A DNA stretch of 30,915 bases. It comes from a virus. Made by a program: the position numbers and the translations under genes. The stretch is taken from positions 1 to 30,915 of IMG/VR virus record IMGVR_UViG_3300044631_000918. One strand, written 5' to 3'. Below the pieces are notes generated by a model. That model ran no database searches. It saw nothing but the letters and a program-made list of their open reading frames with translations, and had not been told where the DNA came from. Of this stretch, positions 1 to 30,915 are shown piece after piece. Numbering within the stretch: position 1 is the stretch's first letter; every line of letters starts with the position of its first letter.

Positions 1-119
1 ACGCGCTCGGCTCCAGAGAGTTCGAGTTCCTTCGCGAGCGCGATAGCCTTCCGACGCTCGCGCTCGACGATCGCGTTCGAGAGACCGATCCGCTCGCGGA
101 CCGTGAGAGGACGGAAACG
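1..119. repeat. Left copy of terminal direct repeat (circular closure)
   Basis: Bases 1-119 match 30797-30915 over their whole length except base 105 (g) against 30901 (a). The repeat lies inside a coding frame that runs on unbroken when the ends are joined. It therefore marks circular closure of the assembly (or a circularly permuted genome) rather than a true terminal repeat. The single difference falls on the third base of a leucine codon. Confidence 0.93.
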
Positions 120-167
120 GTACGCGGTTCCTCCCGCGTGAAACTCAAAGGACGCTGCGAGGTTCAT
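1..167 (-). CDS. Tail assembly chaperone (gpG-like), 5' part
   Basis: This is the start of a 136-residue protein whose reading frame continues at 30796 once the contig is circularised. ATG at 165-167 overlaps the TGA of the preceding gene (ATGA). Joined length 167 + 244 nt is 137 codons, exactly in frame. The protein begins MNLAASFEFHAGG and is helical and charged. Its place between the major tail protein and the tape measure, plus the frameshift signal at its 3' end, identifies it as the short tail assembly chaperone corresponding to lambda gpG. It would bind the tape measure during tail assembly in the cytoplasm. Sequence similarity alone would not identify it; the call rests on position and on the frameshift. 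Confidence 0.8.
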   Translation of the reverse strand, partial: MNLAASFEFHAGGTAYRFRPLTVRERIGLSNAIVERERRKAIALAKELELSGAER

Positions 168-442
168 CGGATTCGAAGCCTTTCTACCAGTCGAACGAAG
201 GGATCGTCCGCGTTCACTTCCGAGACGATGCTGTCGACGGATCCCGCTCGACGGATCGTAGCGTCTGCGACGTTGTCCGGCTTCGTTCCTTGCGCGAGAA
301 GCGCGACTCGTAGAGCCTCAGTCTCCGCCATTGCTCCCGGCGTGATCCGTCGCGTCCAGACGATACCGCTCCGCTCTGCGATCGTGACGATCCAGTCGTC
401 TCCATTCGGAGAGATGAGAGTCCCGACCTTCCCGAGCATCAT
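164..442 (-). CDS. Small tail-region protein of unknown function
   Basis: This 92-residue protein starts at the first of two adjacent ATG codons (440-442), overlapping the stop of the major tail protein gene as ATGA. It ends in an ATGA overlap with the tail chaperone gene. No signal peptide or membrane segment is visible. The N-terminal half looks beta-rich (GKVGTLISPNGDDWIVTIAE) and the C-terminal half helical. Small genes between the major tail protein and the chaperone pair are common in siphoviruses but vary in function. I do not recognise the family. Confidence 0.75.
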   Translation of the reverse strand: MMLGKVGTLISPNGDDWIVTIAERSGIVWTRRITPGAMAETEALRVALLAQGTKPDNVADATIRRAGSVDSIVSEVNADDPFVRLVERLRIR

Positions 443-855
443 TGCATCCAAGTAACCGCGACGGCGGTTCCGTCGCCGGTCTCGAAGTTCGCGGTGACGG
501 TCGCGTCGCCGGACTTGTCGGAGTTGAACGCGAACGAGTCCATACCGACACCGGAGACGATCTTCGTGTTCGTTCCGTAGAGAGAGAGCGTGAGCGAGAC
601 GGTCGATGTCTTCGACCAAAAGATCGTGCTCGGAGTAGTGACTCCCGTACTCGTCGCGTCGACGAGCATGATCCCATTCAGCGAGCCGGCGACGTTGAGG
701 AAACCGTATCGAACGCGCTTCCCTGCGTCTCCGAACGCTGTCACGTCCGACTTCGTGCGCGAGAGATTCGCAGCGAACGAGCGGACTTTCATCACGGTTT
801 CACTTCCGATCGTGACGTTCCCGTCGTTTCCGACGACGTATGTATCGACTGGCAT
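439..855 (-). CDS. Major tail protein
   Basis: This 138-residue beta-rich protein starts MPVDTYVVGNDGNVTIGSE and continues with a pattern typical of short siphophage tail-tube subunits (alternating Thr/Val strands, a GDAGKRVRYGFLNVAGS segment, C-terminal VTANFETGDGTAVAVTWMQ). It would polymerise into the tail tube around the tape measure. A good Shine-Dalgarno (TTAGGAG) precedes the ATG. It lies after the connector and tail-terminator genes and before the chaperone pair, exactly where the tube protein is expected. The family is inferred from position, size and composition. Confidence 0.78.
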   Translation of the reverse strand: MPVDTYVVGNDGNVTIGSETVMKVRSFAANLSRTKSDVTAFGDAGKRVRYGFLNVAGSLNGIMLVDATSTGVTTPSTIFWSKTSTVSLTLSLYGTNTKIVSGVGMDSFAFNSDKSGDATVTANFETGDGTAVAVTWMQ

Positions 856-866
856 TTTTTAGACTC

Positions 867-1265
867 CTAAGAGATCTTGTATCCGACCGCTCTGTACCGA
901 TCTGTCATCGACCAAGCGTCATCGGAGAATGAGGGAACACCGTTCGAGAGTTTCGTGAACGTGAGACGATCGAATCCAGTCGCGGGAAGCGGAGCCGCCG
1001 TGAGAGCCGTCTCGAGTTGCGTCGAGAGCGTATGTATCGCGGTTCCGTACGCTCCCTTCGCGTGAAACGTGAAGAAGAAGACGACCTCGTATCGCGTCGC
1101 AGTCCCGAAGATCGGAGTCGTCGTGTAACTCTCGACATCGTAGACCATCAAAGGAAGAACCGCGTCCGTCTCCGCGATCGAGAGCGCGAATCGGTTTCCG
1201 AGCGTCGATCCGATCGTCGACGCTGCGAGTTTCGTCTGAACTGCGTCGAGTAGAGCCTTGCTCAT
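867..1265 (-). CDS. Tail terminator / DUF3168-like tail completion protein
   Basis: This 132-residue protein begins MSKALLDAVQTKLAAS. The pattern of an N-terminal helix, a central segment on the input value (LPLMVYDVESY), a strand reading ATRYEVVFFFTFHAKG and a C-terminal ...DDAWSMTDRYRAVGYKIS resembles the DUF3168/gp17-like tail completion family. That family caps the tail tube and joins it to the head. The ATG overlaps the stop of the upstream gp10-like gene and is preceded by GGAGGCTCACG. A longer upstream open frame on this strand only shadows the neighbouring gene. Confidence 0.7.
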   Translation of the reverse strand: MSKALLDAVQTKLAASTIGSTLGNRFALSIAETDAVLPLMVYDVESYTTTPIFGTATRYEVVFFFTFHAKGAYGTAIHTLSTQLETALTAAPLPATGFDRLTFTKLSNGVPSFSDDAWSMTDRYRAVGYKIS

Positions 1266-1798
1266 CGTGAGCCTCCGAAGTGTCGCGCGAGAGCCTTCTC
1301 GAATATCGCTCCGATCCTCGCTTGTGCGATCGGAAGAACTGGTCGCAGATATGGACGCGGCTCGAACTTCACTCGGAAGCGTCGGTTTCCATACTCGAGG
1401 AAGGGAGCGTACTTCAACGTCGACCCGTACTCGAGGACGAACGCGGAGGTCTCGCGATAGAGAAGCGTGTAGCCTCCGTCCGCGTTTCTCGCGTTCGTTC
1501 CTGAGACTGTCCACGAACGACGAAGCGAGTTCGTGTTCGCAGCCGGCGGGAATCCGGGAGCGGACGCTCGGTGAAAGCCTCCGACGAGTTTCCCGATCCG
1601 CCGTCTCTTCTCTCTGAGATTCCGTCCCTTCGGCTTCCCTTTGTTCACGCGATACACGCGACCCGTTCCCGGCTTTGAGAGTTGAGCGCGAACGTACGTC
1701 GAGAGGAGAAGTTGCGAAGCGTTGAGACCCTCGACGATCGCGAGGTCGCGAGCGCGAGCGATTTTCGCGAAGTCGATGTCGACCTTCGGATCGTTCAT
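1262..1798 (-). CDS. HK97 gp10-like tail/neck protein
   Basis: This 178-residue basic protein has a helical N-terminus (FAKIARARDLAIVEGLNASQ), then a segment RRSWTVSGTNARNADGGYTL, then YGSTLKYAPFLEYG followed by FEPRPYLRPVL. The 'YA.FLEYG ... RPFLRPAL' pattern is the hallmark of HK97 gp10/minor tail Z-type neck proteins. It would sit at the head-tail interface. Both ends overlap neighbouring genes by 4 nt. It is one of five proteins here ending Gly-Gly-Ser-Arg, because its last codons contain the ribosome-binding site of the next gene. Confidence 0.75.
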   Translation of the reverse strand: MNDPKVDIDFAKIARARDLAIVEGLNASQLLLSTYVRAQLSKPGTGRVYRVNKGKPKGRNLREKRRRIGKLVGGFHRASAPGFPPAANTNSLRRSWTVSGTNARNADGGYTLLYRETSAFVLEYGSTLKYAPFLEYGNRRFRVKFEPRPYLRPVLPIAQARIGAIFEKALARHFGGSR

Positions 1799-2199
1799 CC
1801 TGCGTCGAGAACTCCCTTCGGATCGACCTCGACGACCTCGACGACCGTCATCGAGAGATGAGGAGCGACGAGCGGAGAGTTGACAAGGTTTCCCGGATAG
1901 GTCGCGCCGATGACTCTCCAGAAAAAGGTTTGAATCCCGTCCGTGTCTGTCGTCGTTATCTCATCGTCGACACCGACTGAAACCGACCCTTTGAAGTAGA
2001 TCGTCCCCGTCGTCCTCGAGTTCTGTCGACCCTCGAAGACATCTCCGCTCTGTCCGCTCGGCTGAAACCAACCGACCGCGCTCGTCCGCGACGGCTTCGG
2101 ATAGGTTCGCTTTATCGTTCCGTCCGTCTGCTTCGTGTATGTCGGAGAGATGACATAGAAGAGCGTCCCGAAGCGATCGACGAGAGAAGAGATACTCAT
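1795..2199 (-). CDS. Head closure / head-tail joining protein
   Basis: This 134-residue beta-rich protein starts MSISSLVDRFGTLFYVISPTY. Its size, beta content and position directly after the gp6-like connector match the head-closure (SPP1 gp16/HK97 gp7-like, 'phage head-tail joining') family. It would close the portal channel after packaging. ATG at 2197-2199 overlaps the upstream stop, and the stop overlaps the next ATG. The call is inferred mainly from gene order. Confidence 0.65.
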   Translation of the reverse strand: MSISSLVDRFGTLFYVISPTYTKQTDGTIKRTYPKPSRTSAVGWFQPSGQSGDVFEGRQNSRTTGTIYFKGSVSVGVDDEITTTDTDGIQTFFWRVIGATYPGNLVNSPLVAPHLSMTVVEVVEVDPKGVLDAG

Positions 2200-3011
2200 C
2201 GGAGACCTCGGTACGGACGGAGAATCTCCTTCGCTTCTGCGTCGATGTCGATCGAGCCGCGAGCCGAGTACGAGTAGCCTCCGAGCGATTCGCTCGAGAG
2301 ACCGGGATCGCGCTTCCTCCCGTTATAGATTCGGCTCGCGATCATCATCGTCGCTTCTTGAACGTCGAAGGGAATCGTCGCGTATCCGGCGGTATACCGT
2401 ACGAGGACGCTCTGGTACTGAGAGAGCCATGATCCGTAGAGGATCCCTGCGTCGAGGTTCCCGAGATAATCGTAGATACCCTCGACGAAACCTTCGACGA
2501 GGACGGTTCGGTTCATCAATTCCGCGCCGGCTAACCTCTGAAGATGGAAAGACGGAATCGCGACGAGAGCCTGAGCGGAGAAGCCTGAGGTCGCGGAGAT
2601 CTGCGACGCGAGTTCCGTCGTCGTGTCGTGACTCGCGAGCGAGATCGTCGTCGTCGTTTCAGATCCAGTCGATGAAACCTTCGTAACGTGAAGATGATCG
2701 TCGTCGATCGAGACACTCGCGAAGATCGCGGTCGCGTCCGTGAGTTGCACCGATAGAACGCTCTGCGTCGCGGCTCCGACGAAGAGTACCTTCGAGATCG
2801 GTCGCTGCTTCAGCGTGAGTCGATGCGCTCCGAACGAATCGTAGAACTCGCGGTACGTCTGCTCGACGAACTTCCGACCGCAGTATCCCTCGACGATCTT
2901 TGAAGCGCGGTCGATCGCTTGCTCGAGGATCGTGTCGTCGGTAGAGACGGTGATCCCGAGATACGTCTTCAGGTTCGCGAGAGTGACGAGAGAAAGAGGA
3001 TCGACGGCCAA
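2196..3011 (-). CDS. Head-tail connector (gp6-like adaptor)
   Basis: This 271-residue protein starts at TTG (3009-3011), 3 nt after the stop of the previous gene, with AAGGAG upstream. The N-terminus reads LVTLANLKTYLGITVSTDDT, then LEQAIDRASKIVEGYCGRKF, the classic head of the 'phage gp6-like head-tail connector' family. The C-terminal helix (VQEATMMIASRIYNGRKRD) is also typical. It is longer than the usual 100-200 residues because of a central beta-rich insertion (about residues 75-170). It docks beneath the portal. Confidence 0.8.
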   Translation of the reverse strand: MAVDPLSLVTLANLKTYLGITVSTDDTILEQAIDRASKIVEGYCGRKFVEQTYREFYDSFGAHRLTLKQRPISKVLFVGAATQSVLSVQLTDATAIFASVSIDDDHLHVTKVSSTGSETTTTISLASHDTTTELASQISATSGFSAQALVAIPSFHLQRLAGAELMNRTVLVEGFVEGIYDYLGNLDAGILYGSWLSQYQSVLVRYTAGYATIPFDVQEATMMIASRIYNGRKRDPGLSSESLGGYSYSARGSIDIDAEAKEILRPYRGLR

Positions 3012-3014
3012 AGA

Positions 3015-3233
3015 TCAGGACTCCTTCGGTTTCTTCATCGGTCGCTTCGGCGGATCCGTAGAGGACGCGAAGAGCGGAGCCGCAGCGACGACGCGCTCGA
3101 GATGTCCTGAACGGATCCAAGGTTCCGCGATGCTCGTCTCGAGGTTGATTCGAGTCCCCGGTCGAAGATCTCGACGACCCGTCGCCGGATCGTAGATCGA
3201 GAACGGACGGAGGACGATCAGTAGGTCGAGCAT
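3015..3233 (-). CDS. Small head-region protein of unknown function
   Basis: This 72-residue protein starts at ATG 3231-3233 and overlaps the end of the glycosyltransferase gene by 16 nt. It has a short hydrophobic start (MLDLLIVLRPFSIYDPATG), an LRPGTRINLE segment and a basic, proline-rich tail (STDPPKRPMKKPKES). Similar short proteins between capsid and connector genes occur in many siphoviruses without a known role. I do not recognise the family. Confidence 0.7.
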   Translation of the reverse strand: MLDLLIVLRPFSIYDPATGRRDLRPGTRINLETSIAEPWIRSGHLERVVAAAPLFASSTDPPKRPMKKPKES

Positions 3234-4336
3234 TCCTCCGGCCTCCCGTCCTCATGGTATTTCGAGAGGTATTGATGTCGGACCGCGAGATCGTCCGCCG
3301 GCCAAGAGATGATGCATTGAAGATGTCCGATCCGGACCTTCGGACAGACCGCGACTCGTCCGCCATGCTCGCGGACTTTGTGCCAGAAATAGATGTCGTC
3401 GTCGACGCGATTCTCTTCCCAACGACCCTCGGAGTTTGGTTGACCTAGAAACCAAGGCTTCGGGATCTTCGCGATCGCGTCGCATCGGATGAGCGTCGCT
3501 CCGAAGTGTCCGTTTTTGATGTCGAGAGCCTCTTCGAAAAGTTCGTTCGACATGATCTCGCGACGATTCGTCCCGTCTTCGTTCACGAACTGGACGAGAC
3601 ACGAATCGCGATCGCGTCCGATCTGGAGAGGACAGAGAGCCGCGATGTCTGGATTCTCCTCCATCACTTGCCAGAGCCGCAGAACGTCTCGAGCGTCGAA
3701 GATCGAATCGTAGTCGATCGTCAAGATGTACTTCGACTTCCCTTCGCGAACGACTCCCTCCATCAATCTCTGGAGACATTGTCCCCAAAAGACGCCGGTC
3801 GACTTCGTGAACGGCATCCCGAGATGCGCGACCGTGTCGAGGATATGCGCGAAAGTGTCGGTCCATGCGATGCGAGGGAGAGACATGATCGCGTGAACGT
3901 TCAGCGGTAGCGTCGGATCTGGTCGCGCTCGCTTCTTCACCGTGACGGAGATCCGACCGCGATTCTCTTTCCAGTTGAGCGAGCCTTCTCCTCCTCCGAC
4001 GATCTCGAATCCCGCCATGTTGAGAACTTCCGAGATCTTCCGTCGATTGAAGACCGCCTGAGTCATCCCGCGAGGACCGCAAAGCATCGGCTCCGGATCT
4101 CCTCCTCCCTTCGTGTAGATCTCGACGACCTCGTCGAAGTCGCAGACAGAGAGACGGAGTGTTCCTCCGTCGCGGAGGTATCCGTTCCACTTGCGAAGCG
4201 TCTCGAGTGTCTGAAGGTACGGAATGCGATCGAGCGTATCCGTCGCGTCGATTTCATCGAGCGATTTCGGTTCGCGATGCGCGAGCGCGTCCTCGATTTC
4301 GAGGAAGCGAGCGATGTCTTTCTCTCTCTCGTTCAT
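3218..4336 (-). CDS. GT-A glycosyltransferase with partial methyltransferase-like N-terminus
   Basis: This 372-residue protein has two parts. Residues about 40-135 look like the C-terminal half of a class I SAM-dependent methyltransferase (LRKWNGYLRDGGTLRLSVCDFDEV, with no glycine-rich SAM-binding loop). Residues about 145-372 look like a GT-A glycosyltransferase, with YILTIDYDS (208-211) as the metal-binding D-x-D type motif. The start at ATG 4334-4336 follows AGGAG, and the longer frame upstream overlaps a terminator and is rejected. It has its own -10-like box behind a terminator, so it may be expressed separately from the capsid genes. It might glycosylate virion or host surface components; the substrate is unknown. 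Confidence 0.72.
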   Translation of the reverse strand: MNEREKDIARFLEIEDALAHREPKSLDEIDATDTLDRIPYLQTLETLRKWNGYLRDGGTLRLSVCDFDEVVEIYTKGGGDPEPMLCGPRGMTQAVFNRRKISEVLNMAGFEIVGGGEGSLNWKENRGRISVTVKKRARPDPTLPLNVHAIMSLPRIAWTDTFAHILDTVAHLGMPFTKSTGVFWGQCLQRLMEGVVREGKSKYILTIDYDSIFDARDVLRLWQVMEENPDIAALCPLQIGRDRDSCLVQFVNEDGTNRREIMSNELFEEALDIKNGHFGATLIRCDAIAKIPKPWFLGQPNSEGRWEENRVDDDIYFWHKVREHGGRVAVCPKVRIGHLQCIISWPADDLAVRHQYLSKYHEDGRPEECSTY

Positions 4337-4357
4337 AGTGTTTCTGCTCCTGCGCGG

Positions 4358-4363
4358 ATCATA
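4358..4363 (-). promoter_or_regulatory. Candidate -10 box (TATGAT) for the glycosyltransferase/tail operon
   Basis: TATGAT matches the sigma70 -10 consensus at 5 of 6 bases. It lies 21 nt upstream of the glycosyltransferase ATG and just beyond the preceding terminator. No convincing -35 is seen, so it is a candidate only. Confidence 0.4.
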
Positions 4364-4370
4364 CCCAAGG

Positions 4371-4402
4371 AAAAGAGCGCGAGACCTTTCGGTCCCGCGC
4401 TC
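4371..4402 (-). terminator. Rho-independent terminator after the capsid genes
   Basis: On the minus strand a 12-bp stem (GAGCGCGGGACC / GGTCTCGCGCTC) with a GAAA tetraloop is followed by TTTTCC. One pair is G.U only when read as minus-strand RNA, which fixes the direction. It lies 29 nt after the stop of the capsid-associated gene. Confidence 0.88.
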
Positions 4403-4430
4403 CGGAGATAGAAAGATCCGTTTCTCTCGA

Positions 4431-4862
4431 TCAGAGACCGATCGCGTTCGCTGCGCCGGCTGCGGCTGCGTCTGAGACACCGTCCGCAGGATTCGAGAGT
4501 TCCGCGATGATCGCGCTACCGATTCCGCCGGTCCCGTGAGTAAAGGTCGCTCGGAGGAAACGCTTTCGACCTCGGAGGTCGACGTTCCAGATCACCTTTG
4601 CGAGACTGGTCGCGTTCGTAGTTGCTGAGCCGGTCCAGTCCGTTCCCTGAATGTAGCCGGCGAAGGTAGCGAAAGAACCGGTCGAAACGTCGCCTTCTTC
4701 GAGTTTGTTGTTCGTACCGCTCGAGACCGTACCCGTCGAGGACGAGAGACAGAGGATCTTCATAAAGTTGAAGCCGAGCGTGTCGAACTCCGCCGAGATC
4801 GTCGAGAGTGTGTTCGTCGTTGCGTTGATCGCTCCGACGATTGTCTTTGAGTTTTGTCGCAT
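4431..4862 (-). CDS. Capsid-associated (decoration-type) protein, copy 1
   Basis: This 143-residue Ser/Thr/Ala-rich, beta-rich protein is encoded 18 nt after the major capsid gene and is the last gene before a terminator, the usual position of a head decoration or minor capsid protein. ATG 4860-4862 follows a strong GGGGAGGA. It is clearly homologous to the protein at 22555-22968. Shared blocks include DT-GF-F near the start, STGT, GTDWTGSATTNAT versus GTDYTLSASTNAS, RGRKRFLRATFTH versus LGKRRYLKATIEH, and NPADGVS versus DPVDGVS. Decoration is inferred from position; no experiment-backed family is recognised. Confidence 0.72.
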   Translation of the reverse strand: MRQNSKTIVGAINATTNTLSTISAEFDTLGFNFMKILCLSSSTGTVSSGTNNKLEEGDVSTGSFATFAGYIQGTDWTGSATTNATSLAKVIWNVDLRGRKRFLRATFTHGTGGIGSAIIAELSNPADGVSDAAAAGAANAIGL

Positions 4863-4880
4863 GATGAGAATCCTCCCCGT

Positions 4881-6242
4881 TCAGAGCGTGAACTTGATGA
4901 GTGCGCCAGAAGCCGACGAAGAGCCGACGTTCGCGCAGACGATATCGAAACGCTGAGAGCCGCGAACGACGCGCTCGTCCTGCTCGAAAGCATTCAGAGC
5001 CGAATCGCTGAACGCGATCGAGGTCTGTCGCTTGTCGCCGAAGTAGCAACCCTGCGACATATCGCCAAGGTACGCGAGGACAGCCGTGTCTGAGTCCGCA
5101 GGGACCGCGATCGCTTGCGAGAACTCGACCGGATAGCCGAAGAACTTCGGAGTCGTGAGACCCGAAGCGATCTCGGCTGCGGTCGTTCCGCCGGCAGACA
5201 TCGCGAGACGCTCGAAGACCGAGTGGAACGTTCCCTTGTTCGTGAAAATCTTGATGTTTTGACGCTGCGCGGCCCACGCGGGGAGTTTCGCAAACGCTGC
5301 GGCTACGTCTGAGATCGCGACGGTCGCCTTCGTGTTGTTCGCGGAGTTCGAGACCTGATACGTCGAGTCGGAGAGCGCGGTCGCGAGACCGACGATACCG
5401 CCGTACGTCGAGGTTCCGGTTCCGTTGAAGCCGGCGTCGTCTTCCTTGAACGCGAACTGGTACGCGATTTCTCCGGCGATGTCGTCACCGATCGCGACGA
5501 CTGCGTCCTCGAGAAGTTCGTTCGAAACCGTCGTGAGTGCCATGAGTTTCTTCGCGACGAGTTGCACCGAGTCGAAGGTCTGAGTCGACTCCGTACCGGC
5601 TGCGGTTTCACCGACGAAGTACGCGGTGAGACCCGTGAGACGCTTCGGAATGCGGAGCGTATCGCCTTGCATCGGGAAGACGCGAGCGTTTCGACGGAAG
5701 ACCCCGTACTGCTCGCGAAGCGAGATGAGTTCGTTCTCCATGAGATCAGGAACGAGGAAGCCGCCTTGTGTGTTGACGCCTTCTTGATGTCCCTTCGTCA
5801 AGATGAGACCATTTCGAGCGCAGTAGTCCGCGCTCTTCTTGTGTCCCATCGCTGCGAGACACCACGTTCCAAAGTTGAACGCGGTCTCCTTGCTCTTCAA
5901 GTGCTTCAGACGACCCCACTCCTTCGCGTTCGACCAAGCCTTCGGCTCGGCTGCGACTGCGAAGCGAGTGTCCGCGATCTGCGAAGCGAGCGACTTCTTC
6001 ACCGCGCTCGCGACCTTCTCTTCGAGTTTCTCGTCCATCATGTCTTCTTCCATTTCTTCCGCCGGCTTCGCCGCGCGGACCACAATGTCCAGAGTAGAGG
6101 GATCGACCGCGAGACCGTTCTCATCGGTGATCATGTAGCCTTCGAGGATGAGCGACTTCTGAGCGATCATCCCCGCTTCACCCTTCAGATCCGCCGCCTT
6201 CTGGAGCGCGGACTTGAATGTCTCGATGTTCATCGTCTTCAT
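4881..6242 (-). CDS. Major capsid protein (HK97 fold)
   Basis: This 453-residue protein has a helical, acidic N-terminal region (about 1-105, including EEMEEDMMDEKLEEKVASAVKK). That region resembles the HK97 delta/scaffold domain normally removed by the prohead protease. An HK97-type capsid core follows, with GVNTQGGFLVPDLMENELISL, a GYPVEFSQAIAVPADSD-type segment and a C-terminal ...ERVVRGSQRFDIVCANVG strand. No separate scaffold gene is seen, so the N-terminus probably serves. GGAGA lies 6 nt before the ATG. It is flanked by the protease gene and a candidate decoration gene. Confidence 0.93.
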   Translation of the reverse strand: MKTMNIETFKSALQKAADLKGEAGMIAQKSLILEGYMITDENGLAVDPSTLDIVVRAAKPAEEMEEDMMDEKLEEKVASAVKKSLASQIADTRFAVAAEPKAWSNAKEWGRLKHLKSKETAFNFGTWCLAAMGHKKSADYCARNGLILTKGHQEGVNTQGGFLVPDLMENELISLREQYGVFRRNARVFPMQGDTLRIPKRLTGLTAYFVGETAAGTESTQTFDSVQLVAKKLMALTTVSNELLEDAVVAIGDDIAGEIAYQFAFKEDDAGFNGTGTSTYGGIVGLATALSDSTYQVSNSANNTKATVAISDVAAAFAKLPAWAAQRQNIKIFTNKGTFHSVFERLAMSAGGTTAAEIASGLTTPKFFGYPVEFSQAIAVPADSDTAVLAYLGDMSQGCYFGDKRQTSIAFSDSALNAFEQDERVVRGSQRFDIVCANVGSSSASGALIKFTL

Positions 6243-6259
6243 GTTGAGTCTCCGACTTT

Positions 6260-6274
6260 CGATCTATCCGATCG
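6260..6274 (-). promoter_or_regulatory. Small leader hairpin with GGA in the loop, upstream of the capsid gene
   Basis: A perfect 5-bp stem CGATC / GATCG with loop GGATA lies 17 nt upstream of the major capsid ATG, whose Shine-Dalgarno is TCGGAGACT. It is a weaker relative of the ANGGA-loop hairpins in the early leaders and could be coincidental. Confidence 0.3.
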
Positions 6275-6322
6275 GCTGCGAGGACTTCTTTCAGGCGACA
6301 AGCCGCGAGGAAGTCCGAAGCC

Positions 6323-6988
6323 TCAGAGATAGATGAGACCTTTCCGCTTCGCGATTTCGCGACGGACGATCTCGTCGATCTCGATCGGCTTCTTCGCTTT
6401 CACGGATGAGGACGGAAGAGAGATCGAGACGACGGTTCGCTTCGGAGTCTCGACACCGAAGAACTGCTTCGCTGCGACGGGAGAGACCAGACCCTTTCGG
6501 ACTGCGGTGATGAGCGCGTCCGGGTTCGCTTGCAAAGGAGCGAGCGAGATCTCGAGGAGTTTCCATCGAGAGAAGATCGTCGACGCGGGGTTTCCGTATC
6601 GCTTGCGGTCGATGTCGGTCGCTTTGCGGACTCCTCCCTCTTCGGGGACGTATCCGACCGAGACCGCGTTCACGATCCCTTGCGCGACGAGCGCGGCTGC
6701 GACTTCAGGGAAGAACTCTCCCGAGTATCCGTCCGGCTTCTTCGCGAACACGAACTCTCCGACGATGTCCTTCTCGCGTCGCTTCAGTCCGACGCATCGT
6801 CCGACCGGCTTTCCGTAGTCGTGATTGTAGAAGAGGACCGGGTTTCGATCGTACTCTTTGGAGTTCATGCCGGCGGGGATGAGGACTTCTCCGTCGCGAT
6901 CGAGCGTCTCCGCCGTGATGACGGCGGAGAAGCCTTTCGCAGTCGAGGAGATGTCGGCTTCGAGAGCCTTTCGGATCATGTCGTTCAC
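6323..6988 (-). CDS. HK97-type prohead protease
   Basis: This 221-residue protein has the U35/HK97 prohead protease pattern: FSAVITAETLDRDGEVLIPAG near the start, then NPVLFYNHDYGKPVGRC (catalytic His of the FNH/YNHD block), and later VNAVSVGYVPEEG (catalytic Ser) and LLEISLAPLQANPDALI. It would cleave the major capsid N-terminus during maturation. I choose GTG at 6986-6988 because it overlaps the MuF stop as GTGA and has GGAGG 4 nt upstream. The nearby ATG nine bases later is spaced less well. An 80-nt gap separates it from the capsid gene. Confidence 0.9.
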   Translation of the reverse strand: MNDMIRKALEADISSTAKGFSAVITAETLDRDGEVLIPAGMNSKEYDRNPVLFYNHDYGKPVGRCVGLKRREKDIVGEFVFAKKPDGYSGEFFPEVAAALVAQGIVNAVSVGYVPEEGGVRKATDIDRKRYGNPASTIFSRWKLLEISLAPLQANPDALITAVRKGLVSPVAAKQFFGVETPKRTVVSISLPSSSVKAKKPIEIDEIVRREIAKRKGLIYL

Positions 6989-8175
6989 GCTTCCTCCGTC
7001 TCTTCGTCTTCTGGTTCGATGAACGGACCGAGTTTCGCGATCTCGTCGAGACCGGAGTTTATGATCTCCTGATAATCGTCGATGAGTTTCGGCTGAAGAG
7101 AGCATCGGCAGTTTGGATGCAAGGGAGGACCGTCGATCGACTCGTAGTTCAGGACGAGCGTGTTCTCTCCATCGGCTCCGAGGAGTTCGGTTCCCTTCTG
7201 AAAGAAGGAGTCCTCGAGCGCGACAGCGTTCTGAGAGAACGCATTGCTCGCGGCTTCGCAGAACTCGCAAGGGTCCGGAGCGAGGAGCCATGTCTTCCCC
7301 TCGACGATCCCCGTCGCTTTCCATGCTTCGACCTCAGCCTTTCGGCTTGCTCTCTGCGTCTCGGTTCGAGCGATCATCAAAGCGCGAGATCGAGTCGCTC
7401 GAGCCGCGTCTCCCTTTTCGCCGGCCCACTCTTGAACGTCGGACGCGATCTCAGGGATCGTCTTCCCGTCCTGAACTCCCGTCCCGATGATGTCGGAGAA
7501 CCGCTCGATCGTGTATCGGTTGACTCCTCGCGCGGCTCCTCGAGAGAGACGAACGCTCTCGGTTTCCGTGTAGGCTTCGAGTTCTCGTCGGCTCGGCCAG
7601 AAGTCCGGCGACGCTCTCGCGAGTTCCTTCACCGCGTCGACTCCGACCGAGATTCCCTGCGAGATCGCGGTCGAGAGATACGGTCGCATCGCTGCGACGA
7701 GTTCGCGGTCCCACTTCGACGAGCGGAGGATGTTCTCGACTTTGGCGGTTAGTTCACTCGTCGGAACGTCGGACTCGCGGAGTTCCTTCAGGACCGCGTC
7801 GACTTGTCGTCGGAAGACGCGGTCGACGCTTGCTGCGATCTTGTCTTCGTCCTTCCGGATCCGATCGAGTTCGCGCTCCGCGTCGTCCTTCGACGCTTTG
7901 CGTAGGATCGCTGCGGGGACGTAAGGTTCCGGCATCTCCTCGAGATGCTTCGACCAGAGAGAGAGAGCGGAGATCGACTTCGATCCGCAGGAGCCGCAGC
8001 CACAATCGCAGCCGGCGGACTTTTCCCGTTCTGCTTCGTCGACCGCGCTCGAGATCTCCCCGATCGCTTCCTCGAGATCGTCGATCTCTGCGGAGTCGTC
8101 GTCGATGCCGTCGAGTAGATCCTCCATCTCGGAGGTAACTCGCTCGAGTTCCGCGAGCATTTCTTCTTCGTTCAC
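6985..8175 (-). CDS. MuF-like head morphogenesis protein
   Basis: In this 396-residue protein the C-terminal part carries the phage Mu gpF signature: IARTETQRASRKAEVEAW, then WLLAPDPCEFCEAA and GPPLHPNCRCSLQP. It is a minor capsid/head morphogenesis factor, normally bound near the portal inside the head. The first 50 residues are an acidic coiled coil, followed by an unusual cysteine cluster at 56-63 (CDCGCGSC). GTG 8173-8175 overlaps the portal stop. The downstream GTGA overlap couples it to the protease. Confidence 0.9.
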   Translation of the reverse strand: MNEEEMLAELERVTSEMEDLLDGIDDDSAEIDDLEEAIGEISSAVDEAEREKSAGCDCGCGSCGSKSISALSLWSKHLEEMPEPYVPAAILRKASKDDAERELDRIRKDEDKIAASVDRVFRRQVDAVLKELRESDVPTSELTAKVENILRSSKWDRELVAAMRPYLSTAISQGISVGVDAVKELARASPDFWPSRRELEAYTETESVRLSRGAARGVNRYTIERFSDIIGTGVQDGKTIPEIASDVQEWAGEKGDAARATRSRALMIARTETQRASRKAEVEAWKATGIVEGKTWLLAPDPCEFCEAASNAFSQNAVALEDSFFQKGTELLGADGENTLVLNYESIDGPPLHPNCRCSLQPKLIDDYQEIINSGLDEIAKLGPFIEPEDEETEEA

Positions 8176-10631
8176 TTCTTCCCTCCGATCGGATCGTATC
8201 CGTACTTTGCGACGAAATCGGCGCGGAGTTTGTTCGTCGCTTCACGCGCTGCGATCGCGGCTTTCTGCTTCTCTGCGACTCGCGCCTGAAGGTCTGCGAG
8301 TTTCGCGGTCGATCGCTCGATCGCTCGCGATGCTGTCGGCTGCTTCGGCTTGTCGGTTCCAAAGATCCGGTCCATCGCAGCCGCGACGCGCTTGTCGATG
8401 TCTGCTTTGGATCTCGAGTTGAGCGAGTCGAGTTTCGCCTGAGTACTCGCTCTCTCCTTTTTCAAGGCTGCGAGTTTGCGATCGAGTTTCGCGACCTCTC
8501 GATTCGTCTCGGCTTGCGTCCCCTCGATTCGATCTCGGAGACGCTCCTTTCGCTGTCGCGGCTTTCGACCGCTCGAGCGCGAAGACGATCGACTCGATCC
8601 TCCAGAGTCTCCGCCTCCGCCTCCGCTCGCGCCTCCGCAAGTGTTCCCCTCTTCGAATCCCTCGGAGCCGACTCCGCAGTTTTTCTCGAGTAGAACGCTC
8701 GACGACTTAGCCTTTCTCTCTGCGAGACGCTCGCGCTCGCGATCGAACTCGTCGACCTTGCGCGAGGACCACGCGAAACCGTCGTCCCCTCCCCAACCAT
8801 TCCACGCTTGCCAACCGCGACCCTGCTCATCCCACGTCGCTCCCTGCTTGTCGCTCGCGTGTCGCTCGAAGTAGGAGACCATGCGTCGAATCGTGTCCTC
8901 CGAGAGCGGCTTCCGATTCGCGAGGTCTCGCGCTCGAGCGATGCCGACCGCCGTCATCCCGCGCTGCGACTCCGGCTTCGATGCGCGGACCTCGAGAGCG
9001 CGTCGAGCGTTCTCCGCGACCGTCTTCGGCGGGACCGTGTCGATATCCGAGAGAGCCTTCTGAGAGACCTCGAGCGACTTCCCTTCTCGGCACATTGAGT
9101 ACGCGATCGCGATCGCTTGCTCTTCGGGATAGCCTTCCTCGAGGAGCGTCGGAATCTTGCCGGCGACACAATCTGAGAGCGCGTCCTTCTGCTCGAGCGT
9201 ACCGCTCGGAGGTTCCGCAAGGTCTGGAGCCTCATCGAGAGGACCGACGAGACCGTCTGGAGCCTCCGTCGCTGCGAGAGGCTGCGGAGCCGGCATCATC
9301 GCAGCCGGACCGCCGAGCGGTTGTCCGTTGACGAGAGCGCGATCCGCGAAGGGATCGTCGATCGGCTCGCGACCTTCTTCGAGCCGCGCTTCATTGATTG
9401 TCATCCAACCGCCAGAGACGGCGGTCCTCCGCTCCTCGAGTTCGAGCCGGCGGTCCTCGACGACCGGGTTATCGTAAGAGAGGAAAGCGTCGTCCTCGAT
9501 TCCGAATAGAGGGAGGAGAGACTGGTTCAGCGTCTCTTCGTCCATGCGAAGCATCGGAAGGACCGTCGACTCGCGCCACATCGAGTAGCCGGTCTGCGCG
9601 GAAGCGAGGTTCGGATCGTTCGCTCGGAGCATCGAGACAGGGACTCCGAAGATCGCCGCGATCTCCTCGACGATGTCGGTTCGTCCGCCGAGTTCCTTTG
9701 GAGGAAACGAGAGAGGCTTGATGTCGATATCTGCGGTCGACGTGAGGAAGCGACCAGTCCTCCGCGCTCCGCGAAGTTTCTCGTCGATCTGCGCTTCGAG
9801 ACGCTCGATCTCATCGGGAGAAGCGTCTCCCTTTATGGACATAAGGTAGTCCGGTCGCGCTTTGTTCTCGAAGAACGAGAGGTCCATCTCATGGACCGCA
9901 GCGTTCATCTGGACCGCTCCCCACGCGGCTTCGACCTTGCCGATCCCGTAGTAAAGGTCCGCCGGATTCGGTCGCTTGAAGTGGATCACTTCGTCCGGTG
10001 CGAAAATCTTTCGCTGCTCTCGGCTTGCTCCGTAGAGATAAGCGTCGATGAAAGTCTCTTTCCCCGGGACGATCTCGACGAACTGCGACGGCATCGTCCA
10101 GAGTTCGACCGGCTGCTTCGTCGTCGCGTCGAGAACGGGGTGAAGATAGGCGTTCCCCGTGAGTTCGGTATACAAGATCCGGAGGACGGTCGCGTCGTAG
10201 CCGTTCTGGTACGGGTTGACCTTCGAGAGAAGATCGAGAAGAGGATGAGTGTCCGTCACTTCCTCGAAGTCGCTTCCGTACTCCGCAGCCTTGCGGACGA
10301 CGTAGTTCGATGGACGCTGCTCGAGATCGCCGGCGATGAAAGCCTTCACGCGACGCGATGTCTTTCGCGTGTTCCAGAGTTTGACTCCGGTCGATCGGTT
10401 CCGAACGTAGAGACGGAGCGGAGTCGACGCGACCGCGATCGCGTTCAGGTTCGCGGCTGCGTAGATCCAAGATCGGTAGTTTGCGACGGCTCCGTACGGA
10501 GAGAACGTTTGTCGCTTCCCTTCGTTGCTTCCTCCTCCAGAGACGACGAAAGCCGTCGAGCGTTGCCACTTCTCCGAAGACGTGACGGCTTTTTGGTTGA
10601 ATGCGGCTCGGATTCGTTCGAGGAAGTTCAT
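8172..10631 (-). CDS. Portal protein with a long multi-domain C-terminal extension
   Basis: Residues 1 to about 430 of this 819-residue protein are an HK97-type portal (IYAAANLNAIAVASTPLRLY, VIHFKRPNPADLYYGIGKVEAAW, FGVPVSMLRANDPN). The portal forms the dodecameric DNA entry ring. The rest is extra: a CVAGKIPTLLEEGYPEEQAIAIAYSMC module (488-514); a TAVGIARARDLANRKPLSEDT module with WNGWGGDDGFAWSSRK (560-625), known from phage head proteins; a CGVGSEGFEEGNTC motif (652-665); a Ser/Gly linker; and a coiled coil (695-800). Ordinary portals have 400-550 residues. ATG overlaps the terminase stop. Confidence 0.9.
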   Translation of the reverse strand: MNFLERIRAAFNQKAVTSSEKWQRSTAFVVSGGGSNEGKRQTFSPYGAVANYRSWIYAAANLNAIAVASTPLRLYVRNRSTGVKLWNTRKTSRRVKAFIAGDLEQRPSNYVVRKAAEYGSDFEEVTDTHPLLDLLSKVNPYQNGYDATVLRILYTELTGNAYLHPVLDATTKQPVELWTMPSQFVEIVPGKETFIDAYLYGASREQRKIFAPDEVIHFKRPNPADLYYGIGKVEAAWGAVQMNAAVHEMDLSFFENKARPDYLMSIKGDASPDEIERLEAQIDEKLRGARRTGRFLTSTADIDIKPLSFPPKELGGRTDIVEEIAAIFGVPVSMLRANDPNLASAQTGYSMWRESTVLPMLRMDEETLNQSLLPLFGIEDDAFLSYDNPVVEDRRLELEERRTAVSGGWMTINEARLEEGREPIDDPFADRALVNGQPLGGPAAMMPAPQPLAATEAPDGLVGPLDEAPDLAEPPSGTLEQKDALSDCVAGKIPTLLEEGYPEEQAIAIAYSMCREGKSLEVSQKALSDIDTVPPKTVAENARRALEVRASKPESQRGMTAVGIARARDLANRKPLSEDTIRRMVSYFERHASDKQGATWDEQGRGWQAWNGWGGDDGFAWSSRKVDEFDRERERLAERKAKSSSVLLEKNCGVGSEGFEEGNTCGGASGGGGGDSGGSSRSSSRSSGRKPRQRKERLRDRIEGTQAETNREVAKLDRKLAALKKERASTQAKLDSLNSRSKADIDKRVAAAMDRIFGTDKPKQPTASRAIERSTAKLADLQARVAEKQKAAIAAREATNKLRADFVAKYGYDPIGGKK

Positions 10632-11806
10632 AGAACCTTCAGTAGAAGAGGACGACGCGAGCGACGCGCGAGGACCGCAAGCGCGAGAGCGCAGACTCCG
10701 TCGTCGTGTCCGACCGTCGCTTCGTAGGAGACGTGCTTTCCTGAGTATCGGAAGCCGAACGACTCGAGTTCACTACGGAGGAAGCCTTCAGGGAAACGGA
10801 TCTCGCGCGTCTGGATCGCGAGTTGAAGACCTTCGACGAGTTGCTGCTTCGTCTGCGCGGTGAACTTGAATCCCTCTACCTTTCGACAGACCTTCCGAAG
10901 ATCCTCGACGATCGGATCTCCGACTCCAGTCGAGTCGATCTGCGCGGGGAGGTTTCCGATTGTCTTCGCGAGACGTTCGCGAGTGACGGACCACGGGGAC
11001 TGCCATCTCTCGAGACGGCAGACGCGACCCTCGCGATCGAGACCGACTAGGACCGTCCAGTCGTGACTCTTCGCGAGGTCGACTCCGAAACACTCTGGAG
11101 CGTCTGAGGAGAGAGGAGAGAGACAGTCGCGGATCGCATCGAGTCCGAAGGGATTCCCTCCGTCCTCTGCGGGGATTCCTTCCATCTCCTGCGCGAACAC
11201 TTCAGGAGGGAGCATCCTCCGCGCGGCTTCGATCTCTTCGGGGTCCATGTACGGATTTGACGCGGAGCCGAGCCGGAAAGAACGCCAGAGACCGGAGTCG
11301 TCCTTCTCTCCCTGAAGGTAGAGTTTGTGAAAGTCTCCGGTTCCCTTCGGAGTACCGAGGAAGATCGCGGATCCGCGCCGGCTCGAGAGCGTCGGATAGA
11401 TCGCAGCCGACCAGATCGCGAAGAGGTTCCGCGCGAAGCCGGCCTCGTCGATGATCACTCGATCATATTCGCGACCGCGTCCCGCGTCTTCGTCTTCCGT
11501 CGTCCAGAAGTCGAGCGCGGCTCCCGTCTTGAACTCGAAGCGACGCTCGACGCGATCGACTCGAGAGACGAGAGGCTTCAGAGCCTTCTCGAAGTCGCGC
11601 ATCGGCTGCGCGAGATACTTGTACGTCGGAGCAAACCAAGCGACGAGACGACCTCTGAGGATGTCGTCGATGAGGACTTGCTCTCCGAACGTCGTCTTTC
11701 CCCAACGACGACCGATCTCGAGGACGGAGAACCGAGCGAGCCGCGAATAGACCTCCCGCTGAGAAGCGTGAAGGACGGACTCGATCGCGGGGACGCGGAC
11801 TTTCAT
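10628..11806 (-). CDS. terL: Terminase large subunit
   Basis: This 392-residue protein has the packaging ATPase motifs: a Walker A-like EIGRRWGKTT (30-39), Walker B RVIIDE (116-121) and a coupling motif LGTPKG (150-155). The RNase H-like nuclease follows, with acidic residues in GVDLAKSHDW (D243), DSTGVGDP (D291) and HDDG (D368/D369). It drives DNA into the prohead and cuts the concatemer. It is slightly short for the family but has both domains. It overlaps the small subunit and portal genes by 4 nt each. Confidence 0.95.
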   Translation of the reverse strand: MKVRVPAIESVLHASQREVYSRLARFSVLEIGRRWGKTTFGEQVLIDDILRGRLVAWFAPTYKYLAQPMRDFEKALKPLVSRVDRVERRFEFKTGAALDFWTTEDEDAGRGREYDRVIIDEAGFARNLFAIWSAAIYPTLSSRRGSAIFLGTPKGTGDFHKLYLQGEKDDSGLWRSFRLGSASNPYMDPEEIEAARRMLPPEVFAQEMEGIPAEDGGNPFGLDAIRDCLSPLSSDAPECFGVDLAKSHDWTVLVGLDREGRVCRLERWQSPWSVTRERLAKTIGNLPAQIDSTGVGDPIVEDLRKVCRKVEGFKFTAQTKQQLVEGLQLAIQTREIRFPEGFLRSELESFGFRYSGKHVSYEATVGHDDGVCALALAVLARRSRRPLLLKVL

Positions 11807-12126
11807 TCAGACTTCGGAGCGATGCGCTCGATCTCGACGACCTCTTCGCGGATCGTCTCCTCGCTCCGCTCCTTCTGTCCGAGGATCTGCTTTCCGAGCC
11901 AGATCAGCATCGCGACGTTTCCCTCGCTTGCCTTCTTCCATTGAAGCCGGCGAAGACTGGTCTTCATCTTCGCGGATCCCTTCGCGATCGCTTCGCGACA
12001 GTCCGCGCGTTTCTGGAGCGTTCGATCGGAGCATCCTACGAGGAAGCCGATCTCCTCCTGAGTGCAACCGATCGCGGCTGCGGCTTCGATCTGTCGGAGG
12101 TCAAGTTCGAGTCGCGGTCGAGCCAC
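11803..12126 (-). CDS. terS: Terminase small subunit
   Basis: This 107-residue protein starts MARPRLELDLRQIEAAAAIGC and has a helix-turn-helix (TQEEIGFLVGCSDRTLQKRAD) followed by a helical oligomerisation region (WKKASEGNVAMLIWLGKQILGQK), the standard small terminase pattern. It recognises viral DNA and loads the large subunit, whose gene follows with a 4-nt overlap. The start is GTG at 12124-12126, inside the last 26 nt of the methyltransferase gene. Confidence 0.9.
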   Translation of the reverse strand: MARPRLELDLRQIEAAAAIGCTQEEIGFLVGCSDRTLQKRADCREAIAKGSAKMKTSLRRLQWKKASEGNVAMLIWLGKQILGQKERSEETIREEVVEIERIAPKSE

Positions 12127-13297
12127 GTTCCGCCTTCCTTCCGGTTAGTTTCTCCCAACGTGAGACGATGACATCGCAATACGCGGGAGAGATTTCGAGA
12201 CCGAAGCAGCGACGCTTCAGTTGCTCGGCTGCGAGAAACGTCGATCCAGATCCTCCGAACGGCTCGAAGACGAGACCGCTCGGAGGACATGAGTTCCCGA
12301 TCGCTCGAGCCGGTAGAGCGACTGGTTTCTGCGTCGGATGTTCGTAGTCGCTCGAAGAGTCTCTGCTGATCTGCCAGACATCGGACGCGGCTTCCTCCGT
12401 CCTCGCTCCGTACCATTTCTCGAGCGATCCTCCGCCGGACTTGTATCCGTGAAAAATGATCTCGTATTGATTGTGATAGCCGTTCGGCTTCATCGTGAAG
12501 CCGTTCTTCTTCCAGATTAAATGTCTCGGAAGTTGCCGACAATGCTTCTCGAATAGTTTCTGATAGAGGTACAGGTTTCCTTCACCTCCGCAGAAGTAGA
12601 GCCGCGCGTCGTCCTTCGTCGCGATTGTAACTGCGAGATCGAAAGAGAACGGAATCGCGGTCTGCGTGAGATCGCCGGCGATCATCGTCGGTCTTCCGTT
12701 TTTGCTCCCTTGAATGTTGACACCGTACGGAGGATCGGTGAAGACGACATCAGCCTTCTCTCCGTTCATCAATCGCTCGACATCCTCAGACTTCGTCGAG
12801 TCTCCGCAGAGCAAGCGATGATCTCCGAGAATCCAGAGGTCGCCGCTCTTCGTGATCGGATCGACTGGAGCGTCTGGAACTTCGTCCTCCGTCACTTCAT
12901 CGGGAGCGAGTAGAGCGTCGATCTCCTTCGCATCGAATCCGGTCGCGAGCGCGAGATCCTCATCCTCGATCTGGAGAGCCGCGAGAGTCTGCGAGAGAAC
13001 GTCATCGTCCCACTCCGCGAGTTCACTCGAGCGATTGTCCGCGATCGCGTACGCGGTCGCTTCGCTTCCCGAGAGAGGAGATCGGACGATCGCGATCTCT
13101 TTCCATCCGAGAGACTTCGCAGCCGCGAGAGTTCCGTTTCCGGCTCGGACGACTCCGCTCGCGTCGACGACGATCGGCTTTTGCTGTCCGAATCGCTGAA
13201 GACTCGACCGGATCGCTCCGAGGTTCTTCTCGTCGTGTTTCCGAGCGTTCGCCGGATCGAAGACGAGCGTGTCAATCTTCACGAGTTCCGTCTTCAT
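12101..13297 (-). CDS. ParB-domain DNA methyltransferase (beta-class, DPPY)
   Basis: This 398-residue protein has an N-terminal ParB/Srx-like domain (about 1-110; VRAGNGTLAAAKSLGW and AYAIADNR are typical). The methyltransferase domain follows, with TDPPYGV (DPPY at 188-191), HPTQKP (320-325) and the SAM-binding FEPFGGSGST (344-353). Motif IV before motif I means the beta class. DPPY suggests methylation of adenine N6 (or cytosine N4). Such ParB-methyltransferases are common next to phage terminases and may protect phage DNA or mark packaging sites. No cognate endonuclease is adjacent. Confidence 0.92.
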   Translation of the reverse strand: MKTELVKIDTLVFDPANARKHDEKNLGAIRSSLQRFGQQKPIVVDASGVVRAGNGTLAAAKSLGWKEIAIVRSPLSGSEATAYAIADNRSSELAEWDDDVLSQTLAALQIEDEDLALATGFDAKEIDALLAPDEVTEDEVPDAPVDPITKSGDLWILGDHRLLCGDSTKSEDVERLMNGEKADVVFTDPPYGVNIQGSKNGRPTMIAGDLTQTAIPFSFDLAVTIATKDDARLYFCGGEGNLYLYQKLFEKHCRQLPRHLIWKKNGFTMKPNGYHNQYEIIFHGYKSGGGSLEKWYGARTEEAASDVWQISRDSSSDYEHPTQKPVALPARAIGNSCPPSGLVFEPFGGSGSTFLAAEQLKRRCFGLEISPAYCDVIVSRWEKLTGRKAERGSTATRT

Positions 13298-13965
13298 GCT
13301 TCCTCCGCGTTTAGTTGCTCGATGATCTTTCGCGCTCGAGACTCCGACTCGTAACGTATCTCGGCTGCGAAGTGTCGAGCGTTTTTCGCGTCGACGAGTG
13401 ACGGATGAATCCACCAGTCCTCAACGGGTACGAGTCCGTGTCGACCGCTCTCATATCTCGCGATCATCCGGACGTCTTCCGCGACGCGCTCGTATCCGAA
13501 GCCTTCGAGGATGCCGTTCATCGCGAACTTTACGATCGAGTTTCCCCGATAGCGATCATGCTCGACCGTGAGAACTCGGAAGAGAACTCGATCGAGCGGA
13601 AGTCCAGAGAGACAAGACAGAGTCACTTCCGGCGGCTCGAGATCGAGCGAGAGAAAGTCGATCGTGTCATCGTCTTTCTTCGCGAGTTCGACGATCGCGT
13701 CGACGACCTTCCGATCGAGAGCGTCTCCGAAGATCTTGTTCGCGCTCGATCGCTTCTCGATGAGCGCGTCCTTCGTCGCGATATCCGCGAGGATCCCCGA
13801 CCAACCAAAGAACCGCTCGAGAGTGAAGGTATTCGAGAACTCCTTCGGATCGCCGGCTCCGAGGTCGACGAAGGTTCCTCCGATCTTTCCGTCGAGCGCG
13901 AGCGCGACGAAAGCATCCTGTCCGGCTTGCGCGGTCGACTTCACGTCGATTTCTTCCTTCTCCAT
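13294..13965 (-). CDS. FkbM-family SAM methyltransferase
   Basis: This 223-residue protein has the FkbM (Methyltransf_21) architecture: AQAGQDAFVALALDGK near the start, SAM motif FVDLGAGDP (32-40), WSGILADI, DFLSLDLEPPE and a late VEHDRY segment. FkbM enzymes usually O-methylate sugars or small molecules. The ATG follows AGGAGAGACACA, and its stop overlaps the DNA methyltransferase start (ATGA). With the glycosyltransferase at 3218-4336 it may belong to a glycan-modification set. The target is unknown. Confidence 0.8.
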   Translation of the reverse strand: MEKEEIDVKSTAQAGQDAFVALALDGKIGGTFVDLGAGDPKEFSNTFTLERFFGWSGILADIATKDALIEKRSSANKIFGDALDRKVVDAIVELAKKDDDTIDFLSLDLEPPEVTLSCLSGLPLDRVLFRVLTVEHDRYRGNSIVKFAMNGILEGFGYERVAEDVRMIARYESGRHGLVPVEDWWIHPSLVDAKNARHFAAEIRYESESRARKIIEQLNAEEA

Positions 13966-13975
13966 TGTGTCTCTC

Positions 13976-14335
13976 CTATCTCTGGAGGATCTCGTCGATC
14001 CGCGACGATGTTAGCAAGCCGAGCGAGCCTAGGTACTCCATGCCGGCGACGGTTACGGGATCGTCTGAGACGACTTCGTTCGCAGCCTGAGCGAGCGCGA
14101 GGAAGCGTCGCGTCGGAGCGTCGGAATCCGACGCGACGAGAATCGCGTCGAGTTCCGCCGGCGTGAACCGACCGAGGAACTCGTAGGAGGTCCATCGAGC
14201 CGCGAGGAAGGTTCCGAGTTCGTAGACCGCTCCGATTCGCGCGGTCCCGTCATCGGGGACGCATCCCTTCGGACGCTCGTCGGAGACGACGAGAGCGACG
14301 ACGACGTTCTGAGCATCAAGACGAGCGAAGTTCAT
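13976..14335 (-). CDS. Unknown protein downstream of the fibre gene
   Basis: This 119-residue protein starts MNFARLDAQNVVVALVVSDERPKGCVP. Its start overlaps the stop of the LamG-like gene (ATGA). The N-terminus resembles small fibre-associated or tail fibre assembly-like proteins. The rest (FTPAELDAILVASDSDAPTRRFLALAQAANE) looks helical with an AELDAI pattern common in phage proteins next to fibres. A chaperone or fibre-linked role is only a guess from position. Confidence 0.65.
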   Translation of the reverse strand: MNFARLDAQNVVVALVVSDERPKGCVPDDGTARIGAVYELGTFLAARWTSYEFLGRFTPAELDAILVASDSDAPTRRFLALAQAANEVVSDDPVTVAGMEYLGSLGLLTSSRIDEILQR

Positions 14336-15033
14336 CGCGAGACCTCCTGTCGGAACTCGAGGTAGTCCATGAAGAAGGTTCTCGATGTCGTTCCAAGTGC
14401 TTTGATAATCATCGCGAGAACTCCCGCCGTGATCGAAGTCCCGCTCTGGAGATTCGCGACGACGGTTCCGACTCGGTTTCCGTCGATCCAGAACTCGGTC
14501 GACGATGCGTCCGCGTTTATGATGATCTCGAGCCGATACCAAGTCGAAGCCGCGACCGCGACTCCCGTGTCGAGTTGAGTCAAACTCGAAGCATTGTCGA
14601 CGAGGTAGATCTGCCACTTCCCCGAGTTGATGTTGTCGCGGTATCTGAAGTGCGCTCCGATCGCGTCCGTGATGAGAGTCGTCTGGTTTCCGAAGCCGAT
14701 CTTCAGTCCGTAGCGATTCGTACCGTCTGAAAGCGAAGACGGCGTGAGGATCATCGCGCAGAGAGAGAGACGACCGTATCCGAAGACGATCTGGTCGACG
14801 ATCGGAGTCTGGATCTGAGCGCGTCCCGTCGTCGTCGTTCCCGTCGCGATCGACGCGATCCCGTAGCGATTCGATACGGATCCGATCGTCGCGAGAACGG
14901 ACGCGAAAGAGACGGCGGCTCCGGTTCCCGAAGTCGCGGACGCGAACGGAGACACTACCGCCATGTCGGACGCTTGCAAGATCGAGCGTTTCGCGTCGAG
15001 ATAGTCTGTCGCTGAGGGAACTCGAAGAAGCAT
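14332..15033 (-). CDS. LamG/concanavalin-like fibre or virion-surface protein
   Basis: This 233-residue protein has a helical N-terminus (MLLRVPSATDYLDAKRS), then an all-beta domain. NSGKWQIYLVDNASSL, TWYRLEIIINADASSTEFWIDGNRVG and TFFMDYLEFRQE look like a LamG/laminin-type jelly roll (W-Y-R-L-E-I and W-I-D-G-x-x-V-G motifs). Such domains bind carbohydrates in phage fibres and head fibres. It lies apart from the main tail module, between the possible lysis genes and the FkbM gene. Confidence 0.7.
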   Translation of the reverse strand: MLLRVPSATDYLDAKRSILQASDMAVVSPFASATSGTGAAVSFASVLATIGSVSNRYGIASIATGTTTTGRAQIQTPIVDQIVFGYGRLSLCAMILTPSSLSDGTNRYGLKIGFGNQTTLITDAIGAHFRYRDNINSGKWQIYLVDNASSLTQLDTGVAVAASTWYRLEIIINADASSTEFWIDGNRVGTVVANLQSGTSITAGVLAMIIKALGTTSRTFFMDYLEFRQEVSR

Positions 15034-15034
15034 T

Positions 15035-15286
15035 TCATGTACCTCGCGCTCGATCGTAACCGTGAAGACGTTCGAACTCTCGCAAGGCTTGCGGATGAAC
15101 TCGTCGGTCCTTCGAGAACGGGATTCGCATCCCGCGAAGGACTCCCGTGTCGATCCACTTCGCGACGGTTCTCATCGAGACTCCGAGCCGAGCCGCGACT
15201 TCTCCCGTCGTCAACCAACGAACACAAGTCTCTCCCGGCTGCGAGAGTCTCGGCTGAATCTTGCTCCGCGCTTTATTCGTCGACAT
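15035..15286 (-). CDS. Excisionase-type HTH DNA-binding protein
   Basis: This 83-residue protein contains a MerR/excisionase-like winged helix-turn-helix: WLTTGEVAARLGVSMRTVAKWIDTG, then RIPFSKDRRVHPQALREFER. Members bind DNA as small regulators or recombination directionality factors. No integrase is seen, so a regulatory role is more likely. ATG 15284-15286 lies within the end of the lipoprotein gene (14-nt overlap) and lacks a Shine-Dalgarno, so translation may be coupled or the start may be further in. Confidence 0.78.
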   Translation of the reverse strand: MSTNKARSKIQPRLSQPGETCVRWLTTGEVAARLGVSMRTVAKWIDTGVLRGMRIPFSKDRRVHPQALREFERLHGYDRARGT

Positions 15287-15584
15287 AGGAGGGAGGAACT
15301 ATGTAGAGACCTTCTTTGAGTTCGACGCTATTCGCGCTTCGGGTCCATGTCCCGTTTTCCATGATCCAGACTCGAGCCTTCACCGGCTCCGCGAGACGGA
15401 CCGGACTCGTCTCCGGAACGAGAACCGTTCGAACGCATCCAGTCGCGAAGACGAGAGCCGGCGCGACGCAAGCGATCGCGACCGTCCGTCCCGTCCGATC
15501 CAGTCTGCGACTCTCGGAAGAGACGCTCGAAGACGCGAGCGAGCGCGGAGACGATTCCTTCGATGATGGACGCGAGCACGTCAT
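15273..15584 (-). CDS. Spanin-like outer-membrane lipoprotein
   Basis: This frame encodes a clear lipoprotein signal: a basic RTGR, the hydrophobic stretch TVAIACVAPALVFATGC with lipobox (F-A-T-G-C, Cys 50), then about 50 residues. This matches an Rz1-like outer-membrane spanin, which would help disrupt the outer membrane at lysis. The only standard start, ATG 15582-15584, leaves an unusually long Ser-rich N-region of about 30 residues that looks like a shadow of the overlapping frame. A CTG at 15501-15503 would give a perfect 22-residue signal peptide. The mature protein is supported; the start is not settled. Confidence 0.6.
   Translation of the reverse strand: MTCSRPSSKESSPRSLASSSVSSESRRLDRTGRTVAIACVAPALVFATGCVRTVLVPETSPVRLAEPVKARVWIMENGTWTRSANSVELKEGLYIVPPSYVDE
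15328..15579 (-). CDS. Overlapping amphipathic protein (possible lysis partner)
   Basis: GTG at 15577-15579 has an ideal Shine-Dalgarno (GGAGG, 5-nt spacing). It opens a frame whose first 35 codons follow the genome's preferred codons: MLASIIEGIVSALARVF, then ERLFRESQTGSDGT. The N-terminus is hydrophobic or amphipathic. The lipoprotein is encoded out of frame within it, as with Rz/Rz1 pairs. The downstream half is probably only the shadow of the lipoprotein, so the true protein could end anywhere up to 15328. A holin or inner spanin role is possible but unproven. Confidence 0.45.
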   Translation of the reverse strand: MLASIIEGIVSALARVFERLFRESQTGSDGTDGRDRLRRAGSRLRDWMRSNGSRSGDESGPSRGAGEGSSLDHGKRDMDPKRE

Positions 15585-15781
15585 CCTCCGTCGTTCTCCA
15601 GTTGTTCTACGCGCCGGCGGAGACGTTCGATCTCCTCGGCGGCTGCGTCGAGTTCCTCGCGGACGTTCCGCCAGATCGAGAAGCCGGGGAAGAGCGCGAG
15701 AAGCCTCAGCCGCGCGACTCGGTCGTTCGTCGACCGGAGTTCGGCTTCGTAGGCTTTGCTCGTCTCGTTCCATCCGCTCAT
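15581..15781 (-). CDS. Small coiled-coil protein
   Basis: This 66-residue protein, MSGWNETSKAYEAELRSTND at the start, ends in a helical segment REELDAAAEEIERLRRRVEQ. The 'DAA-EIERLR' pattern recurs in small phage proteins of unknown function, including 16882-17127 here. Starts and stops overlap both neighbours (ATGA). No membrane segment is obvious. Confidence 0.65.
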   Translation of the reverse strand: MSGWNETSKAYEAELRSTNDRVARLRLLALFPGFSIWRNVREELDAAAEEIERLRRRVEQLENDGG

Positions 15782-15975
15782 CGGATACCGACATCCTGAG
15801 AAGAGACGCGATTGTCTCGAGCCGCGATGAGACCGATCCCGGCGATGATCGCAGCCGCGACCGCTCCCCAATCGGCGGTAGTCGTTACGTCTCCGTCGAG
15901 TTCAGCCTTCACCGCTCCCGCGATCGCGATCACAATCGCGAGAATGCCTGTCGTCGTCGTTCGCCATGATTTCAC
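15778..15975 (-). CDS. Small two-helix membrane protein (holin candidate)
   Basis: This 65-residue protein has two hydrophobic segments, GILAIVIAIAGAV (about 10-22) and WGAVAAAIIAGIGLIAA (about 36-52), separated by a short acidic loop. This size and layout fit small class II holins or the common phage 'TGxLAIV-holin' type. It sits two genes from the spanin-like lipoprotein, which supports a lysis cluster. GTG 15973-15975 overlaps the upstream stop. No endolysin was recognised nearby. Confidence 0.65.
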   Translation of the reverse strand: MKSWRTTTTGILAIVIAIAGAVKAELDGDVTTTADWGAVAAAIIAGIGLIAARDNRVSSQDVGIR

Positions 15976-16241
15976 TTTGTGCCTTCTTTCTTTTTGAGTT
16001 CCTGAAGTCCGTGTCGAGCGAGGTCGATCGTGAGATCGTGTAACGCGCTCGCGATCTTCTCGACGTTCTCCTCGACGCGCCGGATCCGGTCCGCGTTCTG
16101 GACCTTCTCCGACTCGAGAAGCGTCTGGATCTGTCGGAGGTCTGAGCGTAGACCGTAGACCTGAGAGAGTAACCAGACGACCGCTCCGATCGACGGGATG
16201 AGGACGACCGAGACGATCTTCAGCACGTCTTCTACGTTCAC
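15972..16241 (-). CDS. Membrane-anchored coiled-coil protein
   Basis: This 89-residue protein has one transmembrane segment (IVSVVLIPSIGAVVWLLSQVYG, in two parts about 8-28) followed by a long coiled coil (LRSDLRQIQTLLESEKVQNA, then VEENVEKIASALHD). The layout resembles inner-membrane spanins or XhlA-type lysis helpers. GTG 16239-16241 overlaps the nuclease stop and has GGAGA upstream. A longer frame from ATG 16601 reads antisense-like sequence through the nuclease gene and is rejected. Confidence 0.68.
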   Translation of the reverse strand: MNVEDVLKIVSVVLIPSIGAVVWLLSQVYGLRSDLRQIQTLLESEKVQNADRIRRVEENVEKIASALHDLTIDLARHGLQELKKKEGTK

Positions 16242-16582
16242 GGCTTCTCTCCGATGACTGCGACTTTGCCGGCGACGGTTCGCAAGTCGTCGAGCCGGAG
16301 TAAGAGATAGAAGTTCGGATCTCCGTTCTCGCGGAGGAGGACGACCGGGATCGAGGAGGTCTTTCGCGCGTCGTCTTCGGCTTGCTCGTAGAACCGGAGG
16401 ACCGAGTGTTTCGCTCGACCCTTGACCTCGAAGTGAACTCCCTCGAGCGTCGTCTGGAGGTCCGCGTCGCCGGCTCGACCGCAGAACTGGACGGAGCGAC
16501 GAGCGGAGACCCCGAGCGATGTCTCGATCGCTTTCGCGGCTTCTCGTTCGATTCGCGCTCCCTTTGCTCTCGAGTTCGTCAC
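16238..16582 (-). CDS. Holliday-junction-resolvase-like / PDDEXK nuclease
   Basis: This 114-residue protein has the Hjc/VRR-NUC-like PD-(D/E)XK layout: an N-terminal Glu in ARIEREAAKAIE, CGRAGDADLQT with the metal-binding Asp, and VHFEVKGRAKH as the E-x-K motif. It would cut branched DNA during recombination or before packaging. It is the first gene after a terminator. GTG 16580-16582 is the earliest start, because an in-frame stop lies just upstream. The strong GGAGG is 19 nt away, so initiation may need leader folding. Confidence 0.75.
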   Translation of the reverse strand: MTNSRAKGARIEREAAKAIETSLGVSARRSVQFCGRAGDADLQTTLEGVHFEVKGRAKHSVLRFYEQAEDDARKTSSIPVVLLRENGDPNFYLLLRLDDLRTVAGKVAVIGEKP

Positions 16583-16592
16583 GCGGTCTATA

Positions 16593-16622
16593 TCGGCTCA
16601 TCCTCCCGTTTTATAGAGCCGA
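16593..16622 (-). promoter_or_regulatory. Leader inverted repeat with TATAAA and Shine-Dalgarno in its loop
   Basis: A 7-bp inverted repeat (TCGGCTC ... GAGCCGA) flanks 16 nt that contain TATAAA (16610-16615) and GGGAGGA. It may be an operator or a hairpin presenting the ribosome-binding site of the nuclease gene. No -35 is evident. Confidence 0.4.
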
Positions 16623-16645
16623 AGAAACCGAGCCTCTTCTCCCTT

Positions 16646-16684
16646 GTGAAACGACGAAGCCGAGATCCTGTCTCGGCTTCGTCG
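16646..16684 (-). terminator. Stem-loop terminator after the small-gene operon
   Basis: A perfect 14-bp stem (CGACGAAGCCGAGA) with loop CAGGA (minus strand) is followed by GTTTCAC. The T-run is short, but the position 21 nt after a stop and before the next gene fits termination. The loop itself contains an ACAGGAT core resembling a CsrA site. Confidence 0.7.
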
Positions 16685-16705
16685 CTAAAGGGAAAAGATG
16701 TCCGT

Positions 16706-16885
16706 TCAGAAGAGAGAGTAGATCATCCGACCGAGGTCGATCCAGAACTGGACCGCGAGGACGAGAAGGAAAGCCGCGAGGGAGAATCCGAGGAACGTCC
16801 AGACGATTTCGGAGATGTTGAGAAACCGCCAGAAGCCGCGATACCGCCGGCGGAAGTGTTCCTCATCGTATTCGGGAGTCATCAT
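16706..16885 (-). CDS. Small membrane protein
   Basis: This 59-residue protein has a charged N-terminus (MMTPEYDEEHFRRRYRGFW) and one long or two short hydrophobic helices (IVWTFLGFSLAAFLLVLAVQ, about 28-47) ending DLGRMIYSLF. It is the last gene before the terminator. ATG 16883-16885 follows GGAGGCTCCCG and overlaps the upstream stop. Function unknown; membrane location is likely. Confidence 0.7.
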   Translation of the reverse strand: MMTPEYDEEHFRRRYRGFWRFLNISEIVWTFLGFSLAAFLLVLAVQFWIDLGRMIYSLF

Positions 16886-17127
16886 CGGGAGCCTCCTTCG
16901 TTCGCTCGCTTCGCGTGAGTTTGTGTCCCTGCGATCCAGTCGCGGAGAGCGGTTCGGAGTCGCTCGTTCTCCGCGTGAAACGTCATCGACTGAGACTTCT
17001 GCTCCGCGAGTAGGTTTCGGAGTCTGTCGATCTCTTCTGCGGCTTCGAGCCGTTCGTCGTTCGCCATGTCTCCGAAACTCGTCCAAGCGATGCGGAGACG
17101 GTCGACGATATCGAGTCGCTCTTTCAC
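16882..17127 (-). CDS. Small helical phage protein
   Basis: This 81-residue protein has the common small-phage-protein pattern DIVDRLRIAWTSFG followed by LEAAEEIDRLRNLLAE and a coiled-coil tail. GTG 17125-17127 overlaps the upstream stop. It ends EGGSR because the last codons form the next ribosome-binding site. Function unknown. Confidence 0.72.
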   Translation of the reverse strand: MKERLDIVDRLRIAWTSFGDMANDERLEAAEEIDRLRNLLAEQKSQSMTFHAENERLRTALRDWIAGTQTHAKRANEGGSR

Positions 17128-17318
17128 TTCGACTCTCCTTCCCGAGCCGCGTCGACGGCTGAGACGATCGCTTTCAGCCGGCGGGACTGGTCCTCGATCA
17201 TGTTTGCGGCTCGGTCTGCGATCCGGCGGATCTCAGAGATGCCGAAGCCTCCGAGACCGTAGTTCGACTCTGAGATCTCGCGGAGTCGAGCCGCGACGGT
17301 TTCGGGTTCGTCTTTCAC
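17124..17318 (-). CDS. Small helical protein
   Basis: This 64-residue protein starts at GTG 17316-17318, overlapping the upstream stop. It reads KDEPETVAARLREISESNYG, then a glycine-rich GLGGFGISEIRR and a helix DQSRRLKAIVSAVDAAREG. The longer open frame upstream shadows other genes. Function unknown. Confidence 0.68.
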   Translation of the reverse strand: MKDEPETVAARLREISESNYGLGGFGISEIRRIADRAANMIEDQSRRLKAIVSAVDAAREGESK

Positions 17319-17476
17319 TTCTGAAGCCTCCTCGCCTGAAGAGCGCGAATCTCCGCAGACTTCGAGCGGATCTGCTCTCGGAGTTTCTCGATGTCTTCTC
17401 GAAGTTTTGAGATGCGAACTTCGAGCGCGATGTTCGCTTGCCAAGGGTGCGACTTCTTCGGCTTGACGACTGTCAT
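17315..17476 (-). CDS. Small coiled-coil protein
   Basis: This 53-residue protein starts MTVVKPKKSHPWQANIALEV, then a strong heptad coiled coil (ISKLREDIEKLREQIRSKSA). ATG 17474-17476 overlaps the upstream TGA. It is too short for most gene callers' defaults, but start, overlap and codon use are consistent with its neighbours. Function unknown. Confidence 0.68.
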   Translation of the reverse strand: MTVVKPKKSHPWQANIALEVRISKLREDIEKLREQIRSKSAEIRALQARRLQK

Positions 17477-17853
17477 TCGGTCGACTCCTTGAAACAATCC
17501 CAACCGCGCTCCTTCGCGATCGACTGCGGAGTCTTCGTCGGCTCATCCCAAAGGACGGCTTCCTTGTTGCACCATTCGCGACGGATCTCGTCGCGTTCGG
17601 CTCGGAGTTGATCGGTGACAAGCCGAAACGAGACGATTCGTTCCTCTTTCCAGAGTTCGAGATCTTTGACCTCCTCTTCCGCTAGTGTAAGAACGTCTTT
17701 CGCTTGTTCGAGAACGTGATGAGCGACGGTCGCGGCGACGCGAAGGACGAGAGCGTCGTTCGTGTCCTTGCACGTCTTCCAGTTTTCGAGGAGATACTCG
17801 GTCCTCTTCTGGATTGTCATCTCGTCCCAAGTCTTCGAGAAGTTGATCTTCAT
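17473..17853 (-). CDS. Unknown helical protein
   Basis: This 126-residue, mostly helical, highly charged protein begins MKINFSKTWDEMTIQKRTEY and contains a coiled-coil-like EEEVKDLELWKEER. ATG 17851-17853 overlaps the upstream stop. It uses slightly more A/T-rich codons than the structural genes. No family is recognised. Confidence 0.72.
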   Translation of the reverse strand: MKINFSKTWDEMTIQKRTEYLLENWKTCKDTNDALVLRVAATVAHHVLEQAKDVLTLAEEEVKDLELWKEERIVSFRLVTDQLRAERDEIRREWCNKEAVLWDEPTKTPQSIAKERGWDCFKESTE

Positions 17854-18161
17854 CGCGTTTCTTCTCCTTCGAGTCTGAGAGTGTCGCGATCGAGCGTATA
17901 GATCGTGAAGTCGTTCCGATCGAGACGGTCGATGATCTTTGAAAGATCAGGCTTCTCCTCTTCGAAGTTCCAGACCATGACTCGACCGACCCATATCTCG
18001 ACGCTATTCGTTTCGCCGGTTTCCTTCTCGAGATGTTCCTTCATGTATCGGAACGGCTGTCGCGTGTATGTCTTCTTTTCACCGATGATCTCGACCGTGC
18101 TTCCCGCCGTGAGGAGTCTTTTTCCATCGAGCGGACCTCCGACATATAGGAGAGGGATCAT
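17850..18161 (-). CDS. Unknown protein with YVGGPLDGKRL N-terminus
   Basis: This 103-residue protein starts MIPLLYVGGPLDGKRLLTAG. The GGPLDGK opening is frequent in small conserved phage proteins of unknown function. The rest is beta-rich (TVEIIGEKKTYTRQPFRY, SVEIWVGRVMVWNFEEE). ATG 18159-18161 overlaps the upstream stop. Confidence 0.75.
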   Translation of the reverse strand: MIPLLYVGGPLDGKRLLTAGSTVEIIGEKKTYTRQPFRYMKEHLEKETGETNSVEIWVGRVMVWNFEEEKPDLSKIIDRLDRNDFTIYTLDRDTLRLEGEETR

Positions 18162-18550
18162 CGCGCGTCCTCCGCGTCCTGCTCATCGCGTCCGCGCTTG
18201 TCGGCTGCGAGACGGTAGAGATCAGAGAGACGAACGGTATATGTCTCCGAGTCCTGCGTTCGGTTCATCCTGAAGAACTCCGCAGCCTCCGCGAAGTCGA
18301 GCGTGATCGAATGCTCTCCGCGAATGAACTCGCGAAGCGACTCGAGCGCGGCTTCCGTTTTGTAGAGACGTTCTGCGATCGAGCGGAACTCTAACTCGAT
18401 CGCGTGAAGATCTGAGAGTCCGAGGTTGTGGGGATCGTTGTCGTCGTCGCGGTCCGCGTGTTCGTCCTCAGACTGAAGGTCTTTCAGCCAGAGACGAAGG
18501 TTTCGGACACGCTTCAACGTATGCTCTTCGGTAACTCGTAACGCTTTCAC
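18158..18550 (-). CDS. Unknown helical protein, first gene of a CsrA-type leader operon
   Basis: This 130-residue charged, helical protein starts at GTG 18548-18550 with the ribosome-binding site ATGGAGACAGC. It begins MKALRVTEEHTLKRVRNLRL and has a long acidic middle (DEHADRDDDNDP). It is the first gene of the run 18550-16706 and is preceded by an ANGGA-loop hairpin and a promoter-like box. No family is recognised. Confidence 0.72.
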   Translation of the reverse strand: MKALRVTEEHTLKRVRNLRLWLKDLQSEDEHADRDDDNDPHNLGLSDLHAIELEFRSIAERLYKTEAALESLREFIRGEHSITLDFAEAAEFFRMNRTQDSETYTVRLSDLYRLAADKRGRDEQDAEDAR

Positions 18551-18563
18551 GCTGTCTCCATTC

Positions 18564-18587
18564 TCCGAGTCCGTCTCGGATTAGATA
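18564..18587 (-). promoter_or_regulatory. Leader hairpin with ACGGA loop plus -10-like box
   Basis: Minus-strand RNA forms a 6-bp stem TCCGAG / CTCGGA with loop ACGGA (loop 18570-18574), 13 nt before the GTG of 18158-18550. TATCTA (18582-18587), overlapping the previous gene's stop, is a weak -10 candidate. This is a candidate CsrA-type operator. Confidence 0.6.
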
Positions 18588-19027
18588 ATCGGTAAAGATT
18601 GAAACGCGGGGAGATCGAGGACGGCTCGATCGTCGCGCTTTCGGATCCTATAGAGGAGCCGTACGAAGTCGATCTCGCAGAGAGAGAGAGGGACTCGGCT
18701 CGATTCCGAATGGAGGAACGCGGATCCGATCGCGTTCGCTCGCTCGATACGGAAGTACCATTTCTCGCGCCGTCGCTCGTAGCGAACGACGAAGAACGCG
18801 ATCCGCGCTCGGTCTGCGAGTATCTCGGTCGAGCGGATCGACTGGTACGAGTCCTCGAGATTCGCGCTCGCTCGCTTGTATTCGATGATCGCGACGGGGA
18901 TACCTCGAGCGACTTCGACGAGGAGGTCGATGTCGTTCGCGGGACAATCGACTCCCCACTCGCGATGCCGGCGGGAAAGAGAGAGGTCTCTCCATCCAGT
19001 CCGCTCAGAACGGACGGAGTCCTTCAC
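18581..19027 (-). CDS. PD-(D/E)XK-type nuclease
   Basis: This 148-residue protein contains WGVDCPANDIDLLVEVARG, then IPVAIIEYKRASANLE. The D-I-D and E-Y-K residues fit the metal-binding PD-(D/E)XK motif of a restriction-like nuclease fold. A beta-rich ARIAFFVVRYERRREKWYFR core follows. Such phage nucleases act in recombination or host DNA degradation. GTG 19025-19027 overlaps the upstream stop. The catalytic call rests on motif spacing only. Confidence 0.65.
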   Translation of the reverse strand: MKDSVRSERTGWRDLSLSRRHREWGVDCPANDIDLLVEVARGIPVAIIEYKRASANLEDSYQSIRSTEILADRARIAFFVVRYERRREKWYFRIERANAIGSAFLHSESSRVPLSLCEIDFVRLLYRIRKRDDRAVLDLPAFQSLPII

Positions 19028-19299
19028 GGAGTCGACTCCCGTCGATGGACCTCGGAGATCTCCTCGCAGACGCGCTCGATCATCGCTCCGCCGTTCCGAG
19101 CGATCTCGTCGAGACCGTCGTTCAGGACTGCGCGGAGGTAGTTCCCCGACGCGAGCGGGGAGTCTGCGGGATCGACTGCGATCTGAACGACTGCGAGGAC
19201 GAAGGTCTTCCGGCTGCGTTCGTCGAAGCCGACCGTGACCTGAGCGAGACCCGCGTCGCGCTCGCGTCGAAACGTCATCGAGGGAACGGGATCAGACAT
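19024..19299 (-). CDS. Unknown protein
   Basis: This 91-residue protein starts MSDPVPSMTFRRERDAGLAQ at an ATG that overlaps the CsrA-like gene by 8 nt, with a strong AAGGAGGAGG upstream. The middle is hydrophobic and beta-like (FVLAVVQIAVDPADSPLASG); the end is helical (DEIARNGGAMIERVCEEISE). No family is recognised. Confidence 0.7.
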   Translation of the reverse strand: MSDPVPSMTFRRERDAGLAQVTVGFDERSRKTFVLAVVQIAVDPADSPLASGNYLRAVLNDGLDEIARNGGAMIERVCEEISEVHRRESTP

Positions 19300-19498
19300 C
19301 GGAGTCCTCCTCCTTCGGACGGTAGATCTTTACTCGTCGATCGAAGCGACACGCGACGCGGACGGCTCGATCGTCCGGGATTGATTTCATCTCGAAGAAG
19401 CCGATGTCGACTCCGTCGATCGCGAGGACGATTCGATCGCCGGCGCGGACTTTGCGAATGACGTTCCCGAGCGGGGACGCTTCCTTCTTCTCGTTCAT
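19292..19498 (-). CDS. CsrA-like RNA-binding regulator
   Basis: This 68-residue, beta-rich protein starts at ATG 19496-19498 behind ACGGAGACACT. Residues 19-36 (AGDRIVLAIDGVDIGFFE) resemble the GE-x-I-x-I strand pair of CsrA. Residues 46-60 (VRVACRFDRRVKIYR) align without gaps to CsrA's VRIGVNAPKEVSVHR, keeping V-R and the RNA-contacting Arg, then PKEE. It lacks the canonical LxLTR start (here VIRKVRAG). CsrA dimers bind ANGGA in hairpin loops and block ribosome-binding sites. The phage leaders carry exactly such loops, which strengthens the call. The alternative is an unrelated small beta protein. Confidence 0.52.
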   Translation of the reverse strand: MNEKKEASPLGNVIRKVRAGDRIVLAIDGVDIGFFEMKSIPDDRAVRVACRFDRRVKIYRPKEEDSDV

Positions 19499-19761
19499 AG
19501 TGTCTCCGTTTCGTCTCCGTCGCCGGAGGAGCCGTCGCGAGACGACTCCTCCGACTTGCCGAGGAGACAGACTTCCGCGTCCTGCGGGTTCGGCTGCGAG
19601 GATTGTAGTCGTCTCCATTCGATCATGGAGACGATCCAGACGATCGCGCTCGCTTCTTCAGCGTTCGTCGGCTGCGTTCGTCGGAGTAGATCCTCGAGTC
19701 CTGCGACGACGTACTTCGAGAGGTACGGTCGACGGTTGACGGGTTTCGCGGCGATGCTCAT
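19495..19761 (-). CDS. Unknown protein
   Basis: This 88-residue protein starts MSIAAKPVNRRPYLSKYVVA. A helical middle (LEDLLRRTQPTNAEEASAIV) contains a hydrophobic WIVSMIEW. The tail is disordered and acidic (SEESSRDGSSGDGDETETL). Both ends overlap the neighbouring genes (ATGA). It lies between the Gp157-like and CsrA-like genes. No family is recognised. Confidence 0.72.
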   Translation of the reverse strand: MSIAAKPVNRRPYLSKYVVAGLEDLLRRTQPTNAEEASAIVWIVSMIEWRRLQSSQPNPQDAEVCLLGKSEESSRDGSSGDGDETETL

Positions 19762-20273
19762 CGGATCGCGATCCTCGTTCCTCGTTCAGAGAGAAGAGCG
19801 AATGAAAGACGTTCGCCGGCTTCGAGCGCGGCTCGGATCTTCTCCTTGTCCGGCTCAACGATCGTCTTCGTCTTCGTGAACTCCGGCGGTACTTCTCCGT
19901 GAACGTCGAGCGGTTTCTTCCCTCCGTTCTTCGCGAGCGAGACGCGGTAGTTCGCGGTCTCGATCGCGGGGAGCGAGCGAGCCTCCCAAACTGCTCGGAG
20001 CCGTTCACGGAGCCGGCTCGCGGTCGATTCGTCGACCTTCGCTCGAGCCGCGAGTCTCGCGGCTTCGTTCGATCGAGCGGACGCTCGCGCTTCGAGTTCT
20101 GCGATGAACCGACAGTAACCGTCGACCTTCGCGGAGAGGTTCGATTCGAGTTCGGCTTCCCAAGCGGAGAGGATCTCTTCGGATCGAGGATCGGAGAGGT
20201 CTCCGCCGGTCTCCGCGAGGATCTCGTCGAGCGCGTTCATATCGTCGGAGAGAGAGAGGAGGGTAGTTTTCAT
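19758..20273 (-). CDS. Siphovirus Gp157 family protein
   Basis: This 171-residue protein follows the Gp157 (PF05565) pattern: an acidic N-terminus NALDEILAETGGDLSDPRSE, a long coiled coil around KVDGYCRFIAELEARASARS, RLRERLRAVWEARSLPAIET, then YRVSLAKNGGKKPLDV and PDKEKIRAALEAGERLSFAL. Gp157 proteins are early phage proteins, once linked to phage resistance; the biochemical role is unclear. ATG 20271-20273 overlaps the upstream stop. Confidence 0.82.
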   Translation of the reverse strand: MKTTLLSLSDDMNALDEILAETGGDLSDPRSEEILSAWEAELESNLSAKVDGYCRFIAELEARASARSNEAARLAARAKVDESTASRLRERLRAVWEARSLPAIETANYRVSLAKNGGKKPLDVHGEVPPEFTKTKTIVEPDKEKIRAALEAGERLSFALLSERGTRIAIR

Positions 20274-20458
20274 CGGACCTTCTTTCGGGGAGTGACGATC
20301 CGCGAGTCGCGAATCGTGAAGAGAGCGAGTTTCAGGGAGCGATCGAGGGACGGTTTCCAAGCGATCCCGAGCCGGCAGAGCGCGGAGCGGTGTCGCATTG
20401 TGGCGGACTGAGCCGTCGTCGACTTCTCGATCCAGAGGAGGAGACGTTCGGGACTCAT
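20270..20458 (-). CDS. Small basic protein
   Basis: This 62-residue basic protein starts MSPERLLLWIEKSTTAQSAT and ends SRIVTPRKKVR. ATG 20456-20458 follows GGAGGCTCGCG and overlaps the HTH gene's stop. It could bind nucleic acid given its charge, but no motif is visible. Confidence 0.68.
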   Translation of the reverse strand: MSPERLLLWIEKSTTAQSATMRHRSALCRLGIAWKPSLDRSLKLALFTIRDSRIVTPRKKVR

Positions 20459-20808
20459 CGCGAGCCTCCGTTCATCTCGCAGAGGAGTTTCGTGAGCCGG
20501 ACGAACGTCTCGAGCGAGATCTCCTTCTCTCGTCTCTGGATGAGAGAGAGATACGTCGGAGAGAGTCCGGACCGACGCGCGAGATCTCGAAGGGATCCGT
20601 CTCCCTTCGTTCGCTCGACGAGATCCGGACCGAGTTCCGAGAGCGCGATCTCCTGATACGCGAGCGCGGAGACCATTCGCTGAGACGCGGTCGCAAACGG
20701 GGAGAGCGTCTTCCACTTCTCGCGATCGGCTTCCGTCTTCGGTCTCGGCATCGAGACCGGATCTTTCATCATCCGATCCAGTTTCCTCGACGGCTTTCGT
20801 CGCTTCAT
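20455..20808 (-). CDS. XRE-type helix-turn-helix protein
   Basis: This 117-residue protein has a C-terminal HTH of the XRE/Cro type: SLRDLARRSGLSPTYLSLIQ, then RREKEISLETFVRLTKLL. This is a typical five-helix DNA-binding domain. The N-terminal half is basic. It may regulate phage promoters. ATG 20806-20808 follows GGAGGCTCCCG and overlaps the upstream stop. It ends MNGGSR. Confidence 0.83.
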   Translation of the reverse strand: MKRRKPSRKLDRMMKDPVSMPRPKTEADREKWKTLSPFATASQRMVSALAYQEIALSELGPDLVERTKGDGSLRDLARRSGLSPTYLSLIQRREKEISLETFVRLTKLLCEMNGGSR

Positions 20809-20945
20809 CGGGAGCCTCCGTTCCGTCGCTTCTCCTCGCGCTCGAGGAGACGCGAGATCCTCGAGAGTCTCCATTCGATCATGGCGATACCGAGGAGGAC
20901 TGCGACGTACCAGACGAACGCGAGACAGACGAGTAGGTCGCTCAT
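20805..20945 (-). CDS. Small single-span membrane protein
   Basis: This 46-residue protein starts MSDLLVCLAFVWYVAVLLGI (membrane segment about 3-23), then a basic helix (EWRLSRISRLLEREEKRRN). ATG 20943-20945 overlaps the upstream stop behind GGAGGCTCGCG, and its TGA overlaps the HTH gene start. It is too short for length-filtered gene calling but filled exactly by overlaps on both sides. Function unknown. Confidence 0.75.
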   Translation of the reverse strand: MSDLLVCLAFVWYVAVLLGIAMIEWRLSRISRLLEREEKRRNGGSR

Positions 20946-21340
20946 CGCGAGCCTCCCTTCGCTGCGTCGAGCGTCTGGAGGATGAGCGTCGCGGTCCGGT
21001 TCAGGAGCGCGGAGTACTCCTCGTACCGCGCGATGCGAGCCGCGAAGCGATTCGCTTCATAGTTCGACCGAATCGGACGCGACTCGAGGTCGACGATATC
21101 GCGCTCGATGCTTTCGCGATGTCCGAGGAGGAGTCCCGCGAGCGTGTCTGCTTCCGTCGCGTCGAGACGGATCGAGATCGTCTCGGATCCGAAGTAGATT
21201 CGGTTCGCGAGTTTCTGGAGTTCTCCTTCGACCGGCGGCTCGATGTCGTTCTTCGAGCCGCAGTCGAGCGAGGAGATCGACTCCTCGAGAGCGCGGATGA
21301 GATCAGACGAGATCGGGGAAAGTTCTTTGAGTTCGTTCAT
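20942..21340 (-). CDS. Unknown helical protein, first gene of the CsrA-containing operon
   Basis: This 132-residue helical protein starts MNELKELSPISSDLIRALEE at ATG 21338-21340 with the ribosome-binding site AAGGAGACACGAA. It is preceded by an ACGGA-loop hairpin and a larger GNRA-capped hairpin, and leads a gene run that includes the CsrA-like gene. No family is recognised; the many alpha-helices suggest a small binding or accessory protein. Confidence 0.74.
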   Translation of the reverse strand: MNELKELSPISSDLIRALEESISSLDCGSKNDIEPPVEGELQKLANRIYFGSETISIRLDATEADTLAGLLLGHRESIERDIVDLESRPIRSNYEANRFAARIARYEEYSALLNRTATLILQTLDAAKGGSR

Positions 21341-21358
21341 TTCGTGTCTCCTTCGTTC

Positions 21359-21377
21359 CTCGCGATCCGTTCGCGAG
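21359..21377 (-). promoter_or_regulatory. Leader hairpin with ACGGA loop
   Basis: A perfect 7-bp stem CTCGCGA / TCGCGAG encloses the loop ACGGA (21366-21370). It lies 18 nt upstream of ATG 21340, whose ribosome-binding site is AAGGAGACA. GGA in the loop and GGA in the Shine-Dalgarno together form a candidate dual CsrA site. Confidence 0.65.
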
Positions 21378-21399
21378 TCCGGCGCGACGGCGCGGATTC

Positions 21400-21423
21400 G
21401 AGAGGCCTCTCGCGAGGCCTCTC
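21400..21423 (-). other. Stable hairpin with GNRA tetraloop
   Basis: A perfect 10-bp stem GAGAGGCCTC / GAGGCCTCTC is capped by GCGA. It lies in the same leader, 22 nt upstream of the ACGGA hairpin and 15 nt after the previous stop. No T-run follows, so it is more likely an RNA-stability or processing element than a terminator. It contains two of the few GGCC sites in the genome. Confidence 0.6.
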
Positions 21424-21437
21424 CGATCCGAGTCGTC

Positions 21438-21692
21438 TCAGCGATACGAGAGATGCTGAGTCAGAAGACGACGAGCGTTCGCGAGGTTCTCCGACTCCTT
21501 CGAGTCGAGGACGATTCGATCGACGACGCTGTTCATCTCCGCGAACTGCTTCTTCGTGAGAAGAGAAGAGAGACCGCGCTTGCTTCGCCATTCGCGCTCT
21601 TCGCGACGACGGAGATCCGTGAGAGCGTCCTCACAAACTGCGACCGCGATCGAGAGTTTCAGGGTGACGGAACTGGTTTCGAGGTTCTGCAT
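21438..21692 (-). CDS. Unknown small helical protein
   Basis: This 84-residue protein starts MQNLETSSVTLKLSIAVAVC and is basic and helical (EDALTDLRRREEREWRSKRG). ATG 21690-21692 follows AAAGAGACAGACA, with an AAGGA-loop hairpin and a promoter-like pair upstream, so it may be a single-gene unit. No family is recognised. Confidence 0.72.
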   Translation of the reverse strand: MQNLETSSVTLKLSIAVAVCEDALTDLRRREEREWRSKRGLSSLLTKKQFAEMNSVVDRIVLDSKESENLANARRLLTQHLSYR

Positions 21693-21707
21693 TGTCTGTC
21701 TCTTTCT

Positions 21708-21722
21708 GCGGCTCCTTGCCGC
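21708..21722 (-). promoter_or_regulatory. Leader hairpin with AAGGA loop
   Basis: The stem GCGGC / GCCGC encloses loop AAGGA (21713-21717), 15 nt upstream of ATG 21692. The same 16 bases, GCGGCAAGGAGCCGCA, recur in the leader at 24536-24550. Candidate CsrA-type operator. Confidence 0.62.
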
Positions 21723-21731
21723 GATGCGATC

Positions 21732-21759
21732 ATCCTACCCTTCCTTCGGCTGAATGCAA
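21732..21759 (-). promoter_or_regulatory. Promoter candidate for 21438-21692
   Basis: TTGCAT (21754-21759) and TAGGAT (21732-21737) are separated by 16 nt. The start point would lie just before the AAGGA hairpin, so the transcript would begin with the hairpin. Confidence 0.5.
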
Positions 21760-21768
21760 GTCCATTCT

Positions 21769-21817
21769 CCGATATTCCGAGGAGATTTCTCACTTTCCCT
21801 CGAAATACCGATATCGG
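21769..21817. promoter_or_regulatory. Intergenic inverted repeat and palindrome (operator candidate)
   Basis: A 13-bp imperfect inverted repeat (21770-21782 and 21798-21810, 15-nt spacer) lies just upstream of the promoter at 21732-21759. It is followed by the perfect palindrome CCGATATCGG (21808-21817). Both mismatches become G.U pairs in minus-strand RNA. It could bind a repressor or fold in RNA. Confidence 0.45.
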
Positions 21818-21831
21818 ACGCTTCAGGAGCC

Positions 21832-22509
21832 TCAGAACGGGATCTCGACCTCGTCGCGGTCGACCGCTCGAGCATCGCGGGAAACCGCGCGAGGATTCGC
21901 GGGGAGCCGTCCGAGCGACTCGACCGACTGGAGAGCGGTCCCGAGGACGGCGGCTCCTGAGCCGATCCTACGCGCTCGGAAGATCCCTCCCCAAAACTCC
22001 CGAGGATCATCCGTACCGCTCTGGTCCGTTCGCTCGACGCGACGACCGGTCGCGATGTCGTGAACCGCGAGGAGTTCGGCGGAGGTCCATTGTTCGAGAG
22101 CCGGCGGGAACGACGATCCTCGAGCCGATCCGAGGTAGTTCGTGATGTCGGCTCGACGGAGCGGATCGAGCCGGCGGAGATCCTCGCGGATCCGACTCCA
22201 GTCGTCCTCGACTCTCTGTCGCTCGACATCGAGCGAGAGACCGCGAGCGATCGCTTTCTCGCGCTTCGTCGCGGGAGCCGTCTCCTCCGTCGTCGTCTTC
22301 TTCGCGTAGAACTCGAAGAACTTCGCAGGGATGAACTTCCCTCGCGATCCTCCATAGATGAGAGCGTAGTCCTCGAGAGCCGCGAGACAGACTGAAAGCC
22401 TCAGTCCCGCGACGCGCTGCTTCGCGAGCGCGAAGATCTCCTCGTCCATCTCCCCACGAAAAAGAACGCGAACTCTCGCGACAAACTCCGCTAGTTCTGA
22501 ACTCGTCAC
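21832..22509 (-). CDS. Unknown early protein (possible replication accessory)
   Basis: In this 225-residue protein the first 75 residues are helical (SSELAEFVARVRVLFRGEMD, LSVCLAALEDYALIYGGSRG, KFIPAKFFEFYAKK). They vaguely resemble N-terminal domains of phage helicase loaders or replisome organisers. The middle is charged and basic, and the C-terminus ends with an acidic ...RDEVEIPF tail like those that bind partner proteins. GTG 22507-22509 has the ribosome-binding site ACGGAGACAGC. Replication is a weak guess. Confidence 0.6.
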   Translation of the reverse strand: MTSSELAEFVARVRVLFRGEMDEEIFALAKQRVAGLRLSVCLAALEDYALIYGGSRGKFIPAKFFEFYAKKTTTEETAPATKREKAIARGLSLDVERQRVEDDWSRIREDLRRLDPLRRADITNYLGSARGSSFPPALEQWTSAELLAVHDIATGRRVERTDQSGTDDPREFWGGIFRARRIGSGAAVLGTALQSVESLGRLPANPRAVSRDARAVDRDEVEIPF

Positions 22510-22524
22510 GCTGTCTCCGTTTCT

Positions 22525-22552
22525 CCGGCTCCATGCCGGCGGACGGAGTATA
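22525..22552 (-). promoter_or_regulatory. Leader hairpin with ATGGA loop plus -10 box
   Basis: The stem CCGGC / GCCGG encloses loop ATGGA (22530-22534), 15 nt upstream of GTG 22509. TATACT (22547-22552) lies 7 nt further up, so transcription would start close to the hairpin. The downstream ribosome-binding site is ACGGAGACAGC. Confidence 0.6.
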
Positions 22553-22554
22553 CC

Positions 22555-22968
22555 TCAGCCGATCGCGAGCGTATCGGTCCCGGCTTCGGTCGCGGAAGAA
22601 ACTCCGTCGACTGGATCCGTAAGGACCGCGTTCAGTTGGCATCGGCCCGAGGTCGCGTGTTCGATCGTCGCCTTGAGATAGCGACGCTTCCCGAGCATCG
22701 AGACCGCGAAGATAATCTTCGGTTTCGTCGATGCGTTCGTACTCGCGGAGAGAGTGTAGTCCGTTCCCTGAACGAGTCCGGGGATCGCGATCCAAGTCGA
22801 ATTATCGTCGGACTGCTCGATCTTCGTATTCGTCGTGAGTGCGCCGGTCGACGCGCTCGAGAATATCACTCGAGCGAAGCGGAAACCTTGCGTGTCGACT
22901 GAGCCGGTAAGAGCCGAAGAACTCGACTCGTTCATCAAGACGGACTTCGTGTTCTGGAAACTTCTCAT
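22555..22968 (-). CDS. Capsid-associated protein paralog, copy 2
   Basis: This 137-residue beta-rich protein is homologous to the protein encoded next to the major capsid gene (4431-4862). Shared blocks are DTQGFRFARVI, STGAL, GLVQGTDYTLSASTNAS, LGKRRYLKATIEHATSG and LTDPVDGVSS. It stands alone in the early region behind the strongest promoter in the genome (23084-23113) and is followed by the ATGGA leader. Its role could be a second decoration protein or an exapted copy. The ATG has only a weak GAGAGA Shine-Dalgarno. Confidence 0.7.
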   Translation of the reverse strand: MRSFQNTKSVLMNESSSSALTGSVDTQGFRFARVIFSSASTGALTTNTKIEQSDDNSTWIAIPGLVQGTDYTLSASTNASTKPKIIFAVSMLGKRRYLKATIEHATSGRCQLNAVLTDPVDGVSSATEAGTDTLAIG

Positions 22969-23020
22969 ATCTCTCTCATCGGCTGCGAGAAAGAGCGAGA
23001 GAAGGAGAGAGAGAAAGATG

Positions 23021-23061
23021 AAAACGAAAGACGGGACCAGACCTGAAGTCCGATCCCGTCT
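23021..23061 (-). terminator. Promoter-proximal hairpin with T-rich tail (attenuator candidate)
   Basis: As minus-strand RNA a 14-bp stem (AGACGGGATCGGAC / GTCTGGTCCCGTCT, two G.U pairs) with loop TTCAG is followed by TTCGTTTT. It starts about 16 nt after the predicted start of the promoter at 23084-23113. It may stop most transcripts early or back up the terminator at 23145-23179. Confidence 0.6.
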
Positions 23062-23075
23062 ATCTCTCTTTCTCC

Positions 23076-23098
23076 GGGGAGGGGTTATAGGGGAGGGG
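23076..23098 (+). other. Four-run G-quadruplex motif
   Basis: The plus strand reads G4-A-G4-TTATA-G4-A-G4: four runs of four guanines with loops of 1, 5 and 1 nt. It consists of two copies of GGGGAGGGGTT separated by ATA. It lies on the template strand of the minus promoter and contains its -10 box. Confidence 0.8.
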
Positions 23099-23113
23099 TT
23101 TTCCGTATGTCAA
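23084..23113 (-). promoter_or_regulatory. Near-consensus sigma70 promoter
   Basis: TTGACA (23108-23113, perfect) and TATAAC (23084-23089, 5 of 6) are separated by 18 nt, reading toward the capsid paralog at 22555-22968. This is the best promoter match in the window. The -10 lies in the central loop of the G-quadruplex motif. Confidence 0.82.
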
Positions 23114-23144
23114 GAGGGGAAACCGAGCGACTTCTCGAGATTTC

Positions 23145-23179
23145 GAAAAAGACAATCCGCCGAGGTTCTCTCGGCGGAT
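23145..23179 (-). terminator. Rho-independent terminator of the recombination operon
   Basis: A perfect 10-bp stem ATCCGCCGAG / CTCGGCGGAT with loop AGAAC is followed by TGTCTTTTTC on the minus strand. It lies 26 nt after the stop of the HTH gene. Confidence 0.85.
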
Positions 23180-23205
23180 CGCTCGCGGAGTCGAGTGTGG
23201 CTCCC

Positions 23206-23580
23206 TCAGACTCCGTAAGTTTGGGATCCACGCCAAGCGAGGATCATAGAGGTCGAGCGTCTCGAGATCTCGAAACGAAGGACGGGATCGACCGTCTCCC
23301 ACTTCAGCCGGCGACGCGAGACCGAAGCCTCCGCGATCTTCAGCCTCCGAGCGAGATCCTCCTCAGAAGGAGAGAGATGTCCCGGAAGGAGATCGAACGC
23401 AAGTCCGACCGTGAGGAGACTCCGTACCGCTCCGGGGATCTCGAGATCCCTCCGGAGGATCCCCGCGCATCGGAGAGCCTCCTCGACCGTGTACGGACGG
23501 AATACGCGAGGATCCTCCGCGACGATCCCGATCTGAGATCGGACCGACACGACTCCCGGCTCGGTGAAGCGTTCAGACAC
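23206..23580 (-). CDS. HTH protein downstream of the annealing protein
   Basis: This 124-residue protein starts at GTG 23578-23580 with a perfect AGGAGGT Shine-Dalgarno, overlapping the upstream gene by 8 nt (GTGTCTGA). The C-terminal part contains SPSEEDLARRLKIAEASVSR, a helix-turn-helix pattern. The N-terminal part (YTVEEALRCAGILRRDLEI) is helical. It could be a regulator or an origin-binding protein. It ends the operon before the terminator. Confidence 0.72.
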   Translation of the reverse strand: MSERFTEPGVVSVRSQIGIVAEDPRVFRPYTVEEALRCAGILRRDLEIPGAVRSLLTVGLAFDLLPGHLSPSEEDLARRLKIAEASVSRRRLKWETVDPVLRFEISRRSTSMILAWRGSQTYGV

Positions 23581-24421
23581 GGACGACCTCCTCTGAGATA
23601 GAGACGAGAATCGACTTCCCCGAGCGACGCTCGAGCCGGCATCGAGAGATGAGACCGAAAGCCTGATTCGCTTCGAGCGAAGTCGCGAGGTTCGGATCGA
23701 CGATCGCGATCGGAGGGAGCGGTTCCTGATCGACGCGCCAGATCGTCTTTCCGCTCCCGTTCGTGACGACCGAGACCTTCGCGTTCGGGAAGATCTCGAC
23801 CTCGCTCGAGGTTTCCTCAACGACTGGAGCCGCGACCTCTGGAGCCGGCTCGACGACGGTCGACTCGACCTTCTTCTTCCGACTCGGCTTCTCGGCTTGC
23901 TCCGCAGCCGGCAAAGCCGGCGACGCATGGACGACCGAGAGGTCGACGGGGACCGCTCCCGCGATCGAGTCGACCTCCGTCTCGTCGAGAATCGCGAGAC
24001 CGCAGATCGACAACGTCGCGCGTCGTTTCGCTTTGGTCTCGCATTTCATCCAAGCATTCGCGAGCGACTCTCCTTTGAGGTTCGCAAGCGACACCGATCC
24101 GGTAGAGATGTCCTCGCGTCCGGTCTTGTCTCGGACTGAGACCGTCACCGTGAGGATATCCCCGACGACTTCCTTCGCGAGCGAGACGACGGAGACTCCG
24201 TGAATCTGTCGGAGTTGTTCCGTCGCGGACTTCGTCGCGTAGAGTACTGTCTTCCCGCTCAGTACGAGGTACTGAAAAGGCTGCGTGAGAGGGTTCAAAC
24301 CGAGGGAGTCGCAGACCGCGCGGTATAGCGCGACCCGCTGATCTGGTCCGAGGCGACCGATGTCGCCGGCGGAAATGTACGCTTCTAAAGCGCGGGTTCC
24401 GGCTTGTACGATGTCGTTCAC
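23573..24421 (-). CDS. RecT/Red-beta-like single-strand annealing protein
   Basis: In this 282-residue protein, residues about 20-150 follow a phage annealing-protein pattern: VALYRAVCDSLGLNPLTQPF, then GKTVLYATKSATEQLRQIHG, GSVSLANLKGESLANAWMKC and ETKAKRRATLSICGLAILDE. The rest is a Pro/Ala/Glu linker and a short C-terminal domain. Such proteins anneal complementary strands in phage recombination. GTG 24419-24421 overlaps the stop of the preceding micropeptide. It may act with the nucleases at 16238-16582 and 18581-19027. Confidence 0.7.
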   Translation of the reverse strand: MNDIVQAGTRALEAYISAGDIGRLGPDQRVALYRAVCDSLGLNPLTQPFQYLVLSGKTVLYATKSATEQLRQIHGVSVVSLAKEVVGDILTVTVSVRDKTGREDISTGSVSLANLKGESLANAWMKCETKAKRRATLSICGLAILDETEVDSIAGAVPVDLSVVHASPALPAAEQAEKPSRKKKVESTVVEPAPEVAAPVVEETSSEVEIFPNAKVSVVTNGSGKTIWRVDQEPLPPIAIVDPNLATSLEANQAFGLISRCRLERRSGKSILVSISEEVVRV

Positions 24422-24504
24422 TTGTCCCCTCCTTCCGAGAAGAGAGGCGTAAGCGTAGCGATCGCGAAGAACGCGATCGTCCCGATGAGAGCGAAAGTTT
24501 CCAT
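24418..24504 (-). CDS. 28-residue membrane micropeptide
   Basis: METFALIGTIAFFAIATLTP is almost entirely one membrane helix, followed by LFSEGGDK. ATG 24502-24504 has GGAGA 6 nt upstream, and its TGA overlaps the GTG of the annealing protein. It is the first product of the recombination operon, so it may be a translational leader coupled to the next gene or a small membrane protein. Confidence 0.65.
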   Translation of the reverse strand: METFALIGTIAFFAIATLTPLFSEGGDK

Positions 24505-24868
24505 GAGTTGTCTCCGGCGATCTCCGAGATCGCTTGCGGCTCCTTGCCGCGCACCTATCCTATCGACGGAGACGCTACGGGGACTGAAAAGGAAACGGAA
24601 AAATCCCGATTTCGTTCTGAGTTCTCGCGTACGCGGAGAACTTCAGAGGTCGCTCGCAGCGATCTACGATCTCGAAATCGGTCCGGGATTCGTCTCCAGA
24701 GACGCTCGAAAGGTCCGACATCTCGAAGAGCGAACGTGGCAAGCGTTCGATCTCTTCACGCTCGCGGAGTCACTCGCTCGAGACGAAGAGATCCGCGTCT
24801 CCGTCGCTCAGGCGCGATCGGTCCTCCTCCGGCTCCTCTTAGATCAGGGAGTCGAGGATCGTCTCTGA
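24503..24868 (+). CDS. Possible plus-strand gene, start uncertain
   Basis: From about 24585 to 24868 the plus strand has a codon pattern like the real genes of this phage (CTC, GAG, CGA, GCG, ATC), encoding a helical basic protein (SSRVRGELQRSLAAIYDLEI ... EERTWQAFDLFTLAESLARD). No minus-strand frame explains this stretch. The only standard in-frame start is ATG 24503-24505, which would make the opposite strand's leader hairpins coding. Otherwise a CTG at 24584 or a lost start is needed. It would be the only plus-strand gene, divergent from the recombination operon. It may be a decayed gene. Confidence 0.38.
   Translation: MSCLRRSPRSLAAPCRAPILSTETLRGLKRKRKNPDFVLSSRVRGELQRSLAAIYDLEIGPGFVSRDARKVRHLEERTWQAFDLFTLAESLARDEEIRVSVAQARSVLLRLLLDQGVEDRL
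24517..24562 (-). promoter_or_regulatory. Tandem GGA-loop hairpins and -10 box before the recombination operon
   Basis: The first hairpin is GCGGC / GCCGC with loop AAGGA (24536-24550). The second is GCGATC / GATCGC with loop TCGGA (24517-24533). CCGGAGACAACTC then leads into ATG 24504. TAGGAT (24557-24562) is a -10 candidate placing the start at the first hairpin. Three GGA sites in a row fit a CsrA-type operator. Confidence 0.65.
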
Positions 24869-26224
24869 GCCGAAGTAGTTCGCCGGAATCGAGAGACCGC
24901 GTCGGTACATATCGAAGAGACGGTCGAACGCTCGAGCGAACTTCGCGCTCGTATACGCGTCGCCGTCGTTCGTGAAGGAGTAGCGAGCATTGTCGTCGAC
25001 GTACCAGTCCGAAGAGCCGGCGATGATTCCGATCGCTTGACCTCCGGGAGCGATCGACATCATCTCCGCGACGATCACTTCGTCGATATAGCAAGCCGCA
25101 GTCGCGACCGCGACCGTCGACTCGACGACGAGATAGGTCTCGCTCGGAATGATGCGCGGAGATCGCAGCGTCGCGGAGTAGAGCGCGAAGGAAGTCGTCG
25201 CGCTCGCGATCGACTGCTCCCGTTTGAAGTTTCCGGAGTCGATCACGTTCCCCGACGCATCCTGAACGGAGACGCGAATCGTCCCCGTCGATCCTGCGTC
25301 CTTCTTCAGAGCAAAGGAGATCATGTACGGTCGATCCGGAGTGAGTCGACCGAGCGATCCAGTCCCCGAGCCGAGTTGCTGTCGGATCTTGACGACGTTT
25401 CCCGTCGCGAGGAACTCGAAGGACTTCGAGCCGCGATAGACGTTCGTCGTCTCCGTTAGAAAGTCCGTCCCGGCGGTCCCGCTCGAAACCGTCCAGTTGT
25501 CCGGGACGTTCGAGGTCTGGTCCTCGAAGTCTGAGTTCGTCGCGATATTCGCGCCTCTCGCTCCCGCGTCCGTCGACGCGGTGACGGACGAGAGTCGCAT
25601 GAAAGTACCGGAGCCGGCGGGAAAGCGATAGTCGAGAGGAGGGTACGAGGGTTGTCCTCGGATCTCGAAGATCTCAGTCCCTCGAGCGATCGAGCCGTCC
25701 TGAGCATCCTGAACGCATCGCGCTTCGACGAGTTCGGTTCGAATGTTTGGCCAGTCGTTCGTGGATGCGAGGAGAATGTTCGGAGCCTCGAAGAGATAGA
25801 GGAAAGTTCCGTTTCCATTGTTCGAGCCTCCTACCGACAGACCAGATTTCGAGACCGTGTTTCCGTCGATCGACTCCGCGTCCGCGTCCATCTGTCGGAT
25901 GAGCCAGATGAGCGCGTCTTGAACCGTCTTCTCTCTCATCGCGTTCGTCGTCGAGGACGAAGCCTCATCGAACGTCATCTCGATGAGCGTCTTCTCCGCA
26001 GCCGCTCGGACATCCTGAAGAACGAGACCCGCCTCTTCGATCCTCGCTTCGAGGTTTCCGGAGAGTTGGTCGATCATGTAGCGATCGCTCGAGGAGTAGG
26101 TTCCCTGAACGGTCGCGAAGAGCGTCTTCAGGTTCGCTTGATGAGCGCGGACCGCGTCCATCATCGCGATGAGTTTCCCGAGCCGCGTAAAGAGACCGTC
26201 CGTTCCATCGTATACGAGAGCCAT
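24839..26224 (-). CDS. Tail fibre / receptor-binding protein with carbohydrate-binding domain
   Basis: This 461-residue protein has a helical N-terminus (about 1-115; LGKLIAMMDAVRAHQANLKT). A beta-rich middle follows, then a CBM_4_9-like jelly roll (about 225-385; NSDFEDQTSNVPDNWTVSSG, YRGSKSFEFLATGNVVKIRQ, SFALKKDAGSTGTIRVSVQD), then a C-terminal helix. Carbohydrate-binding modules of this kind sit on fibres and adhere to host glycans. It is the last gene of the tail run. ATG 26222-26224 has AAGGAG upstream. Confidence 0.68.
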   Translation of the reverse strand: MALVYDGTDGLFTRLGKLIAMMDAVRAHQANLKTLFATVQGTYSSSDRYMIDQLSGNLEARIEEAGLVLQDVRAAAEKTLIEMTFDEASSSTTNAMREKTVQDALIWLIRQMDADAESIDGNTVSKSGLSVGGSNNGNGTFLYLFEAPNILLASTNDWPNIRTELVEARCVQDAQDGSIARGTEIFEIRGQPSYPPLDYRFPAGSGTFMRLSSVTASTDAGARGANIATNSDFEDQTSNVPDNWTVSSGTAGTDFLTETTNVYRGSKSFEFLATGNVVKIRQQLGSGTGSLGRLTPDRPYMISFALKKDAGSTGTIRVSVQDASGNVIDSGNFKREQSIASATTSFALYSATLRSPRIIPSETYLVVESTVAVATAACYIDEVIVAEMMSIAPGGQAIGIIAGSSDWYVDDNARYSFTNDGDAYTSAKFARAFDRLFDMYRRGLSIPANYFGSETILDSLI

Positions 26225-26497
26225 TTAGAGAGACTCCTTTTCGCTTCTATCGGGAAGAGGGAGAGCCGCATTGAGGAGAGCGCGTCGACGCTCGCATCCT
26301 CCGCAGCCTCCGAAGATCTTCTTCGCGGCTTCCGTGATCCGGAGAACCGTCGCGACTCCGTGAACAATGTCGCCGGCTCCTCGAGGTTCTCCCTCGTAGT
26401 TTGGACACTCGCGACACGTCGCGTCTTCAGGATTCGTCTCGAAGTTTTTCGAGATCCCGCAGTAACACCGACCCGCGATGAGGAAGCGACATTTCAT
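26225..26497 (-). CDS. Cysteine-rich small protein
   Basis: This 90-residue protein starts MKCRFLIAGRCYCGISKNFE and carries cysteine pairs (C-Y-C, C-x-x-C in ATCRECPNYEGE, and GGCGGC near the end) that could bind metal. ATG overlaps the upstream stop. It lies between two virion-associated genes. It resembles short zinc-ribbon-like phage proteins but no exact family is recognised. Confidence 0.68.
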   Translation of the reverse strand: MKCRFLIAGRCYCGISKNFETNPEDATCRECPNYEGEPRGAGDIVHGVATVLRITEAAKKIFGGCGGCERRRALLNAALPLPDRSEKESL

Positions 26498-27135
26498 ATT
26501 CGAACGACGGAGACCGTCCCTTCCGCGATGAGTTCGGACGAGACGTTTCCTGCATAGTTGGAATTGCAAGTCGTGCTATATGGAGGCTGAACTCCCGCAC
26601 TATTCACGAGACCGCTTGAGATCAGATACCAACCAGTTGGATCGCAGTCCGTCGAGTCGCTCTGAAACTTCAATTCGAACGGGAACACTTGCACCCAAAC
26701 TTGCCACTTTTGACCGATGCTCGGTCGATACGGAATCATCGTGAACTGCGCTTGAAAGTTCGCAAGATTCGGCAAGGGATACGGACCGTCGCAGTATCCG
26801 CCAAGTCCGACGTTGTAGAAATCCCACGCGACCGAAGCATAGGTCACGCTCGCGTTTGGAATTGCGTCAAGTTGGCAAGGAGCGGGTTGACTCTGCGTAG
26901 GTTGCCTCCATCGAAAATCTTTCGATGGAACTCCGCTCGTAAAAGTGTTCCGCAGCGTATAGACCTCGAAAGCCGGTCCGGAGTAGTTCGGAGGTACTTC
27001 GGTCGCGAAGAAACACGCGCAGCCTACGGGAGAATGTCGAACGATTCCTGTCCACGTAACGCGATATCCGCCGGTGAACTGGAAACACGGACACGGAGAG
27101 ACCGCGCAGCAACACGGAAGGACTTCGACCGTCAA
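26494..27135 (-). CDS. Cysteine-rich virion-region protein of atypical composition
   Basis: This 213-residue protein starts at TTG 27133-27135 (TTGA overlap with the upstream stop, CGGAG upstream). The N-terminus carries PCCCAVSPCPCFQFTGG. Two Asp-Cys and several further cysteines follow, then a beta-rich, aromatic region (GQKWQVWVQVFPFELKFQ). GC content and codon use are visibly lower than in the neighbours. It could be a recently acquired fibre tip or structural gene. No family is recognised. Confidence 0.7.
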   Translation of the reverse strand: MTVEVLPCCCAVSPCPCFQFTGGYRVTWTGIVRHSPVGCACFFATEVPPNYSGPAFEVYTLRNTFTSGVPSKDFRWRQPTQSQPAPCQLDAIPNASVTYASVAWDFYNVGLGGYCDGPYPLPNLANFQAQFTMIPYRPSIGQKWQVWVQVFPFELKFQSDSTDCDPTGWYLISSGLVNSAGVQPPYSTTCNSNYAGNVSSELIAEGTVSVVRI

Positions 27136-27497
27136 AGATCCGCTCCGTAGAGAGTGACGGCTGCGACGTTCGCGGTCGAAGCGTACGCGACGATCTTGTC
27201 TCCCGCGTTCAAGTTCAGCCGAGAGTCGAGGAAGAGACTCGAGTTCGCGTCGACGATGACATCGTAGAGAAGCGCGTTCGAAGTTCCCGCGCTCTCTGTC
27301 GGCAGAAGATGAAAGAGACGGAACGAGACTCGAGAGACCGAGGTATTCGCGATCACGAGCGACGAGACGACGATCGAGCGCGACGCGGGACACTCGAAGA
27401 CGACCGTGTTCGCCGCGAGCGCGAGCCGGCTCGAGAGTTTCCTCGAGGTCGCGCTCTGTCTCTGGTACGAGTTGAGAGTCGACGGTATCGCGCTCAT
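27132..27497 (-). CDS. Small virion protein
   Basis: This 121-residue protein starts MSAIPSTLNSYQRQSATSRK. A beta-rich domain follows (VVFECPASRSIVVSSLVIAN, LNLNAGDKIVAYASTANVAA) typical of small phage tail or head-fibre accessory proteins that form jelly-roll trimers. ATG 27495-27497 overlaps the upstream stop. Role inferred from position. Confidence 0.7.
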   Translation of the reverse strand: MSAIPSTLNSYQRQSATSRKLSSRLALAANTVVFECPASRSIVVSSLVIANTSVSRVSFRLFHLLPTESAGTSNALLYDVIVDANSSLFLDSRLNLNAGDKIVAYASTANVAAVTLYGADL

Positions 27498-28219
27498 GGA
27501 CAAGTAACCTCGTAACCGTTCGGAACTGAGAAGAAGTTGAGACCGCTCGACTCCGTCACGCAAAGAACGACGGTCCCGGTCTTGATCGGTTGACGGACAA
27601 GCGTCGGAGCCGCCGGAGTTACGTCCGGCTTCAGGCCGACACCGAAGACCGTCGTCGAGTCCGTGTTATTCTCGCAGCCGTTATACGCGAAGAGATCCGG
27701 ACCCGTTCCCGTGTAGGTGATGTTCGTCGTCGTCTCTGTCGCTGCGAAACGCTTCAGAGTGTATTTCCAAGCCTTGCGAGTCGCAGCCGATCCCGTGAGA
27801 GCCGTCGAAGCCGTGATGATCGCGGCGAACGTATTCGAGACCGACTGTCCCTCGACGACGAGGTAGATCTCGCTCCCGTCTGGAGCGTTCGAAGCGTGAA
27901 GGAAGACGACGCGATCGACTGCGAGATTCGATCCGACGATCGGAGTCGCGTACACGTTCGTCCCGTCCGTCGATCGAATGCCGTTCGGTATCTCGGTCCA
28001 CGAGTTCGGCTGCGTCGCGCTCGGAGCGACCTCGACGAACGCTCCGAGACTACCGGAGACGCTGAGGATCTTCGCGGGGAAGATCTCGGTCTTCTCGCTT
28101 GCTCGGTTTCGATAGACGCTCTCGCTTCGCTCGAGTTTCTCGATGCGATCGAAAGTCTCGTTCAGAGTCGAGAACGTGAGTCGACCAGTCGCGCCGGTGA
28201 TGAACTGCGGGAACGTCAT
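27494..28219 (-). CDS. Tail/fibre structural protein
   Basis: This 241-residue protein starts MTFPQFITGATGRLTFSTLN, with a short coiled-coil stem (ETFDRIEKLERSESVYRN) followed by beta-rich sequence. This layout is common for fibre or baseplate proteins that trimerise. ATG 28217-28219 lies 4 nt after the previous stop and has no clear Shine-Dalgarno. Exact role unknown. Confidence 0.7.
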   Translation of the reverse strand: MTFPQFITGATGRLTFSTLNETFDRIEKLERSESVYRNRASEKTEIFPAKILSVSGSLGAFVEVAPSATQPNSWTEIPNGIRSTDGTNVYATPIVGSNLAVDRVVFLHASNAPDGSEIYLVVEGQSVSNTFAAIITASTALTGSAATRKAWKYTLKRFAATETTTNITYTGTGPDLFAYNGCENNTDSTTVFGVGLKPDVTPAAPTLVRQPIKTGTVVLCVTESSGLNFFSVPNGYEVTCP

Positions 28220-28223
28220 CGAG

Positions 28224-28586
28224 TTAGTCCGCGAAGATCATGTACTGAAGATCGACCGTCGACGACGCGGCTTTCGCGCTCGGAGCGTTCGTACCGAGCC
28301 GGCAGACCGCCGTCTCTCCCGGCTTCAGTTTCAGGAAAGCGACGAACGTCGTCGTCCCGGTTCCGATGTCGACGTTGATCGTCGTCGACGTGTTCCGGAA
28401 GAACGCATAGCCGGCGGTCCCGACATCGGTCACTCCGAGGAGTTCTCCAGTCGTTCCGATCGTCTGGATGCCGCCGGCTCCCGTCGTTCCGTTCATCGTC
28501 ACGAGGACGTTTCCCGTCGACTCTTTAAAGTTGAGATACCCCTTCTTCGCAGAGAGAGAGAGGTTCACGGTGATTTCGTTCGCCAT
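28224..28586 (-). CDS. Small beta-rich tail protein
   Basis: This 120-residue protein starts MANEITVNLSLSAKKGYLNF (ATG 28584-28586, 1 nt after the upstream stop). Ser/Thr-rich beta strands follow (TTINVDIGTGTTTFVAFLKL, PGETAVCRLG). Such short beta proteins beside fibre genes are common in siphovirus tails. The longer frame starting inside the upstream gene is rejected. Confidence 0.72.
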   Translation of the reverse strand: MANEITVNLSLSAKKGYLNFKESTGNVLVTMNGTTGAGGIQTIGTTGELLGVTDVGTAGYAFFRNTSTTINVDIGTGTTTFVAFLKLKPGETAVCRLGTNAPSAKAASSTVDLQYMIFAD

Positions 28587-28587
28587 G

Positions 28588-29394
28588 TTAGAAGTTTCCA
28601 GAGATGAGACCAAACTCGGACAGAATCGGGAACGGCTGAACGTATCGCACCCATCCAGCGTAGGAGCCGCGCTGCGCGGTTACTTCGAGATCGACCTTCC
28701 CGCTCGCGTTTCGTCGCGGGACTTGAATCATGTGATAGTAAGGGTCGAACGAGAAGCGATGAGTGAGCGAGTACAAGCCGACTCCGATTCGTCGACCAGA
28801 GCATCCCTCATAGAGAAGCGAACCTTCAGGTACTCCGAGAAACGTACTCTGATTTCTAGTCGCGACCGAAAATCGAATGTTTGCGGAACGCTCCGAAAGA
28901 GATACCGCCGAGACCGTCTCTTCAATAACGAGAAGATGCTGATCGACGAAGACCGTCGTCGGAACTCCGCCGGAGTCGATCGGCTTGCCGGCGATGTCTC
29001 GATCGTCTGGAGTTCCTCCCTGAGTAAGAAGACCCGGACTTACTCGATAGAGTTCGCGCGGTACTCCCTGATACTCGAAGGAGATCTGAAGGTATCCCGG
29101 CTCGGAAGGAGCCGAGATCCCCGTCGGATCCGCGCTCTCGTAGTTGAAGACGACGCGCCAAGTTCGCGACGAGTCCGCAAGATGCGTCATCGTGTAGGAG
29201 GTCGCGTAGAGCGTCTTCGATCCGGGGAAGAGTTCTCCGACCGCCGGCAAACCGCCTACTCCGAGATAGATCTGATCCGGTTCCGTGATCGGAGACGCAT
29301 CGTCCCAAACGTGAAACGTTCGCGTCCCCGTCACTTTTCCGCCACTCGTCGAGATCTCTCTCGACTCCATCGACTCTTCTACGGAAACCGTCAC
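28588..29394 (-). CDS. Distal tail protein
   Basis: This 268-residue beta-rich protein is encoded immediately after the tape measure (GTG 29392-29394, GTGA overlap), the place of distal tail or baseplate proteins. It contains GTRTFHVWDDASPITEPDQI near the start and PYYHMIQVPRRNASGKVDLE late. The family is not recognised by motif, so the call comes from gene order. Confidence 0.65.
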   Translation of the reverse strand: MTVSVEESMESREISTSGGKVTGTRTFHVWDDASPITEPDQIYLGVGGLPAVGELFPGSKTLYATSYTMTHLADSSRTWRVVFNYESADPTGISAPSEPGYLQISFEYQGVPRELYRVSPGLLTQGGTPDDRDIAGKPIDSGGVPTTVFVDQHLLVIEETVSAVSLSERSANIRFSVATRNQSTFLGVPEGSLLYEGCSGRRIGVGLYSLTHRFSFDPYYHMIQVPRRNASGKVDLEVTAQRGSYAGWVRYVQPFPILSEFGLISGNF

Positions 29395-30362
29395 GCGATA
29401 CCTCCTTGTGCGATCGAGCCGGCTTTCGCTCGGATCTGTCGGATCTCCGCGAGGATCGCGGCGTCGATCGCTTTCTTCTCTGCGTCGCTATACGCGGCGA
29501 AGCGAAACGTCCCGAGCCGAGTCTGAGCCGTTCCCGTCTCGCTCGCGACGCTCTCTCTCCTTTGCTCGAGTTTCTCGATCTGCGTTCTCGAATCCTCGAG
29601 TTGCTTCTCGCGGATCGCCTGAAGCCGTTCGGATTCCCTCGATGCTGCTTCCTTCTCCTTCGACTCGATCTCGCGATACTCGCGCTCGAGATTCTGGTCG
29701 ACGAGTTGACGCTCCTTCGCGTATCGACTCTCGATCGACCGCTCCTGAGCCGCGCTCCGAGCCGCGTCGAGTTCTTCCTGCTTCTGCTTCTGCAGTCGAG
29801 CGATCTCGTCTTCGGCTTTCAGCCGCGCAGCCTTCCGAGCGTCTCCCTCGCTCTCCGCGCTCTGGATCGCCATCTTGCGGACGATCTCCTCCTCGCGCGT
29901 TCTCTGCTTCTCGATGTCTTCGCGGATCGCTCGCTCGGTCTTTCCGCGCTCCTCCGCAGCCTTGCGGACTTTCTCCGCCGTCTCGAGTTGCTCGGCTTGC
30001 AAGCGACGCTGCTCGGAGAATCCGAGACCCGCGTCGATGCCGGCGGAGATGAGATCCGCGATCGTGCCGACGATCGGAAGCGACTTCAGACCAGAGAGGA
30101 GAACGTCTTCCCACTCTGCTCCCTCGGCTCCGGCTTTGAGCGCATTCGCGAGACCTCGAGCGATCTTGTCGAACGCGATACCGCCGGCGATCTTCGCACC
30201 GATGCCACTCGAGAAACTGCTCGCGGCTCGGTCGAACTCCTGCGCGAGACCGCGACCGGCGGTCCGTCCGGCTGCGGTCGACTTATCCGTAACCTCGCGG
30301 AGTTGTCTCTCGAGGTCCGCGTAGTTCGCGGAGACCGAGATCTCGATTTTTCCTGCGTTCAT
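29391..30362 (-). CDS. Short tape measure protein
   Basis: This 323-residue protein starts MNAGKIEISVSANYADLERQ (ATG 30360-30362, ATGA overlap). Hydrophobic stretches follow (ASSFSSGIGAKIAGGIAFDK, LPIVGTIADLISAGIDAGLG), then about 180 residues of charged coiled coil. This is the tape measure layout and position (after the chaperone pair). At about 1.5 angstrom per residue it predicts a tail near 50 nm, short for a siphovirus. The upstream part of the open frame overlaps the chaperone gene and is not used. Confidence 0.82.
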   Translation of the reverse strand: MNAGKIEISVSANYADLERQLREVTDKSTAAGRTAGRGLAQEFDRAASSFSSGIGAKIAGGIAFDKIARGLANALKAGAEGAEWEDVLLSGLKSLPIVGTIADLISAGIDAGLGFSEQRRLQAEQLETAEKVRKAAEERGKTERAIREDIEKQRTREEEIVRKMAIQSAESEGDARKAARLKAEDEIARLQKQKQEELDAARSAAQERSIESRYAKERQLVDQNLEREYREIESKEKEAASRESERLQAIREKQLEDSRTQIEKLEQRRESVASETGTAQTRLGTFRFAAYSDAEKKAIDAAILAEIRQIRAKAGSIAQGGIA

Positions 30363-30556
30363 GCTCGACCCTCGACGAAGCGTCTCGTCCAAGGTTCATC
30401 GGACACTTCGCCTCCGTGCATCGCGAGGGATAGATGTCGTTCGAACTCCGCGATCGTAAGGTCGAGAGGATTCCCGAGACCGGGAGCCGTTCTCGCGATG
30501 AGATGAGCCTCCGAGATCCAGTCGCGAGCCGGCTCCGGCATCGCGACCGGATTCAG
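30359..30556 (-). CDS. Frameshift extension of the tail chaperone (gpT-like)
   Basis: After a -1 slip on GGGAAAC the ribosome would read CTG (30554-30556) onward, adding 65 residues (LNPVAMPEPARDWISEAHLI ... DEPWTRRFVEGRA) to the 136-residue chaperone and giving a 201-residue fusion. An independent start is unlikely: ATG 30539-30541 has no Shine-Dalgarno, and ATG 30619 lies inside the upstream frame. Its stop overlaps the tape measure start. In lambda the GT fusion binds the tail tube protein and recruits it to the tape measure. Confidence 0.82.
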   Translation of the reverse strand: MNPVAMPEPARDWISEAHLIARTAPGLGNPLDLTIAEFERHLSLAMHGGEVSDEPWTRRFVEGRA

Positions 30557-30562
30557 TTTCCC
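30518..30562 (-). promoter_or_regulatory. Programmed -1 frameshift signal
   Basis: The slippery heptamer GGGAAAC (30556-30562), in frame as G GGA AAC, lies directly before the TGA of the short chaperone. After a 5-nt spacer comes a 10-bp stem (CCGGTCGCGA / TCGCGACTGG, one G.U) with a 13-nt loop that can fold further. Lambda uses GGGAAAG at the same place. Confidence 0.88.
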
Positions 30563-30915
30563 TCGACGCTCTTCTTCTCTTCTCGCTTTGCAGGATTCTC
30601 GATCTCGACGTTCAGACATCGCGCCGCGACTACCGAGAGTTCTCCCGGCTCGACGGCTTCCGCGATGCGATCGACATCGGAGACTTCACCAACGATCGCA
30701 AGCCGCAGGACCGCGAGACTTCCCTCGAGCGTGAAACACGAAAGTACGACACTCGAGACCTTCTCAGCCTCAGAGACGGCGCGAGCCGCGAACTCGACGC
30801 GCTCGGCTCCAGAGAGTTCGAGTTCCTTCGCGAGCGCGATAGCCTTCCGACGCTCGCGCTCGACGATCGCGTTCGAGAGACCGATCCGCTCGCGGACCGT
30901 AAGAGGACGGAAACG
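30553..30915 (-). CDS. Tail assembly chaperone (gpG-like), 3' part
   Basis: This is the continuation of the gene that starts at base 167 on the left end; 30797-30915 duplicates 1-119. The joined protein has 136 residues: VEFAARAVSEAEKVSSVVLS, SLAVLRLAIVGEVSDVDRIA and the charged end IENPAKREEKKSVEGN before TGA (30553-30555). The slippery heptamer covers its last codons. Gene callers working on the linear contig would lose this gene at both ends. Confidence 0.8.
   Translation of the reverse strand, partial: RFRPLTVRERIGLSNAIVERERRKAIALAKELELSGAERVEFAARAVSEAEKVSSVVLSCFTLEGSLAVLRLAIVGEVSDVDRIAEAVEPGELSVVAARCLNVEIENPAKREEKKSVEGN
30797..30915. repeat. Right copy of terminal direct repeat (circular closure)
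   Basis: Matches 1-119 at 118 of 119 positions. Base 30901 is a where base 105 is g, changing a leucine codon from CTC to CTT. Joining the copies gives a circle of about 30,796 bp. Confidence 0.93.

Follow-up and report, generated by a model that had tools for sequence, protein, structure and literature searches.

A conserved promoter of uncultured phages with its -10 element at the centre of a C-rich mirror repeat, possibly related to triplex DNA

The window analysed here is a whole IMG/VR virus record with a length of 30,915 bases. The genes around the promoter described below are located on the minus strand. The upstream operon contains a gene for a 282-aa protein (23573..24421, minus strand), which we take to resemble the RecT/Bet annealing proteins and which has no PHROG or Pfam match, and a gene for a 124-aa protein, ORF_B (23206..23580, minus strand), the gene immediately upstream of the promoter in every case. 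The predicted structure of ORF_B is all-helical with a C-terminal helix-turn-helix and a mean pLDDT of 88, which is a confident prediction. Its structure matches are weak, the best informative one being the DNA-binding domain of DnaA (probability 0.77, E 1.9), and ORF_B is therefore labelled just a helix-turn-helix protein; it is a candidate regulator. An intrinsic terminator-like hairpin (23152..23182, minus strand) closes the upstream operon.

The first gene in the transcript of the promoter encodes a 137-aa protein of PHROG 5707 (22555..22968, minus strand) and is a paralogue of the gene at 4431-4862, which adjoins the major capsid gene. It is accessory; most relatives are without it at this place, and the slot holds a nuclease-like gene in relative L039 and nothing in L036. 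The L039 gene (L039:7413-7769) is thermonuclease-like and lies between the promoter and the gene for a 225-aa protein. Tandem PHROG 5707 copies, separated by GAGAGGGGAGGG-AAA-CCTCCCCTCTC hairpins, were observed in relatives such as L003 and L005-L031. The 225-aa gene itself (21832..22509 in the window, minus strand) is the first core gene, and a conserved one, of the promoter's operon in relatives; about 20 of them have it downstream of the promoter. A 15-bp leader hairpin with a T-rich tail (23029..23061, minus strand) is located about 15 nt past the expected start; the leader fold has a z of -4.9, and the hairpin is also present in L002 and, at least partly, in L004. Within 22969-23079 the CU-rich leader pairs with the GAGAGAG ribosome-binding region. 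Hairpin and leader pairing together are likely to act as an attenuator or in translation control; the hairpin alone is a candidate stabiliser or attenuator. Apart from tRNAs in L088, no known RNA families were found in the window and nine relatives. Other genes in the window presumably encode a ParB-like/DNA methyltransferase-like protein (12101-13414) and an FkbM-like methyltransferase (13294-13965), and Siphovirus Gp157 (Pfam PF05565) was identified at 19758-20360.

The promoter consists of the -35 element TTGACA (23108..23113, minus strand) and the -10 element TATAAC (23084..23089, minus strand), 18 bp apart when read from 23113-23108 to 23089-23084; near-consensus hexamers are thus spaced within the 16-19 bp of sigma70-type promoters. 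It is the top sigma70 match in the window, with one mismatch to a consensus that may not be that of the host, and the runner-up has three. A generic consensus scanner misses it because the scanner requires T at the last position of the -10 element. TATAA (23085-23089, minus strand) forms the centre of a mirror repeat. The upstream arm CCCCTCCCC (23090..23098, minus strand) occupies the spacer end, about -13 to -21, and the downstream arm CCCCTCCCC (23076..23084, minus strand) the discriminator and start region; base 23084 is common to the downstream arm and the -10 element. The purine strand of both arms is GGGGAGGGG on the plus strand, and that of the downstream arm is the third strand proposed below. 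The plus (template) strand over 23076-23098, GGGGAGGGGTTATAGGGGAGGGG, is also a potential G-quadruplex of the form G4-A-G4-TTATA-G4-A-G4, the single match on both strands of the window for four runs of at least three G with loops of up to seven.

A sequence-only reading of this DNA had described the promoter and its G-runs, and the description is exact, base for base. It had named two 11-bp repeats, and both 11-mers are exact copies of AACCCCTCCCC. That reading is also right that a G-rich foldback of the template strand has the -10 element as its central loop, and the rank given to the promoter as the best of the sigma70 type is borne out by the lead of two mismatches. The genome had further been called poor in long G-runs; no second cluster exists, but 71 isolated GGGG runs occur on the two strands. 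A possible part in starting replication had also been suggested; an early operon does follow the promoter, but no evidence of an origin was found.

Relatives were chosen by protein alignment of ORF_B against viral contigs, with no DNA motif required. The promoter was found in the same place in all 36 readable distinct regions, window included, which supports the earlier opinion that the arrangement is unlikely to have arisen by chance. The order in the relatives is a terminator (a terminator-like stem plus T-run at the same location), TTGACA/TTTACA, a C-tract at the spacer end, TANAA(C), a second C-tract and the operon of the 225-aa protein. The -35 element is TTGACA/TTTACA in all relatives, with TTGACG/TTTACG in a few, and the -10 element is TANAAC, with its third base free, in most. 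The tract that follows TANAA comprises 4-8 C in all relatives, a G/C-rich discriminator. A scan of viral contig DNA for C4-TANAAC-C3 behind TTKACA resulted in 87 stretches, versus three with a reversed -35 element. Many of the 87 lie on contigs carrying ORF_B and the 225-aa gene; several belong to phages in which neither was detected. No relatives among cultured phages were found for the intergenic DNA or for ORF_B, and only distant ones for the capsid. ORF_B was absent from 5 genomes and from 385 genomes (class of the Niveispirillum hit) in which it was searched. Judged by its conservation, the G-rich block is a genuine promoter of an uncultured phage family, in which it is the predicted driver of the early operon. 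This operon is probably linked to replication.

Promoter melting might be tuned by an intramolecular quadruplex of four runs that the template strand forms around the -10 loop. As in known promoter G-quadruplexes, a G4-forming template-strand sequence spans the -10 element in the window. The perfect four-run motif is present in the window, L002 and L004, the G3+ rule is satisfied by 22 of 35 relatives when long runs are split, and the G4Hunter score is at least 2.0 in all. The remaining 13, a third of the relatives, are unable to make four runs of three G at all because of short or plain arms such as C6-TAAAA-C6, and the four-run quadruplex was rejected as a conserved feature. The intramolecular fold also offers no role for the mirrored interruptions or for the T-to-T/A code of the arms described below, and it is considered quite unlikely. 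A variant, in which hairpins of two molecules build one quadruplex, would also want equal arms, which suit it. A conventional hairpin in the G strand was rejected, as the strand gives no fold. The window could form a four-run quadruplex, but this is not the feature that selection maintains. The link between folding and promoter melting that had been proposed stays plausible for a structure as such, not for a conserved four-run quadruplex. The quadruplex reading is here replaced by a mirror-repeat promoter architecture that is probably related to triplex DNA.

Counted outward from the -10 element, the two arms match in the relatives as six C with six, seven with seven, eight with eight, 5-T with 5-T/A and 4-T-4 with 4-T-4. 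The pattern of C and non-C is mirror-identical over the first seven positions in 35 of 36 regions. The mirror register fits 164 of 171 cells, the direct-repeat register 112 of 171. When the 21 distinct arm pairs were permuted, the triplex code described below reached a z of 9.7, mirror identity 7.6 and direct repeat 4.6. A direct-repeat operator was rejected as the main symmetry, since mirror scores lie above direct ones. The ORF_B tree implies 11 changes in the upstream arm and 10 in the downstream arm; nine share a branch, and all nine end in the same mirrored result. The chance of such shared-branch changes is 8e-9 with equal branches and 2e-5 with length-weighted branches, both approximate values, as the counts come from parsimony on a single-gene tree and related sequences are non-independent. 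Compared with its siblings (L146-L152), L150 has a matching C-to-T change in each arm, and each arm of L171 is one C longer than in L170. The symmetry is broken beyond position 6-8 at a few sites (C8/C6 in L136, C8/C7 in L134, C7/C8 in L165). All mirror elements of comparable strength in the window and its relatives, a total of 1.09 million strand-bases, are located at this promoter. As this comparison shows, the property that is conserved at the sequence level is the mirror symmetry of two C-rich arms around the -10 element. In sequence terms it is a signature of triplex (H-DNA), not of quadruplex.

Homopolymer tracts are hypermutable. The paired C-tracts could in principle grow and shrink together by replication slippage or template switching, and misalignment could homogenise a direct repeat. 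Slippage copies direct and not mirrored sequence, and mirrored partners in which A stands for T cannot be templated. The joint changes also keep their register to the -10 element, and these genomes contain no element of the kind at any other place. Slippage was rejected on the grounds that the arms are mirrored rather than direct and that nothing comparable exists elsewhere, and a mutational artefact of any of these kinds is regarded as very improbable.

Both C-tracts might alternatively be bound by ORF_B or another phage protein, which would regulate the promoter; ORF_B, always the adjacent upstream gene and with a confident helix-turn-helix model, would be suited to this function. Protein dimers recognise dyads and tandem sites are direct repeats, and the mirror symmetry is unlike either. 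The spacing of like elements varies between 13 and 16 bp, and the same paired C-tracts are present in phages without detected ORF_B. A protein operator is therefore thought unlikely, although it retains some weight.

Triplex DNA forms from mirror repeats (PMC13125764). In the purine motif a third strand on a homopurine duplex arm gives A(T)AT and GGC triads (PMC4666352), and the mirror arms that H-DNA of this motif (H-r5) calls for are present in the proportions given above. The interruptions of the C-tracts follow the same rule. In the family, all 21 distinct arm pairs have T as the first interruption of the upstream arm. Opposite an upstream T within the first eight positions, the downstream arm has T (10 times), A (10 times), C once and G never; counted over the co-variable cells, TT and TA occur ten times each with five exceptions, consistent with the triads G*G.C, A*A.T and T*A.T. 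Pyrimidines on the C strand average 9.6 of 10 positions in the upstream arm, as a homopurine duplex arm would have them, and 7.6 in the downstream arm. The strictly pyrimidine upstream arm, together with the tolerance of A and T downstream, points to the 5' purine half as the third strand, an isomer named H-r5 (PMC9171763). The pyrimidine-motif isomers and H-r3 are at odds with the A partners.

With H-DNA and purine-motif triplexes (H-r isomers) the element has in common the homopurine/homopyrimidine mirror repeat with a short centre, the triad code and a duplex arm that is strictly purine on one strand. It differs from them in its short arms (6-10 bases), in its fixed position on a promoter -10 element, in its conservation by co-variation in a phage family, and in that the triplex is here deduced from sequence. 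In the bacterial TMECO/PIT/BoxC elements, GGGNGAGGG-N3-GGGNGAGGG is closely similar in length and composition to GGGGAGGGG-TTATA-GGGGAGGGG (PMC4666352). For a bacterial single-strand triplex with GGGNGAGGG arms and a loop of three bases the melting temperature is 70-82 C (PMC4666352), so that such arms can be stable, though the topology differs. TMECO includes a CCCTCNCCC arm of its own within the same strand, and the phage element is limited to two arms; a third complementary arm of the TMECO type was not found around 23076-23098, and the strand fold gives no stable duplex. TMECO elements also lie outside promoters, with no promoter activity reported and no phage association found (PMC4666352). 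Arms of 6-9 and loops of 3-5 are inside the limits used for bacterial triplexes (PMC4666352). The main physical doubt is that arms of 6-10 bases are short for a triplex formed from duplex DNA; C(TC)16 is the shortest form of that sequence for which H-DNA is cited as detectable (PMC9171763).

The promoter could be considered a topology-gated switch, that is, a supercoiling-sensitive promoter with its -10 element as the loop of an H-DNA-like mirror repeat, a reading that we put forward tentatively and that may well prove wrong. In negatively supercoiled DNA the purine (template) strand would fold back with its downstream half over the -10 loop, and this half would become the third strand on the upstream duplex (H-r5, with G*G.C and A*A.T or T*A.T triads). 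The non-template strand would be left single-stranded from about -12 to +2, approximately the extent of the transcription bubble. H-r5 predicts single-stranded TATAACCCCT on the minus strand and protected G's on the plus strand. In relaxed DNA the G+C-rich flanks would hold the -10 box shut, and the promoter would fire mainly on circular, gyrase-supercoiled phage DNA. Both the formation of the triplex and its effect on the promoter are suggested by the arm sequences; that the effect is opening rather than locking is a further step, and the triplex could equally lock the promoter. If the model is true, it describes a mechanism for a phage to sense that its own DNA is circularised and supercoiled.

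A different explanation for the same elements needs no folded DNA. The C-rich discriminator and the C-rich spacer end would by themselves set the stability of the open complex, under stringent or supercoiling control. G/C-rich discriminators are known to give promoters supercoiling sensitivity and stringent control (PMC8422995), and the phage promoter resembles this class in its all-C discriminator adjoining a near-consensus -10 element. Alphaproteobacterial promoters that are stable-RNA-like, those of Ancylobacter among them, read CCC-TATAA-CCCCG, and TANAAC fits the Caulobacter RpoD box GCTANAWC (PMC8144410). The likeness to Caulobacter-type RpoD promoters (TTGaCgS / GCtANAWC) lies in the TANAAC -10 element with its free third base; the phage has C and not GC before TA, and the box may not be that of its host. 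The joint change of the upstream and downstream arms in mirror register is left unexplained by properties of the polymerase, and the supercoiling-sensitive class is without a paired upstream arm or mirror co-variation. An explanation from the polymerase alone is accordingly rated as improbable.

Coupling of the arms was also observed beyond the ORF_B family. Of 24 distinct sites picked for TTGACA and an upstream C6 alone, 23 also had four or more C downstream, and of 29 picked for a downstream C6 alone, 20 had an upstream C6. Phages without detected ORF_B but with at least C5 on both sides provided 14 arm pairs, some of them interrelated, with a z of 4.6 for the triplex code. The coupling is also present, in weaker form, in unrelated phages. 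Promoters of this kind might form a class that arose in two or more phage lineages: a triplex-forming mirror repeat, maintained in evolution, would have the -10 element as its loop, the template would open or lock the bubble by folding, and early expression would depend on topology; this generalisation is possible but doubtful. No matching description of such a promoter architecture was found in the literature searched, which covers few subscription journals. Whether natural triplex DNA has a function in bacteria and phages is a long-standing question, most cases being sequence potential alone. The compensatory co-variation described here is the type of evidence behind RNA helices, and it concerns one functional site across many phages.

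The motif is rare among bacteria and archaea, with 30 sites in 257 Gb of genome sequence, several of them without long mirrored arms, and it was rejected as a general bacterial promoter. Several of the 30 resemble alphaproteobacterial stable-RNA promoters. L177, L180, L184, L187, L189, L197 and L199 (Ancylobacter) as well as L190 and L191 contain alphaproteobacterial CCC(CC)-TATAA/TAAAA-CCCCG promoters; those of Ancylobacter have in common a conserved start region resembling stable RNA, and those of L190 and L191 precede tRNA-like sequence. In T4-like phages (L048:12593-12624, L057:7351-7382 and similar) TTGACA-17-CCCCC-TATAAC-CCC follows a tail-tube-like gene, with arms that are short and unmirrored past the C-tract. 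In L050 (10940-10974) and L053 (3882-3916) a C6-TACAA-C6 promoter is found in antisense orientation to structural genes; a terminator-like sequence comes directly after it, and any RNA made from it may be very short.

What the first reader, a model, noticed from the sequence alone, without database searches (positions are those of the whole stretch)
30518..30562. Lambda-like -1 frameshift with slippery site and stem, split by the contig ends
GGGAAAC, a 5-nt spacer and a 10-bp stem-loop lie at the end of the short tail chaperone, in the correct frame to fuse to the next one. The mechanism is known from lambda G/GT, but annotation of this linear contig would miss it because the upstream gene crosses the ends.
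Basis: partly seen in the sequence, partly recalled or inferred. Interest (0 to 1): 0.68.

Follow-up and report, generated by a model that had tools for sequence, protein, structure and literature searches.

The report
Phage tail-chaperone ribosomal frameshift site
An uncultured phage carries a conserved signal that makes some ribosomes slip back one base and fuse two short tail-assembly proteins; the trick is known from phage lambda, but this family pairs it with a strong RNA hairpin and an unusually short tail-ruler gene.

Summary
On the minus strand, GGGAAAC (30562-30556), in phase as G_GGA_AAC, abuts the stop of a 136-codon ORF (G). A 5-nt spacer and a 10-bp stem (12 bp when folded) follow. 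The -1 frame continues 65 codons (T) to the tape-measure gene. G crosses the contig ends, which share a 119-bp repeat with one mismatch.

Relatives settle the meaning. Of 80 IMG/VR loci fetched with T patterns that do not include the heptamer, 71 have in-phase GGGAAAN, 8 (one lineage) have A_AAC_CCT, and 1 is cut off before the site. Elsewhere in the G genes, in-phase GGGAAA occurs 0 times in 3333 codon junctions. In 4 of 26 lineages T has no ATG/GTG/TTG before its conserved core. Folding after the site exceeds synonymous recodings in 26 of 26 lineages (mean z -2.4); lambda (+0.94) and KL1 (+0.12) lack this.

This is a -1 programmed frameshift of tail assembly chaperones: a known mechanism in a protein family poorly covered by PHROGs and Pfam. 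Distinctive are the Asn-type heptamer, the stem and a 323-466-aa tape measure. One distant relative (L006) lacks the heptamer. Shift efficiency and the fusion protein are not shown.

The parts
30556..30562 (-). slippery heptamer GGGAAAC, read G_GGA_AAC in the G frame
   Evidence: conserved in relatives
30553..30555 (-). stop codon TGA of G, directly after the heptamer
30516..30552 (-). predicted downstream stem-loop (12-bp outer stem 30552-30541 / 30527-30516, inner GCCG/CGGC helix), 3 to 5 nt after the heptamer
   Evidence: excess over synonymous recoding z -3.47
30553..30915 (-). G (short tail assembly chaperone), residues 17-136 and stop
   Evidence: AlphaFold model of the 99% identical L001 protein, pLDDT 89
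120..167 (-). first 16 codons of G on the other contig end (ATG 167-165)
   Evidence: sequence; same N-terminus in L001-L003
30359..30556 (-). T extension in the -1 frame: 65 codons read after the slip (CTG onward) plus stop; conserved core RDW(I/L)SEAHLIARTAPGLGNPLDL
29391..30362 (-). putative tape measure protein, 323 aa, its ATG overlapping the T stop (ATGA)
   Evidence: weak PHROG tape-measure match E 0.093, none with the shorter start at E 0.01; name rests mainly on position
439..855 (-). tail (tube) protein upstream of G
   Evidence: phrog_365 tail protein E 0.00033; DUF2001 phage tail tube E 0.047, below its cut-off
1..119 (.). end repeat, left copy (one mismatch at 105)
30797..30915 (.). 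end repeat, right copy (mismatch at 30901)

Best explanation
[quoted passage not shown] Most ribosomes stop at TGA after G_GGA_AAC and make G (136 aa). A fraction slips one base back with both tRNAs (to GGG_AAA), helped by the stem-loop just downstream, and makes the 201-aa fusion GT. By analogy with lambda, G and GT coat the tape measure protein and the T part recruits the tail tube protein. Shown here: sequence, phase, conservation, absence of usable T starts in some lineages, excess RNA structure at the site. Inferred: that the slip happens, its efficiency, that the stem stimulates it, and the roles of G and GT.
For: In-phase GGGAAAN at the G/T junction in 71 of 80 T-loci: 50 C, 14 A, 5 T, 2 G; scan patterns were downstream of the heptamer. 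It is found in 25 of 26 k-mer lineages against 0 of 3333 in-phase GGGAAA elsewhere in G. It also holds in loci found otherwise: L098, L102, L105, L111 and L191. In L032, L078 and L080 the G stop lies 54 nt downstream, yet the heptamer stays near the T core. T has no ATG/GTG/TTG before its core in 4 of 26 lineages (L057, L074, L076, L082). RNA after the site: dinucleotide z mean -1.81 against -0.29 for 281 control windows, p 2e-8; synonymous recoding z negative in 26 of 26, mean -2.4, repeat -2.12 against -1.12 for the next-best window. G sits between a tail protein and a tape-measure-like ORF. G of 3 of 22 members matches phrog_344 tail assembly chaperone, best E 0.0014.
Against: No direct expression data. 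Across 15 junctions a fixed pairing pattern is not supported: RNAalifold finds no common structure and the count is no better than shuffles, because the stem shifts register between lineages; within one register only 1 of 10 pairs changes on both sides. Individual lineages such as L013, L071, L074 and L085 have little excess structure. L006 has no heptamer. KL1 uses the same heptamer before a stop without a stem, so a stem is not required in general. The window's own G and T match no PHROG or Pfam family, and the fold search is weak.
Confidence: 0.94

Rival explanations
1. T is translated separately, from its own start codon or by re-initiation/coupling at the end of G; the heptamer is incidental.
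For: The window has T-frame ATGs at 57 nt before and 21 nt after the first heptamer base; L023, L031 and L044 have an ATG 6-9 nt after it. L006 lacks a heptamer and has an ATG in frame.
Against: Neither window ATG has a Shine-Dalgarno match of 4 nt or more; the downstream ATG is AAG in L001 and AGA in L003. 4 of 26 lineages have no start at all before the core. It does not explain in-phase GGGAAAN in 25 of 26 lineages.
Confidence: 0.03
2. G and T are one gene split by an assembly or sequencing indel.
For: The contig is a single metagenomic assembly with imperfect ends.
Against: The same -1 offset recurs in all 79 T-loci that reach the site, from many metagenomes.
Confidence: 0.005
3. Transcriptional slippage rather than ribosomal slippage makes the fusion.
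For: It too would fuse the frames.
Against: The site holds only a run of three A; transcriptional slippage needs long homopolymer runs (recalled, not tested).
Confidence: 0.01
4. The frameshift is real, but the stem reflects GC-rich coding of the conserved T core and does not stimulate it.
For: The 3' arm overlaps codons for the conserved RDW or EAH residues; fixed-pair covariation is absent across lineages; KL1 and lambda do without.
Against: Synonymous-codon recoding keeps the amino acids and still leaves z below 0 in 26 of 26 lineages, the most structured of the windows tested.
Confidence: 0.2

Closest known systems
Phage lambda G/GT tail assembly chaperone frameshift (G_GGA_AAG)
   Same: Overlapping ORFs between tail tube and tape measure genes, -1 slip on GGGAAA near the end of G, T reached only as a fusion (annotation of NC_001416; review PMC5009743, passages).
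   Different: Lambda's heptamer ends in G (Lys codon) and lies 15 nt before the G stop; no excess downstream structure (z +0.94) and an 853-aa tape measure. Here AAC (Asn), directly at the stop, with a strong stem and a 323-aa ORF. No sequence match to lambda proteins: tblastn of G and of T against 50,697 phage records gave none at E 1.
Burkholderia phage KL1 gp18/gp19 (GGGAAAC immediately before TGA)
   Same: Identical heptamer and TGA (passage of PMC3483164; sequence).
   Different: No excess downstream structure (z +0.12), T extension about 124 codons, 1272-aa tape measure, an extra gene before the tape measure.
HCTV-1 (haloarchaeal siphovirus), G_GGA_AAC, and Caulobacter phage Colossus, GGGAAAC
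   Same: Same heptamer for the tail chaperone pair (passages of PMC5009743, and PMC3556154).
   Different: Not compared at sequence level here.
HK97 gp13 and YqbN tail assembly chaperone structures (2ob9, 3klu)
   Same: Appear at ranks 6 and 1 of a re-alignment of Foldseek's own hits (Z 3.5 and 4.8). That YqbN is a tail chaperone is recalled.
   Different: Z is within noise; no Foldseek PDB hit below E 0.001.

Membership tests
Programmed -1 ribosomal frameshift of phage tail assembly chaperones (G/GT type) | two ORFs offset by -1, just upstream of the tape measure gene and downstream of the tail tube gene | tested here: met
   tube match E 0.00033, tape measure match only E 0.093
Programmed -1 ribosomal frameshift of phage tail assembly chaperones (G/GT type) | in-phase X_XXY_YYZ heptamer near the end of the first ORF, conserved | tested here: met
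   71 of 80 T-loci GGGAAAN, 8 A_AAC_CCT, 1 cut off; 0 of 3333 elsewhere; L006 without
Programmed -1 ribosomal frameshift of phage tail assembly chaperones (G/GT type) | second ORF has no initiation site of its own | tested here: met
   no ATG/GTG/TTG before the core in 4 of 26 lineages; in the window itself two ATGs without a Shine-Dalgarno match
Programmed -1 ribosomal frameshift of phage tail assembly chaperones (G/GT type) | G and GT both made in a fixed ratio, absent from virions | not testable with these tools
   needs protein data
Lambda gpG/gpT protein family by homology | sequence similarity to a described tail assembly chaperone family | tested here: inconclusive
   window G and T: no PHROG or Pfam match; 3 of 22 family G proteins match phrog_344 at E 0.0014 to 0.053; no tblastn match in phages
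Tail assembly chaperone fold (HK97 gp13 / YqbN) | N-terminal strands plus helical domain like 2ob9 / 3klu | tested here: inconclusive
   confident model but best Z 4.8 to 3klu and 3.5 to 2ob9, within noise; BFVD hits include chaperones at E 0.035 and weaker
Stem-stimulated -1 frameshift signals | stable structure starting 5-9 nt after the heptamer | tested here: met
   window: stem 3-5 nt after; excess in 26 of 26 lineages against synonymous recoding; covariation not supportive across lineages. The 5-9 nt spacing is recalled; the window's spacing is at or just under its lower limit

The most novel reading that the evidence does not exclude
This family of uncultured short-tailed siphoviruses uses a stem-boosted tail chaperone frameshift whose efficiency is tuned upward because the tape measure is short: fewer G molecules per GT are needed on a 323-466-aa ruler than on lambda's 853-aa ruler. 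The Asn-type heptamer, weaker in bacteria than lambda's Lys-type, is compensated by the stem, and one lineage has moved the slip to A_AAC_CCU, one codon downstream.
Probability: 0.25. Interest if true: 0.55.

Novelty: new member of a known kind. Interest (0 to 1): 0.32.

Why it matters
It adds a large group of uncultured phages, barely covered by PHROGs or Pfam, to the G/GT frameshift rule. It gives annotators a reliable marker, GGGAAAN before [RD][WF]..AH..A..PGLGNPLDL, for a chaperone pair that would otherwise appear as unrelated hypothetical ORFs. The combination of short tape measure and strong stem gives natural material for an untested idea, that the G:GT ratio scales with tail length.

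Tried and rejected
Own-start and re-initiation of T: rejected for the family because 4 of 26 lineages have no start before the core; not formally excluded for the window. Indel artefact: rejected (79 loci that reach the site). Covariation as proof of one conserved stem: failed across 15 junctions, weak within one register (10 distinct of 13 rows). Identification by sequence family: failed for the window's own proteins. Fold search: no Foldseek PDB hit below E 0.001, one BFVD hit below 0.001, an uncharacterised protein. Relatives of L006 by its T part: only itself. Host: one genome-contig hit (L111, a Rhodobacteraceae MAG contig), possibly a binned virus, so no host is claimed. A first regular expression allowed only A or T as Y and missed AAACCCT; one search corrected it. 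In some searches the L060 lineage was entered under GGCAAAC by hand.

Rows dropped: L077 (contig starts inside T) from site counts; sequence-identical junction windows counted once; alignment A5 holds 22 rows, leaving out the G of L044, L054, L081, L086 and L088, whose starts were unclear; lineages are k-mer clusters (8-mer Jaccard over 0.15), a rough grouping. In one search, 6 of 7 named phage records fetched were examined; HK97 and phiC31 had no XXXYYYZ in the last 80 nt by my rule, so no structure score; TM4 was fetched and not used. All 26 lineages come from one T-based scan, and A2 was seeded from the first relatives. The five hold-out loci are not all independent (L111 resembles L023; L102 resembles L105).

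Literature: 61 and 88 searches (listings and abstract starts seen); passages only of PMC5009743, PMC10885494, PMC3483164, PMC3556154, PMC6316719. No paper was read whole. In the listings of these five searches I saw no paper on this family or on a link between frameshift stem and tape-measure length; most subscription papers, including Xu et al. 2004 (recalled and cited inside those passages), were not read.

Full report
What is there. All genes named here are on the minus strand. The contig ends share 119 bp (1-119 and 30797-30915) with a single mismatch, so the 30,915-base record is probably a circular or terminally redundant genome of about 30,796 bp cut inside gene G. G starts at ATG 167-165, runs to 120 (16 codons), and continues from 30915 to the TGA at 30555-30553: 136 codons, matching the uninterrupted G of L001 (408 nt). 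The mismatch falls on the third base of a Leu codon and is silent. GGGAAAC (30562-30556) is read G_GGA_AAC immediately before that TGA. After a -1 slip the next codons are CTG AAT CCG GTC..., giving 65 residues to the stop at 30361-30359, which overlaps the ATG of a 323-aa ORF (30362-29391) in an ATGA arrangement.

Is it more than chance? By itself the heptamer is common: 8 copies of GGGAAAC on the minus strand. The decision comes from relatives. G found 4 close loci and, as profiles, 7 and 29 plus one genome contig. T, with patterns RD[WF][IL]SEAH and PG[LI]GNPLD that lie downstream of the heptamer, found 89, of which 80 were kept. In those 80 loci 71 have an in-phase GGGAAAN at the end of G (50 C, 14 A, 5 T, 2 G), 8 near-identical loci of one lineage (L060-L064, L066-L068) do not, and L077 is cut off before the site. 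Grouped by shared 8-mers they make 26 lineages including the window: 25 with GGGAAAN, 1 without. In-phase GGGAAA occurs 0 times in 3333 other codon junctions of the G genes. In L032, L078 and L080 the G stop has moved 54 nt downstream but the heptamer keeps its place near the T core. Loci outside that set agree: L098, L102, L105 and L111 and L191.

The exceptions. The L060 lineage reads GCG_GCA_AAC_CCT_CTG_TAG; the only in-phase XXXYYYZ there is A_AAC_CCT, one codon downstream, and T has no start between 114 nt upstream of the site and the core. It looks like a moved slippery site; nothing shows that it works. L006 (G 30% identical to the window's) has no in-phase XXXYYYZ in the G stretch searched and an ATG in the T frame; it may initiate T separately. 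A scan with its T part found only itself.

Can T start on its own? In 4 of 26 lineages (L057, L074, L076, L082) no ATG, GTG or TTG lies between the preceding in-frame stop and the T core. The window has two T-frame ATGs, one upstream of and one inside the stem, neither with a Shine-Dalgarno match of 4 nt or more, and the second is AAG in L001 and AGA in L003.

The stem. The window's downstream RNA folds into a 12-bp stem with an inner helix. For 26 lineages the 60 nt after the heptamer have mean dinucleotide z -1.81, 11 below -2, against -0.29 for 281 control windows of the same loci (p 2e-8). Recoding the T frame with synonymous codons gives z below 0 in 26 of 26, mean -2.4, 14 below -2. In a repeat with upstream and downstream windows the site scores -2.12; the next are TMP+30 at -1.12 and G-300 at -1.03, most others near 0. 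Against this, the pairing is not conserved base by base: RNAalifold finds no common structure in 15 junctions, a named structure does no better than shuffles, and in a subgroup of one register 95% of cells pair with 1 of 10 pairs changed on both sides. I read this as a stem kept in place and strength but rebuilt in different registers. Lambda (z +0.94), KL1 (+0.12), P2 (-1.05) and D3 (-1.55) show no significant excess by the same test.

What G and T are. Upstream lies a tail protein (phrog_365, E 0.00033), downstream the ORF taken as tape measure (weak match, E 0.093). In 23 of 26 lineages the latter is complete in the locus, at 323-466 aa (3 were cut off). The window's G and T match no PHROG or Pfam family; 3 of 22 family G proteins match phrog_344, tail assembly chaperone, at E 0.0014 to 0.053. 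G and T have no tblastn match in 50,697 phage records at E 1. AlphaFold gives a confident model of L001 G (pLDDT 89, two strands then helices); structure searches are weak, with YqbN (3klu, Z 4.8) and HK97 chaperone (2ob9, Z 3.5) among the top six of a re-alignment and no significant PDB hit by Foldseek.

How it works. The likely mechanism is that of lambda: a small fraction of ribosomes slips at the heptamer and makes GT; the review passage describes G binding the tape measure and T the tube protein, at 30:1 in lambda, with no stimulatory signal apparent (PMC5009743). The same review notes that G_GGA_AAG is shift-prone in E. coli and treats AAC second codons as mammalian-like, with G_GGA_AAC used by archaeal HCTV-1. 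Here 19 of 26 lineages have AAC and 2 have AAG. A stem may make up for the weaker heptamer or raise the GT share for a short tail. That is inference; KL1 has GGGAAAC without a stem, and GGGAAAC is also reported for KL1 and Colossus in print.

Verdict. The finding is real and correctly interpreted, a new member of a known kind, with a conserved stem and a short tape measure as its distinctive features.

Noticed in passing
1-119 and 30797-30915: End repeat of 119 bp with one silent mismatch (105/30901); the mismatch may be why the record is not treated as having exact end repeats. Genome probably about 30,796 bp.
   Followed up: partly
L060:2983-2992, L061:1869-1878: Lineage with GGCAAACCCT in place of GGGAAAC; in-phase A_AAC_CCT is the only XXXYYYZ, a possible moved slippery site.
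   Followed up: partly
L006:3324: Distant relative without a heptamer; T-frame ATG inside G, possibly separate initiation.
   Followed up: partly
29391-30362: Putative tape measure of only 323 aa (323-466 aa across the family), suggesting short tails.
   Followed up: partly
4434-4862 and 22558-22968 (-): Two paralogous proteins (38% identity over 138 columns), one next to the capsid gene, one far away among unrelated ORFs.
   Followed up: partly
12101-13300 (-): ParB-like domain fused to a DNA methyltransferase.
   Followed up: no
3218-4480 (-): 420-aa ORF of unknown function (phrog_1574, E 3.7e-7) inserted between capsid and head-tail connector genes.
   Followed up: no
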